From Modestobacter marinus (lineage in GTDB: Bacteria; Actinomycetota; Actinomycetes; Mycobacteriales; Geodermatophilaceae): a stretch of 64,000 bases of DNA. The notes below the pieces were generated by a model. The model worked only from the letters and a program-made list of their open reading frames with translations. It had not been told where the DNA came from and did not search any database. The DNA lies in NCBI RefSeq assembly GCF_011758655.1, contig NZ_JAAMPA010000001.1:1488001-1552000 (forward strand). The letters run 5' to 3'. Position 1 is the first letter of the stretch, and each line of letters opens with the position of its first letter. Positions 1 to 64,000 of this stretch are shown piece after piece. The position numbers were made by a program, and so were the translations under genes.

Positions 1-8
1 GCGGTCAT
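1..8 (-). CDS. First codons of the next operon gene (probably lutB), cut by the window edge
   Basis: An ATG on the minus strand at 8-6 overlaps the TGA of the lutA-like gene (7-5) in an ATGA arrangement, the usual spacing in this window for translationally coupled genes. Only ATG-ACC-GC is visible. In lut operons the gene after lutA encodes the iron-sulfur protein LutB, so that is the expected product. This is inferred from context only. Confidence 0.35.
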
Positions 9-778
9 GCCGACACCGCCGGCTTCGTCGTCTGGTCGGGGGTCACGGCTTCCTCCGTCGAGGCGAGGATCTCGGCCAGGTGCACCGTGCGGGTGCCGGC
101 CCGGAGCCGGGAGAGGCCGCCGCCGATGTGCATCAGGCAGGAGGCGTCGCCGGCGGTGCAGACCTCGGCGTGCGTGCCGAGGACGTTGGCCATCTTGTCG
201 GTGAGCATCGCGGTCGAGGTGTCGGCGTTCTTCACCGCGAAGGTGCCGCCGAAGCCGCAGCACTGCTCGGCGCCGGGCAGCTCCACCAGCTCCAGCCCGC
301 GCACCGCGCGCAGCAGATGCAGCGGCGCCTCGCCCACCTTCAGCAGCCGCAGCGAGTGGCAGGTCGGGTGGTAGGTGACCCGGTGCGGGTAGTAGGCGCC
401 GACGTCGGTCACCCCCAGCACGTCGACCAGGAACTGGGACAGCTCGTAGGTGCGCCCGGCCAGCTCCTCCGCCTCCTCGGCCAGCCGGTGCTCCCCGGCC
501 CGGCGGGCGACGGCGGCCTGCTGGTGGTGGATGGAGGCCACGCACGACCCGGACGGCGCCACGATCGCCTCCGCGCCGGCGAAGGCCCGCACGTGGTTGG
601 CGACGATCGGCACCGCCTCCCGGCGGTAGCCGGTGTTGACGTGCATCTGCCCGCAGCAGGACTGCCCCGGCGGCACGACGACCTCGTGCCCCAGCCGTTG
701 CAGCAGCGTGGCGGTGGCCCGGGCCACCGAGGGGGTCAGGGTGTCCACCAGGCAGGTGGCGAAGAGCGCGACCTTCAC
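5..778 (-). CDS. lutA: LutA-type (Fe-S)-binding protein, lactate utilisation
   Basis: This 257-residue protein has two cysteine-rich CCG-type domains, the architecture of LutA/YkgE. The CCG triplets are at residues 41-43 (SCCGQ) and 173-175 (EQCCGFGG), and HPTCH around residue 140 supplies a further conserved cysteine. In Bacillus, LutA works with LutB and LutC to oxidise L-lactate to pyruvate in the cytoplasm, passing electrons through iron-sulfur centres. The start is a GTG. The gene lies 15 nt after the LacI regulator on the same strand and its stop overlaps a following ATG, so it is the second gene of an operon. Next to rhamnose genes its likely job is to consume the L-lactate made from lactaldehyde. 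GlcF-like proteins share this domain, but lack of an N-terminal ferredoxin region and the short length favour LutA. Confidence 0.85.
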   Translation of the reverse strand: MKVALFATCLVDTLTPSVARATATLLQRLGHEVVVPPGQSCCGQMHVNTGYRREAVPIVANHVRAFAGAEAIVAPSGSCVASIHHQQAAVARRAGEHRLAEEAEELAGRTYELSQFLVDVLGVTDVGAYYPHRVTYHPTCHSLRLLKVGEAPLHLLRAVRGLELVELPGAEQCCGFGGTFAVKNADTSTAMLTDKMANVLGTHAEVCTAGDASCLMHIGGGLSRLRAGTRTVHLAEILASTEEAVTPDQTTKPAVSA

Positions 779-793
779 GGGCGGCTCCTCCTC

Positions 794-1828
794 TCAGCTC
801 GCGACGGTCGGGCGGAGTCGCCGGACCATGCTGGACTCGCGGACGACGAGCGTCGGCTCGAAGACGGGTTGGTCGTGCTGGTGGCCCTCGGCTGCAGCCT
901 CGTCCAGCAGCAGCTCCGCCGCTCGGCGGCCCAGTTCCTGGCGGGGCTTGCGGACCGAGGTCAGCGGGACGGCGGCGGCTGCGGCGTAGTCGATGTCGTC
1001 GTAGCCGACGATGGCGAGGTCGTCAGGGACCCGGACGCGGTGGCGCACCATCTCCTGGAGCACGCCCATCGCCAGCAGGTCGTTGGCGCAGACCGCGGCG
1101 GTGGGGCGCAGCCCGGCGGGGAGCCCGAGGAGACGGGCCGCCGCCTCGCGGCCGCCGGCCACGGTGAGCGTCTCCGGGGTGACCACGGTGAGGGCGTCGT
1201 CGGAGCCGGTGCCCTCGCGGACGGCGGCGACGACCCCCCGGTAGCGCTCCTGCAGCTGGGGCAGGCCGCCCGGGCCGCCGATGAACGCGATCCGGCGGTG
1301 CCCGCGTTCGAGCAGGTGGTCGGCGGCCAGCCGGCCACCGAGGACGTCGTCCACGGCCACGGCGCACTGGTCGGGACCGGGCGCGCGGCGGTCCAGCAGC
1401 ACCACCGGCACACCGCGCTGCCGGAGCGTCTCGATCTGCGGGGACAGCTCCGCGGTCGGGGCGAGCACGACGCCCCGCACCCGCTGCTCGGTGAGCACCT
1501 CCAGGTGGGCGGCCTCCCTGGCCGGCTGACCGTCGGAGTTGCACAGCACCACCGACAGGCCCTGCGCGTTGGCCGCCTCCTCCACCCCGCGGGCGACGTC
1601 GGTGAAGAACGGGTTGGCGATGTCGAGGACGACCAGCCCGATCGTGCGGCTGCGGCCGGCCCGGAGGTGGCGGGCGGACTCGTTGCGCACGAAGCCCAGC
1701 GCGGTGATCGCGCTCAGCACCCGCTCCCGGGTGGCCGGGCTGACCGAGTCGGGTCGGTTGAGGACGTTGCTGACCGTGCCGACCGAGACGCCGGCGTGGA
1801 CGGCGACGTCCCGGATGCTGGCGGTCAG
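794..1828 (-). CDS. LacI-family transcriptional regulator of the rhamnose/lactate genes
   Basis: The N-terminal helix-turn-helix (SIRDVAVHAGVSVGTVSNVL, about residues 4-23) is classical LacI, followed by a periplasmic-binding-protein-like effector domain (SRTIGLVV onward; GYDDIDYA near the end). The length, about 344 residues, is normal. No ATG, GTG or TTG exists in frame between the upstream stop codon (TAG, 1882-1880) and the end of the HTH, so the start must be non-canonical. A CTG at 1828 has GAGGGGG 5 nt upstream and is my choice. The gene is divergent from the rhamnose enzyme operon, with a LacI-type operator between them, and precedes lutA by 15 nt. It probably represses both directions, with rhamnose or a derivative as inducer. 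The effector is inferred. Confidence 0.85.
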   Translation of the reverse strand: MTASIRDVAVHAGVSVGTVSNVLNRPDSVSPATRERVLSAITALGFVRNESARHLRAGRSRTIGLVVLDIANPFFTDVARGVEEAANAQGLSVVLCNSDGQPAREAAHLEVLTEQRVRGVVLAPTAELSPQIETLRQRGVPVVLLDRRAPGPDQCAVAVDDVLGGRLAADHLLERGHRRIAFIGGPGGLPQLQERYRGVVAAVREGTGSDDALTVVTPETLTVAGGREAAARLLGLPAGLRPTAAVCANDLLAMGVLQEMVRHRVRVPDDLAIVGYDDIDYAAAAAVPLTSVRKPRQELGRRAAELLLDEAAAEGHQHDQPVFEPTLVVRESSMVRRLRPTVAS

Positions 1829-1878
1829 CGCTGCCCCCTCGGTTCCCGGCCGGCCCGTTGACCGCTCGCACCCAGCAT
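1825..1878 (-). other. Possible 17-codon leader peptide overlapping the LacI CTG start
   Basis: An ATG at 1878 opens a 17-codon reading frame whose TGA (1827-1825) overlaps the proposed CTG start of the LacI gene as CTGA. This would allow translational coupling of an otherwise weak start. It may be coincidence: the frame is GC-rich and encodes no recognisable peptide. Confidence 0.2.
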
Positions 1879-1901
1879 CCTACTGTGGCCCACAGCACCT
1901 G

Positions 1902-1913
1902 TGAATCGTTTCA
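1902..1913. promoter_or_regulatory. LacI-family operator TGAATCGTTTCA
   Basis: The 12-mer TGAATCGTTTCA is a near-perfect dyad with the central CG step typical of LacI/GalR operators (only one pair is unsymmetrical). It lies in the 99-bp gap between the divergent LacI gene and the mutarotase gene, 14 nt upstream of the mutarotase GTG. It is well placed to block the plus-strand promoter and to autoregulate the LacI/lut operon. Confidence 0.65.
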
Positions 1914-1927
1914 GCCGAGGAGGGTCC

Positions 1928-2287
1928 GTGCCCCGCGTCTGCTTCACCCTCCAGGTCCGACCCGACCGGCTCGCGGAGTACCGCGAGCGGCACGCCGCCG
2001 TCTGGCCGGAGATGCTCCGCGCCCTCCGGGACGCCGGCTGGCGCGACTACCAGCTCTTCCTCCGTGACGACGGCCTGCTCGTCGGCACGGTCGTGACCGA
2101 GGACCTCGACGCCGCGCAGGCCGCCGTGGACGCCGCCGGGGTGAGCGCCCGCTGGGAGGCGGAGATGGCGCCCTTCTTCGAGACCGGGGACGGCCGCGGC
2201 AAGTCCTCCCTCGACCTCGTCTTCGACCTCGACGCCCAGCTGCGGGCCGCCGGGGAGCACACCACCACGAACGGAGAGACCCCGTGA
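1928..2287 (+). CDS. rhaM: L-rhamnose mutarotase
   Basis: This 119-residue protein interconverts alpha- and beta-L-rhamnose so the isomerase receives its preferred anomer. It matches the RhaM/YiiL/RhaU family closely. Tyr18, His22 and Trp76, described as active-site residues in the E. coli protein, fall at the same positions here (Y18, H22, W76). The GTG at 1928 is preferred over one at 1901 because GAGGAGGG lies just upstream and residue numbering then matches the family. It is the first gene of the plus-strand enzyme operon. Its TGA overlaps the GTG of the isomerase gene (GTGA), implying translational coupling. A LacI operator precedes it. Confidence 0.93.
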   Translation: MPRVCFTLQVRPDRLAEYRERHAAVWPEMLRALRDAGWRDYQLFLRDDGLLVGTVVTEDLDAAQAAVDAAGVSARWEAEMAPFFETGDGRGKSSLDLVFDLDAQLRAAGEHTTTNGETP

Positions 2288-3468
2288 CCGACCCCCGCGC
2301 CCGAGAACTCCGCGCCCGCGCCCTCGAGGCGCTGGCCCAGCAGACGATCGAGCTGCCCTCCTGGGCGTTCGGAAACGCCGGCACCCGGTTCAAGGTCTTC
2401 AGCACCCCCGGCGTCCCCCGCGACCCGTTCGAGAAGATCAGCGACGCCGCCGTCGTCCACCGCTACACCGGGGCCGCCCCGCGGGTCTCGCTGCACATCC
2501 CGTGGGACCTGGTCGACGACTTCGGCAAGCTCGCCCAGCACGCCGCCGAGGAGGGCGTGTCGATCGGTGCGATCAACTCGAACCTGTTCCAGGCCGACGA
2601 GTACAAGCTCGGCTCGCTGACCCACGCCGACCCGGCCGTGCGGGCCAAGGCCGTGGCCCACCACGTGCAGTGCATCGACGTCATGCGGGCCACCGGCTCC
2701 ACCGACCTGAAGATCTGGCTGCCCGACGGCACCAACTACCCCGGTCAGGACGACATCCGCGACCGCCAGGAGCGGCTCGCGGAGTCACTGCAGCAGATCT
2801 ACGCCGAGCTCGACCCCGGGCACCGGCTGATCCTGGAGTACAAGTTCTACGAGCCGTACTTCTACACGATGGACATCCCCGACTGGGGCACCTCGCTGCT
2901 GCACTGCCTGGCCCTGGGCGAGCAGGCGAAGGTCGTGCTGGACACCGGCCACCACGCGCCGAACACCAACATCGAGTTCATCGTCGCCCAGCTGCTGCGG
3001 GTCGGCCGGCTCGGTGCCTTCGACTTCAACTCCCGCTTCTACGGGGACGACGACCTGATCGTCGGCGCGGCCGACCCGTTCCAGCTGTTCCGGATCATGA
3101 ACGAGATCGTCCGGGCCGACGCGCTCCGGCCGGACTCCGGCGTCAACTTCATGCTCGACCAGTGCCACAACATCGAGGAGAAGATCCCCGGCCAGATCCG
3201 GTCGGTGATGAACGTCCAGGAGGCCACCGCGAAGGCGCTGCTGGTCGACCGCGAGGCGCTGCGGGCCGCCCAGCAGTCCGGTGACGTGCTCGGCGCCAAC
3301 GGTGTGCTGATGGACGCCTACAACACCGACGTCCGCCCGCTGCTCGCCGAGCTGCGCGAGTCGAAGGGCCTGGCCGGCGACCCCTACCGGGCCTACGCCG
3401 CCTCCGGGCACCAGGAGCAGATCGCCACCGAGCGCGTCGGGGGCCAGCAGGCCTCCTGGGGCGCCTGA
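2284..3468 (+). CDS. rhaI: L-rhamnose isomerase
   Basis: The 394-residue product belongs to the RhaI type found in Gram-positives and rhizobia/pseudomonads (TIM-barrel xylose-isomerase-like fold), not the E. coli RhaA type. It converts L-rhamnose to L-rhamnulose using divalent metal. Recognisable stretches are SWAFGNAGTRFKVF near the N-terminus, DTGHH at about residue 220 and DFNSRFYGDDD at about 247-257, which contribute metal and substrate ligands in this family. The GTG start overlaps the mutarotase stop by four bases. It is followed after 19 nt, containing a GGAGGA ribosome-binding site, by the aldolase-dehydrogenase gene. Confidence 0.92.
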   Translation: MTDPRARELRARALEALAQQTIELPSWAFGNAGTRFKVFSTPGVPRDPFEKISDAAVVHRYTGAAPRVSLHIPWDLVDDFGKLAQHAAEEGVSIGAINSNLFQADEYKLGSLTHADPAVRAKAVAHHVQCIDVMRATGSTDLKIWLPDGTNYPGQDDIRDRQERLAESLQQIYAELDPGHRLILEYKFYEPYFYTMDIPDWGTSLLHCLALGEQAKVVLDTGHHAPNTNIEFIVAQLLRVGRLGAFDFNSRFYGDDDLIVGAADPFQLFRIMNEIVRADALRPDSGVNFMLDQCHNIEEKIPGQIRSVMNVQEATAKALLVDREALRAAQQSGDVLGANGVLMDAYNTDVRPLLAELRESKGLAGDPYRAYAASGHQEQIATERVGGQQASWGA

Positions 3469-3487
3469 ACAACTGGAGGACGACGAG

Positions 3488-5524
3488 ATGACGAACCCCG
3501 TGGTCAGTGACCTGCTCGCCCGCAGCAACCGCCTCGGCGCGGACCCGCGGAACACCAACTACGCCGGCGGCAACACCTCCGCCGCCGGCACCGACACCGA
3601 CCCGGTCACCGGGCAGCCGGTCGAGCTGCTCTGGGTGAAGGGCTCCGGCGGCGACCTCGGCACGCTCACCGAGCCCGGCCTGGCGGTGCTGCGGCTGGAC
3701 CGGCTGCGCTCGCTGGTCGACGTCTACCCCGGCGTCGACCGGGAGGACGAGATGGTCGCCGCCTTCGACCACTGCGCGTTCGGCCGCGGCGGGGCCGCGC
3801 CCTCGATCGACACCGCGATGCACGGGCTGGTCCGCGCCGCGCACGTCGACCACCTGCACCCCGACTCCGGCATCGCCCTGGCCACCGCGGCCGACGGCGA
3901 GGCGCTGACCCGGGAGTGCTTCGGCGACCGGGTGGTCTGGGTGCCGTGGCGCCGTCCCGGCTTCCAGCTCGGCCTGGACATCGCCGCCATCGCCGAGAAG
4001 AACCCGCAGGCCATCGGCGCCGTCCTGGGCGGGCACGGGATCACCGCCTGGGCCGACACCAGCGAGCAGTGCGAGGCCAACAGCCTGGAGATCATCCGGA
4101 CGGCGGAGCAGTTCCTCACCGACCGCGGCCGTCCGCAGCCCTTCGGCGCCCCGCTGCCCGGGTACGAGGCGCTGCCGGAGGCCGAGCGCCGGGCACGGGC
4201 GGCGGCGCTGCTGCCCGTCGTCCGTGGGCTGGCCAGCACCGACAAGCCGCAGGTCGGGCACTACACCGACACCGACGTGGTGCTGGACTTCCTGGCGTCG
4301 AGCGAGCACCCGCGGCTGGCCGCGCTGGGCACCTCCTGCCCCGACCACTTCCTGCGCACCAAGGTGCGTCCGCTGGTGGTCGACCTGCCGGCGTCCGCCC
4401 CGGTCGAGGACGTCGTCGCCCGGCTCGAGGAGCTGCACGAGGCCTACCGCGCCGACTACGCGGCCTACTACGACCGGCACGCGAGCCCGGACTCCCCGCC
4501 GATGCGCGGCGCGGACCCGGCGATCGTGCTGGTGCCCGGCGTCGGGATGTTCAGCTTCGGCGCCAACAAGCAGACCGCCCGGGTCGCCGGTGAGTTCTAC
4601 GTCAACGCGATCAACGTGATGCGCGGCGCCGAGGCGGTGTCGACCTACGCCCCGATCGACGAGAGCGAGAAGTTCCGGATCGAGTACTGGGCGCTGGAGG
4701 AGGCCAAGCTCGCCCGGATGCCGAAGCCCAAGCCGCTGGCCACCCGGGTCGCGCTGGTCACCGGCGCGGCCAGCGGGATCGGCAAGGCCATCGCCCAGCG
4801 GCTGGCCGCCGAGGGCGCCTGCGTCGTCGTCGCCGACCTCGACCTGGCCAAGGCCACCGAGGCCGCCGCGGAGATCGGCTCGGCCGACGTCGCGGTGGGC
4901 GTGGCCGCCGACGTGAGCGACGCGGAGGCGGTGGCCGCGGCGTTCCGGGCGGCCGTGCTCGCCTTCGGCGGGGTCGACCTGGTGGTCAACAACGCCGGGC
5001 TGTCGATCTCCAAGCCGCTGCTGGAGACCACCGAGCAGGACTGGGACCTGCAGCACGACGTGATGGCCAAGGGCTCGTTCCTGGTCTCCCGCGAGGCGGC
5101 CCGGATCATGATCGAGCAGGGGATGGGCGGCGACGTCGTCTACATCTCCAGCAAGAACTCCGTCTTCGCCGGCCCGAGCAACATCGCCTACTCCTCGACC
5201 AAGGCCGACCAGGCCCACCAGGTGCGGCTGCTGGCCGCCGAGCTCGGTGAGCACCAGATCCGGGTCAACGGGATCAACCCCGACGGCGTCGTCCGCGGGT
5301 CGGGGATCTTCGCCGGCGGCTGGGGTGCCAAGCGGGCCGCGGTCTACGGCGTGCCGGAGGAGGAGCTGGGCCAGTTCTACGCCCAGCGCACCCTGCTCAA
5401 GCGCGAGGTGCTGCCCGACCACGTCGCCGACGCCGTGTTCGCGCTGACCGGCGGGGACCTCACCCGGACGACGGGCCTGCACGTCCCGGTCGACTCCGGC
5501 GTGGCCGCCGCGTTCCTGCGATGA
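3488..5524 (+). CDS. rhaEW: Bifunctional rhamnulose-1-phosphate aldolase / L-lactaldehyde dehydrogenase
   Basis: This 678-residue fusion has an N-terminal class II aldolase domain (roughly 1-410; GGNTS at 27-31, metal-ligand region DHLHPDS) and a C-terminal short-chain dehydrogenase (from about 420; TGAASGIG nucleotide-binding motif, catalytic Y568 and K572 in YSSTK). The first half cleaves L-rhamnulose-1-phosphate to dihydroxyacetone phosphate and L-lactaldehyde. The second oxidises lactaldehyde to L-lactate with NAD. The same architecture is known for B. subtilis RhaEW (YuxG). Start ATG at 3488 has GGAGGACGACG before it. The stop overlaps the kinase ATG. Because lactate is the end product, the nearby lutA gene completes the path. 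Confidence 0.93.
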   Translation: MTNPVVSDLLARSNRLGADPRNTNYAGGNTSAAGTDTDPVTGQPVELLWVKGSGGDLGTLTEPGLAVLRLDRLRSLVDVYPGVDREDEMVAAFDHCAFGRGGAAPSIDTAMHGLVRAAHVDHLHPDSGIALATAADGEALTRECFGDRVVWVPWRRPGFQLGLDIAAIAEKNPQAIGAVLGGHGITAWADTSEQCEANSLEIIRTAEQFLTDRGRPQPFGAPLPGYEALPEAERRARAAALLPVVRGLASTDKPQVGHYTDTDVVLDFLASSEHPRLAALGTSCPDHFLRTKVRPLVVDLPASAPVEDVVARLEELHEAYRADYAAYYDRHASPDSPPMRGADPAIVLVPGVGMFSFGANKQTARVAGEFYVNAINVMRGAEAVSTYAPIDESEKFRIEYWALEEAKLARMPKPKPLATRVALVTGAASGIGKAIAQRLAAEGACVVVADLDLAKATEAAAEIGSADVAVGVAADVSDAEAVAAAFRAAVLAFGGVDLVVNNAGLSISKPLLETTEQDWDLQHDVMAKGSFLVSREAARIMIEQGMGGDVVYISSKNSVFAGPSNIAYSSTKADQAHQVRLLAAELGEHQIRVNGINPDGVVRGSGIFAGGWGAKRAAVYGVPEEELGQFYAQRTLLKREVLPDHVADAVFALTGGDLTRTTGLHVPVDSGVAAAFLR

Positions 5525-6954
5525 GCCTGCACGCCGCCGTCGACTTCGGCGCCTCCAGCGGCCGGGTCATGCTCGGCGCCGTCGGCACCGACCATCTGGA
5601 GCTCACCGAGGCCGCCCGCTTCCGGAACGGGGCGGTCCTGGTGCCGCGGGAACGTGGTGCCGCCCTGTACTGGGACATGGTGGGCCTGTGGCGGGAGTCC
5701 CTGACCGGGCTGCAGCGGGTCGCCGAGCTGGCCCGGGCCGCGGGGGAGCCGGTGGCGAGCGTGGGGGTCGCGACGTGGGCGGTGGACTACGGGCTCCTGG
5801 ACGGCGACGGCACGCTGCTCGCCGCGCCCCGGTCCTACCGTGACGCCCGGACCGACGGCGTCGCCGAGCGGCTGCACCAGCGGGTGCCGGCCGCGGAGCT
5901 CTACCGCCGCAACGGCCTGCAGCACCTGCCGTTCACCACGGTCTACCAGCTCCTGGCCGAGCAGGAGGAGTCGTTGCTGGCCTCGGCGCGGAGCCTGCTG
6001 CTGCTGCCGGACCTGGTCGGCTGGTGGCTGTCCGGGCACCGGGGGGCGGAGTCGACCAACGTCTCCACCACCGGGCTGGCCGACGTGCACACCGGCCGCT
6101 GGGCGCCGGACCTGGTCGAGCTGGCCGGGATCGACCCGGCCCTGCTGGCCCCGGAGCACGACCCGGGCGTCGTCCTGGCCGGGCTGCGGCCCGAGGTCGA
6201 GGAGAGCACCGGCCTGGACGGCGCCCGGCTGGTGGCCGTGGGCAGCCACGACACGGCGTCCGCGGTCGTCGGGGTGCCGGCCGCCGACGAGCGGTTCGCC
6301 TACGTCGTGTGCGGCACCTGGTCGCTGGTCGGGGTGGAGCTGGAGGAGCCCGTGCTCACCGAGGCGAGCCTGGCCTCGGGGTTCACCAACGAGCGGGGCG
6401 TCGACGGGCGGATCCGTTACCTGCACAACGTGATGGGGCTGTGGGTCCTGCAGGGCTGCCTGGCCGACTGGGGCCTGGACAGCACGGGCCTCCCGCCGCT
6501 GCTCGCCGCGGCCGGCGACCTGCCGGCCGGTGGGCCGGTCATCGACGTGGACGACCCGGTGTTCCTGCACCCGGGACCGATGGTCAGCCGGGTGCAGCGG
6601 GCCTGCGAGGCCGCCGGGCAGCCGGTGCCGACCGAGCGGCCGGCCGTGGTCCGGTGCGTGCTGGACAGCCTGGCCGGCGCGTTCGCGCGGGCGGTCGAGG
6701 ACGCGGTGCGGCTGTCCGGCCGGGACGTCGACGTGGTCCACGTCGTCGGCGGTGGAGCGCAGAACGCCCTGCTGTGCCAGCTCACCGCCGACGCCTGCGG
6801 GCGGCCGGTGCTGGCCGGCCCGGTGGAGGCGACCGCGCTGGGCAACGTGCTGGTCCAGGCCCGGGCCGCCGGCACGGTCACCGGTGGGCTGGAGGACCTG
6901 CGGGCGCTGGTGGCGAAGACGGCGGAGCTGGTCCGGTACGTCCCGGGGCGCTGA
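5521..6954 (+). CDS. rhaB: Rhamnulokinase (FGGY family)
   Basis: The 477-residue product phosphorylates L-rhamnulose at C1 with ATP. The N-terminal FGGY fold shows VDFGASSGRVM (residues 5-15), and the C-terminal half shows the nucleotide-binding stretch HVVGGGAQN followed by GPVEATALGN, both typical of RhaB. Length fits the family. Its ATG overlaps the previous TGA as ATGA, making it the last gene of the rhaM-rhaI-rhaEW-rhaB operon. A hairpin begins inside its stop codon. Confidence 0.92.
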   Translation: MSLHAAVDFGASSGRVMLGAVGTDHLELTEAARFRNGAVLVPRERGAALYWDMVGLWRESLTGLQRVAELARAAGEPVASVGVATWAVDYGLLDGDGTLLAAPRSYRDARTDGVAERLHQRVPAAELYRRNGLQHLPFTTVYQLLAEQEESLLASARSLLLLPDLVGWWLSGHRGAESTNVSTTGLADVHTGRWAPDLVELAGIDPALLAPEHDPGVVLAGLRPEVEESTGLDGARLVAVGSHDTASAVVGVPAADERFAYVVCGTWSLVGVELEEPVLTEASLASGFTNERGVDGRIRYLHNVMGLWVLQGCLADWGLDSTGLPPLLAAAGDLPAGGPVIDVDDPVFLHPGPMVSRVQRACEAAGQPVPTERPAVVRCVLDSLAGAFARAVEDAVRLSGRDVDVVHVVGGGAQNALLCQLTADACGRPVLAGPVEATALGNVLVQARAAGTVTGGLEDLRALVAKTAELVRYVPGR

Positions 6955-6978
6955 GCCCCGCCCCGAGGGCGGGGCTCA
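6952..6978. terminator. Bidirectional hairpin between rhaB and the epimerase gene
   Basis: TGAGCCCCGCCC (6952-6963) pairs perfectly with GGGCGGGGCTCA (6967-6978) across a 3-nt loop. It includes the rhaB stop codon and sits between two convergent operons 32 nt apart. No T-run follows, as is common in high-GC actinobacteria. Confidence 0.6.
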
Positions 6979-6986
6979 GGCCCGCG

Positions 6987-7877
6987 TCAGCCCTGTGCCC
7001 CGCCCCGCCGGGCCGCCGCCTCGGCCAGCCCGGCCTTGGTGAACGCCAGCGCGTCCCGGGCCAGGGCGTGGTTGTCGGTCCACAGGTTGCGCCAGATCGC
7101 CAGGTCGTTGGAGAGCGTCCGGTGCACGACCTCGGAGGAGAACGACTCGAAGGTGGCGATCCCCTCGTAGCCGACCTCGTCGAGGGCGCCGAAGAACTCC
7201 GGCCACGGGATGGAGCCGGTGCCCAGCGCGCCGCGGTGGGACTCCCCGATGTGGACGTAGCCGAGCCGCCCGGCCGCCGAGGCCGCCCGCACCGCCTCGG
7301 TGAACGAGTGCTCCTCGATGTTCATGTGGTACGTGTCCAGGTGCGCCATCACGTTGGGCCGGTCGACCACGGCGATGAAGTCCAGCGTCTCCTGGGTGGT
7401 GTTGATGATGTTGGTCTCGTACCGGTTGCAGAACTCCAGGGCGACGGTGATGCCCGACTCGGCCGCCTTGTCCGCCAGCCAGGCGATCGTCTCCTGGGAG
7501 TTGGCGCGGCCCCGTTCGGTCGCCGGGGCGTCGTACTTGCCGAGCTTGGAGTACAGCACCCCGCACAGGGTGGTGCCGCCGCTGTCGCGCAGGACGCCCA
7601 GCGCGGCGGCCAGCCGCTCCCGGCCGCGGGCCACCACCGCCGGGTCCTCGCTGGACACGTCGGTGTCCGCGCTCAGGCCCAGCGAGGCGCTCACCCGCAG
7701 CCCGTGCTCCTGCAGCAGCCCGGCGGTCATGTCCGCGTCGAACCCGCTGGGGTCGATCGGGGCGATCTCGATCAGGTCGTAGCCGGCCTCGGCGGTGGCG
7801 GCGATGGCGCGGCGCGCCTCCTCCGGCGTCCAGCTGCCGGTCCAGACCAGGGCGTGCACACCGTGGGTGACGGTCAT
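6987..7877 (-). CDS. Sugar 3-epimerase of the D-tagatose/D-psicose 3-epimerase type
   Basis: This 296-residue TIM-barrel protein has the full metal set of D-psicose/D-tagatose 3-epimerases: E148 in LEFCNRYE, D181 in HLDTYHMN, H209 in HIGESHRG and E244 in FESF. These are almost the same positions as E150, D183, H209 and E244 in the Agrobacterium enzyme. Enzymes of this family epimerise C3 of free ketohexoses. The ATG has GAGAGGAC upstream. It is the last gene of the rhaS-rhaT-rhaP-rhaQ operon, 58 nt after rhaQ. A role on L-rhamnulose or another 6-deoxy-ketose is plausible but inferred; hydroxypyruvate isomerase-like activity is the main alternative. Confidence 0.8.
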   Translation of the reverse strand: MTVTHGVHALVWTGSWTPEEARRAIAATAEAGYDLIEIAPIDPSGFDADMTAGLLQEHGLRVSASLGLSADTDVSSEDPAVVARGRERLAAALGVLRDSGGTTLCGVLYSKLGKYDAPATERGRANSQETIAWLADKAAESGITVALEFCNRYETNIINTTQETLDFIAVVDRPNVMAHLDTYHMNIEEHSFTEAVRAASAAGRLGYVHIGESHRGALGTGSIPWPEFFGALDEVGYEGIATFESFSSEVVHRTLSNDLAIWRNLWTDNHALARDALAFTKAGLAEAAARRGGAQG

Positions 7878-7935
7878 GGGGTCCTCTCTCCGTGCCCCGG
7901 TCCCGGGGCACTGTCAGGCGGTGGGGGCTGCGGAG

Positions 7936-9048
7936 CTAGGACGTCCCGCCGTAGCGCCGGTTGGCGAACCCGTTGAGCAGGGCGGCGAAGACGAGCACGA
8001 AGCCCAGCGCGAAGAGCTGGAACTGGGTGCCGGCGTTGCCCGGGACGGCGAGCAGGATCCCGGCGTTGAGCCACACGATCAGCAGCGTGGCCAGCACCAC
8101 CCCGGCGACCCGGCCGATGCCGCCGGTGATCGCCACCCCGCCGAGGACGGCGATGGTGATCGCCGGCAGGGCCATCCCGTTGCCGGCCACGCCGGCGTCC
8201 GGCCGGGCGGAGGCGAACTGGGCCACGGTGTAGACGGCGACCAGCCCGGACAGCGCGCCGGCCCCGACGTAGGCCAGGAAGCGGGTGCGGCGGACGTCGA
8301 TCCCGGTCCACTCGGCCGCGACGTCGTTGGTGCCGATCGCGTAGAGCCGGCGGCCGTAGGTGGTGCGGGCCATCACCAGCCAGATCACGACCACCGCCGG
8401 GACCAGGTAGGTGAACACCCCGAGCGGGACCGCCGGCACGGCGTCGGGCAGGAACGGGACCTCCACCGCCCGCGCGGTGGAGTACAGCTCCTGGATGGGG
8501 CGGGCGTTGATCGGCTGCTGGTCGTTGATCACCAGGGCCAGCGAGCTGAACGCGTAGTAGGTCGCCAGGGTGGTGATCAGCGCCGGGAAGCGCAGGTAGG
8601 CGACGAGGACGCCGTTGAGCGCGCCGCACAGCGCGCCGAACGCCACGGCCAGCACCAGGGACGGGAACAGCGACCAGCCCCACTCGCCGTAGGCGAAGCC
8701 GAAGACCATCCCGGTCAGCGAGACGATCGCGCCGACCGACAGGTCGATGCCGCCCCGGCCGGAGGTGATCACCAGCAGCTCGGCCAGCCCGAGCAGCACC
8801 AGCGGCACGGCGTTGATCAGCGTCGCGGCCAGGTAGGAGCTGTCGTAGGGCGCGCTGAGGTAGTTGTTGCCGCTCAGCGTCGTCATCGTGATCAGCACGG
8901 CCACGAGCAGGACGACCAGCAGCGCGATGCGCTGGGTCAGCAGGATCCGCAGCAGCCGGGCGGGCAGGCCCTCCGGCCGGTCGGTGGCGGCGCCGGGCTG
9001 CTGCTTCTCCGGTGCCGGAGCCGGGGGAGGGGTGGTCGAGGTGGTCAT
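7936..9048 (-). CDS. rhaQ: Rhamnose ABC transporter permease (second permease, RhaQ)
   Basis: The 370-residue membrane protein belongs to the BPD_transp_2 family of ribose/rhamnose importers. After about 40 proline-rich residues there are multiple hydrophobic helices starting near LLVVLLVAVLITM, and the family's signature loop GRGGIDLSVGAIVSL is present. It pairs with RhaP to form the membrane channel. The ATG at 9048 overlaps the RhaP stop (ATGA). The order DeoR-S-T-P-Q is that of the Rhizobium leguminosarum rhaRSTPQ cluster. Confidence 0.88.
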   Translation of the reverse strand: MTTSTTPPPAPAPEKQQPGAATDRPEGLPARLLRILLTQRIALLVVLLVAVLITMTTLSGNNYLSAPYDSSYLAATLINAVPLVLLGLAELLVITSGRGGIDLSVGAIVSLTGMVFGFAYGEWGWSLFPSLVLAVAFGALCGALNGVLVAYLRFPALITTLATYYAFSSLALVINDQQPINARPIQELYSTARAVEVPFLPDAVPAVPLGVFTYLVPAVVVIWLVMARTTYGRRLYAIGTNDVAAEWTGIDVRRTRFLAYVGAGALSGLVAVYTVAQFASARPDAGVAGNGMALPAITIAVLGGVAITGGIGRVAGVVLATLLIVWLNAGILLAVPGNAGTQFQLFALGFVLVFAALLNGFANRRYGGTS

Positions 9049-10091
9049 GAGGCGCTCCTGGTGCGCTCCCGGAGGAGGTCGGCCCCGACGGCGACGATGA
9101 TGAACACACCGACGAACAGGGAGGACAGCTGCGTGGGCCAGCCGAGCTGGGTGACCCCGGTGGCCACGGTCTGGACGAGCAGCGCGCCGAGCACCGTGCC
9201 CAGCACGGAGCCGCGGCCCCCGGTGATCGACGTCCCGCCGATCACGACCGCGGCGATCACCGCCAGCTCCAGGCCGGACCCGACGTTCGCGGCCAGGCTC
9301 GAGGTGCCCTGGGCGAGCACGAAGCAGGCCGCCAGCCCGGCGAGCAGGCCGGTGACCACGTAGGCCGACAGCACCCGGGCGCGGACCGCCACACCGGCCA
9401 GCCGGGCGGCGTTCGCGTCGCCGCCGACGGCGTAGAAGTGCCGGCCACCCGCGGTGTGCCGCAGGTACCACCAGGCCAGCGCGGCGATCACGATGGTGAT
9501 CAGGAAGGCGTGCGGGACGCCGAGGGTGCGCCCGGCGTCCCCGCGGCCGAAGAAGGCCAGGGTGCGGGGGATGCCCTCGACGGTCGAGGAGCCGAAGATC
9601 TGCAGCCCGATGAACCGGAACAGGTTCAGCGTGCCGAAGGTGATGATGATCGCGTGCACCCGGCCGTAGGCGATCAGCACGCCGTTGACCAGGCCGAGGA
9701 CCCCGCCGACCGCGATGGACAGCGGGACCGCCAGCACCAGCGGCAGGCCGCTGTCCACCATGGTCTGGGCGGTGATCACCGAGGCGACCATGACGATGCT
9801 GCCGACGGAGACGTCGATCCCGCCGGTGATGATCACGATCGTCATGCCGACGCCGATCAGCGCGATCGGGGTGGTCGCCACCAGCAGCGGGACGATCGAG
9901 CCGGCGGTGAAGAACGCCGGCGTCGTCAGGCTCAGCACCAGCCACAGCAGCGCGATGACGACGATGAGCACCGTCTCCTGGCTGGTGACCGGCGGCGGCA
10001 GCACCCGGCCGCGCGCCCGGCCGGCTCCGCCCCCGCCGGAGGCCGCGGTGCTCCCGGCTCCGCCGGGCGGGGTGAGCGTCGAGTTGCTCAT
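9045..10091 (-). CDS. rhaP: Rhamnose ABC transporter permease (first permease, RhaP)
   Basis: The 348-residue product is a second BPD_transp_2 permease with about 9-10 predicted membrane segments, a Gly/Ala/Arg-rich cytoplasmic N-terminus and the ribose-permease signature GGIDVSVGSIVMVAS. It is coupled on both sides: its ATG overlaps the ATPase stop and its TGA overlaps the RhaQ ATG. It is similar but not identical to RhaQ, consistent with a heterodimeric channel. Confidence 0.88.
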   Translation of the reverse strand: MSNSTLTPPGGAGSTAASGGGGAGRARGRVLPPPVTSQETVLIVVIALLWLVLSLTTPAFFTAGSIVPLLVATTPIALIGVGMTIVIITGGIDVSVGSIVMVASVITAQTMVDSGLPLVLAVPLSIAVGGVLGLVNGVLIAYGRVHAIIITFGTLNLFRFIGLQIFGSSTVEGIPRTLAFFGRGDAGRTLGVPHAFLITIVIAALAWWYLRHTAGGRHFYAVGGDANAARLAGVAVRARVLSAYVVTGLLAGLAACFVLAQGTSSLAANVGSGLELAVIAAVVIGGTSITGGRGSVLGTVLGALLVQTVATGVTQLGWPTQLSSLFVGVFIIVAVGADLLRERTRSAS

Positions 10092-11641
10092 GCGGGGACT
10101 CCCGTCTGGTCGGGCCGGGACGCGGTCGCGGGCCCGGGTTCGTCGCCGGCGGCGGCGGTCAGCACGTCGACCTGGTCGGCGTTGGGACCGAACTCCACCG
10201 TGGTGGTGCCGGCGCGGACCACCTGGATGCGGTCGGCGATCCGGATGGCCTCCAGCAGGTCGGAGGTGACGATCAGGACGGCCACGCCGTCGTCGGCGAG
10301 CTGGGTGATCAGCCGGTGGATCTCCTCCTTGGCCCCGACGTCGACCCCCTGGGTCGGCTCGGCGAGCACCAGGACCTGGGGCTTGTCGACCAGCTGACGG
10401 GCCAGCACGACCTTCTGGGCGTTGCCGCCGGAGAGCGCCGCGACCGGCGTCCGCTCACTGGGCGTCTTCACCGCGAGCCGGTCGATCATCGACCGGGCGA
10501 CGGTGGTCTCCCGGCGGCGGTCCAGCCAGACCCCGAAGCGGGACAGCAGGCCCAGGTGGCCGGCGGAGATGTTGAAGGAGATGGGCTGGAAGGAGAACAG
10601 CCCCTGCTCCTTGCGGTTGGCCGGCAGCAGCGCGATGCCCAGCTGCTTCGCCCCCCGCGGCGAACGCGGGTGCACCTCGGTGCCCTCGACCAGGATCGCG
10701 CCCTCGGTGGCCCGGTCCATGCCGTAGACCGTCGCGCCGATCTCGGCGACGCCGGAGCCGACCAGCCCGTAGAGGGCGACGATCTCCCCCGCCCGGACCT
10801 GGACGTCGACGTCGTGGAAGCGGCCGGTGAGCCCCAGGCCGCGCAGCTCCAGGCGGGGGTCGCCGGTGGGGACGTCGCGCTCGGGCCGCTCGTCCTCGAT
10901 GGCCCCGCCCACCATCATCTCCACGATCTGCCGGACCGAGAGGTCGCCGATCGGGTGGGTCCCGATGGTGCGGCCGTCCCGCATCACCGTGACCTCGTCG
11001 GCGATCCGGAACAGCTCGTCGAGCCGGTGGGAGATGTAGATGATCGCGACGCCGGCCTCGGTGAGCCGGCGGATCACCCCGAACAGCACCTCGACCTCGC
11101 GGTCGGTCAGGATCGCCGAGGGCTCGTCCAGGATCAGCACCCGCGCCTCGCCGGCCAGCGCCTTGGCGATGTAGACCTGCTGCTTCTGGGCGATGGAGTG
11201 CGTGCCGACGGCGGTGGTCGCGTGCTCGGCGGGCAGGCCGATCAGCTCCAGCAGCTCGGTGACCCGGGCGTTCTGCGCCGCCCAGTCCACCCGCCCGCCC
11301 CGGGTGATCTCCCGGCCCAGGAAGACGTTCTCGGCGACGGTGAGCTCGTCGAAGAGCTGGGGTTCCTGGTAGACGGTGGCGATGCCCAGGGCCATCGCGT
11401 CGGTGGTCGAGGTGATCGACACCTGCTCCCCGTCGAACTCGATGGTCCCGGCGTCGGGGCGCTCGGCGCCCGCGAGGATCTTGATCAGCGTCGACTTCCC
11501 GGCGCCGTTCTCCCCGACCAGGGCGTGCACGGTGCCCGGCCGGACGACCATGTCGGCGTGCTCGATGGCGTGGACGGCGCCGAACCGCTTGGCGATGCCC
11601 TGGACCGCCAGCCGCGGCGGGGTCGCACTCTGTTCGGTCAT
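10088..11641 (-). CDS. rhaT: Rhamnose ABC transporter ATP-binding protein (RhaT)
   Basis: This 517-residue double ATPase of the carbohydrate type has Walker A GENGAGKST (about residue 43-51) and Walker B LILDEPSA in the first domain. The second domain has a degenerate Walker A and an intact signature SGGNAQKV. That asymmetry is normal for RbsA/XylG/RhaT proteins. It energises L-rhamnose import with RhaP, RhaQ and RhaS. ATG at 11641 follows a long hairpin that separates it from rhaS. Confidence 0.9.
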   Translation of the reverse strand: MTEQSATPPRLAVQGIAKRFGAVHAIEHADMVVRPGTVHALVGENGAGKSTLIKILAGAERPDAGTIEFDGEQVSITSTTDAMALGIATVYQEPQLFDELTVAENVFLGREITRGGRVDWAAQNARVTELLELIGLPAEHATTAVGTHSIAQKQQVYIAKALAGEARVLILDEPSAILTDREVEVLFGVIRRLTEAGVAIIYISHRLDELFRIADEVTVMRDGRTIGTHPIGDLSVRQIVEMMVGGAIEDERPERDVPTGDPRLELRGLGLTGRFHDVDVQVRAGEIVALYGLVGSGVAEIGATVYGMDRATEGAILVEGTEVHPRSPRGAKQLGIALLPANRKEQGLFSFQPISFNISAGHLGLLSRFGVWLDRRRETTVARSMIDRLAVKTPSERTPVAALSGGNAQKVVLARQLVDKPQVLVLAEPTQGVDVGAKEEIHRLITQLADDGVAVLIVTSDLLEAIRIADRIQVVRAGTTTVEFGPNADQVDVLTAAAGDEPGPATASRPDQTGVPA

Positions 11642-11674
11642 GACCTGGGGACCTCCGTGGTCGGGGTGACCGGG

Positions 11675-11715
11675 GTGCGGGGGACGGGCGGACCGGGCCG
11701 GCCCGTCCCCCGCAC
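11675..11715 (-). terminator. Strong hairpin between rhaS and rhaT
   Basis: GTGCGGGGGACGGGC (11675-11689) pairs perfectly with GCCCGTCCCCCGCAC (11701-11715) around an 11-nt loop, 14 nt after the rhaS stop and 33 nt before rhaT. A stem between a binding-protein gene and the rest of its transporter operon usually stabilises the upstream mRNA or partly terminates, giving more binding protein than membrane parts. Confidence 0.6.
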
Positions 11716-11729
11716 TGAGCCCGGAGGGA

Positions 11730-12770
11730 TCAGTAGTCGTACTCGCCGACGTTGTCGGCGGTCAGCACGAGCGGGTCACCGAGCAGCAGCACGCCGCTCT
11801 CCTCGTCGTAGGTGACGCCCTCGATGCCGGGGACCTCCGGCGACGCCGCGATCTCCTCGCCGGCGGCGAGCTGGGTGCCTGCCCAGGCGGTCAGCCCACC
11901 GAGGGCCTCGACGTCCCAGAGCACGCTGGCCGCGGCCGAGCCGTCCTCCAGGTAGGGCGCCATCGAGTTCGGCGTCCCCAGCCCGACGGTCTGGACCTGG
12001 CCGATCTTCCCGGCGTCCCGGACCGCCTGGGCGACACCGGGCGCCGACGAGGTGCACTCCCCGACCAGACCGGTCAGCGACGGGTCGGAGTTCATCAGGT
12101 CGGTCGCCATCTGGGTGGCCACGGTCTGGTCCTCACCGGCGTAGACGACGTCGGTGATCTCCGCGTCGGGGTACTGGGAGGCGGTGTACTCCCGCTGCAC
12201 CTCGATCCAGGAGTTGAGGTTCTCCGCCGTCTCCCCGCAGGAGACGATCGCGTAGCGACCCGAGCCGCCCATGGCCTCCATGAGCTGGTCGGTCAGGGTC
12301 TGGCCGATCCCCTCGGTGGAGGCCTGGTTGACGAAGACCTCGCGGACGGAGTCGGGGGCGTCGGTGTCGGTGGTGGCCACGGCGATCCCCGCGTCGGCGG
12401 CCTGCTGGAGCAGCGGGGCCATCGAGTCGGGGTCGTTGGGGGCCACGAACAGCACGTCGACGCCCTGCTGGATGTAGGAGCGGACGATGTCGGCCTGGGC
12501 CGCGGCGTCGGCCTCGACCGGGCCCTGGTAGAGCCACTCGCAGCCGAGCTCCTCGCAGGCCTCCTGCCCGCCGGTGTTCATGGCCTCGAAGTAGGGGATG
12601 CCCTGCAGCTTCGGCACGAAGGCGATCGTCGGCTGGTCGCTGCCGCCACCGCTGTCCCCGCCGCCGCTGTCGCTGGTGGCGGAGCCACCACTGCCCTCCC
12701 CGCAGCCGGCGAGCACCAGCGATGCCGCGGCGATTCCGGCCGCGAGGGTCGTGTACCGGTGTGCTCTCAT
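11730..12770 (-). CDS. rhaS: Rhamnose-binding lipoprotein of the ABC transporter (RhaS)
   Basis: The 346-residue product carries a lipoprotein signal with lipobox LAGC (Cys23), a Gly/Ser-rich linker, and a type I periplasmic-binding domain (TIAFVPKLQGIPYFEAMNTGG onward) of the RhaS/autoinducer-2-binding type. It is anchored outside the membrane and hands L-rhamnose to RhaP/Q. The ATG at 12770 has AAGGAG 5 nt upstream, which excludes longer in-frame extensions. Confidence 0.9.
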   Translation of the reverse strand: MRAHRYTTLAAGIAAASLVLAGCGEGSGGSATSDSGGGDSGGGSDQPTIAFVPKLQGIPYFEAMNTGGQEACEELGCEWLYQGPVEADAAAQADIVRSYIQQGVDVLFVAPNDPDSMAPLLQQAADAGIAVATTDTDAPDSVREVFVNQASTEGIGQTLTDQLMEAMGGSGRYAIVSCGETAENLNSWIEVQREYTASQYPDAEITDVVYAGEDQTVATQMATDLMNSDPSLTGLVGECTSSAPGVAQAVRDAGKIGQVQTVGLGTPNSMAPYLEDGSAAASVLWDVEALGGLTAWAGTQLAAGEEIAASPEVPGIEGVTYDEESGVLLLGDPLVLTADNVGEYDY

Positions 12771-12894
12771 GCTCACTCCTTGGTGCGGCGGGCGTACCCG
12801 CGGTGGACCGTCCCCGGGTTCGGGGACGGGTTCCGGGCAGTGCCGGGACGGGACGGGCCGGCCGGTGGCCGCCCGGTCGCCGGGATCGGTCGGC

Positions 12895-13671
12895 TCACGA
12901 GGCGTCGTCCAGTCCGACGACGTGCACCCGGGTGCCGGCGGCGGTGATCGACGCGACGGCCGCCGGGTCCACCCCGGAGTCGGTGTAGACGGCGGTGAGC
13001 CGCTCGATGGGGACGCAGGGGTGGATGGAGAAGCTGCCGAACTTCGACGAGTCGATGAGGCCGTAGACCTCACGGCAGGCGTTGGCCAGGTACTTCTTCG
13101 CCTGCGCCTCCTCCCCGGCCAGGTCCAGCAGCCCGTGGTGCGCGGTGATGCTGTGCGCACCGAGGAACCCGCGGTCGATCGGGCCGCGGCCGACGAGCAC
13201 GTCGCCCACCAGCCCGACCAGGGAGCGCGCGGACCGCCGCACCACCCCGCCGGGCAGGAGCACGTTGGCGTCGGTGCGCTCGCACAGCAGGGTGGCGATC
13301 GGCAGGCTGTTGGTCACCACGACCAGGCCGCGCCGGTCCAGCAGCTGGTTGGCCAGGTAGTGGCAGGTGGTCGAGGAGTCCAGGGCGATGACGTCGCCGT
13401 CGCGGACCAGCGGGGCGACGGCGTAGGCGATCGCCTCCTTCTCCGCCCGGTGGTGCCGGAGCCGGGTGTCGAAGGTGCCCTCGTCGGCCGGCCGGGTGGC
13501 GACGGCACCGCCGCGGACCCGCCGCAGCGCCGAGCGCTGCTCGAGCGACTCGAGGTCCTTGCGGATCGTGACGGTGGAGACCCCGAGCTGGCTGGCGAGG
13601 GTCCGGACGAGGACCCGGCCGTCGGACTCGAGCCGGGACAGGATGGCCTCGGAGCGGGTGATCTCGTCCAT
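12895..13671 (-). CDS. rhaR: DeoR-family transcriptional regulator (RhaR-like)
   Basis: The 258-residue protein has a DeoR winged HTH (RSEAILSRLESDGRVLV through GVSTVTIRKDLESLE, residues 6-43) and a DeoRC sugar-phosphate sensor domain (ALDSSTTCHYLA near residue 95). DeoR proteins named RhaR control rhamnose genes in R. leguminosarum and B. subtilis, and this one heads the transporter operon exactly as in rhizobia. It likely senses rhamnulose-1-phosphate or a related phosphate ester (inferred). The window therefore has two rhamnose-linked regulators, this one and the LacI protein. Confidence 0.85.
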   Translation of the reverse strand: MDEITRSEAILSRLESDGRVLVRTLASQLGVSTVTIRKDLESLEQRSALRRVRGGAVATRPADEGTFDTRLRHHRAEKEAIAYAVAPLVRDGDVIALDSSTTCHYLANQLLDRRGLVVVTNSLPIATLLCERTDANVLLPGGVVRRSARSLVGLVGDVLVGRGPIDRGFLGAHSITAHHGLLDLAGEEAQAKKYLANACREVYGLIDSSKFGSFSIHPCVPIERLTAVYTDSGVDPAAVASITAAGTRVHVVGLDDAS

Positions 13672-13769
13672 CGGGCCCTGCCCTCCGCCGACCGCTGTGT
13701 CAGATGAGGTGGGTCATCCTGTGACCCACGTCTCGGACCTAAGCGGAACGGCAAGGGAGGGACAAAGCA

Positions 13770-13808
13770 CGAAAAGGTAACGAAGGTCGCAGCGCTGCCA
13801 ATCGAAAG
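13770..13808. promoter_or_regulatory. Direct repeats CGAA(A/G)G upstream of the DeoR/rhaS operon
   Basis: CGAAAAGG, CGAAGGTC and CGAAAGCG start at 13770, 13781 and 13803, steps of 11 and 22 bp. They lie about 100-130 bp before the DeoR start in an unusually A-rich patch. DeoR repressors often bind direct repeats. A separate inverted repeat, GTGGGTCA/TGACCCAC (13709-13716 and 13722-13729), lies nearer the gene. Both are candidates only. Confidence 0.35.
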
Positions 13809-13874
13809 CGGCGGGCTTGTCGATCATCACCGGCGGCGACGAGGCCGCCACGCGACCGGGGTCCTGCGCGCGGC

Positions 13875-14870
13875 TCAGCCGCCGAGGATCGGCTCGTACA
13901 CCTCCTGGGTGCGGTCGAGCAGCTGCTGGAACTCCTCCGCGCCCTGGAACTCCCCGGGCAGGTAGTCCTCGCCGATCTGCTCGACGACCGCCGGGTCCTC
14001 CGACGCCGTCCGCAGCGCGTCCTCCAGCTCGGTGACGATCTCCTCGGGCAGCTCGCCGGGCCCGATCAGGCCGAACGTCGACCCGGACAGCGTCAGCTCC
14101 GGGAACCCGGAGTCGGCCAGGGTGGGGGTGTCCGGCAGCCAGGGCAGCGGCTCGGCGGAGGAGACCGCCAGCGGGCGGAACTGGCCGGCGTCGATGTTGG
14201 CGGTGACGTCGGAGGAGGCGTTGATCAGCACCGCGTCGACGTTGCCGCCGAGCAGGGCGGTGGTCATCTCCGCGTTGCCGTTGAACGGCACCGCGGTGAC
14301 CTCGACGTCGTACTCGTCGGCCAGCCGCTGCAGCTCGATCGCCTGCGGGGTGGAGGCGCCCGGGGTGCCCACGTTCAGCGTGCCGGGCTGCCCTTGCGCA
14401 GCGGCGAAGAACTCCTCGGCGGTGGCGTACGGGGAGTCCGCGCCCACCGCGAGCACCGATGGCACCTCGGTCATGACCCCGATCGGCGTCACGTCGTCCT
14501 TGGTGTAGCCGACCTCGTTGGCCAGCGGCGTGACCACCAGCGTGCCGGCGGTGGCCAGGGAGAGCGTGTGGCCGTCGGGGTCGGCGCCGATCAGCTCCTG
14601 GGTCGCGAGCGCCCCCGAGCCACCGGGCAGGTTCTCCACCACCACGGTCTGTCCCAGCTGCTCCTCCAGGGATGCGCCGTAGGCGCGGGCGGCCAGGTCC
14701 GTGGGCCCGCCGGCGCCGTAGGGCACCAGCAGCCGGATCTCCTCGGTCGGGTACTCCGCGGCCGCGTCGGCGGAGTCGGCCGGGTCGGCCGCCTCCTCCC
14801 CGCCGCATGCGGTGAGCAGGCCGAGAGCGGTGCAGGCAGCCAGGGCGCGGGCGGTGCGGGACAGGGGCAT
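13875..14870 (-). CDS. Tripartite tricarboxylate transporter binding protein (Bug family), copy 1
   Basis: The 331-residue lipoprotein (lipobox LTAC, Cys22) is a Bug/TctC-type extracytoplasmic solute receptor, with the family stretch LLVPYGAGGPTDLAAR and later VVVENLPGGSG. Such proteins capture carboxylates for TctA-TctB. It is much closer to the third copy at 20483-21487 (shared PSVLAVG, LNVG, AVPF.GNAEMTTALLGGNVDA) than to copy 2. It follows the CoA-transferase genes by 29 nt on the same strand and ends 204 bp before the DeoR start. Confidence 0.85.
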   Translation of the reverse strand: MPLSRTARALAACTALGLLTACGGEEAADPADSADAAAEYPTEEIRLLVPYGAGGPTDLAARAYGASLEEQLGQTVVVENLPGGSGALATQELIGADPDGHTLSLATAGTLVVTPLANEVGYTKDDVTPIGVMTEVPSVLAVGADSPYATAEEFFAAAQGQPGTLNVGTPGASTPQAIELQRLADEYDVEVTAVPFNGNAEMTTALLGGNVDAVLINASSDVTANIDAGQFRPLAVSSAEPLPWLPDTPTLADSGFPELTLSGSTFGLIGPGELPEEIVTELEDALRTASEDPAVVEQIGEDYLPGEFQGAEEFQQLLDRTQEVYEPILGG

Positions 14871-14899
14871 CGTTGCCTCCGGTGGTGGGGCGGGACGGG

Positions 14900-15568
14900 T
14901 CAGTGCGGGTCGAGCTCGCCGACGTCGTCGGCGAAGGTGAGCCGGGCGGCGGTGACCGACTGCAGCTCCGTGCGGGTGAGCCCCGGGGCCATCTCCCGCA
15001 CGACCAGCCCCGCGGGGCCGACGTCGAGGACGGCGAGGTCGGTGTAGACCCGGTCGACCACGCCGGCGGCGGTGAGCGGGTAGCTGCACCGGGGCAGCAG
15101 CTTGGGGCGGCCGTCCCGGGTGGTGTGCGTGGTCATCACCAGCACCCGCTTGGCGCCCACGGCCAGGTCCATCGCCCCGCCGACGGCGGGCGGCATGGTG
15201 GCCAGGTCGGTGATCCAGTTGGCCAGGTCGCCGGTCTCGGAGACCTGGAAGGCGCCGAGCACGGAGATGTCGATGTGCCCGCCGCGCATCATCACGAAGG
15301 CGTCGGTGTGGTGGAAGTACGAGCCCCCGGGCAGCAGGGTCACCGGCTGCTTGCCGGCGTTGATCAGCTCCCGGTCCTCCTCGCCGGGCGCCGGGGCCGG
15401 TCCCATCCCCAGGATCCCGTTCTCGCTGTGGTAGACGACCTCCTTGTCCGGCCCCACCACGTCGCCGACCAGGATCGGCATGCCGATGCCGAGGTTGACG
15501 TAGGCGCCGTCCGGGATGTCCCGGGCCACCCGCCGGGCCACGGCCACGTCGCTCAGCGGGCTGATCAC
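14900..15568 (-). CDS. CoA-transferase subunit B (3-oxoacid/3-oxoadipate type)
   Basis: This 222-residue subunit carries the catalytic-glutamate motif SENG (in YHSENGILGMG) that forms the glutamyl-CoA thioester intermediate in family I CoA-transferases. NLGIGMP near the N-terminus is also typical. GTG at 15568 overlaps the stop of subunit A, so the two are co-translated. In this family CoA moves from succinyl-CoA or acetyl-CoA to a carboxylate. Here, beside a carboxylate transporter, it probably activates the imported acid. The exact substrate cannot be told from sequence. Confidence 0.85.
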   Translation of the reverse strand: MISPLSDVAVARRVARDIPDGAYVNLGIGMPILVGDVVGPDKEVVYHSENGILGMGPAPAPGEEDRELINAGKQPVTLLPGGSYFHHTDAFVMMRGGHIDISVLGAFQVSETGDLANWITDLATMPPAVGGAMDLAVGAKRVLVMTTHTTRDGRPKLLPRCSYPLTAAGVVDRVYTDLAVLDVGPAGLVVREMAPGLTRTELQSVTAARLTFADDVGELDPH

Positions 15569-16233
15569 GACGCCGCCACCTCGACCACCCGGTCGACGAA
15601 GATCCCGGGCGTCACCACCGTCTCGGGGTCCAGCTCGCCGAGCTCGACGAACTCCTCTACCTGCACCACCGTGAGCGCGGCCGCGGTGGCCATCGTGGGG
15701 CCGTAGTTCCGGGCCGCCTTGCGGTAGACGAGGTTGCCCCAGCGGTCGGCCCGGTGGGCCTTGACCAGCGCGACGTCGCCGGGCAGCGGGTGCTCGAACA
15801 CGTGCGGCCGGCCGCCGATGGTGCGCACCTCCTTGCCCTCGGCCAGCAGGGTGTCCGCGCCGGTCGGGGTGAAGAACCCGCCCAGCCCGGCGCCGGCGGC
15901 GCGCATCCGCTCGCTCAGCGTCCCCTGCGGCACCAGCTCCAGGCCGATCTCCCCGGCCCGCCACAGCTCCTCGAACCAGATCGAGCCCATCGACCGGGGG
16001 TAGGAGCAGACGACGGTCCGCACCCGCCGCTCCCGGATCAGCGCCGCGACGTCGCTCTCCCCCGCCCCGGCGTTGTTGGTCACCACGGTCAGGTCGCGGG
16101 CCCCCTGGTCGAGCAGCGCGTGCACCAGCTCCACCGGGACGCCGGAGTCGCCGAAGCCGCCGATCAGCACGGTGGCGCCGTCGGTGATCCCGGCGACCGC
16201 GTCGGCGAGGGACGCCACCCGCTTGTCGATCAC
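15565..16233 (-). CDS. CoA-transferase subunit A (3-oxoacid/3-oxoadipate type)
   Basis: The 222-residue product is the A subunit of the same enzyme, with the glycine-rich oxyanion loop GGFGDSGVP (residues 25-33) and the conserved TVVTNNAGAG region. It is related to PcaI/ScoA/AtoD. It sits between two binding-protein genes, and its TGA overlaps the GTG of subunit B. Subunit order A-B and lengths are standard. Confidence 0.87.
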   Translation of the reverse strand: MIDKRVASLADAVAGITDGATVLIGGFGDSGVPVELVHALLDQGARDLTVVTNNAGAGESDVAALIRERRVRTVVCSYPRSMGSIWFEELWRAGEIGLELVPQGTLSERMRAAGAGLGGFFTPTGADTLLAEGKEVRTIGGRPHVFEHPLPGDVALVKAHRADRWGNLVYRKAARNYGPTMATAAALTVVQVEEFVELGELDPETVVTPGIFVDRVVEVAAS

Positions 16234-16275
16234 CGCGGCCCCAGCCGGCCGGCCCCGGCTCCGACGAGGGCTGCC

Positions 16276-17250
16276 TCAGTTGCCGAGGACATCGCCGAAC
16301 GTCTCCTCGGTCTCGACGAACAGGTCGCCCAGGCCGTCGGCGCCGATGAACTCCTCGGGCACGTAGCGCTCGTCCAGCGTCTCGACGACGCCGGGCTCCT
16401 CCGCCGCGCTGCGCAGCGTGTCCTCCAGCGTCTGCACCACCTCCTCCGGCGTGCCGGCCGGGGCGATGACGCCGAAGGTCGTGGTGCTCTGCACCAGCTC
16501 CGGGTAGCCGAGCTCGACGAAGGTGGGGGCGTCGACGTAGGGCAGCGGCTCCGGGCTGCCGACGGCCAGCACCCGCAGGTCGCCGGACTCGATCGCCGGC
16601 AGGATGTCCTGGGACAGGTTGGCGAAGCCGGCGCTGACGTTCTCCCCCAGCAGCGCGGTCTGCACCTCGGCGTTGCCGTTGAACGGCACCACGGTGAGCG
16701 GGACGTCGTAGAGCTCGGTGATCCGCTGGGTCTCCGCGGCGTGGGTGTTCGTCGCCCCGGGGGTGCCGACGGTGACCGCCTGGGGGTCCTCCCGTGCGGC
16801 GTCGAAGAGGTCCTCGAGCGTCTGGTACGGGGAGTCGGCCGGGACGAGGATGCCCGAGGGCACCTGGGTGACCACGCCGATCGGCGTGAAGTCCTCCCGG
16901 GTGTAGCCGACCTCGTTGGACAGGTAGTTGAGCACCGCCGTGGGCAGCGCCGTCATCGACAGCGTGTAGCCGTCGGCGTCGGCGGCGATCAGCTGCTGGT
17001 AGGCGGTGGCGCCGGACGCGCCGGGCGCGTTGGTCACGACGACGGGCTGGTCCAGCTCGCTCTCCATGTGCGCGGCGAGGGCCCGGGCGGCGATGTCGGT
17101 CGGGCCGCCGGCGGTGTAGGGCACCAGCAGCTCGATGTCCTCGGTCGGGTAGTCCTCGGCGGCCTCGGTGGAGGTCTCCTCCCCGCCGCCGCACCCGGTC
17201 AGTGCCGTGGCGGTGACGAGCAGGACGGCGACGGTGCGGCGGGCGGTCAT
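16276..17250 (-). CDS. Tripartite tricarboxylate transporter binding protein, copy 2
   Basis: This 324-residue Bug-family lipoprotein (lipobox LTGC, Cys20) is directly coupled to tctA: its ATG overlaps the tctA TGA (ATGA). It has LLVPYTAGGPTDIAAR and the TVVPFNGNAEVQTALLGE stretch. Being within the permease operon, it is the most likely dedicated receptor of this TctAB pair. It is more diverged from copies 1 and 3 than they are from each other. Confidence 0.88.
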   Translation of the reverse strand: MTARRTVAVLLVTATALTGCGGGEETSTEAAEDYPTEDIELLVPYTAGGPTDIAARALAAHMESELDQPVVVTNAPGASGATAYQQLIAADADGYTLSMTALPTAVLNYLSNEVGYTREDFTPIGVVTQVPSGILVPADSPYQTLEDLFDAAREDPQAVTVGTPGATNTHAAETQRITELYDVPLTVVPFNGNAEVQTALLGENVSAGFANLSQDILPAIESGDLRVLAVGSPEPLPYVDAPTFVELGYPELVQSTTTFGVIAPAGTPEEVVQTLEDTLRSAAEEPGVVETLDERYVPEEFIGADGLGDLFVETEETFGDVLGN

Positions 17251-18899
17251 CGTTCTCCTGGGGTGGTGGTGGAGGTGGACCCGGAGGGGCCGTCGGGGGC
17301 GGGAGCCGACCCGGTGGTGGACTCGGCGCCGGGGCTGCCCTCGGCGGCCACCTGCCGGTCGGCGTCCGGGGCGGTCTCGTCGGTCTCGTCGACGTCGGCG
17401 GGGTCGACCCGGCCGAAGACCGCCTTGCGCCGCCGGCTGGTGATCGCGCTGACGATGATGATCAGTGCCATGAAGGCGAACATGCCGCCGGAGATGGGGC
17501 GGGTGACGAAGATGTCGAAGCTGCCGCCGGAGAGCAGCATCGACTGCCGGAAGGCCCGTTCGAGGATCGACCCGAGCACGAAGGCGAGCACCAGCGGGCC
17601 GGGCTCGAAGCCGGTCTTCTTCATCAGCCAGCCGATGACGCCGAAGCCCAGCACGACCCACATGTCGAACACGTTGTTGTTGACCGAGAAGACGCCGGCC
17701 ATGGTGACGAGCAGGGCGAAGGCGGCGAGGATGCCGGCCCGCACCCGGAGCATCTGGACGAAGAACCCGACCAGCGGGATGTTCAGCGCCAGCAGCATCA
17801 GGTTGCCGATGACCATCGAGGCGATGACGCCCCAGAAGATCTCCGGTTCCTGCTCGATCAGCTGCGGCCCCGGGGTGATGTCGTTCACCAGCAGGGCGCC
17901 GAAGATCAGCGCCAGCACCACGTTGGGCGGGATGCCGAGGGTGAGCAGCGGGATGAACGCCGAGGTGGAGGAGGCGTTGTTCGCCGTCTCCGGGCCGGCG
18001 ACCCCCTCGATGGCGCCCTTGCCGAAGCGGCTGGGGTCCTTGGCCCGGCGCTTCTCCATGGCGTAGGAGGCCAGCGAGGAGACCACCCCGCCGCCGCCGG
18101 GCAGCACGCCGATCGCGAAGCCGAGCAGCGAGCCGCGGCCGATCGCGCCGGAGGAGTCGCGGAAGTCCTTCTTGGTCGGCCAGATGCCCTTGATCTTCGA
18201 GGTGACCGCCTGGACCTTGTCGGTGCGCTCCAGGCTGTGCAGGATCTCCCCGACGCCGAACAGGCCCATCGCCACCGCGACGAAGTCCAGGCCGTTGAAG
18301 AGCGCCACCTCGCCGAAGGTGAAGCGCGCGGTGCCGGTGATCGGGTCCAGGCCGATCGTGGCCAGCAGCAGCCCGAGGGCGGCCATGCACATGCTCTTCA
18401 GCACCGAGCCGGTGCCCAGGTAGGTGACCAGCAGGATGCCCAGCACGGTCAGCGCGACGTACTCCGGCGGTCCGAAGGAGACCGCCAGCTGGGCCAGCGG
18501 CGGCGCCAGCAGGATCATCCCGATCACCGAGACCGTGCCGCCGATGTAGGACCCGACGGCGGCGATGCCCAGCGCCGGCCCGGCCCGGCCCTGCCGGGCC
18601 ATCTGGTAGCCGTCGAAGGTGGTCACCACCGAGGCCGCCTCGCCGGGCAGCCGCAGCAGCACCGAGGTGATCGTGCCGCCGTACATCGAGCCGTAGTAGA
18701 TGCCGGCCAGCAGGATCACCGCGGTCACCGGCTCGACCGTGTAGGTGATCGGCAGCAGCAGGGCGATCGTCGCCGTCGGCCCGAGGCCCGGCAGCACGCC
18801 GATGACGGTGCCGATCAGCACGCCGAGGAAGACGTACAGCAGGTTGGTCGGGGTCAGGGCGACGGAGAAGCCCTGGAGGATGCCGTCCCAGCTCTCCAC
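17247..18899 (-). CDS. TctA-type large permease of a tripartite tricarboxylate transporter
   Basis: The 550-residue membrane protein belongs to the TctA family (about 11-12 helices), with IGVLPGLGPTATIALLLP near residues 33-50 and the repeat-related IGVLPGGGGVVSS in the second half. The last 60 or so residues are an acidic Asp/Glu/Pro/Ser-rich cytoplasmic tail not needed by the family. The GTG start lies 1 nt after the tctB stop. It should transport a di- or tricarboxylate, or a similar organic acid, driven by an ion gradient. Confidence 0.9.
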   Translation of the reverse strand: MESWDGILQGFSVALTPTNLLYVFLGVLIGTVIGVLPGLGPTATIALLLPITYTVEPVTAVILLAGIYYGSMYGGTITSVLLRLPGEAASVVTTFDGYQMARQGRAGPALGIAAVGSYIGGTVSVIGMILLAPPLAQLAVSFGPPEYVALTVLGILLVTYLGTGSVLKSMCMAALGLLLATIGLDPITGTARFTFGEVALFNGLDFVAVAMGLFGVGEILHSLERTDKVQAVTSKIKGIWPTKKDFRDSSGAIGRGSLLGFAIGVLPGGGGVVSSLASYAMEKRRAKDPSRFGKGAIEGVAGPETANNASSTSAFIPLLTLGIPPNVVLALIFGALLVNDITPGPQLIEQEPEIFWGVIASMVIGNLMLLALNIPLVGFFVQMLRVRAGILAAFALLVTMAGVFSVNNNVFDMWVVLGFGVIGWLMKKTGFEPGPLVLAFVLGSILERAFRQSMLLSGGSFDIFVTRPISGGMFAFMALIIIVSAITSRRRKAVFGRVDPADVDETDETAPDADRQVAAEGSPGAESTTGSAPAPDGPSGSTSTTTPGER

Positions 18900-18900
18900 G

Positions 18901-19413
18901 TCAGCCCCCGATCACGGCGTCGACGAGGCCGTCGGGGAAGGGCACCCCGAGCAGCTCCACGAACAGCAGGTACATCACGGCCGTGCCGCCGGCGGCCAGC
19001 CCGAGCGTCCAGCGCCAGGACTCACCGCCGAAGACCCGCAGCCAGAGCACCAGCATCAGGAACGCCGAGACGACGAAGCCGAAGGCCTGGAACAGCAGGA
19101 TGAAGACCCCGAGGCTGACCAGCCCGGCGATGATCCGGAGCGTGCCGCGGGTCCACGGCTCGTAGTCCTCCGCCGGGTCGAGGACGAGCAGTGCGACCGC
19201 GGTCCCGGTCAGCAGCAGCGAGACGATGAAGGGCCACAGCCCCGGCCCCGGGGCCGTGAGCTCGCCCAGCCCCAGCCGGCGGGAGCCGATGACCGCGACC
19301 ACGCCCAGGACCAGGAGCAGCAGCGGGGCGACCCGGTGCAGCTGCCCCCACCGGTGCCCCCGGTCCGCCGTCCCCTCGGCCGGGGCGCCGGACGCCGATG
19401 TCGAGCCGTGCAC
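18901..19413 (-). CDS. TctB-type small permease subunit
   Basis: The 170-residue product has four hydrophobic segments (VAPLLLLVLGVVAVIG, WPFIVSLLLTGTAVALLV, LRIIAGLVSLGVFILL, and a last pair before LLGVPFPDG), the profile of TctB. It heads the tctB-tctA-binding protein-CoA-transferase operon. The start GTG at 19413 is preceded by GAGGTGAG. Divergent from the LysR gene by 120 bp. Confidence 0.85.
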   Translation of the reverse strand: MHGSTSASGAPAEGTADRGHRWGQLHRVAPLLLLVLGVVAVIGSRRLGLGELTAPGPGLWPFIVSLLLTGTAVALLVLDPAEDYEPWTRGTLRIIAGLVSLGVFILLFQAFGFVVSAFLMLVLWLRVFGGESWRWTLGLAAGGTAVMYLLFVELLGVPFPDGLVDAVIGG

Positions 19414-19533
19414 GTGCTCACCTCGTCCTCGTTGACGCCGCGTGTGAGGCAGGACACTAAAGCGGGCTTTGAGAGTGGTCCAATACGGAATGACCAGTCG
19501 ATCCAGAGCGACCGTGCATGAGTGGGGATCCTG

Positions 19534-20442
19534 ATGGAGCTGCGTCACCTGCGCGCGTTCGCCGCCGTGGCCGACGAGCTGCACTTCGGCCGCGCGGCGC
19601 TGCGACTGCACACGGCCCAGCCGGCCCTGAGCCAGCAGATCAAGCACCTCGAGCAGGACCTCGGCACGCTGCTGCTGGAGCGCACGACCCGGCAGGTGCG
19701 GCTGACCGCGGCCGGCGTCGTCTTCCTGGAGCACGTCCGGCGGGTGCTGGCCGAGGTCGACCGGGCGCGGGAGTCGGTGCTGGCGGCGGAGCGGGGGGCC
19801 CGTGGGGAGATCCGGGTCGGGGTGACCGGTGCCATCACCTGGCGGCTGCTCCCGCGGATGGCCCGCGCCTACCGGCTGCGCCACCCCCAGGTGCGGCTGG
19901 ACCTGCACCCGGCGGTGTTCAGCGGCGCCCAGGTCAGCTCGCTGCTGGACGGCCGGATCGACGTCGGGTTCCTCCGCGCGCCCGTCCCCGACGGCCCGCT
20001 GGTCAGCCGGGTGATCCTCAACGAGCCGCTGATGGCCGTGCTGCCGGAGGACCACCCGCTCGCCGGGGAGGACGCGGTCGACCTGGCCGACCTGTCCGGC
20101 GACGGCTTCGTCACCTACCCCTCGCGGCACGGGTCCGCGCTGCGGGACGCGGCGGTGCACGCCTGCTTCTCGGCCGGGTTCACCCCCCGGGTGGTCCAGG
20201 AGGCCCCGGACACCCACACCGTGGTCGCCCTGGTCGGCGCGGCGGTCGGGGTGACGCTGATGCCCGCCTCGGCCGAGCGGCTGCAGCTGGAGGGCGTCGT
20301 CTTCCGGCCGATCGCCGGGGACGTCGACGTGCGGGTGCCGATCGCGCTGGCCTGGCGGCGGGAGGACCCCTCCCCGGTGCTGGCCGGGTTCCTGGCCTTC
20401 GCCGAGGAGGTGCTGCCCAGCCCGGCACCGGGCGACCGGTGA
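19534..20442 (+). CDS. LysR-family transcriptional regulator of the TTT locus
   Basis: The 302-residue protein has a standard LysR HTH (MELRHLRAFAAVADELHFGRAA...PALSQQIKHLE, residues 1-45) and a LysR substrate-binding domain. ATG at 19534 is preferred to GTG at 19522 because it gives the canonical MELRHL start. It is divergent from tctB and so the probable activator of the tct/CoA-transferase operon, with the imported acid or its CoA ester as co-inducer (inferred). It is convergent with the third binding-protein gene, with a 40-bp gap. Confidence 0.87.
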   Translation: MELRHLRAFAAVADELHFGRAALRLHTAQPALSQQIKHLEQDLGTLLLERTTRQVRLTAAGVVFLEHVRRVLAEVDRARESVLAAERGARGEIRVGVTGAITWRLLPRMARAYRLRHPQVRLDLHPAVFSGAQVSSLLDGRIDVGFLRAPVPDGPLVSRVILNEPLMAVLPEDHPLAGEDAVDLADLSGDGFVTYPSRHGSALRDAAVHACFSAGFTPRVVQEAPDTHTVVALVGAAVGVTLMPASAERLQLEGVVFRPIAGDVDVRVPIALAWRREDPSPVLAGFLAFAEEVLPSPAPGDR

Positions 20443-20482
20443 CCGGCGCCGTCCGGGCGTGGACGGCGCCGGCCACCCGGGC

Positions 20483-21487
20483 TCACTCCTGCAGGATCGG
20501 GCCGTACGTCTCGACGATCTCGTCGATCCGGTCGGCGAAGGCGTCGGTGCCGATGAACTCGTCGGGCACGTACTCCTCGCCGAGCTGCTCCACCACCTCG
20601 GGCTGCTCCAGGCAGCCGTTCACCGTCTCCTCCAGGGTGGTGACGACGTCCTCGGGGGTGTCGGCCGGGGCCGCGAGGCCGAACACCGACACGCTGTTGG
20701 TCAGCTCCGGGTAGCCGGACTCGGCGAGCGTGGGTATGCCCTCCAGGTAGTCGACCTGCTCGGGCGAGCTCACCGCGAGTGGCACGAACTCGCCGGCCTC
20801 GATGTTGGCCAGCACGTCCTCCGAGGCGTTGATGAAGACGGCGTCCACGTTGCCGCCGAGCAGGGCGGTGGTCATCTCGGCGTTGCCGGTGAACGGCACC
20901 GCGGTCACCTGGACGTCGTACTCCTCGGCCAGCCGCTGCAGCTCCATCGCCTGGGACGTCGTCGCCCCGGGGACGCCGACGTTCAGCGTGCCGGGGTTCT
21001 CCTCGGCGGCGGCGAAGAACGCCTCGGCGTCGGCGTACTCGGAGTCCGACCCGACCGCCAGGACGGAGGGGATCTCGGTGACGGCCGCGATCGGGACGTA
21101 GTCCTCGTTGGTGTAGCCGACGTCCTGCTGCAGCGGGTTGGTCGCGGTCGCCGGGACGGCGATGAGGGACAGGCTGTAGCCGTCGCTGCCGCCGGCCAGC
21201 ATCGCCTGCATGCCGAGCGAGCCGGAGGCGCCGGGACGGTTCTCCACCACGACGGTCTGCCCGAACTCCGTGGACAGGCAGTCGCCGATCGTCCGGGCGG
21301 CCAGGTCGGTCGGGCCGCCCGCGGCGTAGGGCACGTAGAGGGTGATGTCGTCGGTCGGGTAGTCGGCCGCCGCGGCATCGTCACCACCGCCGCCGGTGGC
21401 GGGCTCCTCCTCCGTGCCGCCGCAGCCGGCCAGGGTGAGTGCGGATGCGGCGAGGAGTGCGGGAACGGTGAGCCGGCGTCGTTGCAT
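20483..21487 (-). CDS. Tripartite tricarboxylate transporter binding protein, copy 3
   Basis: This 334-residue Bug-family lipoprotein (lipobox LAGC, Cys22) is a monocistronic paralogue of copy 1, near-identical in stretches such as TAVPFTGNAEMTTALLGGNVDA. It is divergent from the aldehyde dehydrogenase gene with a 158-bp gap, so both may share one control region. It is an orphan receptor that could feed the single TctAB pair encoded nearby. Confidence 0.85.
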   Translation of the reverse strand: MQRRRLTVPALLAASALTLAGCGGTEEEPATGGGGDDAAAADYPTDDITLYVPYAAGGPTDLAARTIGDCLSTEFGQTVVVENRPGASGSLGMQAMLAGGSDGYSLSLIAVPATATNPLQQDVGYTNEDYVPIAAVTEIPSVLAVGSDSEYADAEAFFAAAEENPGTLNVGVPGATTSQAMELQRLAEEYDVQVTAVPFTGNAEMTTALLGGNVDAVFINASEDVLANIEAGEFVPLAVSSPEQVDYLEGIPTLAESGYPELTNSVSVFGLAAPADTPEDVVTTLEETVNGCLEQPEVVEQLGEEYVPDEFIGTDAFADRIDEIVETYGPILQE

Positions 21488-21645
21488 CGGTTTCCTCCGT
21501 CGGGGTTCGGGTCAGTGGCCTGGCTCACTGTGCCCTGCCGCGCCGGGGGTCGCCCGGCCCCAGGATCACGGTCCAGCAACGATCGGAGCTGTGCAGTGGA
21601 TCACGTTGGCTACCAGACGTCCGAGACGACTGGCAGAGTGCCGCC

Positions 21646-23211
21646 ATGGCAGCCGCGACGACTCCTCCCGCCCTGCACGTCAAGCCCGGCACCGAGTGGG
21701 CCGCCGTCCTCGGCCGCGCCGCCGAGCTCGCCCCGGAGGCGTTCGGCACCGACCGGCTGCACAACCTGGTGGACGGCGCCTGGCGGCCGGTCGGCAGCCC
21801 CGAGCCGATGGTCACCCCGGTCGACGGGACGAAGCTGATCGGGCTCCCCCGGCTGTCCGCCGGCGAGGCACAGCACGCCGTCCTGGCCGCCACGGCCGCG
21901 CACCGGGAGTGGGCACGGACCCCGCTGGCCGAGCGCAAGGCCCGGGTCACCGCCGCCGTCGAGGCGATGGCCGCCGCCCGCGACGAGCTGGCGCTGCTGC
22001 TGGCCTGGGAGATCGGCAAGCCGTGGCGGCTGGCCTGCGCCGACGTCGACCGGGCGCTGGACGGCGTCCGCTGGTACGTCGAGGAGATCGACACCATGCT
22101 CGGCGACCGGGCCCCGCTGGCCGGCCCGGTGTCCAACATCGCCAGCTGGAACTACCCGATGTCGGTGCTGGTGCACGCCGAGCTGGTGCAGCTGCTGGCC
22201 GGCAACGCGGTGTTGGCCAAGACGCCGTCCCAGGGCGGGGCGGCCTGCCTGACGCTGGCGCACGCGCTGATGGCCCGCGAGGGCCTGCCGGTCACCCTGC
22301 TCTCCGGCGGCGGCGCGGAGCTGTCGTCGGTGCTGGTGCGCTCCCCGGAGATCGGCGCGCTGGCCTTCGTCGGCGGCCGCTCCAACGGCGGCAAGGTCGC
22401 CGCGGACCTGCTGGACACCGGCAAGCGGCACATGCTCGAGCAGGAGGGGCTCAACGCCTGGGGGATCTGGGAGTTCTCCGACTGGGCCGGGCTGGCCGCG
22501 CACCTGAAGAAGGGGTTCGAGTACGGCAAGCAGCGCTGCACCGCCTACCCGCGCTACGTCGTCCAGCGGAAGCTCGTCGACCAGTTCCTGGCCACCTACC
22601 TGCCGGTCGTGCAGTCGCTGCGGTTCGGCCACCCGCTGGCCGTCGAGGCCGACGGCGACGACCTCCCCACCCTGGACTTCGGCCCGGTGATCAGCGCCGC
22701 CAAGGCCCAGGAGCTGGGCCGCCGGGTGGACGACGCGATGCACCGGGGTGCGGTCCCGCTGTACCGGGGCAGCGTCGCCGACGGCCGGTTCATCACCGGT
22801 CAGGACACCTCCGCCTACGTCGCCCCGGCCGCGCTGCTCTCCCCCGCCGGGGCCAGCGCGCTGATGCACGCCGAGCCGTTCGGCCCGGTGGACACCATCG
22901 TCGTGGTCGACTCCGAGGCGGAGCTGCTGGCCCAGATGAACGCCTCCAACGGCGCGCTGGTCGCCAGCCTGGCCTGCGACGACGAGGACAAGGCCCGCCG
23001 GCTGGCCCGGGAGGTGCAGGCGTTCAAGGTCGGGATCAACGCACCCCGTTCCCGCGGCGACCGCGCCGAGCCGTTCGGTGGCCGGGGCGCGTCCTGGCTG
23101 GGCTGCTTCGTCGGCGGCGAGCTGCTGGTCCAGGCCGTGAGCCAGGGCGCGGAGAACGAGCTGCTGTACGGCAACTTCCCCGAGCACTCGCGGTACCCCG
23201 CCGCGATCTGA
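21646..23211 (+). CDS. Aldehyde dehydrogenase family protein, atypical glutamate motif
   Basis: The 521-residue product retains the ALDH catalytic set: N169 in ASWNYP, K near TP in AKTPSQ, a Glu at 265 (LEQEGLNAWGI) and nucleophile C298 in GKQRCTAYPR. The usual ELGGK(N/S)P motif is replaced by EQEGLNAWG, so it belongs to a divergent subgroup whose aldehyde cannot be named. ATG at 21646. It may oxidise a semialdehyde derived from the acid handled by the neighbouring TTT/CoA-transferase genes. Its 3' end forms a hairpin shared with the convergent LacI gene. Confidence 0.82.
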   Translation: MAAATTPPALHVKPGTEWAAVLGRAAELAPEAFGTDRLHNLVDGAWRPVGSPEPMVTPVDGTKLIGLPRLSAGEAQHAVLAATAAHREWARTPLAERKARVTAAVEAMAAARDELALLLAWEIGKPWRLACADVDRALDGVRWYVEEIDTMLGDRAPLAGPVSNIASWNYPMSVLVHAELVQLLAGNAVLAKTPSQGGAACLTLAHALMAREGLPVTLLSGGGAELSSVLVRSPEIGALAFVGGRSNGGKVAADLLDTGKRHMLEQEGLNAWGIWEFSDWAGLAAHLKKGFEYGKQRCTAYPRYVVQRKLVDQFLATYLPVVQSLRFGHPLAVEADGDDLPTLDFGPVISAAKAQELGRRVDDAMHRGAVPLYRGSVADGRFITGQDTSAYVAPAALLSPAGASALMHAEPFGPVDTIVVVDSEAELLAQMNASNGALVASLACDDEDKARRLAREVQAFKVGINAPRSRGDRAEPFGGRGASWLGCFVGGELLVQAVSQGAENELLYGNFPEHSRYPAAI

Positions 23212-23230
23212 GCGCCCCGCTCAGGCGCTC
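23210..23230. terminator. Short bidirectional hairpin between convergent genes
   Basis: GAGCGCC (23210-23216) pairs with GGCGCTC (23224-23230) across a 7-nt loop. It spans both stop codons of the convergent aldehyde dehydrogenase and LacI genes, which are only 9 nt apart. Confidence 0.4.
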
Positions 23231-24213
23231 TGCCGGACCACCAGCTCGGAGGGGAAGAGGGTGACGGTCGTCCGGTCCCGGTCGAGCAGGCTCCCGGCCG
23301 CGCGGGCGGCGATCTGCTCGACCGGGTGGGTCGCGGTGGTCAGCGCCGGCCCGCTGAACGCGGCCAGCGGCAGGTCGTCGAAGCCGGTCACCGCGACGTC
23401 CTCGGGTACGCGGCGGCCCAGCGCCCGGAGCGCCTGGATCGCGCCCAGGGCGGTCTCGTCGCAGATCGCGTACAGGGCGTCGGTGTCCGGCCAGCGGCGC
23501 AGCGCCTCGACAGCGCCCCGCCGGCCGCTCTCGGCGGTGAAGTCCCCGGCCAGCACCCGTTCCGGCAGGCCCGCGGCGCGGACGGCGGCCCGGTGCGCGG
23601 TGACCGGGCGCTCGGCGCAGGGCAGCCACGGCGGCCCTGCCAGCATCGCGATCCGCCGGCGACCCGTGCTGAGCAGGTGTGCGGTGAGCGCCGCAGCGGC
23701 GGCGCTGGTGTCGACGTCGACCAGGGGCACGGTGGGGGAGCCGGCGCCGATGGAGGCCACCCGCCCGACCAGCCGGGGCGGCACGGCGTCGAGCACCCGG
23801 CGGGTGGTGTTCACCAGCACCACCCCGGCGACCGAGCGGTCCCGGGCGAGCGCGTCGAGGGTGGGCTCCGGCGCGTCGAGGGGCAGCCACTGGAGCGCCA
23901 CCCCGAGCCCCTCGCTGGCGCAGCGCTGCGCGGTGGAGCCGACCACCCGGGAGACGTAGGGGCAGTCGACCAGCTCGGTCGGGGACGCGCTGGTCACCGC
24001 CACCACGAGGCGCGTGCCGCGGCCGTGGACCAGGGCGCGGGCCACCGGGTCGGCGGTGTAGCCCAGCCGCTCGGCCGCGGCACGCACCCGCTGACCGGCG
24101 TCGGCGGAGGACGGGCCGGAGCCGGTGAGCACCCGGGAGACGGTGGCCCGGGAGACGCCTGCCGCGCGAGCCACGTGCTCGATCGTCACCGCCGGTCGGT
24201 CGTCCCCGTGCAC
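23221..24213 (-). CDS. LacI-family transcriptional regulator
   Basis: The 330-residue protein has a canonical LacI HTH (VTIEHVARAAGVSRATVSRVLTG, about residues 9-31) and a sugar-binding-like effector domain ending with VTGFDDLPLAAFSGPALTT. It is unrelated in detail to the LacI protein at the left end. The 11-residue lead before the HTH and the GTG start are normal. It is convergent to the aldehyde dehydrogenase and has no obvious target beside it, so its regulon may lie elsewhere. Confidence 0.87.
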   Translation of the reverse strand: MHGDDRPAVTIEHVARAAGVSRATVSRVLTGSGPSSADAGQRVRAAAERLGYTADPVARALVHGRGTRLVVAVTSASPTELVDCPYVSRVVGSTAQRCASEGLGVALQWLPLDAPEPTLDALARDRSVAGVVLVNTTRRVLDAVPPRLVGRVASIGAGSPTVPLVDVDTSAAAAALTAHLLSTGRRRIAMLAGPPWLPCAERPVTAHRAAVRAAGLPERVLAGDFTAESGRRGAVEALRRWPDTDALYAICDETALGAIQALRALGRRVPEDVAVTGFDDLPLAAFSGPALTTATHPVEQIAARAAGSLLDRDRTTVTLFPSELVVRQSA

Positions 24214-24298
24214 GGCCCCAGCCTGTCACCGGCGGGGCCGCGTGTGGGGTCCCGGTGCGCTGGAACCGTTCTCAGCCGGGTCTGAGAGGGTCGACCGC

Positions 24299-24496
24299 AT
24301 GACGTCACCGGAGCCGCGGGCCCCCCGAGAGCGGCTGATCGGCCTGTTCCTGCTGGCGGTCGCCGCCGTCCTGCTGGTCTCCAGCGTCACCTGGTTCGGC
24401 AGCGACCGCGGTGCGATCGGCATCGCCCAGGTGGTGGTCGGCCTGGTGGTGGCGGCGGTGGGCGGCCTCCTGGTGCGCCGGGCGCAGTCGAGCTGA
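24299..24496 (+). CDS. Small membrane protein (two helices), unknown function
   Basis: This 65-residue protein has a charged N-terminus (residues 1-12), two hydrophobic segments (IGLFLLAVAAVLLVSSVTWF and IGIAQVVVGLVVAAVGGLLV) separated by a short GSDRG turn, and a short basic tail. ATG at 24299 has GAGAGGG about 10 nt upstream. I do not recognise a family. The helical-hairpin layout is common among small actinobacterial membrane proteins. Confidence 0.6.
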   Translation: MTSPEPRAPRERLIGLFLLAVAAVLLVSSVTWFGSDRGAIGIAQVVVGLVVAAVGGLLVRRAQSS

Positions 24497-24573
24497 CCTC
24501 CACCGCGGCGCCGACCGTTCCCGCGCCTCGGCGGCCAGCTGCCGCATCGCGGTGACCGACGCCGGTTCCCCGG

Positions 24574-25926
24574 TCATCGGCCCAGCTCGGTCAGCGGCCC
24601 CTCGGCGACCACGGTGCCCGCGGCATCGCGGACCCTGACCGTCGCCGCCGTCCCCGGCGGGGGAACAGCTCCTGCACCGCCGCCGGACACCAGGGGCAGG
24701 GTGGTGAGCAGCCCGCCGTCCCGGTCGAGGACCTCGGCGGTGACGCCGGTGAGCGGCCCGCTCACGGCCAGGTGACCACCCGAGATCGGCAGGGCGAACA
24801 GCCGGTCCAGCAGCTCGGGCCCCGCGGCAGCGGGTGCGCCGGCGACCGTCCAGGTGTCGCTGCTGCGGGTGTCGGCGATGGAGCGGCCGGTCCAGGTCAC
24901 CGTGGCCCCGGAGGGGAACGTGAGGCCGACCATGATGATCTGCTCGGCTGCGCTGCCGGTGGGGGACCCGACGGCCAGCAGCGTGGGTGCGACCTCCTCC
25001 GGGCGGACCCCGTAGTGGCCGAGCATCTGCTGGAGCAGCCCTTGCAGCCAGGTCTCGTTGGCTGCTGACCGCAGGCCCCGCGGATCGGCGACCGGGATCG
25101 GCGCAGTGGCCGCTTCGGAGGCGCGGTCGCTGAGCCCCACCGGCAGCGTGTAGGCGGTGACGCCGTCCCGGACCACCTGGACCTGCTGACCGAAGAGCCA
25201 GCCGGTCGGTGCGGGGACGTCGACGGTGGCCACCCCGTCGGCCGCCTCGACCGACGCGAACTCGGTCGTCACCGAGCCGTCCGCGGCGACCGAGGACCCG
25301 GCGGTGTGCGCGAACTCGTCGCCGGGCCGGCTGACGGCGATCAGCACGCCGCGGGAGGCGGCTGGATCGGTGACGTCGAGCAGCAGCTGCGGCTGGTCCG
25401 GGAAGGTCTCCTGCGGCTGGGTGGCCGGCGTCATCTCCTCCGGTCGCGCTCCGGCCGGGCCGGTGAACCAGACCGAGGACAGCTGCGCGTCCTCCTGGCC
25501 GAGCACCAGTGCGACGCGCCCGGTGGCCGTGTCCCCGGCGAAGGCCACCCGGTGTGACTCGGTCGGCGGGGTGGGCGCGTAGGCCGGGTCGTCCGACCCC
25601 CAGTCCAGGGCGGCGACGCCGGCGAGCCAGTCCTCGTCGTCGGCGAGCGTGCCGCGGGTCGGCAGGTCGTAGAGGCTGGGCAGCGGCGTGCTGGACGACG
25701 GCGCTGCGGTGTCGGACGAGCCGACCTCGGGCAGCAGGCCGCGCAGCACCGGGACCGAGCCGAAGACCAGCAGCACGGCCAGCCCCACGCCGACCACCGC
25801 CGCCTGCTGACGGCGCTGCCGGCGGTGCCGCACCCGGGTGCGCTCGGCCAGGCCCTCCGGGGCGCGGGGCACCGGGCGGGTGGCGAGGTGCGTGCGCAGC
25901 TCGGTCTCGACGTCGATCAGGTCCAT
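24574..25926 (-). CDS. Membrane protein coupled to the SigE-family sigma factor (possible anti-sigma or sensor)
   Basis: The 450-residue product has a short cytoplasmic N-terminus rich in Arg (RTRVRHRRQRRQ), one membrane helix at about residues 42-60 (AAVVGVGLAVLLVFGSVPVL), and a long exported domain without a recognised fold. The start ATG at 25926 is two bases before the sigma stop region and has GAGGAG upstream inside the sigma gene, so the two are coupled. Sigma factors of this family are commonly followed by a one-helix membrane protein of this shape. Anti-sigma function is inferred; no zinc-binding HxxxCxxC motif is present. Confidence 0.65.
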   Translation of the reverse strand: MDLIDVETELRTHLATRPVPRAPEGLAERTRVRHRRQRRQQAAVVGVGLAVLLVFGSVPVLRGLLPEVGSSDTAAPSSSTPLPSLYDLPTRGTLADDEDWLAGVAALDWGSDDPAYAPTPPTESHRVAFAGDTATGRVALVLGQEDAQLSSVWFTGPAGARPEEMTPATQPQETFPDQPQLLLDVTDPAASRGVLIAVSRPGDEFAHTAGSSVAADGSVTTEFASVEAADGVATVDVPAPTGWLFGQQVQVVRDGVTAYTLPVGLSDRASEAATAPIPVADPRGLRSAANETWLQGLLQQMLGHYGVRPEEVAPTLLAVGSPTGSAAEQIIMVGLTFPSGATVTWTGRSIADTRSSDTWTVAGAPAAAGPELLDRLFALPISGGHLAVSGPLTGVTAEVLDRDGGLLTTLPLVSGGGAGAVPPPGTAATVRVRDAAGTVVAEGPLTELGR

Positions 25927-25927
25927 C

Positions 25928-26428
25928 TCAGCGCTCCTCGAGGGCACGGGCGGGCAGGACGGCGCGCAACCGGGCGAGTCCGCGGGTGGTCTGGCTCTTC
26001 ACGGTGTTGACCGAGCAGCCCAGCGCCGCTGCGGTGGCGGCCTCGCCGAGGTCCTCGCCGTAGCGGAGCACCAGGACCGCACGCATCCGCGGCGGCAGGG
26101 TGGCCAGCGCCGCCGCCATGGCGTCGCGCTCGGCGAACGCGTCGGTCTGGTCGGGTTCGGGGGCGTCGTGCGCCGGGAGGGAGACGATCTCCTGGGTGGT
26201 GCGCCGGCGGCGCCAGCTCGCCGCGCTGGTCACCAGCACCTTGCGCACGTAGGGGTAGGCGTCCGCGCCGGAGATCCGGCCCCAGTGCCGGTAGGCCTTG
26301 AGCAGCGCGGTCTGCAGCAGGTCCTCGGCGTGGCCGCGGTCGGCGGTCAGCAGGAAGCCGACCCGCAGCAGGTCGTCGGAGCGCGCGGCGACGAACGCCT
26401 CGAACGCTGCCTCGTGCTCGGCTCTCAC
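25928..26428 (-). CDS. ECF RNA polymerase sigma factor, SigE family
   Basis: The 166-residue protein shows sigma region 2 (ADRGHAEDLLQTALLKAYRHW, about 30-50) and region 4 (LPPRMRAVLVLRYGEDLGEAATAAALGCSVNTVKSQTTRGLARLR, about 111-155). The short length and LLQTALLKAY sequence match the actinobacterial SigE family. It recruits polymerase to a small regulon, probably including its own promoter upstream of 26428. The membrane protein gene follows with almost no gap. Confidence 0.88.
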   Translation of the reverse strand: MRAEHEAAFEAFVAARSDDLLRVGFLLTADRGHAEDLLQTALLKAYRHWGRISGADAYPYVRKVLVTSAASWRRRRTTQEIVSLPAHDAPEPDQTDAFAERDAMAAALATLPPRMRAVLVLRYGEDLGEAATAAALGCSVNTVKSQTTRGLARLRAVLPARALEER

Positions 26429-26566
26429 CGGTTCCCCCCGTCGTCACCCCCTAGGACGCGGTGACCGGCCCCGCAGGGGTGCCTCCGTGACCTGATCGTG
26501 ACCTCTGGCGGATCGCCCGGCGACGCGGCAGTGTGACCGACGACACGTCGAGCAGTGGAGGTGGCC

Positions 26567-26767
26567 GTGCAGATCAGCAGGGAGCAGTTGGTCCAGGTGC
26601 TGCGCACCGAGGGCGACAACGACACCGCGGACAAGGTGGAGGGGGACCTGCCGGAGCAGATCGACACCGACCGGGACGGCGATGCGCTGGCCGCGGCCGG
26701 GCTCGACCGCACCCAGTTGATGGCCAAGCTGGCCGGCGGTGCGTTCGGGGGCACGCTGGCCCCGTGA
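26567..26767 (+). CDS. Small acidic protein of unknown function
   Basis: The 66-residue product (VQISREQLVQVLRTEGDNDTADKVEGDLPEQIDTDRDGDALAAAGLDRTQLMAKLAGG) is hydrophilic and acidic, with no signal or membrane segment. GTG at 26567 is supported by GGAGG 5 nt upstream. It is divergent from the sigma factor gene, 138 bp away, and ends at a strong hairpin, so it is an independent transcript. Family not recognised. Confidence 0.6.
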   Translation: MQISREQLVQVLRTEGDNDTADKVEGDLPEQIDTDRDGDALAAAGLDRTQLMAKLAGGAFGGTLAP

Positions 26768-26802
26768 CCGGTGGGCCCGCCGGCGTGCGGCGGGCCCACC
26801 GG
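26768..26802. terminator. Bidirectional terminator hairpin, 15-bp stem
   Basis: CCGGTGGGCCCGCCG (26768-26782) pairs perfectly with CGGCGGGCCCACCGG (26788-26802) around a 5-nt loop. It starts the base after the small-protein stop and ends just before the stop of the convergent acyl-CoA dehydrogenase gene. Confidence 0.75.
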
Positions 26803-26804
26803 CG

Positions 26805-28016
26805 TCAGCCGGCGAAGGGGCGCTCGCGGGCCAGTTCCTCCTTGGCGACCCCGCGGATGTGCACCGCGTCGGGGCCGTCGACGATCCGCAGCGTGCGGGC
26901 GCTGGCGTAGAAGCGGGCCAGCACGGTGTCGCCGCTGACCCCGGCGCCGCCGTGCAGCTGGATGGCCCGGTCGATGACGTCCAGCGCCACCCGCGGCGCG
27001 GCCACCTTGATCGCGGAGATCTCGGTGCGGGCGCCCTTCGCGCCGAAGCGGTCGATCAGGTCGGCGGTCTGCAGCACGTAGAGGCGGGCCTGGTCGATCT
27101 CGATCCGGGACAGCGCGATCGACTCCCGCACGGTGCCCTGCTCGGCCAGCGGCCGGCCGAAGGCGACGCGCGCCTTGGCCCGCTCGACCATCAGCGCCAG
27201 CGCCCGCTCGGCCATCCCGATCGCGCGCATGCAGTGGTGGATCCGGCCCGGCCCCAGCCGCGCCTGGGCGATCATGAACCCGTCGCCCTCGCCGGACAGG
27301 ATGTTCGACACCGGGACCCGGACGTCGGTGAACCGCAGCTCCGAGTGGCCGTGCTGGTCCTGGTAGCCGAACACCGGCAGGTGCCGGACGATCTCCAGGC
27401 CCGGGGTGTCCCGCGGCACCAGCACCATCGACTGCTGGCGGTGCGGCGGGCCGTCCGGGTCGGTCTTGCCCATCAGGATGAAGATCTCGCAGCGCTCGTC
27501 GGCGGCACCGCTGGTCCACCACTTGCGCCCGTTGATGACGTACTCGTCGCCGTCCCGGACGATCGAGGTCTGGATGTTGCGGGCGTCGGAGCTGGCGACG
27601 TCCGGCTCGGTCATCGCGAACCCGGACCGGATCTGGCCCTCCAGCAGCGGGGTGAGCCAGCGTTCCTTCTGCTCCGGCGTGCCGAAGAGCATCAGGGTCT
27701 CCATGTTCCCGGTGTCCGGGGCCCCGCAGTTGGTCACCTCCGGCGCGATCACCGGCGACCAGCCCATGATCTCGGCGATCGAGGCGTACTCGAGGTTGGT
27801 CATCCCGCCGAGTTCGTGGTGGAAGAGGTTCCACAGGCCGCGCCTGCGCGCCTCGGCCTTGAGGTCCTCCAGCACCGGGGGATGGGCGTGGTCGTCGTGG
27901 CCGCGCGCGGCGCGCCACTCCTCGTACACGGGCTCAGCGGGGAAGACCTGTTCCCGCATGAAGTCCCACATCCGGCCACTGACGTCCTCGGCCTTGGCGG
28001 AGAGGGTGAAGTCCAT
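26805..28016 (-). CDS. Acyl-CoA dehydrogenase family protein
   Basis: The 403-residue flavoprotein has the three-part acyl-CoA dehydrogenase fold: helical N-terminus, beta domain with [15 protein letters not shown] (about 133-147) for flavin contacts, and C-terminal helical domain with [12 protein letters not shown] near residue 358. The pattern resembles the ACAD10/ACAD11-like group, which handles branched or long acyl-CoAs. The substrate is not predictable. It is transcribed alone, between two hairpins. Confidence 0.88.
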
Positions 28017-28079
28017 GGACGGACGTTAGCGCCGGACGTGACGCAGGACGCACCGGGGTCGGCACCCGGTGCCACACGC

Positions 28080-28117
28080 ACGAGCGCCCGGACACCAGGT
28101 GGTGTCCGGGCGCTCGT
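28080..28117 (-). terminator. Very strong hairpin after the DUF4383 gene
   Basis: An 18-bp perfect stem, ACGAGCGCCCGGACACCA (28080-28097) with TGGTGTCCGGGCGCTCGT (28100-28117), lies 40 nt beyond the DUF4383 stop and 63 nt before the acyl-CoA dehydrogenase start. It isolates the two minus-strand genes. Confidence 0.75.
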
Positions 28118-28157
28118 GGTGGAGCGGTGTGCCGGGAGTCGCCCCCGGCCGCTGGGG

Positions 28158-28619
28158 TCAGCGGCGCAGGGAGTGGTCCGAGCCGCGCGCGGTGTCCACG
28201 GTCTTCACCGGGCCGAGCGCGATGGCCAGGCCGGCGATGACGCTGGCCAGGTGCAGCCAGTTGTCGGCCCAGTTGATGCTCAGGAAGTTGAGCGAGCCCT
28301 CTTCGTCCGCGGCGAACAGGCCGTAGACGAAGGCGGCCCCGTAGCCGACGGCGAGCAGCCACCCGTAGGTGCGGGCGGTGCTGAGCTTCCGGGCCAGCGC
28401 GATGCCGGCCAGGCCGATGACCAGGTGCACGATGTTGTGCAGCGGGTTGATGCCGAACCCGAGGATCGTCTCGTCGGTGTGCTCGGCGAAGTCGTCGAAC
28501 CCGGTGATGAAGAAGCCGACGATGCCGACGAGCGTGTAGACGACACCGATCGCCATGGCGAGCATCTGCGGCCAGGTCATCCCGCGGTGGCCGGCGCCGG
28601 GCAGGTCTGCGTTGGACAT
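28158..28619 (-). CDS. DUF4383 membrane protein
   Basis: The 153-residue product has four hydrophobic helices, with the family's characteristic GINPLHNIVHLVIG stretch (His-rich loop at about residues 56-69) and WADNWLHLASVIAG near the C-terminus. DUF4383 proteins are common in actinobacteria, often associated with stress conditions, but no biochemical role is established. ATG at 28619 has GGAGGCACCC upstream. Confidence 0.85.
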   Translation of the reverse strand: MSNADLPGAGHRGMTWPQMLAMAIGVVYTLVGIVGFFITGFDDFAEHTDETILGFGINPLHNIVHLVIGLAGIALARKLSTARTYGWLLAVGYGAAFVYGLFAADEEGSLNFLSINWADNWLHLASVIAGLAIALGPVKTVDTARGSDHSLRR

Positions 28620-28696
28620 GGGTGCCTCCGTGTGGTCACGTGCCCGCCAGTGGCTCGGCAGGCACGCACAGGGAATTCCCAGGCAACCGGCACGAA

Positions 28697-28728
28697 AACG
28701 GCCACCACCCCATCGGGTGGTGGCCGTT
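28697..28728 (-). terminator. Intrinsic terminator of the carbamoyltransferase gene
   Basis: AACGGCCACCACCC (28697-28710) pairs perfectly with GGGTGGTGGCCGTT (28715-28728) around a CATC loop. On the minus strand it is followed by TTTTCG, so it is one of the few hairpins here with a T-run. It lies 15 nt after the stop. Confidence 0.8.
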
Positions 28729-28742
28729 GCCGAATCGTCACC

Positions 28743-30392
28743 TCACGAAGGGCGCGGGGTCGCCTTCGGTCGGCGGACGACGAACGGGCCGATCGCCAGC
28801 AGGTCGACCGGCGCCGAGCCGAAGCACTCCAGCGCGTCCCGCGGGTCGTCGACCATCGGCCGGCCGGCGGTGTTCAGGCTGGTGTTGACCACCACCGGCA
28901 GCCCGGTGCGCCGCTCGAACGCCGAGATCATCCGGTGCACCAGCGGGGACGTCCCCGGGTCGATGGTCTGGATCCGGGCCGTGCCGTCGACGTGGGTGAC
29001 CGTGGGGATGCGCTCCCGCCACTCGGGGGCCACGTCGTGCACGAAGAGCATGTACGGCGAGGGGATCGGGCCGCGGCTGAAGATCTCCGGCGCCTTCTCC
29101 AGCAGCACCATCGGGGCCACCGGGCGGAACTGCTCCCGCCCCTTGACGTCGTTCATCCGCTCGAGGTTGGCCTCGAAGCCGGGGTGGGCGATGAGCGAGC
29201 GGTGGCCCAGCGCGCGCGGGCCGTACTCGCTGCGGCCCTGGAACCAGGCGACGATGCCGTTGTCGGCGAGCACCTCGGCGACGGCCTCGGCCACGTCGTC
29301 CGGGCGCTCGTAGTCGATCGCCGCGGTGATCAGCACCTGCTCGATCTCGTCGTCGGACCAGCCCCGGCCGAGCGCGGCACCGGGCATCGGCTGGGTCTCC
29401 TCGCCGAGCTCGCGGGCCACGTGCAGGGCCGCGCCCAGCGCCGTCCCGGAGTCGCCGGCGGCCGGCTGCACCCAGACCTGCTCGAAGGGGCTCTCGGCCA
29501 GGATCCGGGTGTTCGCCACGCAGTTGAGCGCGGTGCCGCCGGCCAGGGTGAGGGTCTTCTCGCCGGTCTGCTCGTGCACCCAGCGGGCCAGGTCGACCAG
29601 CACCTCCTCCAGCCGCTGCTGGACGCTGGCGGCGAGGTCGGCGTGGTCGGAGGTCCACTGGTCGCCCTTGCCCAGGCGGGGCGCGAACTCGGTGAAGTCG
29701 ATCCGCTCGGTGCGGAAACCGCCGTCGTCGGTGGCCCGGATCAGCTCGCTGAGGTCGCCGACGAAGCGCGGCTTGCCGTAGCTGGCCATCGCCATGACCT
29801 TGAACTCGTCGGAGCTGCGCAGGAAGCCCAGGTGGTCGGTGAGCTCTTCGTACATCAGGCCCAGGGAGTGCGGCAGGGCCTGGCCGGCGAGCACCTCCAG
29901 CTGCCCGTCGACGTAGCGGCCGGCCAGGTGGCTGTGCGCCTCGCCGCGGCCGTCGAGCACCAGCACCGCGTTGTCCCGCTGGGGGGCGGCCAGCCCGGCC
30001 GACGCCGCGTGCGCGACGTGGTGCTTGACGAACCGGACCTTCGCCGGGTCCAGCCCGGGCAGGGCGTGGGCCAGGAAGTCCGGGGCCATCTCGGCGTACT
30101 TCTTGCGCATGACGTCGCCGTCGTCGAACAGCCCCGAGTCCTCCGGGGTGCCCATCAGTGCCGGGTCGAAGGAGTAGGCGACCGCGTCCAGCTCCTCGGG
30201 GCGGATGCCGGCCTGCCGCAGGCACCAGGCCGCGGACAGCTCGGGCAGTTCCCAGGCGCTCCAGGGCAGCGGGCGCTTGCCGTGCTTGCGCCGGCTGAAC
30301 CGCTCCTCCTCCGCCGCGGCGACGACCTCCCCGTCGACGACCAGCGCCGCCGAGGGGTCGTGGTAGATCGCGTTGATGCCCAGCACCTTCAC
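28743..30392 (-). CDS. NodU/CmcH-family carbamoyltransferase, orphan
   Basis: The 549-residue enzyme has the Kae1-like N-terminal domain (VLGINAIYHDPSAALVVDG from residue 3; KHHVAHAAS metal-binding histidines) and the C-terminal domain typical of TobZ/NodU (GRSEYGPRALGHRSL; VNTSLNTAGRPM). These enzymes make carbamoyl-adenylate from carbamoyl phosphate and ATP and transfer the carbamoyl group to a hydroxyl of a sugar or natural product. The GTG at 30392 is preferred because GGGAGGAG lies 5 nt upstream. No glycosyltransferase or biosynthetic genes adjoin it, so its acceptor is unknown. Confidence 0.88.
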   Translation of the reverse strand: MKVLGINAIYHDPSAALVVDGEVVAAAEEERFSRRKHGKRPLPWSAWELPELSAAWCLRQAGIRPEELDAVAYSFDPALMGTPEDSGLFDDGDVMRKKYAEMAPDFLAHALPGLDPAKVRFVKHHVAHAASAGLAAPQRDNAVLVLDGRGEAHSHLAGRYVDGQLEVLAGQALPHSLGLMYEELTDHLGFLRSSDEFKVMAMASYGKPRFVGDLSELIRATDDGGFRTERIDFTEFAPRLGKGDQWTSDHADLAASVQQRLEEVLVDLARWVHEQTGEKTLTLAGGTALNCVANTRILAESPFEQVWVQPAAGDSGTALGAALHVARELGEETQPMPGAALGRGWSDDEIEQVLITAAIDYERPDDVAEAVAEVLADNGIVAWFQGRSEYGPRALGHRSLIAHPGFEANLERMNDVKGREQFRPVAPMVLLEKAPEIFSRGPIPSPYMLFVHDVAPEWRERIPTVTHVDGTARIQTIDPGTSPLVHRMISAFERRTGLPVVVNTSLNTAGRPMVDDPRDALECFGSAPVDLLAIGPFVVRRPKATPRPS

Positions 30393-30592
30393 GTGCACTC
30401 CTCCCGGCCGGGCTCCATCGGCCCGGTCCCCGTTCATGATCACGCCGGAGGTCGGGAGTCGCACGGTGAGCGGCACGGATCACCCGCCGACGGGGGACCC
30501 GCTCCCCGCGCGGGGTCCGGTGCGCGGCGGCGGCTGCCGATGTGCTGACCAGGACTGGAGCAGCCGGTCTCCGGAGCTCCGAGGAGCGGGCG

Positions 30593-31243
30593 ATGGCAGC
30601 AGGGAGTGCGGGGGACGACCGCCCCGAGGTGAACACGGTCGTGGACCTGGAGCTGGCGGAGCAGGCGACGGCCCTCCTCAGCTGGGTCCGCGAGGCGGGT
30701 CCGGACCAGCTGGTGCTGGTCGCCGGTCAGGACGACGAGCGGCGACCCGTGCGGCTGGCCGCGGACGAGGCGCTGACCGTCGTCTGGAAGGGAGCCGACG
30801 GGCTCCGGGCGCTGCCGGTGGAGTTCGTCGCGGTCCGCCTGGGCGGCCCGGAGCCGCTGTGGGAGGTCCGGCCGACCGGGCCGACCGTGCGGGCCCAGCG
30901 CCGCGACGCGGTGCGGTCCGCCCTGGTCGTCCCGGTGTGCGTGACCCTCCCCGGAGGGGACCTCGCCGGCGCGACCCTCGACCTCAGCGAGGGCGGCTGC
31001 CGCTGCGCCGTCGAGGCGCGCCCCGGCGTGCGGGCCGAGGTGGGCACCGTGGTGCCGGTGGCCCTGCAGCTGGACGGGGAGCGGATCCGGACCGAGGCCG
31101 AGGTCGTGCGGGCGCTGCCGCTCGCCGGGGAGCGGGTGCAGCTCTCGCTGCGGTTCATCGGGCTCGGCGAGCGGCAGGAGGACCGGATCCGGGCGCTGGT
31201 CTTCGCCGAGCTGCGCGAGCAGCGCCGTCGCGGCCTGCTCTGA
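30593..31243 (+). CDS. PilZ-domain protein, probable cyclic-di-GMP binder
   Basis: The 216-residue protein has an N-terminal YcgR-like region and a C-terminal PilZ domain with the ligand motifs RRDAVR (RxxxR-like) and DLSEGGCRC (the D/NxSxxG motif), roughly residues 100-210. Such proteins change flagellar, polysaccharide or signalling activity on binding cyclic-di-GMP. ATG at 30593 has GAGGAG 6 nt upstream. It precedes the hybrid kinase gene by 60 bp and may be co-transcribed with it. Confidence 0.82.
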   Translation: MAAGSAGDDRPEVNTVVDLELAEQATALLSWVREAGPDQLVLVAGQDDERRPVRLAADEALTVVWKGADGLRALPVEFVAVRLGGPEPLWEVRPTGPTVRAQRRDAVRSALVVPVCVTLPGGDLAGATLDLSEGGCRCAVEARPGVRAEVGTVVPVALQLDGERIRTEAEVVRALPLAGERVQLSLRFIGLGERQEDRIRALVFAELREQRRRGLL

Positions 31244-31303
31244 GCTGACGCCGGTCCGCGAGACGGGACTCCAGGAACGTCCCGGTCGGGCCGATGGGAC
31301 GGG

Positions 31304-33769
<2,466 letters not shown>

Positions 33770-33796
33770 CGGACGCGCAGTTGGTACGTGTCTACA

Positions 33797-33815
33797 TGGT
33801 GAAGTAGCTTCACCA
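33797..33815. promoter_or_regulatory. MarR operator palindrome abutting the start codon
   Basis: TGGTGAAG-TAG-CTTCACCA is a perfect 8-bp dyad ending 1 nt before the marR ATG. TTGGTA (33781-33786) and TAGCTT (33805-33810) are spaced 18 bp apart and would place transcription start at or next to the ATG. The palindrome therefore covers the -10 region, the classic autorepression layout. Confidence 0.65.
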
Positions 33816-33816
33816 C

Positions 33817-34290
33817 ATGTCTGCGACACCGACGTCGTCGTCCGACCGAGGGGGCGCGCTCGACCGGGTGCTGGAACTGACGGTCCTGCTCGGCGCCGAC
33901 ATGGAGCGGGACCTCGCCGCGCGAGGCCTCTCCACGGCGCGCACCCACCTCCTCTGGGAGGCCCACCGGCGGGGCCCCAGCACCCAGCGGACGCTGTCCG
34001 ATGCCCTGGGGGTCAGCCCTCGTGCGGTCACCGGCCTCGTCGACGGCCTGGTGGCCGGCGGGTTCGTCACCCGGCAGCCGCACCCGACCGATCGGCGCGC
34101 CAGTCTGGTCACCCTGACCGCGCACGGCGCCCAGGTGGCGACCGACCTCGTGCAGGGCCGGCAGCAGCTGGCCGACCTGCTGTTCGCCGACCTCCCCGAC
34201 CAGGTGTTCGCCGGTCTGGTCGACGGCCTGGACGTCGTGCTCGTCCGGCTGCGGGACGCGCTGACCGGGAGCGCGGAGCAGCCGCGATGA
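33817..34290 (+). CDS. MarR-family transcriptional regulator
   Basis: The 157-residue protein has the MarR winged helix (TQRTLSDALGVSPRAVTGLVDGLVAGGFVTRQPHPTDRR, about residues 57-95) with the wing DRRAS. It has no ribosome-binding site: the ATG at 33817 directly follows an operator palindrome, so the transcript is probably leaderless and autorepressed. Its TGA overlaps the ATG of a small membrane protein, the probable target gene. Confidence 0.88.
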   Translation: MSATPTSSSDRGGALDRVLELTVLLGADMERDLAARGLSTARTHLLWEAHRRGPSTQRTLSDALGVSPRAVTGLVDGLVAGGFVTRQPHPTDRRASLVTLTAHGAQVATDLVQGRQQLADLLFADLPDQVFAGLVDGLDVVLVRLRDALTGSAEQPR

Positions 34291-34895
34291 GCCGGTGGTG
34301 GTCGTCGGCCAGGCGGCTGCTCGCCGCCGAGCTGCGCTCCTACCGGACCCTGCCGCGGTGGGTGCTCCGCCGACCCGACGCCCCGCCCGGCACGGTGCCC
34401 TTCCGGTACGTCGGCGCCGTCCTCCCGGTCCTGTGGGCCTTCATCGTCGTGTCCTCGATCGAGGTGGTGGTCGTGCACGTGCTCGTCCCGTGGCCGACCG
34501 TGCGGCTGGTGCTGGACGTCCTCGGGATCTGGGGCGTGCTCTGGATGCTCGGGTTCACCGCAAGTCAGACCGTCAGGCCGCACCTGCTGGACGCCACCGG
34601 GCTGCGGGTCCGCCACGGCGTGTCGCTGGACGTGTTCGTCCCCTGGGAGGCCGTGGCCGCCGTGGCGGTGCACCGTCGCAGCCGCGAGGGGTCCCGGGCG
34701 GTCCAGCTGGACGAGGGGCCGGACGGCGTCGTCCTGAACGTGGTGGTCGGGAGTCAGACGACGGTGGACGTGGTGCTGCGCGAGCCGCTGGTGCTCCCGC
34801 TGCCCGCCGGCCCGCAGCGGGTCACCGCCGTCCGGCTGGCCGCGGACGACCCCGCCGGCCTCGCCGCCCGGGCACGCGCCGCCCTGGCCGCGTGA
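34287..34895 (+). CDS. Membrane protein with PH-like domain, partner of MarR gene
   Basis: The 202-residue product has two hydrophobic helices (VGAVLPVLWAFIVVSSIEVVV and VLDVLGIWGVLWMLGF, about residues 48-92) followed by a soluble beta-rich domain resembling bacterial PH-like domains. It has no enzyme motif. It is translationally coupled to the MarR gene (ATGA overlap), so it is presumably regulated by it; a role in envelope or drug response is only inferred. Confidence 0.65.
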   Translation: MSRWWSSARRLLAAELRSYRTLPRWVLRRPDAPPGTVPFRYVGAVLPVLWAFIVVSSIEVVVVHVLVPWPTVRLVLDVLGIWGVLWMLGFTASQTVRPHLLDATGLRVRHGVSLDVFVPWEAVAAVAVHRRSREGSRAVQLDEGPDGVVLNVVVGSQTTVDVVLREPLVLPLPAGPQRVTAVRLAADDPAGLAARARAALAA

Positions 34896-34902
34896 GCCGC
34901 GG

Positions 34903-36621
34903 TCACCCGGCCCGTCGCCGCAGCAGGTCGTTGTCCAGCACCGTCTTCAGGGCGAGGGTCTTGTAGCCGACCTCCTCGAACAGGACGACGATCCGGTCGT
35001 CCTCGTGCCGCATGACGACGCCGGGGCCCCACTCGGTGTGCTCGACGGCCAGGTCCACCGGGAAGGGGTGGTCGGCGTCGGCGGTGTGCTGCTCCTGGGA
35101 GAGCCCGGCGCTGCAGTTGTCGCAGTTGCCGCACGGGGAGTCCAGCTGCTCGCCGAAGTAGCCGAGCAGGAACTGCCGCCGGCAGCCGGTCGTCTCGGCG
35201 TAGCCGCGCATCATCTCGATCCGGCTCTCGTCGACCCGGACGTGGTGCTCGGCGAGCTCCCGGGCGGCGGCCGCCGCCTCGCCGGGGGGCGGTGCGTCGG
35301 GAGCGGGGGACGCCGTCCCCTCGTCGTCCAGGACGACGGCCCCGGCCTGCTCCAGCAGGTTCAGGTCGCGGACCAGCGGGGTCGCCGGCCGGCCGGTCTC
35401 CTCCCGCAGCCCGTGCACGTCGACGCCGTCCAGCCCGGCGGCCGCCCCGGCCTGCACCAGCCCGGCGACCTGCTGCAGCTCCTCCTCGGCCGGGGCGCCG
35501 GCGGCGAAGAACTTGCGCAGCCCCAGGTCCTCCTGGCGGTACACCAGCACGGCCACCGCCGGCTCGCCGTCGCGGCCGGCCCGGCCGATCTCCTGGTAGT
35601 AGCTGTCGACCGAGTCGGCCGGCTCGGCGTGCACGACGAACCGGGTCTCCGGCTTGTCGATGCCCATGCCGAAGGCCGTGGTGGCGACGACGACGTCCAG
35701 CTCGTCGGCCATGAACTGGCGCTGGACCTCCTCGCGGTCGCTCTTCTTCAGCCCCGCGTGGTACGCCCGGGCGCGCAGGCCCCGCTCGGTGAGGGCGTCG
35801 GCGAGCTCCTCGGTGCTGCGACGGGTGGCGCTGTAGAGGATCCCGCTGCCCTGCTCGGTCAGCGCGGTCACCCGGTCGAGCACGGCGGTGTGCTTGGCGT
35901 GGCCGTCGGCCCGCTGCTCGACCTCCAGCCGGATCTCCGGGCGGTCGAAGCCGGCGACCACGACCTCCGGGTCGGTCATCTCCAGCCGCTCGACGATCTC
36001 GGCCCGCACCGGCGGTGCGGCGGTCGCGGTCAGCGCGAGCACCGTCGGGTGGCCCAGCTGCTGGACGACCCCGCCCAGGCGCAGGTAGTCGGGGCGGAAG
36101 TCGTGGCCCCAGGCGGAGACGCAGTGCGCCTCGTCGACGACGAACAGCGCCGGCGCGGACGTCCGGAGCGCCTGAACCACCTCCTGCTTGGCCAGCTGCT
36201 CCGGGGCGAGGAAGCAGTAGCGGACCGTTCCGTCACGGACGCCGTCCAGCACGGCCTGGTGCTCGAGCGCGGACAGCCCGGAGTTGAGCACCGCGGCCCG
36301 GCCGACCCGCTCCTCGCCGAGCTCCTCCAGGCGCTGCACCTGGTCACGCTGCAGGGCGATGAGCGGGGAGACGATGACGACCGGGCCGTCCAGCAGCAGC
36401 CCGGCGACGGTGTAGACCGCGGACTTGCCGGCCCCCGACGGCAGCACGGCCAGGGTGTCCCGGCCGGCGGCGACCGCCTTCATGGCGTCCTCCTGGCCGG
36501 GGCGGAACCCGTCGAAGCCGAGCACCTCCCGGGCGGTCTCCCGGATGCGCCGGGTGCGCACGGAGGCGGAGCCCCCGGCGACGGTCTTCGGGTCGGCAGG
36601 GCGCTGGGCGGTGCTCGTCAC
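34903..36621 (-). CDS. RecQ-like ATP-dependent DNA helicase with C-terminal DUF3553-like domain
   Basis: In the 572-residue product the superfamily 2 helicase core shows Walker A LPSGAGKS (about 60-67), DEAH box (about 163-166, followed by [13 protein letters not shown]) and motif [14 protein letters not shown] four-cysteine zinc cluster follows (GCRRQ and PCGNCDNC, about 480-505). Instead of winged-helix RQC and HRDC domains, the C-terminus is a short SH3-like segment ([26 protein letters not shown]) resembling DUF3553. It unwinds DNA in repair or recombination. GTG at 36621 is chosen; a TTG at 36654 is possible. Confidence 0.87.
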
Positions 36622-36698
36622 CGGCTCGGCGTCCCCGGGGCGCGAGATCGACAAACGCCACCGAGGTCAGCGGCCGGACCCGCCGGACGCCGGCGAGG

Positions 36699-38090
36699 TC
36701 AGCGATCCGCGGCGTCGACGTCCCGCACGCTCGCGGCGGCGTCCGCGCGGAGCTCCTCGTCACCGCTGGGGCCGGACCACTCGACCAGCAGGAGGGTGGC
36801 GTCGTCGCTGGTCATGCCGCCGCGACCGGCCATCAGGGCGTGGGAGAGCTGGCGCACGGTCTCCACCACGTTCAGCTGGTCGGCACCGGCCCGGGCCACC
36901 AGGTCGTGCAGCCGGTCCTCCCCGAACTGCAGGCCGCCGGGCAGCCGCTCCTCCACCACCCCGTCGGTGAAGAACAGCACCCGGTCGCCGGGCTCGAGCT
37001 GGACGGACTGCACCCGCGGCGTGCCGCCGCCGAACCCGACCGGCCGGGTGGTCGGCCCGGTCAGCTCGCGCACCACCCGCCGGCCGCGGAGCAGCAGCGG
37101 GGCGGGGTGCCCGGCGTTCACCCAGGTCAGCTCGCCGCTGACGGTGTCCAGCTCGCCCATCTGCGCCGTGGCGAACCGGCCGGGGAACTGCGTGGCGATG
37201 GCGGCGTCCATCTCGGCGTAGAGGTCGACCAGCCCGATGCCAGCCCGGCGGGCGTGCCGGTAGGCGGCCACGGCCACCGTGGCCATCGTCGCGGCATCGA
37301 GCCCGTGGCCCATCGCGTCGATGATGCACAGCTGGAGGGCGTGCTCGTTCAGCGCGTAGTCGAAGCTGTCGCCCCCGACGTCGTAGGCGGGCTCCAGGAT
37401 GCCGGCCAGGGTGACCCGCGGGGTCACCATGCTCAGCGGCGGCAGCAGCTGCCACTGGATCTGGGCGGTCAGGCTCATCTCGCGCCCGCGGCGGCCGTTG
37501 AAGAACGCGTCGGTGTACTTGCCCTTGGTGATCAGCATGTCGGCCACCAGGCCGGCCAGCCGCCGGGCCAGCCGGCGGTCGTCGTCGTCGACCTCGGAGA
37601 GGGTGAAGGACAGCACCCCGACCCGGTCCGAGCCGTCGAGCATCGGCAGGTGGAGGCGGACGCTGCCGTCCGGCTGGACGAGCTCGACGGTCGAGTCGGT
37701 GGCGAAGGCGCGTCCGGGCGGGCTGCCGTCGATGGCGACCGGCTCGTTGTCCTGCAACCCCTCGCCCTCCAGCGGCAGCAGGGTCTTCTGGTCGAAGTCC
37801 TGCAGCCAGATGGCGATGTCCCGGCCGCCGACCGCGGCCAGTTCCTGCGCCACGAGCGGCGCCACCAGTCGCGGGGGCAGCACGTGGGCCCGGTCGATGA
37901 GCGAACCGAGCAGCCGTTCCCCGGCGCTCTCCGCCCGGGAGGGTGGATCCGGACGGGAGAGCCCGGACCGGTCCGCGTCGGGACCGGATGGGGGGTTGGC
38001 GGGCACCGAGGGCCTCCGGCGGTCGGACGGGCGAGGACGGTCGCTGCGCCGGGACGGCACGTCGGTCGAGGCGACCCTAGGTGGCAGCAC
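36699..38090 (-). CDS. GAF-like/SpoIIE (PP2C-type) protein phosphatase
   Basis: The 463-residue protein has a disordered Arg/Pro-rich N-terminus (about 1-60), a GAF-like sensory domain (about 75-215) and a SpoIIE-type phosphatase domain (about 245-445) with metal-binding motifs GGDSFDY, IDAMGHGLDAAT and TSDDATLL. Such proteins act in partner-switching pathways, dephosphorylating anti-sigma-factor antagonists. No anti-sigma or STAS gene adjoins it. The GTG start at 38090 is uncertain; a GTG at 38060 is in frame. Confidence 0.82.
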   Translation of the reverse strand: MLPPRVASTDVPSRRSDRPRPSDRRRPSVPANPPSGPDADRSGLSRPDPPSRAESAGERLLGSLIDRAHVLPPRLVAPLVAQELAAVGGRDIAIWLQDFDQKTLLPLEGEGLQDNEPVAIDGSPPGRAFATDSTVELVQPDGSVRLHLPMLDGSDRVGVLSFTLSEVDDDDRRLARRLAGLVADMLITKGKYTDAFFNGRRGREMSLTAQIQWQLLPPLSMVTPRVTLAGILEPAYDVGGDSFDYALNEHALQLCIIDAMGHGLDAATMATVAVAAYRHARRAGIGLVDLYAEMDAAIATQFPGRFATAQMGELDTVSGELTWVNAGHPAPLLLRGRRVVRELTGPTTRPVGFGGGTPRVQSVQLEPGDRVLFFTDGVVEERLPGGLQFGEDRLHDLVARAGADQLNVVETVRQLSHALMAGRGGMTSDDATLLLVEWSGPSGDEELRADAAASVRDVDAADR

Positions 38091-38141
38091 CCCGGTGGGT
38101 CGGCGTCGGCCCCGTCTCCGGCCCCGTCCCCGGGGCCGTCC

Positions 38142-39593
38142 TCACCTCCAGGAGTCGAGCCAGAACCGCAGGTCCAGGGCGTCGGACGTCAGGGGGATGC
38201 CCAGCCAGACGGGGGCGAAGAAGGCGAACCCGGCCACGGAGAGGGCGAGCGCCACCGCACCGGCCAGCCGTGGCCGCCGGGTCGCCTGCACCGCACGGAC
38301 CAGGGCCAGGGCGATGAAGGGCACCACCGGCACCATGTAGAAGAAGTAGCCGGGCTTGTTCTCGGCCAGCCAGGGAGCCCACAGCAGGGCCAGCGGGACC
38401 AGGATGGTGGCCGCTACGCCGTCCCGGCGGGCGACCGCCCGCCAGATCAGCACCGGGTAGGCCAGCAGGGCCGGCCACCACAGGCCGGGGTTGCCGAGCA
38501 TGACGATGCGGGCCCGGGTGTCCGGCGGCACCTCGCACTCGCCGTCCTCCTGCTGCGCGGTGGTGCAGCTCTCGGCGTAGACCAGCACCGGCCGTTCCAG
38601 CCAGGGCCACCCGAGCGGGCTCGAGCGGTAGGGGTGGGTCGCCTCCAGGCCCACGTGGTAGTCGACCAGGTCGACCTGGCTCTGCGCCCAGCTCCCCAGC
38701 CGGTCGCCCACCGAGGTGCCGCAGTCGCCGGCCTCGCAGGCCTGCTGGGCGGCGTAGCTCTCGGGGTAGTTGGCGAACCAGCCCGCGAAGCTGGCGACGT
38801 AGACGGCGGCGGGGACCAGCAGCAGGCTCAGCACGGCCCCGCCGGTGACCGCCAGCGCGCGGCGGGTCGCCCGGCGGGCCGTCTCGCCGCGGCCGCTGAG
38901 CTCGGTGCCCAGCACCAGCAGGCCGACCAGGCCGACGGCGAGCAGGCCGGACCACTTGGTGGCCACCGCGAGCCCGAGCGCGAGCCCGGCCAGCCAGCGG
39001 TAGCGGGAGCCGACGAAGGACCGGCGGAGTGACTCCCCGGCGGTCCGGGTGCGGCGGCGGGCGTCCCGGTCGAGGAGCACGAGCCAGAACGCGGCCAGCA
39101 CGAAGAGGGCGAGGACCGCATCGAGCATCGCGATCCGGCTGGACGTCACCGCGAGGCCGTCCAGGGCGACGAGGACGGCGGCCAGCGCCGCCGGGGCCAT
39201 CCGGCGGAAGAGCCGGAGCCCGCTGAGGTAGGTGAGCAGCACGGTCAGCGAGCCGGCGGTGGCCACGCCGATGCGCCAGCCGAACGGGGTGGCGCCGAAC
39301 AGCTCGATGCCGGCCGCGATCACCCACTTGCCCAGGGGCGGATGGGCCGGGCGGCCCTCCTCGACGCCCCGGGTCAGGTAGTCGGAGGCGTCGACGGCGT
39401 AGTACTTCTCGTCGAAGTAGAGGCGGACCGGGTCGCCGAGGTCCCACAACCGGATGGCGGCGGCCAGGGCGAGCAGCGCCAGGGGCACCGCCCACCGCAG
39501 GACGCCGGGCGGCGGGCGACGCACAGAAGACGGGCGGCGCCCGGAGGTGCCGCCCGTCTCCTGTTGCACGACCGAGGATGCGGTCGCGCTCAC
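38142..39593 (-). CDS. pmt: Protein O-mannosyltransferase (PMT, GT39)
   Basis: The 483-residue polytopic protein matches actinobacterial PMTs. After the first helix it has the catalytic acidic pair in the first extracytoplasmic loop (LYFDEKYYAVDASDYL), then AHPPLGKW and multiple membrane helices, ending in LDLRFWLDSWR. It transfers mannose from polyprenyl-phosphate-mannose to Ser/Thr of secreted proteins during Sec export. GTG at 39593 is the first plausible start. The Thr/Glu-repeat lipoprotein is encoded 31 nt upstream on the same strand, and a polyprenol-phosphate mannose synthase is divergent, so donor, enzyme and a candidate acceptor are grouped. Confidence 0.87.
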   Translation of the reverse strand: MSATASSVVQQETGGTSGRRPSSVRRPPPGVLRWAVPLALLALAAAIRLWDLGDPVRLYFDEKYYAVDASDYLTRGVEEGRPAHPPLGKWVIAAGIELFGATPFGWRIGVATAGSLTVLLTYLSGLRLFRRMAPAALAAVLVALDGLAVTSSRIAMLDAVLALFVLAAFWLVLLDRDARRRTRTAGESLRRSFVGSRYRWLAGLALGLAVATKWSGLLAVGLVGLLVLGTELSGRGETARRATRRALAVTGGAVLSLLLVPAAVYVASFAGWFANYPESYAAQQACEAGDCGTSVGDRLGSWAQSQVDLVDYHVGLEATHPYRSSPLGWPWLERPVLVYAESCTTAQQEDGECEVPPDTRARIVMLGNPGLWWPALLAYPVLIWRAVARRDGVAATILVPLALLWAPWLAENKPGYFFYMVPVVPFIALALVRAVQATRRPRLAGAVALALSVAGFAFFAPVWLGIPLTSDALDLRFWLDSWR

Positions 39594-39624
39594 TGGTCTG
39601 GTGCCCCAGCGATCGGTCGAGGAC

Positions 39625-39909
39625 TCAGCCCTCGGTCTCCGTGACGTCGACGTCGAACTCGGTCTCGGTCTCGGTGTCGACCTCGGTCTCGGTCTCGACG
39701 ACCTCTTCCTCGGTCTCGGTCTCGGTCTCGGTCGGCTCGAGGGTCTCGGTGACCTCGGTCTCGAGCTCCTCGGTCTCGGTGAGCTCCTCGGTCTCGGTGA
39801 CCTCCACCGTGCCGTCGTCGTCCGCGTTCTCACCGCTGCACGCGGAGACGCCGAAGACGAGGAGGCCGGAGAAGGTGGCGGCGGAGACGCCGCGGACGAG
39901 CTTGTTCAT
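39625..39909 (-). CDS. Short lipoprotein with Thr-Glu repeat tail
   Basis: The 94-residue product has a lipoprotein signal (MNKLVRGVSAATFSGLLVFGVSAC, lipidated Cys24; lipobox VSAC). It is followed by about 70 residues that are almost entirely Thr, Glu, Val and Asp: roughly 19 Thr and 26 Glu, in runs such as TETETETEEE. The DNA is correspondingly a chain of ACC-GAG hexamers. ATG at 39909 has AGGAG 7 nt upstream. No fold is expected; it looks like an extended, highly acidic surface stalk. It is probably in the pmt operon, which makes it a good candidate O-mannosylated substrate. Confidence 0.75.
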   Translation of the reverse strand: MNKLVRGVSAATFSGLLVFGVSACSGENADDDGTVEVTETEELTETEELETEVTETLEPTETETETEEEVVETETEVDTETETEFDVDVTETEG

Positions 39910-39983
39910 GGGGTGCTCCTGAGTTCGGGGGAAGCGGTCGCTCAAAGGCATGACCGCATATCCCCGCCCTCACACACCCGGGG

Positions 39984-40044
39984 TGCATAACGATCGGGTC
40001 ACAGCGCATGAACGTTTCTGTCGCACATGAATTGCACAACGATC
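39984..40044. repeat. Direct repeat TGCAYAACGATC in the pmt/ppm divergent control region
   Basis: TGCATAACGATC (39984-39995) and TGCACAACGATC (40033-40044) differ at one base and start 49 bp apart. They lie in an unusually AT-rich 210-bp gap between the lipoprotein/pmt operon and the mannose synthase gene. They may be a shared regulator site. No known consensus is matched. Confidence 0.35.
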
Positions 40045-40119
40045 CGATAACGCAGGTGTCGCGGAAATGATGTTGAAGAAGTGCGTGTCCACCGGGTGGG
40101 CGCTGGTAATGGCGGGATC

Positions 40120-40896
40120 GTGAATCCTCCGGCCACGTGCGTCTGCATCCCCACCTACGAGGAGCGGGAGAGCCTGCCGCGCACGCTGGACGGCGTGCTG
40201 CGCGCCGTCCCGGACGCCCACGTGCTGGTGATCGACGACAACAGCCCCGACGGCACTGGCGAGCTCGCCGACCGGCTGGCCGCCGAGGACCCGCGGGTCC
40301 ACGTGCTGCACCGCCCGGGGAAGGCAGGGCTGGGGCCGGCCTACATCGCCGGCTTCCGCTGGGCCCTCGCCCAGGGCTTCGACGTGGTGGCGCAGATGGA
40401 CGCCGACGGGTCGCACCGCCCCGAGGACCTGCCGCGGCTGCTGGCCGGGCTCGCCCGGGCGGACGCCGTGCTGGGCTCCCGCTGGGTGCCCGGCGGCGCC
40501 GTCGCCGACTGGCCGCGCAGTCGGGAGCTGCTCAGCCGCGGTGCCAACCGGTACGTCCGGGCCGCACTGCGGCTCCCGGTGGGTGATGCCACCGGGGGGT
40601 TCCGGGCGTTCCGCCGGCACACGCTGGAGCGGCTGGACCTCGACGCCGTGCAGAGCCAGGGCTACTGCTTCCAGATCGACATGGCCCGCCAGGTGTGGAG
40701 CCGGGGGCTGCGGTTGGTGGAGGTGCCGATCCTGTTCGTGAACCGGGAGTTCGGCGCCAGCAAGATGAGCTCGCGGATCATCCGTGAGGCGCTGGTCCGG
40801 GTCACGGCCTGGTCGCTGAGCTCCCGCCGGCCCGCGCCTGCGGTCCGCCCGGCGAGCACGGGTGGCGAGCGACTGGTCCACCGGGTCGCCGCCTGA
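40120..40896 (+). CDS. Polyprenol-phosphate mannose synthase-like GT2 glycosyltransferase
   Basis: The 258-residue protein is a DPM1/Ppm1-like GT2 enzyme. It has CIPTYEERESL (nucleotide-binding strand), VIDDNSPDGTGELAD, the metal motif MDADGSH, and GYCFQIDM and EVPILFVNREFGASKMS in the C-terminal half, all diagnostic for dolichol-phosphate-mannose synthases. It would make polyprenyl-phosphate-mannose from GDP-mannose at the cytoplasmic membrane face, the donor for PMT encoded divergently. It lacks the fused acyltransferase domain of mycobacterial Ppm1. GTG at 40120 is chosen; an in-frame GTG lies at 40081. Confidence 0.85.
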   Translation: MNPPATCVCIPTYEERESLPRTLDGVLRAVPDAHVLVIDDNSPDGTGELADRLAAEDPRVHVLHRPGKAGLGPAYIAGFRWALAQGFDVVAQMDADGSHRPEDLPRLLAGLARADAVLGSRWVPGGAVADWPRSRELLSRGANRYVRAALRLPVGDATGGFRAFRRHTLERLDLDAVQSQGYCFQIDMARQVWSRGLRLVEVPILFVNREFGASKMSSRIIREALVRVTAWSLSSRRPAPAVRPASTGGERLVHRVAA

Positions 40897-40904
40897 CTGC
40901 TCGA

Positions 40905-40926
40905 CTCCTCCGCAGATGCGGAGGAG
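40905..40926. promoter_or_regulatory. Upstream operator of the HTH-Mop regulator gene
   Basis: CTCCTCCGCA-GA-TGCGGAGGAG is a perfect 10-bp dyad. It shares the core TCCGCA-NN-TGCGGA with the second palindrome; centres are 32 bp apart, about three helical turns. It could also act as a terminator for the mannose synthase gene, whose stop lies 9 nt upstream, so the dual role is open. Confidence 0.5.
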
Positions 40927-40933
40927 GCGTTGG

Positions 40934-40962
40934 TTGTCCGTCCGCAGTTGCGGACGTACGGT
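40934..40962 (+). promoter_or_regulatory. Promoter with operator inside the -35/-10 spacer
   Basis: TTGTCC (40934-40939) and TACGGT (40957-40962) are separated by 17 bp. That spacer holds the palindrome GTCCGCA-GT-TGCGGAC (40940-40955), a copy of the TCCGCA-NN-TGCGGA core. The predicted transcription start falls on the GTG at 40969, implying a leaderless mRNA that is shut off when the operator is bound. Confidence 0.6.
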
Positions 40963-40968
40963 GCTCGG

Positions 40969-41361
40969 GTGTCCACCTCGTACCGGATCGCCGAGGCCGC
41001 GGCGCTGCTCGGGGTCAGTGACGACACCGTCCGCCGCTGGATCGACGGCGACCGGCTGTCCGCGACCCGTGACGGGGGCCCGGCGCAGGTCGACGGAGCG
41101 GAGCTGGCCCGGGTCGCCGCCGAGCTGCACGAGACGCCGCAGCCCGGCGCCACCCGTTCGTCCTCGGCGCGCAACCGGCTGACCGGCATCGTCACCCGGG
41201 TGGTGCGGGACACCGTGATGGCGCAGGTGGAGATCCAGGCCGGGCCGTTCCGGCTGGTCTCGCTGATGTCCCGCGAGGCCGCCGACGAGCTGGGCCTGGA
41301 GCCCGGCGTCCGGGCGGTGGCCACGGTGAAGGCCACCCAGGTCAGCGTGGACGTGCCGTGA
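40969..41361 (+). CDS. Molybdate-responsive-type regulator: HTH plus Mop/TOBE domain
   Basis: The 130-residue protein joins an excisionase/MerR-like HTH (SYRIAEAAALLGVSDDTVRRWIDGDRL, residues 3-29) to a molybdopterin-binding-type Mop/TOBE domain (RNRLTGIVTRVVRDTVMAQVEIQAG...LVSLMSREAADELGL, about 65-128), which binds molybdate or tungstate in ModE and Mop proteins. It differs from E. coli ModE, which has a larger winged HTH and two Mop modules. It directly precedes modA (GTGA overlap), so it most likely senses molybdate and controls its own operon through the tandem TCCGCA-NN-TGCGGA sites. Confidence 0.85.
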   Translation: MSTSYRIAEAAALLGVSDDTVRRWIDGDRLSATRDGGPAQVDGAELARVAAELHETPQPGATRSSSARNRLTGIVTRVVRDTVMAQVEIQAGPFRLVSLMSREAADELGLEPGVRAVATVKATQVSVDVP

Positions 41362-42149
41362 GTGGCCATCGCGCACGCTTCCCGGTCGTCGCAGTCCTGG
41401 CTGCGGTCGCCCTCGCCGGGTGCGGGGCCGACGCGGACGCGGCGGCGACCGGGGCGGACGACGAGGGGGCCGGCACGCTCACCGTCTTCGCCGCCGCCTC
41501 GCTGACCGACGTCTTCACCGACCTCGGCGACCGGCTGAGGGCCGACCACCCCGGCCTGACGGTCACCTTCAACTTCGCCGGCAGCTCCGCGCTGGCCACC
41601 CAGATCACCCAGGGCGCGCCGGCCGACGTGTTCGCCAGCGCCAACCCGGACCAGATGGCCGTGGTCACCGAGGCCGGGCTGGGCGCCGGCGACCCGACCG
41701 TGTTCGCCGAGAACGTGCTGGAGATCGCCGTGCCTCCGGGCAACCCGGGCGGCGTCACCGGGCTGTCGGACTTCGGCGACCCGGAGCTGACCCTGGCCGT
41801 CTGCGCGGTCGACGTGCCCTGCGGCGCCGCCGCGGAGGAGGTGTTCCGGGCCGCCGGCGTCACCGCCCAGCCCGACACCCTGGAGGAGGACGTGCGCGCG
41901 GCGCTGACCAAGGTCGAGCTCGGTGAGGTCGACGCCGCGCTGGTCTACGCCTCCGACGTCCGGGCGGCCGGGGACGGGGTCGAGGGCATCGAGGTCCCGC
42001 AGGCCGAGGCAGCGGTCAACGAGTACCCGATCGTGCAGCTCGCCGGGGCGGGCGACCCGGCGGCGGCGCAGGCCTTCCTCGACCTGCTCGGGTCCGCCGA
42101 GGGCCGGCAGGCCCTCACCGCCGCCGGGTTCCGGAGCCCCTCCCCCTGA
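41358..42149 (+). CDS. modA: Molybdate-binding lipoprotein ModA
   Basis: The 263-residue product has a lipoprotein signal (lipobox LAGC, Cys22) and a type II binding domain of the ModA family: FAAASLTDVF, NFAGSSALATQI, GAPADVFASA, and ALVYASDV near the C-terminus, the regions that hold the oxyanion. The GTG start overlaps the regulator stop. It captures molybdate or tungstate outside the membrane for ModB-ModC. Confidence 0.92.
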   Translation: MSGHRARFPVVAVLAAVALAGCGADADAAATGADDEGAGTLTVFAAASLTDVFTDLGDRLRADHPGLTVTFNFAGSSALATQITQGAPADVFASANPDQMAVVTEAGLGAGDPTVFAENVLEIAVPPGNPGGVTGLSDFGDPELTLAVCAVDVPCGAAAEEVFRAAGVTAQPDTLEEDVRAALTKVELGEVDAALVYASDVRAAGDGVEGIEVPQAEAAVNEYPIVQLAGAGDPAAAQAFLDLLGSAEGRQALTAAGFRSPSP

Positions 42150-42172
42150 GCGCCGCGACCCCCGCACGGGAC

Positions 42173-43006
42173 GTGGGTCCCCGCCCGCCCAGGCGGCGCC
42201 GGCGACCCCGCGACGGTGGCGTGCCCGCACCACTGCTGGTCCCGGCGCTGATCGGCGTCGCCTTCCTGGTGCTGCCGCTGGTCGGGCTGCTGGTCCGGGC
42301 GCCGTGGTCGGACCTGTGGTCGCAGCTGACCCAGCCCCAGGTCGGCCAGGCGCTGCGGCTGTCGCTGGTCTCGGCGACGCTGGCCACGCTGGTGTCGCTG
42401 TTGCTCGGCGTGCCGATCGCGTGGGTGCTGGCCCGCTCGACGCTCCCCGGCCGCTCGGTGCTCCGGGCGCTGGTCACCGTGCCGCTGGTGCTGCCGCCGG
42501 TGGTGGGCGGCGTCGCGCTGTTCCTGGTGCTCGGCCGGCAGGGCATCGTCGGCCGCGTCCTCTACGAGCAGTTCGACTACACGATCCCGTTCACCACCAC
42601 CGCGGTCGTCATCGCGGAGACGTTCGTGGCCATGCCGTTCCTGGTGATCAGCGTCGAGGGCGCGCTGCGGGCGGCCGACGCCCGCTTCGAGGACGCCGCG
42701 GCCACGCTGGGGGCCGACCGGTGGACGACGTTCCGCCGGGTCACCCTGCCGCTGGTGGCGCCGGGGGTGGCCGCCGGGGCGGTGCTCTGCTGGGCCCGGG
42801 CGCTGGGCGAATTCGGCGCCACGATCACCTTCGCCGGCAACTTCCCGGGGACGACGCAGACCATGCCCCTGGCGGTGTACCTGGCGCTGCAGTCGGACCC
42901 GGAGGGCGCGATCGTGCTCTCGCTTGTGCTGCTGTTCGTCTCCCTGGCCACCCTCCTGCTGCTGCGGGACCGCTGGCTGGGCCGGTCCGGGGCGGGGGTC
43001 TCGTGA
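42173..43006 (+). CDS. modB: Molybdate ABC transporter permease ModB
   Basis: The 277-residue membrane protein has about 5-6 helices after an Arg-rich cytoplasmic N-terminus. It has the binding-protein-dependent EAA loop EDAAATLGADRWTTFRRVTLPLVAPG and the ModB stretch GEFGATITFAGNFPGTTQTMPLAVY. The stop overlaps the modC GTG. The GTG start at 42173 lies 23 nt after modA. Confidence 0.9.
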   Translation: MGPRPPRRRRRPRDGGVPAPLLVPALIGVAFLVLPLVGLLVRAPWSDLWSQLTQPQVGQALRLSLVSATLATLVSLLLGVPIAWVLARSTLPGRSVLRALVTVPLVLPPVVGGVALFLVLGRQGIVGRVLYEQFDYTIPFTTTAVVIAETFVAMPFLVISVEGALRAADARFEDAAATLGADRWTTFRRVTLPLVAPGVAAGAVLCWARALGEFGATITFAGNFPGTTQTMPLAVYLALQSDPEGAIVLSLVLLFVSLATLLLLRDRWLGRSGAGVS

Positions 43007-44049
43007 GCCTGCGCGCCCACGTCGTCGTCCGGCGGGGACCGTTGCTGGTCGACGTCGAGCTGGCCGTGGCCGACGGCGAGGTGCTGGCGGTGCTCGGGCC
43101 CAACGGCGCCGGGAAGTCCACCGTGCTGCGGGTGCTGGCCGGGCTGCTGGCCCCCGACGGTGGCCGGGTGAGCGTCGGCGACGACGTCTGGGACGGCGAC
43201 GACGTGCACCTGCCCGCGCACCGCCGTCCGCTGGGCATGGTGTTCCAGGACCACCTGCTGTTCCCGCACCTGAGCGTCACCGAGAACGTGGCGTTCGGCC
43301 TGCGCACCCGGGGCGTCGGCAAGGCGGCGGCCCGGGCCGCGGCCGCCGCCTGGCTGGAGCGGGTGGGGCTGGCGGACCTGGGGGCGCGGCGTCCCGGGCA
43401 GCTCTCCGGCGGGCAGGCGCAGCGGGCCGCGCTCGCCCGGGCGCTGGTCGGCGACCCGCGGGTCCTGCTGCTGGACGAGCCGCTGTCGGCGCTGGACGCG
43501 CGGACCCGGCTCGCCGTCCGGGCCGAGCTGCACCGGCACCTCAGCGACTACGCCGGCAGCGCGGTGCTGGTGACCCACGACCCGGTCGACGCGATGGCGC
43601 TGGCCGACCGGATCGTGGTCATCGAGGACGGCCGGGTCGTCCAGGCCGGCACCCCGGCCGAGGTCGCCCGCCGGCCCCGCACCGACTACGTCGCCCGGCT
43701 GGTGGGGCTGGTCCTGCTGGCCGGCACCGGGGCCGGGACGACGGTCGAGCTGGACGGCGGCGGGACGGTCGCGGTGGCCGCCGAGGCGCGCGGGCCGGTG
43801 TTCGCCGCCGTCCGGCCGGAGTCGGTGGCGCTGTACCTGCAGCGCCCGGCGGGCAGCCCGCGCAACGTGTGGCCGCTCCGCCTGGCCGCGGCGACCCCGC
43901 ACGGCCCGGTGGTGCGCTGCGACCTGGTCGGGGAGGTGGCGCTGACCGCCGACGTCACCGCCACCTCCTTCGCCGAGCTGGGGCTGGCGCCCGGCGCCGA
44001 GGTCTGGGCCTCGGTCAAGGCCTCCGAGGTCGCCGTCTACCCCCGCTGA
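43003..44049 (+). CDS. modC: Molybdate ABC transporter ATP-binding protein ModC
   Basis: The 348-residue ATPase has Walker A GPNGAGKST (about 31-39), signature LSGGQAQR, Walker B LLLDEPLSALD and the switch His in VTHDP. A TOBE domain in the last 70 residues (PVVRCDLVGEVALTADVTATSFAELGL) allows molybdate feedback. GTG at 43003 overlaps the modB TGA. It powers molybdate import. Confidence 0.92.
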   Translation: MSLRAHVVVRRGPLLVDVELAVADGEVLAVLGPNGAGKSTVLRVLAGLLAPDGGRVSVGDDVWDGDDVHLPAHRRPLGMVFQDHLLFPHLSVTENVAFGLRTRGVGKAAARAAAAAWLERVGLADLGARRPGQLSGGQAQRAALARALVGDPRVLLLDEPLSALDARTRLAVRAELHRHLSDYAGSAVLVTHDPVDAMALADRIVVIEDGRVVQAGTPAEVARRPRTDYVARLVGLVLLAGTGAGTTVELDGGGTVAVAAEARGPVFAAVRPESVALYLQRPAGSPRNVWPLRLAAATPHGPVVRCDLVGEVALTADVTATSFAELGLAPGAEVWASVKASEVAVYPR

Positions 44050-44061
44050 GAGAGTGAGGGC

Positions 44062-44637
44062 ATGACGTCGGATGCACCCGTGGCCGGCCTGGTGCTCGCC
44101 GCCGGCGGCGGCCGCCGGTACGGCATGCCGAAGGCCCTGGTCGAGTACGAGGGCAGCCTGCTGGTCGAACGGGCGGTCCGGACGGCGGCCGCCGTCTGCG
44201 ACCCGGTGCTCGTCGTGCTCGGCGCCCAGGCGGTCGACGTCTGGCGCACCGCCGACCTGACCGGCGCCACCGTGCTGGCCAACCGCGACTGGGAGAGCGG
44301 GATGGCCTCCAGCCTGCGCACCGGGCTCGACGGGCTGCGCGGCTGGCCCGGCCGGGTCGACGCCGTGCTGGTGCAGCTCGTGGACATGCCGGGGATGACG
44401 CCGGCGGCGCTGGCCCGGCTGGCCGAGCACGCCGCCCCCGACGCCCTGGCCGTCGCGAGCTACGACGGCGTCCGCGGCCACCCGGTGCTGCTGGGCCGCG
44501 AGCACTGGGCCGGCGTGGCCGCGACGGCGACCGGCGACGAGGGCGCCCGCGCCTACCTGGCCGCGCACGAGGTCGTCGAGGTGGACTGCACCGGCCTGGC
44601 CGACCCCACGGACCTGGACGTCCCGCCGACGGCGTGA
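44062..44637 (+). CDS. MobA/MocA-like nucleotidyltransferase
   Basis: The 191-residue protein has the NTP-transferase signature GLVLAAGGGRRYGMPKAL (residues 9-26) and VQLVDMPGMTP for the metal-binding Asp. Proteins of this shape attach GMP or CMP to molybdopterin (MobA, MocA) or act in other nucleotide-sugar reactions. The position between modC and moaE supports a molybdenum-cofactor role, with CMP transfer (MocA-like) somewhat favoured by the GGGRRYGMPKAL form. Its TGA overlaps the moaE GTG. Confidence 0.8.
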   Translation: MTSDAPVAGLVLAAGGGRRYGMPKALVEYEGSLLVERAVRTAAAVCDPVLVVLGAQAVDVWRTADLTGATVLANRDWESGMASSLRTGLDGLRGWPGRVDAVLVQLVDMPGMTPAALARLAEHAAPDALAVASYDGVRGHPVLLGREHWAGVAATATGDEGARAYLAAHEVVEVDCTGLADPTDLDVPPTA

Positions 44638-45077
44638 GCGCGAGTACCTTCGCCGCCGTGGAGACGATCCTGGCCCGGGTGACCGAGGAGCCGCTGTCGG
44701 TCGCCGAGCACGAGGCGGCCGTCGCTGACAAGCGGGCGGGTGCGGTGGTCTCCTTCGTCGGTGTGGTCCGCGACCACGACGGCGGCCGCTCGGTCACCGA
44801 GCTCGAGTACACCGGGCACCCGACCGCGCCCGAGCTGATCGCCGAGATCGCCGCCGAGTTCGCCGCCCGCCCGGAGGTGCAGGCCGTCGCCGTCTCCCAC
44901 CGGATCGGCCTGCTGGGCATCGGCGACGTCGCGCTGGCCTGCGCGGTGAGCGCCGCGCACCGCGGTCAGGCGTTCGCCGCCTGCGCGGAGCTCGTCGACG
45001 AGGTGAAGGCCCGGCTGCCGATCTGGAAGCGGCAGGTCTTCTCCGACGGCGACGAGGAGTGGGTCGCCTGCCCGTGA
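44634..45077 (+). CDS. moaE: Molybdopterin synthase catalytic subunit MoaE
   Basis: The 147-residue protein has the MoaE hallmarks: GAVVSFVGVVRDHDGGRSVTELEYTGH, the VSHRIGLLGIGDVAL stretch, and the active-site lysine segment EVKARLPIWKRQ near the C-terminus. With MoaD it adds two sulfurs to precursor Z (cPMP) to make molybdopterin. It is the last gene of the modABC-containing operon. The partner moaD lies 2 kb away on the opposite strand. Confidence 0.92.
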   Translation: MSASTFAAVETILARVTEEPLSVAEHEAAVADKRAGAVVSFVGVVRDHDGGRSVTELEYTGHPTAPELIAEIAAEFAARPEVQAVAVSHRIGLLGIGDVALACAVSAAHRGQAFAACAELVDEVKARLPIWKRQVFSDGDEEWVACP

Positions 45078-45213
45078 CGGGTGGGCAACCTGTGACGATG
45101 CTCCTTGCCTGCCCGGCCGCGCGCATGGCATAACTGACCGACTCGACTCCAGACCACGGGGCGGGTGCTCCTCCGGTGTACCGCGGGTGGCGGACTGACC
45201 GGGAGGTCCCAGA

Positions 45214-46803
45214 GTGCCCTGGCGGACGGGCGAGATCGTCGTCGAGGCGATGCCCTCGGGCTTCATGGCCCTGGACGCCGACTGGCGGATCACCTACGTG
45301 AACCAGGCCGGGGTGGCGATCGTCGGCGTGCCGCGTGAGCACCTGGTCGGCGCGGACTTCTGGGAGGCCTTCCCGGCCAACCGGGACAACGAGTTCGGCC
45401 GGGCGTACCGGCGGGCGGTCGCCACCGGTGAACCGGTCAGCGTGGAGAGCTTCTACCCGCATCCGCTGAACCGCTGGTTCGAGGTCCAGGCGATCCCGGC
45501 CGACGGCGGCCTGCTGTGCTACTTCTCCGACGTCACCGACCGCCGGGCGAGCCGGGAGCGGCTGGCGATGCTCGCCCGGGTGAGCGCGGAGCTGGCCGGC
45601 ACCCTGGACGTCGACTCCGCGGCCACCCGCATCCCGCGGCTGATCGTCCCGGTGCTGGGCGACTGGTGCGTGCTGACCGTGCTGGACGACGACGGACGCC
45701 CGCGCGACGTCGGCTGGTGGCACGTCGACCCGGCCCGGCGTCCCCTGGTGGAGCGGTACACCGCCGTCCGGCTGAGCTCGATGCCGGTCACCTCGCCGGT
45801 GGTGCGCGCCCTGCTCGGCGAGACCGTGGTCGCCGCCGCCGGCGACGTGGCCGAGCTGATGCCCGAGGGTCAGGCCCGGGACCTGCTGGGGCTGCTCGGG
45901 CCGCACTCCGGGGTGACCCTGCCGCTGCGCGGGCGGGGGCGGACGCTGGGTGCCCTCACGCTGTACTTCGACGGCGAGCGCACCGTCGAGGACTCCGACC
46001 TGGCCACCGCCCAGGAGGTCGCCGACCGGGCCGGCCTGGCGCTGGACAACGTGCGGCTGTTCTCCCAGCAGCGGCAGCTGGCCGAGGAGCTGCAGCGCAG
46101 CCTGCTCACCGGTGCCTTCACCGACGACCGGGCCGAGGTCGTCGTCCGGTACACCCCGGCCGCCGAGGCGGCCCGGGTCGGTGGCGACTGGTACGACGCC
46201 TTCCGCCAGCCCTGCGGGGCCACCATGCTGGTCATCGGCGACGTCGTCGGCCACGACACCGCGGCCGCCGCGGCGATGGGGCAGCTGCGCTCGCTGCTGC
46301 GGGGCATCGCGACCTACAGCGACGCCGGGCCGGGTGAGGTGCTGCGCGGCCTGGACGCGTCGATGGCCCAGCTGGACGTCGGCACCTACGCCACGGCGGC
46401 GGTGGCGCGCTTCGAGCAGACCCCCGACGAGATGGCCCGCGGCGTGACCCGCATGCGGTGGTGCAACGCCGGGCACCTGCCACCGCTGGTGATCAACCCC
46501 GACGGCACCCTGGCCGCGCTGGCCGACTGGCGGGGCGAGCTGCTGCTCGGCGTGGACGCCGAGACCACCCGCGGGGAGTCGGTGGTCACCCTCGACGGCG
46601 GGACGACGGTGCTGCTGTTCACCGACGGGCTGATCGAGAGCCGCGGCGGCGACCTGGACCAGGGGATGGCCCGGTTGCGGGGCGCCGCCGCGGAGCTGGC
46701 CGGCAGGTCACTGGACGAGCTCTGCGACGAGCTGCTCGACCGGCTCGTGCACGGCCAGCCCGAGGACGACGTCGCCCTGGTCGCCATCCGCCTGCACGGC
46801 TGA
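45214..46803 (+). CDS. PAS-GAF-SpoIIE protein phosphatase
   Basis: The 529-residue cytoplasmic protein has a PAS domain (about 8-112; GFMALDADWRITYVNQAG), a GAF domain (about 120-280) and a SpoIIE phosphatase domain (about 300-525) with GGDWYDAF, GDVVGHDTAAAAAMGQLRS and EDDVALVAIRL. It senses an intracellular signal and dephosphorylates a partner protein. No serine-kinase or STAS gene lies beside it. The GTG has GGGAGGTCCC upstream. It separates the two molybdenum gene groups without obvious functional link. Confidence 0.85.
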   Translation: MPWRTGEIVVEAMPSGFMALDADWRITYVNQAGVAIVGVPREHLVGADFWEAFPANRDNEFGRAYRRAVATGEPVSVESFYPHPLNRWFEVQAIPADGGLLCYFSDVTDRRASRERLAMLARVSAELAGTLDVDSAATRIPRLIVPVLGDWCVLTVLDDDGRPRDVGWWHVDPARRPLVERYTAVRLSSMPVTSPVVRALLGETVVAAAGDVAELMPEGQARDLLGLLGPHSGVTLPLRGRGRTLGALTLYFDGERTVEDSDLATAQEVADRAGLALDNVRLFSQQRQLAEELQRSLLTGAFTDDRAEVVVRYTPAAEAARVGGDWYDAFRQPCGATMLVIGDVVGHDTAAAAAMGQLRSLLRGIATYSDAGPGEVLRGLDASMAQLDVGTYATAAVARFEQTPDEMARGVTRMRWCNAGHLPPLVINPDGTLAALADWRGELLLGVDAETTRGESVVTLDGGTTVLLFTDGLIESRGGDLDQGMARLRGAAAELAGRSLDELCDELLDRLVHGQPEDDVALVAIRLHG

Positions 46804-46828
46804 GCGCCGGGCCCGGCGGCCGGTCGCG

Positions 46829-47041
46829 TCAGTGCGCGCCGGCGCCGGCCAGTCCGTCGTCGTCCCGGCCGTGCCGCCGGGCCTCGTCCCGCGCGGCCCG
46901 CTCCTCCTCGGCCTCGGCGTCCAGCCGGCGGGCCTCACCGTCGATGGTGGCCGCGGCGTCGCCGTGGGACTCGCCGTAGACCTGCTCGGCGCGGCCCAGC
47001 AGCTCCTCGGCCTTCGCCTTGGCCTTGTCGAACACGCTCAT
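46829..47041 (-). CDS. Small charged helical protein, unknown function
   Basis: The 70-residue product (MSVFDKAKAKAEELLGRAEQVYGES followed by alternating Ala/Glu/Arg residues) is predicted to be one long amphipathic helix with a Gly/Ala-rich end. The first 25 residues resemble CsbD-like or short antitoxin-like proteins, but similarity is too weak to name it. ATG at 47041 has GAGGAGGCCCTG upstream. It lies downstream of moaD on the same strand, behind a hairpin. Confidence 0.6.
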   Translation of the reverse strand: MSVFDKAKAKAEELLGRAEQVYGESHGDAAATIDGEARRLDAEAEEERAARDEARRHGRDDDGLAGAGAH

Positions 47042-47073
47042 CAGGGCCTCCTCATCCGCCGTGCTGTCTGGTC

Positions 47074-47095
47074 GGCTGACACGCCTGGGTCAGCC
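47074..47095 (-). terminator. Hairpin at the end of the moaA-moaD operon
   Basis: GGCTGAC (47074-47080) pairs with GTCAGCC (47089-47095) around an 8-nt loop. The right arm contains the moaD stop codon. It separates moaD from the 70-residue protein gene. Confidence 0.4.
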
Positions 47096-47332
47096 TCCGG
47101 CGAACGGGGGCAGCACGTCCACCACCGAGCCGGGCGCCAGCACCAACGCGCGATCCCGGGTGGTGGTTCCGTCGACCAGGAAGGAACAGGCGGTCAGCAC
47201 CCGCTCCAGCCGCTCGCCGTGGTCGTCGGCGAGCTGGCCGACGAGCTCGGCGAGGGTGCCGGCCTCCCGGGTCTCGGTGTCCACGCCGACCACGGCGCGG
47301 GCGCCGGCGAAGTAGCGCACGGTGACCGGCAC
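47090..47332 (-). CDS. moaD: Molybdopterin synthase sulfur-carrier subunit MoaD
   Basis: The 80-residue ubiquitin-like protein (VTVRYFAGARAVVG at the start, VLAPGSVVDVLPPFAGG at the end) ends in the Gly-Gly that is thiocarboxylated and delivers sulfur to MoaE. Length and fold pattern are standard for MoaD/ThiS. It follows moaA by 2 nt on the same strand, so both are co-transcribed. Confidence 0.9.
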   Translation of the reverse strand: MPVTVRYFAGARAVVGVDTETREAGTLAELVGQLADDHGERLERVLTACSFLVDGTTTRDRALVLAPGSVVDVLPPFAGG

Positions 47333-47334
47333 GG

Positions 47335-48384
47335 TCAGCCCCCGATCGCGGACATCGGGCGGGACGGCTGCAGGAAGCTCGGGTCGTCGATGCCGTGCCC
47401 GGGCAGCTTGGACAGCGTCGCGATCCGCCAGCGGTCGGCGAGCTCGGCGTCGTCGGCGCCGCTGCGCAGCGCGGTGCGGAGGTCGGACTCCTCGCGGGCG
47501 AACAGGCAGTTGCGGATCTGCCCGTCGGCGGTGAGCCGGGTCCGGTCGCAGGCGCCGCAGAACGACCGGGTCACCGAGGCGATGACGCCGACGGTCAGCC
47601 CGGTGTCGTCGACCAGCCAGCGCTCGGCCGGGGCGGCGCCGCGCTCCTCGACGTCCGGCGTCAGCGTGTGCGTGGCGGTGAGCCGGGCCAGGATGTCCTC
47701 GGCGGTCACCATCTCCCCGCGGGTCCAGGCGTGGTGGGCGTCCAGCGGCATCTGCTCGATGAAGCGCAGCTCGTAGCCGTGCTCCAGGCAGTACTCAAGC
47801 AGCGGGACGGCGTCGTCCTCGTTGATGCCGCGCATCAGGACGGCGTTGACCTTCACCGGCGTGAGGCCGGCGTCCCGGGCCGCCGCCATGCCGGCGAGGA
47901 CGTCGGGCAGCCGGTCCCGGTGGGTGATCTGCTTGAACCGCTCGCGGTCCAGGGTGTCCAGGCTGACGTTGATCCGGTCCAGGCCGGCGGCGGCCAGGGC
48001 CGGCGCCATCCGGGACAGCCCGATCGCGTTGGTGGTCAGGCTGACCTCCGGGCGGGGGCGCAGCGCCGTCGTCGCCGCGACGATGCCGGGCAGCCCGGGG
48101 CGCAGCAGCGGCTCGCCGCCGGTGAAGCGCACCTCCCGGATGCCCAGGTGCTCGACGCCGATCCGCACCAGCCGGACGACCTCGTCGTCGGTGAGCTGCT
48201 CGACCTTGGGCAGCCACTGGAGGCCCTCGGGCGGCATGCAGTAGGTGCAGCGCAGGTTGCACCGGTCGGTCAGCGAGACCCGCAGGTCGGTCGCGGTGCG
48301 CCCGTGCCGGTCGACGAGCCCGCCGCTGCCCGGGGTCACCGTCGGGCGCACCCGCGGGTCGGGGAGGGGGCTGGGAGACGTCAC
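47335..48384 (-). CDS. moaA: GTP 3',8-cyclase MoaA
   Basis: The 349-residue radical-SAM enzyme has the CxxxCxxC cluster in TDRCNLRCTYCMPPEGL, the second Fe-S cluster ligands SFCGACDRTRL and NCLF, the VRFTGGEPLL motif and the functional C-terminal Gly-Gly (SAIGG). With MoaC it converts GTP to cPMP, the first step of molybdenum-cofactor synthesis. GTG at 48384 is preferred: TACATT lies 7 nt upstream (48396-48391) on the minus strand as a -10, suggesting a leaderless transcript. Longer versions would start inside the promoter. moaC is not in the window. Confidence 0.9.
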   Translation of the reverse strand: MTSPSPLPDPRVRPTVTPGSGGLVDRHGRTATDLRVSLTDRCNLRCTYCMPPEGLQWLPKVEQLTDDEVVRLVRIGVEHLGIREVRFTGGEPLLRPGLPGIVAATTALRPRPEVSLTTNAIGLSRMAPALAAAGLDRINVSLDTLDRERFKQITHRDRLPDVLAGMAAARDAGLTPVKVNAVLMRGINEDDAVPLLEYCLEHGYELRFIEQMPLDAHHAWTRGEMVTAEDILARLTATHTLTPDVEERGAAPAERWLVDDTGLTVGVIASVTRSFCGACDRTRLTADGQIRNCLFAREESDLRTALRSGADDAELADRWRIATLSKLPGHGIDDPSFLQPSRPMSAIGG

Positions 48385-48533
48385 GGCCCGAATGTAGTGC
48401 CGGATCGGCGGGTGGGCGCGGTCGCGGCGCACGCCGTCGGGCCGGGTGGCCGGCTGCTACGTTCGCGGGGCCACCCGAGGGTCCGGCGGGCATCCCCGCA
48501 CTCGCCTGTGGCCAGGAAGCGCGAGAAGAAGCT

Positions 48534-49772
48534 GTGCCAGCCCACGCCGTCTTCACCCCCTACGCCCGGCTGTTCACCGTCCCCGGTGCCCGGGCCTTCT
48601 CCCTCGCCGGCTGGTTCGCCCGGGTCCCGATGGCCACCGTGGGCCTGGGGTCGGTGCTCCTCGTCCAGGCCGAGTCGGGCAGCTACGCCCTCGCGGGGGC
48701 CATCGCCGGCACCCTGTCGCTCGCTTTCGCCGTCGCCAGCCCGCAGTGGGCCCGGGTGATGGACCGGTACGGGCAGAGCCCGGTGCTGCGCTGGACGGCG
48801 CTGGCCTACCTCGTGCTGGGGCTGTCGTTCGTCGCGGTGGTGGTGTCCGGTGCCCCGGTCTGGACGTGGTTCGCGCTGGCCGTGCTGTCCGGGGCGAGCG
48901 GCACCAGCATCGGCTCGGTGGTCCGCAGCCGCTGGGCGCACGCGCTGGAGGACCCGGCCCAGCGGCAGACCGCCTTCGCCTTCGAGTCGGTCGCCGACGA
49001 GGTCGTCTTCGTCACCGCGCCGCCACTGGTGACCTTCCTGGCCGCGCTGGTCTCCCCGCCCGCCGGGTTCCTGACCGGGCTGCTGGTCGGGGTCGTCGGC
49101 GGCCTGGTGATGTCCCGGCTGGAGACGACCGCGCCGCCGGTCACCCCCCGGGTGGCCGGGCAGCCGCACGTGCGGATCCGGGTGCTCACCGCGGGGCTGG
49201 TCGCCGTCGCGGTCACCTACCTGGCCATGGGCCTGGTCTTCGGGGCGATGGACGTCGTCGTGGTGGGCTTCGCCGACGCGGAGGGCCGGCCGGCCGTCGC
49301 CGGGCTGGCGCTGTCGGCCTACGCCGCGGGCAGCCTGGTCGCCGGCCTCGCCTACGGCGTCGTCCGGCTGCCCGGCACGCTGGTCACCCGGTTCCTCGGC
49401 TGCGCGCTGCTGTTCGCCGTCGCCGCGCAGACGCTCTACCTGGTCAGCTCGCTGCGGCTGCTCATCGGGCTGGCCTTCCTGGCCGGCCTGACGATCGCGC
49501 CGGTGCTGGTCGCCGGGATGTCGCTGGTGGAGTCCCGGGTGCCGCGAGCCTCGCTCACCGAGAGCCTGACCTGGACGTCGACCGGCCTCACCGTCGGGGT
49601 CACCGCGGGCTCGGCGCTGGCCGGGACGGCGGTCGACCGGTGGGGCGCGGAATCGGCCTTCGCCGTCCCGGCGCTGGGGGCGGCGCTCACCGGACTGCTC
49701 GGGGTGGCCGCCTGGGCGGTGCTCCGCCGGCCGACCGGCCAGGTCGCCGAGGTCGCCCCCGCCGCGCACTGA
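48534..49772 (+). CDS. Major facilitator superfamily transporter
   Basis: The 412-residue protein has twelve hydrophobic segments in the MFS 6+6 pattern, with a loop 2-3 signature-like PQWARVMDRYGQSP. The substrate is unknown; the overall look is that of actinobacterial efflux MFS proteins. GTG start at 48534. It is divergent from moaA and ends at a strong hairpin. Confidence 0.8.
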   Translation: MPAHAVFTPYARLFTVPGARAFSLAGWFARVPMATVGLGSVLLVQAESGSYALAGAIAGTLSLAFAVASPQWARVMDRYGQSPVLRWTALAYLVLGLSFVAVVVSGAPVWTWFALAVLSGASGTSIGSVVRSRWAHALEDPAQRQTAFAFESVADEVVFVTAPPLVTFLAALVSPPAGFLTGLLVGVVGGLVMSRLETTAPPVTPRVAGQPHVRIRVLTAGLVAVAVTYLAMGLVFGAMDVVVVGFADAEGRPAVAGLALSAYAAGSLVAGLAYGVVRLPGTLVTRFLGCALLFAVAAQTLYLVSSLRLLIGLAFLAGLTIAPVLVAGMSLVESRVPRASLTESLTWTSTGLTVGVTAGSALAGTAVDRWGAESAFAVPALGAALTGLLGVAAWAVLRRPTGQVAEVAPAAH

Positions 49773-49773
49773 C

Positions 49774-49798
49774 CGGCCCGGGGCGCGGCCCCGGGCCG
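49774..49798 (+). terminator. Terminator hairpin after the MFS gene
   Basis: CGGCCCGGGG (49774-49783) pairs perfectly with CCCCGGGCCG (49789-49798) around a 5-nt loop, starting just after the stop codon and ending 53 nt before prfC. Confidence 0.65.
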
Positions 49799-49851
49799 CG
49801 GCCGTACATTGGGGGGACCGTCCGCGCCACCCGAGGAGACCCGGCACCACG

Positions 49852-51474
49852 ATGAGCACCGTCCCGAGCACGGAGCTCCGTCCCGACGCCAGCACCACCG
49901 AGGTGCTGGCCCAGGCCGCCCGGCGGCGGACGTTCGCGGTGATCAGCCACCCCGACGCGGGGAAGTCGACGTTGACCGAGGCCCTGGCGCTGCACGCGCG
50001 GGTGATCGGGCAGGCCGGTGCGGTGCACGGCAAGGCCGGGCGGCGGGGCACGGTGTCGGACTGGATGGACATGGAGAAGGCCCGCGGCATCTCCATCACC
50101 TCCGCGGCCCTGCAGTTCGAGTACCGGGATGCGGTGGTCAACCTGCTGGACACCCCCGGGCACGCGGACTTCTCCGAGGACACCTACCGGGTGCTCACCG
50201 CCGTGGACGCCGCGGTGATGCTCATCGACGCCGCCAAGGGCCTGGAGGCCCAGACGATGAAGCTGTTCGCCGTCTGCCGGCACCGCGGCATCCCGGTGAT
50301 CACCGTGGTCAACAAGTGGGACCGGCCGGGCAAGGACGCCCTGGAGCTGATGGACGAGGTCGCCGAGCGCACCGGGCTGACCCCCACCCCGCTGACCTGG
50401 CCGGTGGGCATCTCCGGGGACTTCCGCGGCGTGCTGGACCGCCGCGACGGCACCTACCGCCGGTTCACCCGCACCGCCGGCGGCGCCACCATCGCCCCCG
50501 AGGAGACACTCACCCCCGAGGCCGCCGAGGCCCGCGAGGGCATCGACTGGACCCGCGCGGTCGAGGAGAACGAGCTCCTGGACGCCACCGAGGCCGACCA
50601 CGACCAGCAGCGGTTCCTGGACGGCGAGACGACGCCGGTCATCTTCGCCTCCGCGGTCTCCAACTTCGGCGTCGGCGCGCTGCTGGACGTCCTGGTCGAC
50701 CTGGCCCCGGCGCCCGCCCCGCGGCCGGACGCCGAGGGTGACCTGCGGCCGGTCGAGGCGTCGTTCAGCGCGTTCGTGTTCAAGGTGCAGTCCGGCATGG
50801 ACGCCGCCCACCGCGACCGGCTGGCCTACATCCGGATCGCCTCCGGGGTGTTCGAGCGCGGCATGGTCGTCACCCACGCGACCACCGGCCGGCCGTTCGC
50901 CACCAAGTACGCCCAGCACGTGTTCGGCCGGGAACGGGAGAGCGTCGACACCGCGTACCCCGGCGACGTCGTCGGCCTGGTCAACGCCAACGCCCTGCAC
51001 GTCGGCGACACCCTCTACGCCGGCACCAAGGTCACCTTCCCGCCGCTGACCACCTTCGCGCCCGAGCACTTCGCGGTGATGCGCGGCAAGGACACCGCCA
51101 AGTTCAAGCAGTTCCGCCGCGGCGTCGGCCAGCTCGGCTCCGAGGGCGTGGCCCAGGTGCTGCGCTCGGACCGCCGCGGCGACCAGGCACCCGTGCTCGC
51201 CGTCGTCGGCCCCATGCAGTTCGAGGTGGCCGCGCACCGGATGGCCCAGGAGTTCGGCGCACCGGTCGAGCTGGACCACCTGCCCTACCAGGTCGCCGTC
51301 CGCACCGACGCCGCCTCCGCCCCCGCTGTGGCCGCCGCCCGCGGTGTCGAGGTGTTCGAGCGCGAGGACGGCGAGCTGCTGGCGCTGTTCATGGACAAGT
51401 GGGACCTGCGCTCGCTGCAGCAGCGCAGCCCGGAGCTCACGCTGGAGCCGATGGTGGCCGCCCAGCTGAGCTGA
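49852..51474 (+). CDS. prfC: Peptide chain release factor 3
   Basis: The 540-residue GTPase has G1 SHPDAGKST (about 31-39), G3 DTPGHADFSEDTYR and G4 NKWD, followed by translation-factor domains II and III (RPVEASFSAFVFKVQSGMDAAHRDRLAY). RF3 releases RF1/RF2 from the ribosome after peptide hydrolysis. Length matches the E. coli protein. ATG at 49852. It is convergent with the WYL regulator, 12 bp apart. Confidence 0.93.
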   Translation: MSTVPSTELRPDASTTEVLAQAARRRTFAVISHPDAGKSTLTEALALHARVIGQAGAVHGKAGRRGTVSDWMDMEKARGISITSAALQFEYRDAVVNLLDTPGHADFSEDTYRVLTAVDAAVMLIDAAKGLEAQTMKLFAVCRHRGIPVITVVNKWDRPGKDALELMDEVAERTGLTPTPLTWPVGISGDFRGVLDRRDGTYRRFTRTAGGATIAPEETLTPEAAEAREGIDWTRAVEENELLDATEADHDQQRFLDGETTPVIFASAVSNFGVGALLDVLVDLAPAPAPRPDAEGDLRPVEASFSAFVFKVQSGMDAAHRDRLAYIRIASGVFERGMVVTHATTGRPFATKYAQHVFGRERESVDTAYPGDVVGLVNANALHVGDTLYAGTKVTFPPLTTFAPEHFAVMRGKDTAKFKQFRRGVGQLGSEGVAQVLRSDRRGDQAPVLAVVGPMQFEVAAHRMAQEFGAPVELDHLPYQVAVRTDAASAPAVAAARGVEVFEREDGELLALFMDKWDLRSLQQRSPELTLEPMVAAQLS

Positions 51475-51486
51475 CCCCTCGTCCGG

Positions 51487-52491
51487 TCAGGTCGGGGGCG
51501 CGGTCCGGGCGGCTGCGGCGAACCGGCCGGCCAGCGTGCCGAACGCCTCGGCGAGGGCGGGCGGGCCGACGGCGAGCACCTCGGTGTCGTAGCGGGCCAC
51601 GGCCGCGGCGATGCCGACCCAGGACCACGAGCCGAGGGTCAGCCGGCAGCGCTGCGGGCCGAGGTCCTCCACCACCCCGTCGTGCGCGAACGGGGCGACC
51701 CGGGCGGCGGGCAGCCCCAGCTCGACGACTCCGGTGCACGGCCAGCGGCCCGTGCCGTCGGTCGAGCCCCGGGCTGTGGCGGAGAGGAAGGCGGCGGGGT
51801 CGCCGCCCGGCACCTCCCGCAGGGTGAAGCGGGGCCCGGTCGGGGTGCGCGGGGTGATCCGGTCGGCGCGGAACGTGCGCCAGTCGCCGCGGTCGAGGTC
51901 CCAGCCGACCAGGTACCACCGCCCACCCCGGGTGACTAGGTGGTGCGGCTCGACCCGCCGGGGTGGGACGAACGGCTCGGGCGCGGCGCCGGACGCCGGC
52001 GTGTGATCGAAGCGCAGGACCTCCCGGGCCCGGATGGCCGCGGTCAGCGCGACGAGGACGGCGGGGTCGACGTCCGTGGTGGGCCCGGTGCGGACCGGGG
52101 TCACCCGGACGGCGTCGACGCGGTGCCGCAGCCGGGCGGGCAACACCTGGCGGACGGTGGTCAGCGCCCGCGCCGCGGCCTCGCCGACGTCGACGCCGCT
52201 GGCCGCCGCGAGCTGCAGGGCCACGGCGAGGGCGACGGCCTGGTCGTCGTCGAACAGCAGCGGAGGCAGCTGGGCACCGGCGTCGAGCCGGTAGCCCCCG
52301 TCGGGCCCCTTGACCGCCCGCACCGGGTAGCCGAGCTCGCGGAGCCGGTCGACGTCCCGGCGCACGGTCCGCGACGTGACGCCCAGCCGGTCGGCCAGGG
52401 CAGCGCCCGGCCAGTCCCGCCGGGCCTGCAGCAGGGACAGCAGGGTCAGCAGCCGGGACGACGTGCCGTTCTTCTCGATCACGGTGAGCAC
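51487..52491 (-). CDS. WYL-domain transcriptional regulator (YafY type)
   Basis: The 334-residue protein has an HTH_11/DeoR-like domain (RLLTLLSLLQARRDWPGAALADRLGVTSRTVRRDVDRLRELGYPV, about 13-57) and a WYL domain (about 140-225; RWYLVGWDLDRGDWRTFRADRI). WYL domains bind nucleic-acid or nucleotide ligands. It has no ribosome-binding site, and TACTTC (52504-52499) lies 7 nt before the GTG, so it may be leaderless. It is divergent from a VOC/PhnB-like gene with a perfect palindrome between, a common actinobacterial pairing in which the regulator controls both. Confidence 0.87.
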   Translation of the reverse strand: MLTVIEKNGTSSRLLTLLSLLQARRDWPGAALADRLGVTSRTVRRDVDRLRELGYPVRAVKGPDGGYRLDAGAQLPPLLFDDDQAVALAVALQLAAASGVDVGEAAARALTTVRQVLPARLRHRVDAVRVTPVRTGPTTDVDPAVLVALTAAIRAREVLRFDHTPASGAAPEPFVPPRRVEPHHLVTRGGRWYLVGWDLDRGDWRTFRADRITPRTPTGPRFTLREVPGGDPAAFLSATARGSTDGTGRWPCTGVVELGLPAARVAPFAHDGVVEDLGPQRCRLTLGSWSWVGIAAAVARYDTEVLAVGPPALAEAFGTLAGRFAAAARTAPPT

Positions 52492-52504
52492 GCTGCCGGA
52501 AGTA

Positions 52505-52523
52505 GAGGACAGAACCTGTCCTC
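52505..52523. promoter_or_regulatory. Palindromic operator between the WYL regulator and VOC genes
   Basis: GAGGACAG-AAC-CTGTCCTC is a perfect 8-bp dyad with a 3-bp centre. It lies just upstream of the -10-like TACTTC of the WYL gene (minus strand) and 65 bp before the VOC start. It is the only dyad in the 96-bp divergent gap and is the best candidate site for the WYL regulator. Confidence 0.6.
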
Positions 52524-52587
52524 ACGGCCCGCGAGAGTGCTCCGCGTCGCCGCCGTCCGGGCAGCGCAGCACATCGAGGAGCACGAC

Positions 52588-53019
52588 GTGAGCATCACGA
52601 CCACCACGCACCTGAACTTCCGCGGCCAGGCCCGGGAGGCCCTGGACTTCTACGCGTCCGTGTTCGGCGGCGAGGTCATGGCCTTCACCTTCGCCCAGGG
52701 TGGGGACGAGCGGGACACCGCCGACGGCGCGGTGCCCGATCAGCTCAAGTGGGGCGGCGTGCAGGCGCCGAACGGCTTCGCGGTCATGGCCTTCGACGTG
52801 CCGCCGGCGCGGGCGCACGACGCCGGCACCGACGCGGTCTACGTGTCGGTGCGCGGGACCGATCCCGAGGAGCTCACCCGCTGCTGGCAGGCGCTGGTCG
52901 TCGGCGGCACGGTGCGGGCGGAGCTCGCGCCGGCGGGCTGGGCGCCGCTGTACGGCATGGTGACCGACCGCTTCGGCGTGACCTGGGTGCTGGACGTGTT
53001 GCCGCCCTACAACGGCTGA
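52588..53019 (+). CDS. VOC-family (PhnB-like glyoxalase fold) protein
   Basis: The 143-residue protein matches PhnB-like VOC proteins: THLNFRGQAREALDFYASVFGGEV at the start, YGMVTDRFGVTWVLDV at the end, and a paired beta-alpha-beta-beta-beta fold. Metal-ligand identity is uncertain and many members have no known reaction. GTG at 52588 has GAGGAG 6 nt upstream. It is divergent from the WYL regulator. Confidence 0.85.
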   Translation: MSITTTTHLNFRGQAREALDFYASVFGGEVMAFTFAQGGDERDTADGAVPDQLKWGGVQAPNGFAVMAFDVPPARAHDAGTDAVYVSVRGTDPEELTRCWQALVVGGTVRAELAPAGWAPLYGMVTDRFGVTWVLDVLPPYNG

Positions 53020-53025
53020 TCCCCC

Positions 53026-53059
53026 CGGCCCGGACCCGCCCCGGGGCGGGTCCGGGCCG
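53026..53059 (+). terminator. Perfect 17-bp inverted repeat after the VOC gene
   Basis: CGGCCCGGACCCGCCCC (53026-53042) and GGGGCGGGTCCGGGCCG (53043-53059) are perfect complements with no spacer, so a hairpin would have an effective 4-nt loop. It begins 6 nt after the VOC stop and ends 13 nt before the tryptophan dioxygenase start, separating the two genes. Confidence 0.7.
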
Positions 53060-53072
53060 CTGTGGCCCTGGG

Positions 53073-54014
53073 ATGGGGCAGCATGCGGCGGTGACCACCC
53101 GCCGCCTCCCGGCCGCCCGGGCCGGGCTCCCCGCCGATCCCCGGGCCGCCGCGCCCTCGCCGCTGGACGCCGAGACCCGCGCGGCCCGGGCCGCCGGCAA
53201 CGCCGGCCTGCCCACCGTGGAGTTCGCCGAGGCGACCCCGTACGAGCAGTACGTCGGCGTCCGGCAGCTGCAGGCGCTGGTGCGCCCGGTCACCGACCAC
53301 CCGGCCGAGCCCGCGTTCCTCGTGGTCACCCAGGTGATGGAGCTGTGGTTCACGCTGCTGCGCCGGGAGTGGGAGCTGGCCCAGCGGCAGCTGCGCGCCG
53401 ACGACCTGGACGGCGCGATCGGCTCGATCCGCCGGTCGGTGCACCACCTGCGCTCGCTGGACGCCAGCTGGGGCTCGCTGCTGTGGCTCACCCCGGCGGA
53501 GTTCAACCGGTTCCGCGACCAGCTGGGGGAGGCGTCGGGCTTCCAGTCCTACGAGTACCGGCACGTGGAGTTCCTGCTCGGGCTCAAGGCGGAGTCCGTC
53601 GTCCGGCCGCACCGCGGGCTGCCGGTGGTGCACGCCGACCTGCAGCGCGCGCTGGCCGCGCCGTCCCTGGAGGACGACGTCCTGGCGTACCTGGCCCGCC
53701 GCGGGCTGCCGGTGCCGGCCGCCGTCCTGGAGCGGGACCGCACGGTGACCCACGAGCCCGACCCGGCCGTGACGGCGCTGTGGGCCGAGGTCTACACCGA
53801 CCCGCGGCCGGGCAACGAGCTGTTCACCCTGGGCGAGGCGCTCACCGACGTCGCCGAGGTGTTCACCACGTGGCGGCAGCGGCACGTCACCGCCGTCCGC
53901 CGCGCGATGGGCGCCAAGCCCGGCAGCGGCGGCTCGGCCGGGCTCGCCTGGCTGGAGCGCAGCGCCGCCCGGGTGGTCTTCCCCGACCTGTGGGCCGCCC
54001 GCACCGTGGTGTGA
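53073..54014 (+). CDS. kynA: Tryptophan 2,3-dioxygenase
   Basis: The 313-residue haem protein is recognised by YEQYVGVRQLQALV, FLVVTQVMELWFTLLRREW, GFQSYEYRHVEFLLGLK and the C-terminal haem-ligand region WRQRHVTAVRRAMGAKPGSGGSAG. It oxidises L-tryptophan to N-formylkynurenine, the first step of the kynurenine pathway. ATG at 53073 is chosen over GTG 53091; both are in frame. No kynB or kynU is nearby, so the rest of the pathway must be elsewhere. Confidence 0.9.
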   Translation: MGQHAAVTTRRLPAARAGLPADPRAAAPSPLDAETRAARAAGNAGLPTVEFAEATPYEQYVGVRQLQALVRPVTDHPAEPAFLVVTQVMELWFTLLRREWELAQRQLRADDLDGAIGSIRRSVHHLRSLDASWGSLLWLTPAEFNRFRDQLGEASGFQSYEYRHVEFLLGLKAESVVRPHRGLPVVHADLQRALAAPSLEDDVLAYLARRGLPVPAAVLERDRTVTHEPDPAVTALWAEVYTDPRPGNELFTLGEALTDVAEVFTTWRQRHVTAVRRAMGAKPGSGGSAGLAWLERSAARVVFPDLWAARTVV

Positions 54015-54147
54015 GCCGCATTCCCGGCTCATCGGTGAGATCTGTCGCGGGTAGCGACCGTGAGCACGGGTAAGGACGGACGAGGCCGGTCGCGCCCCAT
54101 GAGGTCGCGCGCCGCCACCCACACCGTCCGACGCTTGGAGGACCCCC

Positions 54148-54990
54148 ATGGCCACCGTGCCCACGATCACCCTGAACAACGGCGTGCAGATCCCGCAGCT
54201 GGGCTTCGGCGTCTTCCAGATCAAGCCCGAGGACACCGTCGAGGCCACCCGCACGGCCCTCGAGGTCGGCTACCGGCACATCGACACCGCCGAGATGTAC
54301 GGCAACGAGGCCGAGGTCGGCGAGGCCGTGCGCCAGTCCGGCGTGCCGCGCGAGGAGGTCTTCGTGACCTCCAAGCTGAACAACGGCTTCCACGCCCGCG
54401 AGGACGCCCTGCGCGCCTTCGACGGCACGATGGACGCGCTGAAGTTCGATTACCTCGACCTCTTCCTCGTGCACTGGCCGCTGCCGGGCATCGACGTCGA
54501 CTACGTCGAGACCTGGAAGGCGATGGAGGAGATCTACCGCTCCGGCCGGGTCAAGGCCATCGGTGTCTCGAACTTCAACGCCCACCACCTGCGCCGGCTG
54601 TTCGCCGAGACGGAGGTGCGCCCGGTGGTGAACCAGATCGAGGTGCACCCCTACTTCGCGCAGAACGACCTGCGGGCGTTCAACGCCGACCACGAGATCT
54701 TCACCGAGGCCTGGGCGCCGATCGCGCAGGGCAAGGTGCTGGACGACCCGACTCTGATCCGGGTCGGCGAGCGGCACGGCAAGAGCCCGGCCCAGGCTGC
54801 GCTCCGCTGGGCTGTCCAGCGCGGGGACATCATCTTCCCGAAGTCGGTCACCCGCGCCCGGGTCGAGCAGAACTTCGACCTGTTCGACTTCGCGCTCAGC
54901 GACGACGACATGCGTGAGATCGACGGCCTGGACCGCGAGGACGGCCGCAACGGCCCGAACCCCGACGAGTTCAACTACATCCCCAGCTGA
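54148..54990 (+). CDS. Aldo/keto reductase
   Basis: The 280-residue TIM-barrel protein has the full catalytic tetrad D46, Y51 (AEMYGNE), K76 (TSKLNN) and H109 (LVHWPLP), and the NADPH-binding SVTRARVEQN near the end (PKSVTRAR). It reduces aldehydes, ketones or sugars and is close to the 2,5-diketo-D-gluconate reductase type. ATG at 54148 has TTGGAGGACC upstream. Likely a single-gene transcript ended by a strong hairpin. Confidence 0.9.
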   Translation: MATVPTITLNNGVQIPQLGFGVFQIKPEDTVEATRTALEVGYRHIDTAEMYGNEAEVGEAVRQSGVPREEVFVTSKLNNGFHAREDALRAFDGTMDALKFDYLDLFLVHWPLPGIDVDYVETWKAMEEIYRSGRVKAIGVSNFNAHHLRRLFAETEVRPVVNQIEVHPYFAQNDLRAFNADHEIFTEAWAPIAQGKVLDDPTLIRVGERHGKSPAQAALRWAVQRGDIIFPKSVTRARVEQNFDLFDFALSDDDMREIDGLDREDGRNGPNPDEFNYIPS

Positions 54991-55008
54991 CGTCCAGCAG
55001 GGCCACGC

Positions 55009-55039
55009 CGGCCGCCGTCCCCACCGGGGACGGCGGCCG
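55009..55039 (+). terminator. Terminator hairpin after the aldo/keto reductase gene
   Basis: CGGCCGCCGTCCCC (55009-55022) pairs perfectly with GGGGACGGCGGCCG (55026-55039) around an ACC loop, 19 nt after the stop codon. Confidence 0.75.
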
Positions 55040-55046
55040 TCGTCGT

Positions 55047-55094
55047 CTCGGGGCGTCGTCGTCCCAATGACTCGGGGCGTCGTCGTCCCAATGA
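55047..55094. repeat. Perfect 24-bp tandem duplication
   Basis: CTCGGGGCGTCGTCGTCCCAATGA occurs twice back to back (55047-55070 and 55071-55094). It is followed by partly similar GAGTCGTCCC pieces. It lies between the reductase terminator and a 63-bp hairpin element, in non-coding DNA. It looks like recent slippage or unequal recombination. Confidence 0.85.
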
Positions 55095-55114
55095 GTCGTC
55101 CCGAGGAGTCGTCC

Positions 55115-55177
55115 CCCGGGCACTGTGCGGCGGAGGCCCGTTCCGCTGGTGGGACCTGCCCTCAGCGCACAGTGCCC
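55115..55177. repeat. 63-bp hairpin element, copy 1
   Basis: CCCGGGCACTGTGCG, an 8-bp variable gap, CCGTTCCGC, a 20-bp variable gap and GCACAGTGC occur here with exactly the same spacing as in copy 2 at 56497. The arms GCACTGTGC and GCACAGTGC are reverse complements. The right arm overlaps the last codons of the GntR gene (LGTVR-stop), so the element contributes to that protein's C-terminus. Confidence 0.7.
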
Positions 55178-55539
55178 AGCGCGGACCGGACGATGGCCAG
55201 GACGGTCTCGGTCTCCATGCCGGCCTCCCGCGCCTCTCGGGCGAGGTGCCCGGCGGCCTCCTGGACCCTCGTCTCCGCGGGCTCTCGCGCTGCGCGACCG
55301 CCGGTGACCACGGTGCCGGTGCGCCGGCGGCTGGCCACCAGTCCCGCGGCCTCCAGCTCGGTGTAGGCCCGGGCGACGGTGCCCGGGGCCACGCCCAGGT
55401 CGGCCGCCAGCGCCCGGATCGTGGGCAGCCGGGCCCCCTCGGTGAGCAGCCCGCTGTCCACGTGCCGGGCGATCTGGCTGCGGATCTGCTCGAACGGCGG
55501 CGTCGGGCTGGTGACGTCGACCGCGATGTCCAGGGCCAC
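55162..55539 (-). CDS. GntR-family regulator, YtrA type
   Basis: The 125-residue protein is a short GntR regulator with winged HTH (PPFEQIRSQIARHVDSGLLTEGARLPTIRALAADLGVAPGTVARAYTELEAAGLV, about 14-67) and only a small C-terminal helix, the YtrA subfamily layout. It follows the membrane protein gene by 4 nt on the same strand and probably represses that operon via the dyad upstream of it. The last five codons fall within a repeat element. ATG at 55539. Confidence 0.87.
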   Translation of the reverse strand: MALDIAVDVTSPTPPFEQIRSQIARHVDSGLLTEGARLPTIRALAADLGVAPGTVARAYTELEAAGLVASRRRTGTVVTGGRAAREPAETRVQEAAGHLAREAREAGMETETVLAIVRSALGTVR

Positions 55540-55543
55540 CGGA

Positions 55544-56422
55544 TCAGACGGACGCCGGCTGGTCCGCCGGGACGCCGGGTGCCCGTACGCACAGGACGAC
55601 CAGGCCGGCGAGCATGGTCAGCAGCCCCGGGACGGCGCCGACCAGGCCGGACCCCGGGACGAGGCCGACGTTCGCCATCGCCATCCCGCCGACCGACATC
55701 AACCCGCCGGCCACTTCCAGCGTGGCCGCGACGGCGGCCCGGAGCACCCGGTGCGCCGACGCGCGGCGGAGTGCGGTCTCGATCCGGTCGTCGTCGGTCG
55801 CGACCGCCGGCCGGTTCGCGACGACCCACAGCGCGGTGATCGTGACCGCGGCGAGGACGGCCAGGCCGATCGCTGCCGGCCGGCCGTAGAACGGGCCGGG
55901 GAACGGGCCGGCCGCCGACCAGGACAGGTCGCCGCCGGCCGTCGAGACGCGGGTGATGCCCCGGCCGGTCTCGTCGGCCAGCAGGGTGCCGATGCCGAGG
56001 ACGCCGACGGCGAGCACGGTCGCGACCGTCGCCGTCCGGACCAGCCAGCCCGGGGTGGCATCGAGCGGGCCGCGGCGCACCAGCCGGGCCCGGCGGACCT
56101 CGCCCCGTGGGCGCGGCCAGGTGAGCTCCCCGGCAGTGAGGACGGCGGTGTGCACCACCCCGAAGACGATCGGCACCAGCAGCGCCGTGACCCCCAGGCC
56201 GCCGGGGCCGGAGTTGCCCACCTCGCGGGCCGCGGTGGCCAGGGCGGCGGCAGCCCCGAGCCCCATCGCCGCCACGGAGGCCAGCCGGGCGTGCCGGCGG
56301 GCGGCCACGACCGAGGCCTCCCGGCTGGGCGGCGACCGGCGGACGACGCCCACGACGAGGGCGACGGCGCCGGCCAGCACCAGCACGGCGAGCAGCGGCA
56401 CCAGTGCCACGACGTCCCCCAT
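55544..56422 (-). CDS. Polytopic membrane protein co-transcribed with GntR regulator
   Basis: The 292-residue protein has about seven hydrophobic segments (LVPLLAVLVLAGAVALVVGVV at the start, TALLVPIVFGVVHTAVLTAG, VATVLAVGVLGIGTLL, IGLAVLAAVTITALWVV, and a C-terminal pair). No enzyme motif is recognised; related proteins typically pair with YtrA-type GntR regulators in actinobacteria. The ATG at 56422 lacks a ribosome-binding site and lies 5 nt from a GntR-type dyad, suggesting a very short or absent leader. Confidence 0.7.
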   Translation of the reverse strand: MGDVVALVPLLAVLVLAGAVALVVGVVRRSPPSREASVVAARRHARLASVAAMGLGAAAALATAAREVGNSGPGGLGVTALLVPIVFGVVHTAVLTAGELTWPRPRGEVRRARLVRRGPLDATPGWLVRTATVATVLAVGVLGIGTLLADETGRGITRVSTAGGDLSWSAAGPFPGPFYGRPAAIGLAVLAAVTITALWVVANRPAVATDDDRIETALRRASAHRVLRAAVAATLEVAGGLMSVGGMAMANVGLVPGSGLVGAVPGLLTMLAGLVVLCVRAPGVPADQPASV

Positions 56423-56426
56423 GAGT

Positions 56427-56452
56427 CATTGGATCAAGTGATTGACACAATG
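56427..56452. promoter_or_regulatory. GntR (YtrA-type) operator dyad
   Basis: CATTG-GA-TCAA-GTGA-TTGA-CA-CAATG is a 26-bp interrupted dyad, perfect in both arm pairs (CATTG/CAATG and TCAA/TTGA). It lies immediately upstream of the membrane-protein/GntR operon in an AT-rich patch. The layout implies autorepression. Confidence 0.65.
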
Positions 56453-56496
56453 ACCCGCCGAGGGCCGTGGCGCAAGCACCCATCGCCGGGGCCGCG

Positions 56497-56559
56497 CCCG
56501 GGCACTGTGCGCCCAGCTGCCGTTCCGCGACCGGGTCGGGCACTGGCTGCACAGTGCTG
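56497..56559. repeat. 63-bp hairpin element, copy 2
   Basis: This copy has the same three conserved blocks, CCCGGGCACTGTGCG, CCGTTCCGC and GCACAGTGC, at the same offsets (0, 23 and 52) as copy 1, with different sequence between blocks. It lies in the intergenic gap between the GntR/membrane operon and the DUF3097 gene. The two copies thus flank the operon in the same orientation. Confidence 0.7.
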
Positions 56560-56578
56560 GCCCGGTCGGGACGGCGGG

Positions 56579-57388
56579 TCAGTCGGTGGTGACGAAGTCG
56601 ATGAGCTCCTCGACCCGGCCGATCAGGGTCGGTTCCAGGTCGGTCCACACCTTCACCCGGGCCAGGATGCGCTGCGCCCAGACGTAACCGGTGTCGTCCT
56701 CCCAGCCCAGCCGCCGGCAGACGCCGGTCTTCCAGTCCTCCCCCTTGGGCACCGTCGGCCAGGCCTGGATCCCGACGACGGAGGGCTTGACCGCCTGCCA
56801 GATGTCGATGAAGGGGTGCCCGACGACCAGGGCGTGGTCACCGGTGATCTGGGCGGCGATCCGGGACTCCTTGGAACCGGTCACCAGGTGGTCGACCAGC
56901 ACGCCCAGGCGCCGTCCCGACGACGGACGGAAGTCCTTGACGATCCCCGGCAGGTCGTCGACGCCGTGCAGCGGCTCGACGACGACGCCCTCGATCCGCA
57001 GGTCGTGCCCCCAGACCTTCTCCACCAGCTCGGCGTCGTGCTTGCCCTCCACGTAGATGCGCCCCTCGCGGGCGACGCGCGCACGGGCGCCGACGACGTA
57101 GGTCGAGCCGGAGGCGCTGCGCTGCGGGCCCGAGGGCGCGTTCTGCTTCGGCCGCACCAGCACCACCGGCCGGCCGTCGACCCAGAAGCCCGGCCCCAGG
57201 GGGTAGGCCCGCACCTTCCCGAACCGGTCCTCGAGGTGGACGACGTCCTTCTCGCACCGCACGACGGCACCGACGAACCCGCTGGAGGGGTCCTCGACGA
57301 CGACGTCCTTGAGCGCCTCGACCTGCGGTGAGGGCTTCTTCTGGGTGCGTGGGTGGACCAGGTTGTCGTAGGGCGAACGAGGAGGCAC
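56579..57388 (-). CDS. DUF3097 family protein
   Basis: The 269-residue protein is a well-conserved actinobacterial DUF3097 member (stretches IYVEGKHDAELVEKVWGHDLR, GVLVDHLVTGSKE, GHPFIDIWQAVKP). The VEGKHD segment resembles the acidic TOPRIM-like strand-loop seen in nucleic-acid enzymes, but function is unestablished. The GTG at 57388 gives VPPRSPYDNLVHPRTQKKP as the N-terminus; upstream in-frame sequence lacks family features. Confidence 0.82.
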   Translation of the reverse strand: MPPRSPYDNLVHPRTQKKPSPQVEALKDVVVEDPSSGFVGAVVRCEKDVVHLEDRFGKVRAYPLGPGFWVDGRPVVLVRPKQNAPSGPQRSASGSTYVVGARARVAREGRIYVEGKHDAELVEKVWGHDLRIEGVVVEPLHGVDDLPGIVKDFRPSSGRRLGVLVDHLVTGSKESRIAAQITGDHALVVGHPFIDIWQAVKPSVVGIQAWPTVPKGEDWKTGVCRRLGWEDDTGYVWAQRILARVKVWTDLEPTLIGRVEELIDFVTTD

Positions 57389-57659
57389 CCGTCCATGCTC
57401 GGCGCGGTCGCCACCCGAGAGGGGTCCGACACGCCCGGCGCGACAGGTTCCCGCAGGTCCACGGCGTGTCGGGACGGTGGTGCGCAGGCCCCCCGGACCC
57501 CGCACCGACCTGCGAGGACGCGGGTCGGCGCCGGTCCCGGCCTGGCGACACGCACTACCACAACGCCGGATCGATCCCGTGATCGCCGTTTTGCACCGGG
57601 CCCTGCCGGGCAGTGCAGAGAGCGAGACAGCACGACCCCCGAGCAGAGGAGCGGAACAC

Positions 57660-58475
57660 ATGATCGGCACCGAGACCCTCGACCGCGTCATCGGCGCAGA
57701 CGTCATCGACGCCGACGGCAACAAGATCGGTACGGCCTCCGAGGTGTTCCTCGACGACCAGTCGGGCGCCCCTGAGTGGGTCACCGTCAAGACCGGCATG
57801 TTCGGCACCAAGGAGTCGTTCGTCCCGATCCGGGACGCGGACCTGACCGGCGACGGCCTGCGTGTCCCCGTGACCAAGAGCGCGGTGAAGGACGCCCCGC
57901 GCATCGACTCCGACGGCCACCTCTCCCCGGCCGAGGAGACCGAGCTGTACCGGCACTACAACATGACCGAGAACGCCGTCGCGGCGCCGGTCGCCGAGAC
58001 GACGACGACGGCCGAGACCACCACCACGGCCGACACCACGACGACGGACACCAACCGGCACGGCACCGTGGGTCACGACACCTCCGGTCCGACGACCGAC
58101 GACGCCATGACCCTCTCCGAGGAGCGCGTCAACGTCGGCACCCAGAACGTCGAGACCGGCCGCGCACGGCTGCGCAAGTACGTCGTGACCGAGAACGTCA
58201 CCGAGACCGTCCCCGTGTCCCACGAGGAGGTCCGGATCGAGCGCGAGCCGATCACCGACGCCAACCGCGGCAACGCCCTGGACGGGCCGGCCATCTCCGA
58301 GGAGGAGCACGAGGTGACGCTGCACGCCGAGCGTCCCGTCGTGGAGAAGGAGGCCGTCCCGGTCGAGCGCGTGCGCCTGGACACCGAGACCGTCACCGAG
58401 CAGCAGCAGGTGAGCGAGACCGTCCGCAAGGAGCAGGTCGACACCGACGGGATCACCGACACCAACCGTCGCTGA
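57660..58475 (+). CDS. PRC-barrel and DUF2382 domain protein with Thr-rich linker
   Basis: The 271-residue protein has a PRC-barrel domain (about 1-85; RVIGADVIDADGNKIGTASEVFLDDQSG), a threonine-rich linker (TTTTAETTTTADTTTTDTN, about 105-128) and a DUF2382 domain (about 150-262; LSEERVNVGTQNVETGRARLRKYVVTENV and the mirrored VPVERVRLDTETV). This combination is typical of actinobacterial stress-induced proteins. There is no signal peptide, so it is cytoplasmic. ATG at 57660 has GAGGAGCG upstream. It is a single gene with its own terminator. Confidence 0.87.
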   Translation: MIGTETLDRVIGADVIDADGNKIGTASEVFLDDQSGAPEWVTVKTGMFGTKESFVPIRDADLTGDGLRVPVTKSAVKDAPRIDSDGHLSPAEETELYRHYNMTENAVAAPVAETTTTAETTTTADTTTTDTNRHGTVGHDTSGPTTDDAMTLSEERVNVGTQNVETGRARLRKYVVTENVTETVPVSHEEVRIEREPITDANRGNALDGPAISEEEHEVTLHAERPVVEKEAVPVERVRLDTETVTEQQQVSETVRKEQVDTDGITDTNRR

Positions 58476-58489
58476 GCAACCCCGTTCCG

Positions 58490-58527
58490 CACAGCGCCCG
58501 CCCCGGTCCGCCGGGGCGGGCGCTGTG
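58490..58527 (+). terminator. Terminator hairpin after the PRC-barrel gene
   Basis: CACAGCGCCCGCCCCGG (58490-58506) pairs perfectly with CCGGGGCGGGCGCTGTG (58511-58527) around a TCCG loop: a 17-bp stem, 14 nt after the stop and 50 nt before the convergent PPK2 gene. Confidence 0.78.
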
Positions 58528-58577
58528 CTGTCCGGGTCCGGGTGACCGGCTCCCGGGGACCCGGGCCGGCTCCGCGG

Positions 58578-59567
58578 TCAGTCGTGCTGGGGCGGCAGGG
58601 GCTCCCCGGGGCGGGGCATGACCGGCGCGCCGGCCTCCTCCTCGAGCACCTCGGCCGCGGAGCCCACGATGAGCGGGTCGGGTGTGCCGACGGCGGCAGG
58701 GTCCTTGCGGGAGTAGTCGAAGCGGGCCAGCACGTGACGCATCGCCTCCAGCCGGGCGCGCTTCTTGTCGTTGCTCTTGATCACCGTCCACGGGGCGTGG
58801 CCGGTGTCGGTGTGCAGGAACATGGCCTCCTTGGCCTCGGTGTAGGCCTCCCACTTGTCCAGCGAGGCCAGGTCGGTGGGGGAGAGCTTCCACTGCCGCA
58901 CCGGGTCGATCTGCCGCACGATGAACCGGCTGCGCTGCTCGCCCCGGGTCACCGAGAACCAGAACTTGACCAGGTGGATGCCGCTCTCGACGAGCATCTG
59001 CTCGAACTCCGGGGCCTGGCGCATGAAGCGCAGGTACTCCTCGGCGGTGCAGTAGCCCATCACCCGCTCGACGCCGGCGCGGTTGTACCAGGAGCGGTCG
59101 AACATGACGATCTCGCCGGCGGCCGGCAGGTGCTGCACGTACCGCTGGAAGTACCACTGCGTCTTCTCGCGCTCCGACGGCTTGTCCAGGGCGATCACCG
59201 TCGACCCGCGCGGGTTGAGGTGCTCGGTGAACCGCTTGATCGTGCCGCCCTTGCCGGCGGCGTCCCGGCCCTCGAACACCAGGACCATCTTCTGCCCGGT
59301 GTCCTTCACCCAGCCCTGCAGCTTGAGCAGCTCGATCTGCAGCTGCCGCTTGACGATCTCGTACTCCCGCCGCTCCAGGCGCTCGCTGTACGGGTAGCCC
59401 TCGCGCCAGGTGTCGACCCGGTTGCCCTCGGGGTCGAAGAGCTCGCGGTCGTCGTCCCAGTCCTCGTCGGAGTGCGTGTCCGGCAGGGCGTTGAGCCGCC
59501 ACCGGGACAGGTCGAGGACGGGTGACGGCGTGCCCTCCGGGGCACGGTCACGCATCTGCTGGGTCAC
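58578..59567 (-). CDS. ppk2: Polyphosphate kinase 2
   Basis: The 329-residue protein has the PPK2 P-loop VFEGRDAAGKGGTIKR (about 96-111), the lid and Walker B region MFDRSWYNRAGVERVMGY and EREKTQWYFQRYVQHLP, close to the Pseudomonas PPK2 group. It transfers phosphate between polyphosphate and nucleoside diphosphates. GTG at 59567 has GGAGACGAC upstream. The GT4 gene follows upstream on the same strand with a 103-bp gap containing a GGTGC microrepeat. Confidence 0.92.
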   Translation of the reverse strand: MTQQMRDRAPEGTPSPVLDLSRWRLNALPDTHSDEDWDDDRELFDPEGNRVDTWREGYPYSERLERREYEIVKRQLQIELLKLQGWVKDTGQKMVLVFEGRDAAGKGGTIKRFTEHLNPRGSTVIALDKPSEREKTQWYFQRYVQHLPAAGEIVMFDRSWYNRAGVERVMGYCTAEEYLRFMRQAPEFEQMLVESGIHLVKFWFSVTRGEQRSRFIVRQIDPVRQWKLSPTDLASLDKWEAYTEAKEAMFLHTDTGHAPWTVIKSNDKKRARLEAMRHVLARFDYSRKDPAAVGTPDPLIVGSAAEVLEEEAGAPVMPRPGEPLPPQHD

Positions 59568-59670
59568 GTCGTCTCCGGTCTCCGGGTGCAGGTGCAGGTG
59601 CGAGGTGCGAGGTGCAGGTGCTCGCCCCGATCCTGCCCGGCGGCACGGCGTCCTGCCCAGCGCGCGGTGC

Positions 59671-60789
59671 TCAGGGTGCGCTGCGGTGTGCGCGCAGCCG
59701 CTGGAGGTGGCCGATGAGCTCGTCACCGATCCGGCCCCAGGTCCGCTCCTCCACCGACGGCCGGGCCCGGTCGGCGGCGGTGCCGAGCGCGACCGGGTCG
59801 TCGCGCAGCCCGGCGACCATCGCGGCCAGCAGATGCGGGTCGTCCCCGGCCCAGAGCCAGCCGTTCTGCCCGTGCCGGACGAGGTCCAGCGGGCCACCCG
59901 AGGCAGCGACGACCGCCGGCACGCCCGCGGCCAGCGCCTCCTGCACGGCCTGGCAGAAGGTCTCGTCGGCGCCGGGGTGCACGAAGAGGTCCAGCGAGGC
60001 GACGACGGCGCCCAGCTCGGCCCCGCCGAGCTGGCCGAGGAAGTGGGCGCGCGGCATCCGGCGGGCCAGCTGCCGCCGCTGGGGGCCGTCGCCGACGACG
60101 ACCAGCCGCACCCCGGGCAGCTCGCTGAGCGGGGCCAGCAGCGCCAGTCGCTTCTCCACCGCCAGCCGGGCGACCACGCCCACCAGCAGCTCCCCGCCCG
60201 GGGCGAGCCGGTGGTGGAGGGCGGGGTCGCGGTGCTCCGGGGCGAACTGGTCGAGGTCGACGCCCCGCGGCCACAGCGTGACCGGGCCGATCCCGTGCCG
60301 GGCCAGCATCGCCTGCGTCGTCGTCGAGGGGGCCAGGGTGAGGGCCGCGGTCTCGTGCACCGCACGCAGGTACCGCCAGGCCGCGGCGGGTCCGCCGGGC
60401 AGCCGGTAGTGCTCGGCGTAGGCGGCCAGGTCGGTCTGGAAGACGGCGATCGACGGCACCCCGAGCGTGCGGGCCGCTCGGGCCGCTGCCAGGCCGAGGA
60501 CGGCGGGGGAGGCGAGGTGGACGACGTCGGGGGCGAGCCGGCCGAGCACCCGGGTCAGGTCGCCGGCGGGGCGGGCCACGGAGAGCTGCCGGTAGCCGGG
60601 CAGGCGCATCGACGGCACGGTCGCGACGTCCACCCAGGCGCCGCAGCGGGACTCGTAGCCCGCGCCGGACGGGGCGACCACCACCGGGTCGTGGCCACGG
60701 ACGGCGAGGTGGTCGACCAGCCGCAGCACGGAGTTGACCACCCCGTTGACCGCGGGCAGGAACGTCTCGGCGACCACGGCGACCCGCAT
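59671..60789 (-). CDS. GT4 glycosyltransferase, MgtA/PimB-like mannosyltransferase
   Basis: The 372-residue GT-B enzyme begins MRVAVVAETFLPAVNGVVNSVLRL and has the GT4 EX7E motif in DETFCQAVQEAL, with FLGQLGGAELGAVVASLDLFVHPG before it. This is the pattern of GDP-mannose-dependent alpha-mannosyltransferases such as actinobacterial MgtA. It probably glycosylates a membrane lipid. ATG at 60789 is supported by a purine-rich leader (GGGGTGGGC). It lies on the same strand as the two acyltransferase genes, suggesting a lipid-modifying group; sugar and acceptor are inferred. Confidence 0.83.
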   Translation of the reverse strand: MRVAVVAETFLPAVNGVVNSVLRLVDHLAVRGHDPVVVAPSGAGYESRCGAWVDVATVPSMRLPGYRQLSVARPAGDLTRVLGRLAPDVVHLASPAVLGLAAARAARTLGVPSIAVFQTDLAAYAEHYRLPGGPAAAWRYLRAVHETAALTLAPSTTTQAMLARHGIGPVTLWPRGVDLDQFAPEHRDPALHHRLAPGGELLVGVVARLAVEKRLALLAPLSELPGVRLVVVGDGPQRRQLARRMPRAHFLGQLGGAELGAVVASLDLFVHPGADETFCQAVQEALAAGVPAVVAASGGPLDLVRHGQNGWLWAGDDPHLLAAMVAGLRDDPVALGTAADRARPSVEERTWGRIGDELIGHLQRLRAHRSAP

Positions 60790-60889
60790 GCCCACCCCGC
60801 CGGACGGCGGTGCGGCCGCGGCCGGAGCCGGCCGGGCGGTGCCCAGGTGCCCGGCGACGACGACGTCCGCCGGTGCCGCGTCGAGGCCC

Positions 60890-61816
60890 TCACGCAGCAC
60901 GCGCGGAACCCGGGTGGGTCGGGATGACGGTGGGCCGGCGGACCGGCATCCGGCGGGCCGGCACCCGCGGCCGGCGCGGGTGGGCCGCGACGACCGGTGA
61001 CCGGGCCTCGGTGACCGCGGCGACGGCGTACTCGGCGAGCGCGGCCAGCTCCCGGCGGTCGGCGCCGGCCGGGTCGAGCGCCGGCAGCAGGTGCACCTCC
61101 ACCACCAGGCCGCGGACGCGCACCACCCGGGCGATGCTGCGCCACAGCGACTCGTCGGCCAGGAAGCCGGCGACCGCGGTGGACGCGCCACCGTGCACCC
61201 GGTACCGGACGGCGACCGGGCAGACCGGGGCCGCGGCGTCCACCGCGGCCTGGAAGAAGGCCGGGCGGAAGCGGCCGAGCTCGACGCCGCACGCCGTCGT
61301 CCCCTCGGGGTGGACGGTCACCGCCGTGCCGGACCGGAGCAGGTCCGCGGCCTGGGCGACCGAGCCCGGGAGGGTCCGGATCCGCGCCCGGTCGAGCAGG
61401 ACCACGCCGGCGCGGCGGGCCAGGCCCCCGAGGACCGGCCAGTCGCCCACCTCGCGCTTCGCCACGGGTACACCCGGCACCACGGTGAGCATCGCCAGGT
61501 CGTCGACCCAGGAGACGTGGTTGCTGACCACGAGGGGTCCGGGGCCGCGGCCGGCACCCGCGCGCGGCCAGGCCACGGCCGGGGCGGTGACCTCGACCCG
61601 CACACCGGCGGCGGTGAGCACCCTGGCCGCGGCGCACACGACCAGCCGCCGGCGGCCCCGGGCGCCGGTGACGGGCGCCCGCAGCGCGGCGACCCCGGTG
61701 CCGGCCAGTGCGGCGGTCAGGCGGAGCCAGCGGCGCCGTCGCGTCGCGGCGTCCACGGTCGGCGCGGGGTCGGCGGTGCAGGCGGTGGTGCAGGCGGAGG
61801 CCGGCAGCCAGCTCAT
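60890..61816 (-). CDS. PlsC-family lysophospholipid acyltransferase (OlsA-like)
   Basis: The 308-residue protein has the acyltransferase motifs NHVSWVDD (HX4D, about residue 98) and HPEGTTA (about 162). It esterifies a hydroxyl of a lyso-lipid with an acyl-ACP or acyl-CoA. Its ATG overlaps the stop of the upstream GNAT-like gene (ATGA). That pairing is the OlsB-OlsA arrangement for ornithine lipids. A glycerophospholipid role (1-acylglycerol-3-phosphate acyltransferase) remains possible. The last 40 residues are an Arg/Pro-rich tail. Confidence 0.8.
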   Translation of the reverse strand: MSWLPASACTTACTADPAPTVDAATRRRRWLRLTAALAGTGVAALRAPVTGARGRRRLVVCAAARVLTAAGVRVEVTAPAVAWPRAGAGRGPGPLVVSNHVSWVDDLAMLTVVPGVPVAKREVGDWPVLGGLARRAGVVLLDRARIRTLPGSVAQAADLLRSGTAVTVHPEGTTACGVELGRFRPAFFQAAVDAAAPVCPVAVRYRVHGGASTAVAGFLADESLWRSIARVVRVRGLVVEVHLLPALDPAGADRRELAALAEYAVAAVTEARSPVVAAHPRRPRVPARRMPVRRPTVIPTHPGSARAA

Positions 61817-62589
61817 CGGTCGCCGCCGAGCAGCCGGCCGCGCACCCGGTCGGGGATGTCGGCGACGGCCAGGAGCACGTACAGGTCGGCGGTCCCGAAC
61901 GCCGGGTCGTACGCCGGCCGGCCGCACACCCGGGCGCCCAGCTTCAGGTAGCCCCGGAGCAGTGGGGGCATCACCAGGCGTTCCGGCTGTGGCGGCGCCT
62001 CGACGTCGAAGGGCAGGTGCGGCACCACCCGGAGAGGCGCCGGGGCAAGGTGGTGGGTGCGCACCGCCGCCCAGACCCCGGCGACGGTGGCGCCGCCGTC
62101 GGTCAGCGGGACCGAGGCGCAGCCGGCGAGGTGGGTGGCGCCGCGCTCGAGGACGTAGCGGAGGACGCCGGCCCACAGCGCGGTGATCACGGTGCCGGTG
62201 CGGTGGTCGGGGTGCACGCAGCCACGGCCGGCCTCGACCAGCCCGGGGCGCAGGGCCGCGTGGCGGGAGAGGTCGAACTCGCCGTCCCCGTAGCTGCGGC
62301 CGGCGGCGGCGGCCCGCTCGGGCGGCAGCAGCCGGTAGGTGCCGACGACCTCGCCGGTCGCCTGGTCGCGCACCAGCAGGTGGTCGCAGAGCGCGTCCCA
62401 CTCGTCGGCGTCCCGCCCGGGGCCGGCGGCCGGCGGGGCGAGCAGGGCGCCGCGCTCCTGGGCGAAGACGGTCCAGCGGAGCCGTTGCGCGTCGGCGACC
62501 TCGTCGGGGTGGGTGGCCAGGGCGGTCGTGTAGCTGCGGCGGGGGACCTGCGGGACGGGGCTCGGCGCTGTGGTCACGGCTGCGGTCAC
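61813..62589 (-). CDS. GNAT-type N-acyltransferase, OlsB-like (ornithine acyltransferase family)
   Basis: The 258-residue protein resembles OlsB/hemolysin-type acyl-ACP-dependent N-acyltransferases: ADAQRLRWTVFAQERGALL (about 32-50), DHLLVRDQATGEVVGTYRLLPP, EAGRGCVHPDHRTGTVITALWAG and the late PPLLRGYLKLGARVCGRPAYDPAFGTADLYVLLAV. OlsB attaches a 3-hydroxyacyl chain to the alpha-amine of ornithine. Translational coupling to a PlsC protein supports synthesis of an amino-acid-containing lipid. GTG at 62589. Confidence 0.78.
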   Translation of the reverse strand: MTAAVTTAPSPVPQVPRRSYTTALATHPDEVADAQRLRWTVFAQERGALLAPPAAGPGRDADEWDALCDHLLVRDQATGEVVGTYRLLPPERAAAAGRSYGDGEFDLSRHAALRPGLVEAGRGCVHPDHRTGTVITALWAGVLRYVLERGATHLAGCASVPLTDGGATVAGVWAAVRTHHLAPAPLRVVPHLPFDVEAPPQPERLVMPPLLRGYLKLGARVCGRPAYDPAFGTADLYVLLAVADIPDRVRGRLLGGDR

Positions 62590-62738
62590 GGCGACACCTC
62601 GGGTGTCGGGAGGCCTCTGGGCGGGGCCCGGACGCTCCCAGGCTCAGCGGCCGAGGTGTCCACCGGGTTGCCGTGGACTGGCGTGTCCCCGGCGGTCGGG
62701 CGAATCCCGCCCCGGGTGTCCGCCGATCGGGTGACCGG

Positions 62739-63386
62739 TCAGGGGGTGATGCGCTCGGCGAGCTCCTCGGCGAAGCTGCGGGCGGCGTCGGCCTCGGCGG
62801 CGGCGCGGTCGCGCAGGTCGGCCATCGCCGGCACCCGGTCGGCCAGGGTCAGCTGCAGCGTGATGACCGAGACGGTCATGCCGAAGGACCGGCCGAGCAC
62901 CAGCTCCAGCGGTGGCACCGTGTGGTCCCAGCTGGCCTGCTCCCCGCCGGCGTCGTAGCTGGCCCCCCGGCTGGAGACGACGACGGCGTTCCGCCCGGCC
63001 AGCGGCCGGGCCTCGAAGTCGCCGAACGGCACGGTGGTGCCCAGCACGTGGACGTGGTCCAGCCAGGCCCTGAGCGTCGAGGGCAGCGACCAGTTGTACA
63101 TCGGCGCGCCGACCAGCAGGACGTCGGCGGCCAGCAGCTCGTCGAGGTAGACGTGCTGCTGCGCCTCGGCGGCCGGGTCGACGACTTCCTCGGGCCTGCG
63201 CAGCCGGGGGGCCCAGTGCAGGGCGGCGTCGGGCAGGTGCGGCGGCGGCTCGACCTGCAGGTCGCGGGAGGTGACGGTGAAGTCCGGGCCCCGGTCCTGC
63301 CAGCCCCGGACGAAGGCGGCGGTCACCTCGCGGGAGGCGGACCTGCGCGGATCGGCGGACGAGTCGAGGTGCAGCAGGTGCGGCAT
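62739..63386 (-). CDS. azoR: FMN-dependent NADH-azoreductase
   Basis: The 215-residue flavodoxin-like protein begins LLHLDSSADPRRSASREV and has GAPMYNWSLPSTLRAWLDHV (about 92-111) and VVVSSRGASYD, the FMN-binding stretches of AzoR-type quinone/azo reductases. It reduces quinones with NADH, protecting against thiol-reactive compounds. ATG at 63386 has GGGAGGCCCC upstream. A near-perfect palindrome lies 85 bp upstream and might instead be a parS site. Confidence 0.88.
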   Translation of the reverse strand: MPHLLHLDSSADPRRSASREVTAAFVRGWQDRGPDFTVTSRDLQVEPPPHLPDAALHWAPRLRRPEEVVDPAAEAQQHVYLDELLAADVLLVGAPMYNWSLPSTLRAWLDHVHVLGTTVPFGDFEARPLAGRNAVVVSSRGASYDAGGEQASWDHTVPPLELVLGRSFGMTVSVITLQLTLADRVPAMADLRDRAAAEADAARSFAEELAERITP

Positions 63387-63470
63387 CGGGGCCTCCCGGG
63401 GCTGGGGGTGGGCAGGTCGCTGGGCCCCCACCCAAGCAGTGCCCGCCGCCGGGACGCCGATCGGGGCGGA

Positions 63471-63486
63471 TGTTCCACGTGGAGCA
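63471..63486. promoter_or_regulatory. parS-like palindrome TGTTCCACGTGGAGCA
   Basis: TGTTCCACGTGGAGCA differs at one position from the symmetric TGTTCCACGTGGAACA and at a few from the Bacillus parS consensus TGTTNCACGTGAAACA. It is embedded in a 24-bp near-palindrome (63467-63490, CGGATG...CATCCG). It overlaps neither coding region: azoR starts 85 bp away and the YchJ gene ends just beyond. ParB binding would mark an origin-proximal region; the alternative is an azoR operator. Confidence 0.5.
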
Positions 63487-63493
63487 TCCGCGC

Positions 63494-63880
63494 TCAGTCC
63501 AGGGAGACCCCGTCGACGTACCGCCACTGGCCGTCCTCGCGGGTGAACCGGCTGCGCTCGTGCTGGGCCCCGCGGACGCCGCCGGCGCGGTGGTGGGCCC
63601 GGAACTCCACCGTGCCCTCCGGTGCCAGCAGGGTGCCGCCGCTGGTCGCGAGGACCTCCAGCCCGGTCCAGCGCACCGCGGGCTCGAGGTCGAGGGTGCG
63701 GGGGCGGGTGGTGGAGTGCCAGGTGCGCAGCAGGTACCCGGCGTCCCCGACGGCGTAGGCGCTGTACCGGGAGCGCATCAGCTGCTCGGCGGTGGCCGCG
63801 GTCGCCGTCCCGTCGTGCAGCCGGCCGCAGCACCCGTCGTAGGGCAGGCCGGTGCCGCAGGGGCAGCGTCGGGGCGTCAC
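63494..63880 (-). CDS. YchJ-family (UPF0225) SEC-C motif protein
   Basis: The 128-residue protein has an N-terminal SEC-C zinc motif (CPCGTGLPYDGCC, residues 6-18) and the YchJ domain (SRYSAYAVGDAGYLLRTWH, VEFRAHHRAGG, ERSRFTREDGQWRYVDG). The domain has an NTF2-like fold; function is not established. GTG at 63880. Length is typical of the short actinobacterial members. Confidence 0.87.
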   Translation of the reverse strand: MTPRRCPCGTGLPYDGCCGRLHDGTATAATAEQLMRSRYSAYAVGDAGYLLRTWHSTTRPRTLDLEPAVRWTGLEVLATSGGTLLAPEGTVEFRAHHRAGGVRGAQHERSRFTREDGQWRYVDGVSLD

Positions 63881-63958
63881 GCGCTCATCCTCCCAGCTCA
63901 GGGCAGCGGCGCTGCTGTGCCGGCCGAATCCGGTTGACCACCGGGTCAGCCTGGGAGG

Positions 63959-64000
63959 GTGCGACTGACGTTCACCCGGATGGCCGACCGGCGGCCGGTG
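63959..64000 (+). CDS. Possible gene start cut by the window edge
   Basis: A GTG at 63959 opens a frame (VRLTFTRMADRRPV) that runs to the end of the window. GGGAGG lies directly before the GTG, too close for a normal ribosome-binding site, so an internal ATG or a leaderless start is possible. Fourteen codons are too few to judge. Confidence 0.25.
   Translation, partial: MRLTFTRMADRRPV

Follow-up and report, generated by a model that had tools for sequence, protein, structure and literature searches.

A divergent protein O-mannosyltransferase and a Thr-Glu lipoprotein encoded as an invariant gene pair in Geodermatophilaceae: a probable single-acceptor O-mannosylation cassette

We identified in Modestobacter marinus a gene pair, encoding a divergent protein O-mannosyltransferase (PMT) and a small Thr-Glu lipoprotein, that probably constitutes a specialised O-mannosylation cassette dedicated to one lipoprotein, with the two products acting as enzyme and acceptor. 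The window (the whole stretch of DNA analysed, 64,000 nucleotides) contains the following features:

34903-36654, minus strand: RecQ-type helicase gene, one border of the site (PF16124, PF00270).
36699-38090: SpoIIE-domain gene, between recQ and pmt2 in M. marinus.
38142-39593, minus strand: pmt2, GTG start, 483 aa; divergent GT39 protein O-mannosyltransferase paralogue (PF02366 and PF16192).
39523-39564, minus strand: GC-rich hairpin within the pmt2 coding sequence, near its 5' end (palindrome, covariation, fold z-score).
39625-39909, minus strand: Thr-Glu lipoprotein gene, 94 aa, probable acceptor.
39987-40002, minus strand: RTNAY-N6-RTNAY direct repeat upstream of the lipoprotein gene; the motif resembles GlnR/MtrA boxes.
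40120-40896, plus strand: ppm2, second polyprenyl-phosphate-mannose synthase (GT2), activity predicted (PF00535).
40930-41361, plus strand: TOBE/HTH regulator-like gene, the other border of the site (PF03459, PF12728).

The lipoprotein stop codon and the pmt2 GTG are separated by 31 nt. Because ppm2 is on the opposite strand and divergent from the lipoprotein gene, the three genes are not one operon. A first-pass annotation of this DNA had described a PMT, a Thr-rich lipoprotein and a polyprenol-phosphate mannose synthase as adjacent, which the coordinates, the Pfam matches and a match of ppm2 to the solved structure 5mlz bear out. It identified the enzyme correctly as a PMT and missed that it is a divergent second paralogue: another PMT encoded elsewhere in the M. 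marinus genome is 37% identical to PMT2, and 109 of 112 genomes of the family have a PMT of some kind.

We surveyed these 112 Geodermatophilaceae genomes for pmt2 orthologues, defined by at least 69% identity. The pmt2 and lipoprotein genes occur in an identical set of 16 genomes and adjoin each other in all 16; none of the 96 genomes that lack pmt2 (80 of them at least 90% complete) has the lipoprotein. A pmt without the lipoprotein in relatives had been named beforehand as evidence against the pairing, and none was seen for pmt2; ordinary-type PMTs do exist without the lipoprotein, and each carrier contains a second match to PMT, with 36-41% identity. We also scanned 80 PMT loci from named genomes by script for a Thr-rich (at least 18%) lipobox open reading frame. 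Such a frame sits immediately upstream of the PMT in 8/8 pmt2-type loci versus 0/72 others, 68 of which include at least 500 nt upstream of the PMT, so the upstream position claimed by the first-pass annotation goes beyond chance. Elsewhere in the locus, such a frame was found in 3 of the 72, roughly 3-5 kb off in L090 and L149 and about 0.8 kb downstream in L150. The suggestion that the lipoprotein may be a dedicated acceptor gains strong genomic support from this distribution, and we take the acceptor role itself as probable.

At the level of the order, searching a sample of 397 genomes for the lipoprotein returned 15 matches, of which 14 were known carriers. The remaining match, in genome G403, was considered as a relative outside the two carrier genera; it has 40% identity and 21.8 bits, and the stretch encodes a protein that is rich in Thr and Pro, looks exported and contains Thr-Glu pairs. 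We attribute this match to composition. Among the matches listed in a PMT search of the same 397 genomes, none was of pmt2 type beyond the 14 known carriers, the others being 35-42% identical. Carriers were found in two genera only, Modestobacter and Blastococcus. They are soil and stone bacteria.

The lipoprotein signal peptide ends in VSAC, with the Cys24 codon at 39838-39840. The mature part is 71 aa long and contains 19 Thr (27%, in line with the first-pass estimate of about one quarter), 26 Glu, 6 Asp, 1 Ser, 1 Pro and no Lys or Arg; a Thr-Glu tract accounts for almost all of it, and every one of the 16 orthologues has 14-20 Thr. AlphaFold, run on eight sequences, gave a mean pLDDT of 57 and no confident fold. 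In its lipobox and Thr content, the protein resembles exported PMT substrates with a disordered Thr/Ser-rich segment, the disorder being suggested by the low-confidence model. The register of the tract is stricter than we expected of a disordered acceptor. In the columns of the mature part where Thr is the majority residue, there are 17 departures: 9 Val, 5 Glu, 1 Ile, 2 gaps and no Ser, a pattern that fits a requirement for a beta-branched residue as well as one for an acceptor hydroxyl. Known mycobacterial acceptor sites, those of M. tuberculosis, are reported to be rich in Pro (and Ala) (PMC12331936), and Pro enrichment of this kind was not seen in the lipoprotein, with its single Pro in 71 mature residues. 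The first-pass analogy to mycobacterial PMTs is consequently looser than had been stated. A fusion of lipoprotein and PMT, suggested by open-frame lengths in G105 and G091, was rejected, as a TGA separates the two genes.

One alternative is that PMT2 mannosylates other exported proteins, and that the lipoprotein is an accessory partner (an adaptor, a chaperone or an enzyme anchor) or a co-regulated envelope protein. Two properties of the lipoprotein that count against the dedicated enzyme-acceptor pair would suit this alternative: Val or Glu, and never Ser, takes the place of Thr, and the fixed tract register is more suggestive of a binding partner than of a free acceptor. Ordinary PMTs, moreover, act on many proteins; 44 characterised mannoproteins of one species are used in PMC12331936. 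Against it, the Thr-rich tract makes up nearly all of the mature protein in every orthologue and gives no confident fold, and a further general PMT is not obviously needed, because each carrier has its second PMT match. We regard this alternative as unlikely.

PMT2 itself matches PF02366 (100.5 bits against a cut-off of 22.7, 1.5e-28) and PF16192 (54 bits against 32.4, 2e-14). With residues numbered from one codon before the GTG start, D62, E63, H85, D159 and K414 are conserved in 16/16 orthologues, and the catalytic Asp pair (D62 in EL1, D159 in EL2) is also present in 94/94 other PMTs. By motif and spacing, this pair appears equivalent to the catalytic D74 (EL1) and D176 (EL2) of M. tuberculosis PMT (MtPMT) (PMC12331936). 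In EL5, all 16 PMT2 sequences have K-x2-Y, whereas the first position is Arg in 94/94 other PMTs and the second is Phe in 90 and Tyr in 4. The R-x2-Y of MtPMT corresponds to R441 and Y444, and the R441K mutant is reported to be almost fully active (PMC12331936). This mutant and the conserved Asp pair are in keeping with the dedicated pair. The mean net charge of the EL4 region is -8.5 in PMT2 versus -1.2 in the 94 other PMTs. A basic acceptor groove was accordingly rejected, and so acidic a loop does not suit an acidic acceptor unless cations bridge the two; this, like the single Pro of the lipoprotein, counts against our preferred reading. Two further candidate signatures of pmt2 were discarded: a short EL1 (24 residues versus 28-54 in canonical PMTs), which the 4 Geodermatophilaceae PMTs inspected share, and the lack of an aromatic residue at the position of MtPMT Y371, where 15 of the 94 other PMTs, including the same 4, have Leu.

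The AlphaFold model of PMT2 has a mean pLDDT of 81, and its top seven PDB matches are fungal Pmt4 and Pmt1-Pmt2 chains (9i5k_A, E 1.3e-10; 6p25_B, 6.8e-9; TM by query 0.72). PMT2 scores 183.9 bits against the NCBIfam PMT equivalog NF058602, below its 800-bit cut-off, which also counts against the preferred reading; the other M. marinus PMT, translated over the match only, likewise falls below it with 343.2 bits. A second alternative is that the lipoprotein functions without glycosylation, for instance as an acidic tether binding cations or minerals, and that PMT2 and the GT87 enzyme described below transfer another sugar or build a surface glycan. The mature lipoprotein has 32 acidic residues and no basic one, and both the Lys in place of Arg at the donor-site position and the low equivalog score permit a changed donor. 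Other GT-C enzymes (AglB, ArnT and EmbB) match the PMT2 model too, but less well, with the oligosaccharyltransferase AglB at rank 8 and ArnT at rank 13, behind seven protein O-mannosyltransferases. The nearest relative of ppm2 among solved structures is dolichol monophosphate mannose synthase (5mlz, 4e-30), which points to mannose. We judge this second alternative to be quite unlikely.

The ppm2 product matches PF00535 (7e-33), reaches the cut-off of none of the NCBIfam equivalogs, and is 61% identical to another copy in the M. marinus genome. Its orthologues (at least 73% identity) occur in 10 of the 112 family genomes, all of them pmt2 carriers. Conservation of the trio, which the first-pass annotation had proposed to check, thus holds for the pmt2-lipoprotein pair and fails for ppm2, which is optional (10/16). 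That annotation overlooked two further elements: the hairpin inside pmt2, and a second GT87-family gene in 7 of the 16 carriers, absent from the M. marinus window, that converges tail to tail on pmt2 and overlaps its 3' end; Blastococcus xanthinilyticus is one of these carriers. In the four of these seven that were scanned, it matches PF09594 with 40.5-44.4 bits (cut-off 25). No orthologue of the linked ppm2 or the linked GT87 class was found in the 96 non-carriers, and a general GT87 match is present elsewhere in the genome of every carrier. Judged by sequence, each linked enzyme is a putative second copy of one step of protein O-mannosylation. The lipoprotein is the constant element beside these second enzymes. 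We favour the reading of a dedicated pair on a discrete cassette.

In 8 of 9 cassette-less Modestobacter genomes examined, the recQ match lies 52-129 bp from the match of the 40930-41361 gene. On the recQ tree, the pair must have been gained or lost 4 times, with 3 of these changes forced by well-supported branches. We count this in favour of the preferred reading; it also means that the 16 carriers represent about 4 independent events, which counts against it. Between G105 and M. marinus, the lipoprotein and RecQ are each 90% identical and pmt2 only 69-70%, which we likewise count in favour. The small number of events and the restriction to two genera would be compatible with chance hitchhiking among a few related strains, without functional link. 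We consider this very improbable, however, since the pair is found together at a different genomic place in Modestobacter lapidis, stays joined as ppm2 and GT87 come and go, and keeps its short junction with the hairpin in 16/16 loci.

The hairpin core, a palindrome at the 5' end of pmt2 in all 16 loci, starts 69 nt past the lipoprotein stop. Covariation in the outer pairs, from 15 distinct rows, yields 24 doubly changed cells versus 8.9 ± 2.9 in shuffled alignments. The number of pairs changed on both sides (7) is equalled by a +3-column slide (7) and reached by 7/500 shuffles; the remaining measures clearly exceed both controls. The fold of 39500-39640 has a z-score of -4.9, and at fewer than 2 mismatches the M. 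marinus genome contains one copy. Farther upstream, the RTNAY-N6-RTNAY repeat occurs within 250 nt of the lipoprotein gene in 13/16 loci, against a background of 0.017 per 250 nt on one strand, and is absent from that interval in G089, G010 and G091. GTnAC-n6-GTnAC is a published box form of the GlnR/MtrA type (PMC10704036).

We propose that the lipoprotein, once exported and lipidated at Cys24, stays on the outer face of the membrane, where PMT2 would move mannose from polyprenyl-phosphate-mannose onto Thr residues of the tract. Where present, ppm2 would boost donor supply and the GT87 enzyme would extend the mannose chains; elsewhere, the general copies of the cell would perform these steps. 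This would yield a small mannosylated lipoprotein of strongly acidic character, which the first-pass annotation suggested might form a surface stalk. Through attenuation or mRNA processing, the hairpin early in pmt2 probably keeps the enzyme at a lower level of expression than the lipoprotein, its more abundant substrate. More tentatively, and with somewhat more doubt than belief, we suggest a cassette that serves a single substrate, is self-contained and evolves separately (donor synthase, PMT, GT87 extender and lipoprotein), in which the PMT has left Pro-rich acceptors for a nearly Pro-free Thr-Glu tract and the enzyme:substrate ratio is set by a hairpin within the enzyme's own coding sequence. 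If the dedicated pair is real, it would be a minimal natural system in which the arrangement of the genome ties one PMT to a single very small protein that is almost purely Thr-Glu; the role of the sugar is hard to tell in ordinary bacterial systems, because their PMTs modify many proteins. The proposal that bacterial PMTs select Pro-rich sites by means of a WW-like loop (PMC12331936) could be tested with it as well, because the partner of PMT2 is nearly Pro-free.

Actinobacterial O-mannosylation (Ppm1, a GT39 PMT and GT87 extension) uses the same three enzyme families as the cassette. In mycobacteria, the GT87 enzyme PimE is reported to elongate the first mannose, and other actinobacteria have other GT87 members (PMC12757957). 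The general system has many substrates, whereas the cassette links second copies to one lipoprotein, with a second PMT match and a general GT87 match elsewhere in 16/16 carriers each. In Streptomyces coelicolor, SCO4022-SCO4023 pairs a ppm1 homologue with a dolichyl-phosphate-mannose transferase-like gene, besides ppm1 and pmt (PMC5882110). This arrangement resembles the cassette; SCO4023 is annotated PMT_2 (PF13231), and the retrieved passages of that source mention no linked Thr-rich lipoprotein. Caldicellulosiruptor bescii offers a GT39 gene that shares a locus with its acceptor, as we propose here: Cbes_1864 lies in the glucan degradation locus with CelA, and its deletion abolished protein glycosylation (PMC6151902), a precedent that counts for the dedicated pair. 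The acceptors there are large multidomain cellulases with Thr-Pro linkers, several enzymes are affected, and the passages retrieved mention no Thr-Glu lipoprotein (PMC6151902); a review notes conflicting data on the attached sugar (PMC12757957).

None of the open-access literature matches listed describes a system of the form of this cassette. The serine-rich repeat adhesin loci of Gram-positive bacteria likewise encode glycosyltransferases alongside the one repeat-rich surface protein to which they are dedicated. Those systems rely on cytoplasmic enzymes, nucleotide sugars and an accessory Sec pathway, whereas the cassette would use a lipid-linked donor and membrane GT-C enzymes.

The candidate acceptor gene and the divergent protein O-mannosyltransferase gene pmt2 form a same-strand pair, and a second polyprenyl-phosphate-mannose synthase gene, ppm2, stands beside them. 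Flanking genes in the window encode RecQ, SpoIIE and TOBE/HTH domains.

Features of the locus (window coordinates)
36699-38090, minus strand: SpoIIE-domain gene (PF07228), between pmt2 and recQ in the window's own genome
38142-39593, minus strand: pmt2, with a GTG start at 39593 and its end at 38142, directly downstream of the lipoprotein gene
39523-39564, minus strand: GC hairpin within the first codons of pmt2, kept in carriers of both genera
39625-39909, minus strand: Thr-Glu lipoprotein gene, 31 nt upstream of pmt2
40120-40896, plus strand: ppm2, oriented opposite to the lipoprotein gene and pmt2

The SpoIIE-domain gene had no match at the same place in the loci of 15 relatives. The pmt2 frame stays open further upstream of the GTG, and a GTG soon after the lipoprotein stop, with an in-frame start region, recurs across pmt2 loci. 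In one locus (L067, genome G004), the approximately 100 nt separating the lipoprotein stop from the aligned pmt2 start resemble a second, degenerate copy of the start region; this stretch has long G runs and may be assembly noise.

We found at least one PMT match in 109 of 112 family genomes, and the window's own genome holds a second (C1:415121-416545, 37% identity to pmt2). A pmt2 orthologue is present in 16 of the 112 (69-100% identity, the window's own counted), and all non-orthologous PMT matches in this list fall below 50% identity to pmt2. A lipoprotein search of the same genomes returned exactly these 16 carriers (9 of the Modestobacter group, own genome counted, and 7 of the Blastococcus group) and none besides; of the 96 non-carriers, 80 have genomes with a completeness of at least 90% and a contamination of at most 5%. 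Neither the lipoprotein nor the PMT search (the latter among the matches listed) gave a further carrier in 397 genomes of the order. Reading by script put the lipoprotein gene upstream of pmt2 and in the same orientation in 15 of 16 loci; the sixteenth, from carrier G105, was read separately. A control scan covered 80 PMT loci from named genomes and looked for lipobox ORFs rich in Thr. Such an ORF lies directly upstream of PMT in 8/8 pmt2 loci versus 0/72 others, 68 of which include at least 500 nt upstream of PMT. Elsewhere in the locus, one occurs in 3/72 non-pmt2 loci. The nearest, in L150 at about 8246 (plus strand) and close to where the fetched stretch ends, follows an ordinary actinobacterial PMT at a distance of ~0.8 kb; no Thr-Glu tract was seen in it, and we take it to resemble the start of a carbohydrate-binding module.

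Of the 71 residues of the mature lipoprotein, 19 are Thr and 26 are Glu, and none is basic; AlphaFold gave the protein no confident fold. The register of the tract is constant across both genera, with Thr in 12 columns and Glu in 17, each in at least 15 of 16 sequences. In columns where Thr is the majority residue, it is replaced by Val 9 times, by Glu 5 times and by Ile once, with 2 gaps; among the 16 orthologues, Ser never takes its place. Summed over pairs, divergence at fourfold sites is 0.155 for the lipoprotein gene versus 0.373 for pmt2; codon bias or some other constraint could account for this.

PMT2 is predicted to adopt a GT-C fold whose nearest matches are Pmt4 and Pmt1-Pmt2. D62, E63, H85 and D159 are conserved in all 16 orthologues. 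K414 occupies the position of an Arg found in 94/94 other PMTs (one per fetched locus, 94 loci), and Y417 is retained; in the M. tuberculosis enzyme, an Arg-to-Lys mutant was almost fully active, and Ala or Leu abolished activity (PMC12331936). The EL4 loop is acidic, with Thr at the second-Cys position of 78/94 other PMTs and its own Cys at position 344. Because the same paper ties the C-terminal part of EL4 to Pro-rich acceptors, the pairing of a changed EL4 with a partner that has almost no Pro is at most suggestive.

The remaining members of the cassette vary. A ppm2 orthologue (at least 73% identity) is found in 10/112 genomes, all carriers, and adjoins the lipoprotein gene in all 10; other copies of this type reach at most 66%. 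In 6 Blastococcus carriers and M. lapidis, a gene of the polyprenol-dependent transferase family GT87 overlaps the pmt2 3' end, tail to tail (PF09594 in the 4 scanned of these 7 proteins). Its orthologue (at least 75%) is likewise confined to 7/112 genomes, all carriers, with remaining GT87 matches at 31-41% identity.

Cassette composition among carriers
ppm2, lipoprotein and pmt2: 8 Modestobacter
All four genes (ppm2, lipoprotein, pmt2, GT87): M. lapidis (G089), B. xanthinilyticus (G023)
Lipoprotein, pmt2 and GT87: G004, G007, G009, G021, G022
Lipoprotein and pmt2 alone: G010

In the whole genome of G009, of the Blastococcus group, no full-length general Ppm synthase was found, although pmt2 is present; the search gave weak homologues and one match at the C-terminal end (query residues 186-243, 72%). 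Masking of the stretch, a rearrangement or a real loss could explain this.

Every linked enzyme is a second copy for a step of the same pathway; the only partner present throughout is a lipoprotein made mostly of acceptor-type and acidic residues. For these reasons we consider the lipoprotein the most likely acceptor of PMT2, with a moderate confidence held down by the scarcity of Pro, the lack of Thr-Ser exchange and the acidic EL4.

Of the 14 cassette-lacking Modestobacter in the set, 9 were examined. Between the recQ and regulator matches that border the site, 8 of these have 52-129 bp, and G104, the ninth, has 987 bp. All 10 cassette-lacking Blastococcus examined (of 16) have 1.4-3.8 kb of other DNA there. 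The M. lapidis cassette is at another genomic place. In that species, the sequence about 3.5 kb downstream of pmt2 includes a gene for a protein with Band_7 and Flotillin domains (L061 12763-14307). A recQ tree built from 35 genomes, 16 of them carriers and 19 not, requires 4 changes of the carrier label, at least 3 of them forced, and the carriers are therefore not 16 independent cases. Between G105 and the window, identity is 90% for RecQ, 70% for pmt2, which is below the 72-77% to the Blastococcus proteins, and 90% for the lipoprotein; the candidate substrate is thus better conserved than the enzyme.

A GC palindrome is present in 16/16 loci, 39-141 nt past the lipoprotein stop, in the 5' coding part of pmt2. 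It occurs once in the genome when fewer than two mismatches are allowed; allowing up to two gives one more, and a backwards control pattern gives 6. Covariation was tested with 15 distinct rows and 18 named pairs; pairing holds in 90% of cells, and both sides are changed at 7 of the pairs. Doubly changed cells number 24, versus 8.9 ± 2.9 in shuffled and at most 11 in slid controls, and a slide of +3 equals the structure by one measure. The inner 11 pairs are nearly invariant, with covariation in the outer 7, some of which pair poorly (one in 5/15 rows). Covariation is clearest at a pair that reads A-T in 7 rows, G-C in another 7 and G-T in 1; A-T encodes Thr...Ser, and G-C encodes Ala...Leu, Arg or Gln, a coupling that is not obvious from protein selection alone. 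The 141-nt region with the hairpin has a folding z-score of -4.9, other stems included. We infer that the hairpin is probably an attenuator or processing element; it may instead be a DNA operator. Upstream of the lipoprotein gene, 13/16 loci carry an RTNAY-N6-RTNAY repeat, which in sequence resembles the GlnR box GTnAC-n6-GTnAC described in PMC10704036 and is akin to the MtrA sites in PMC13189361.
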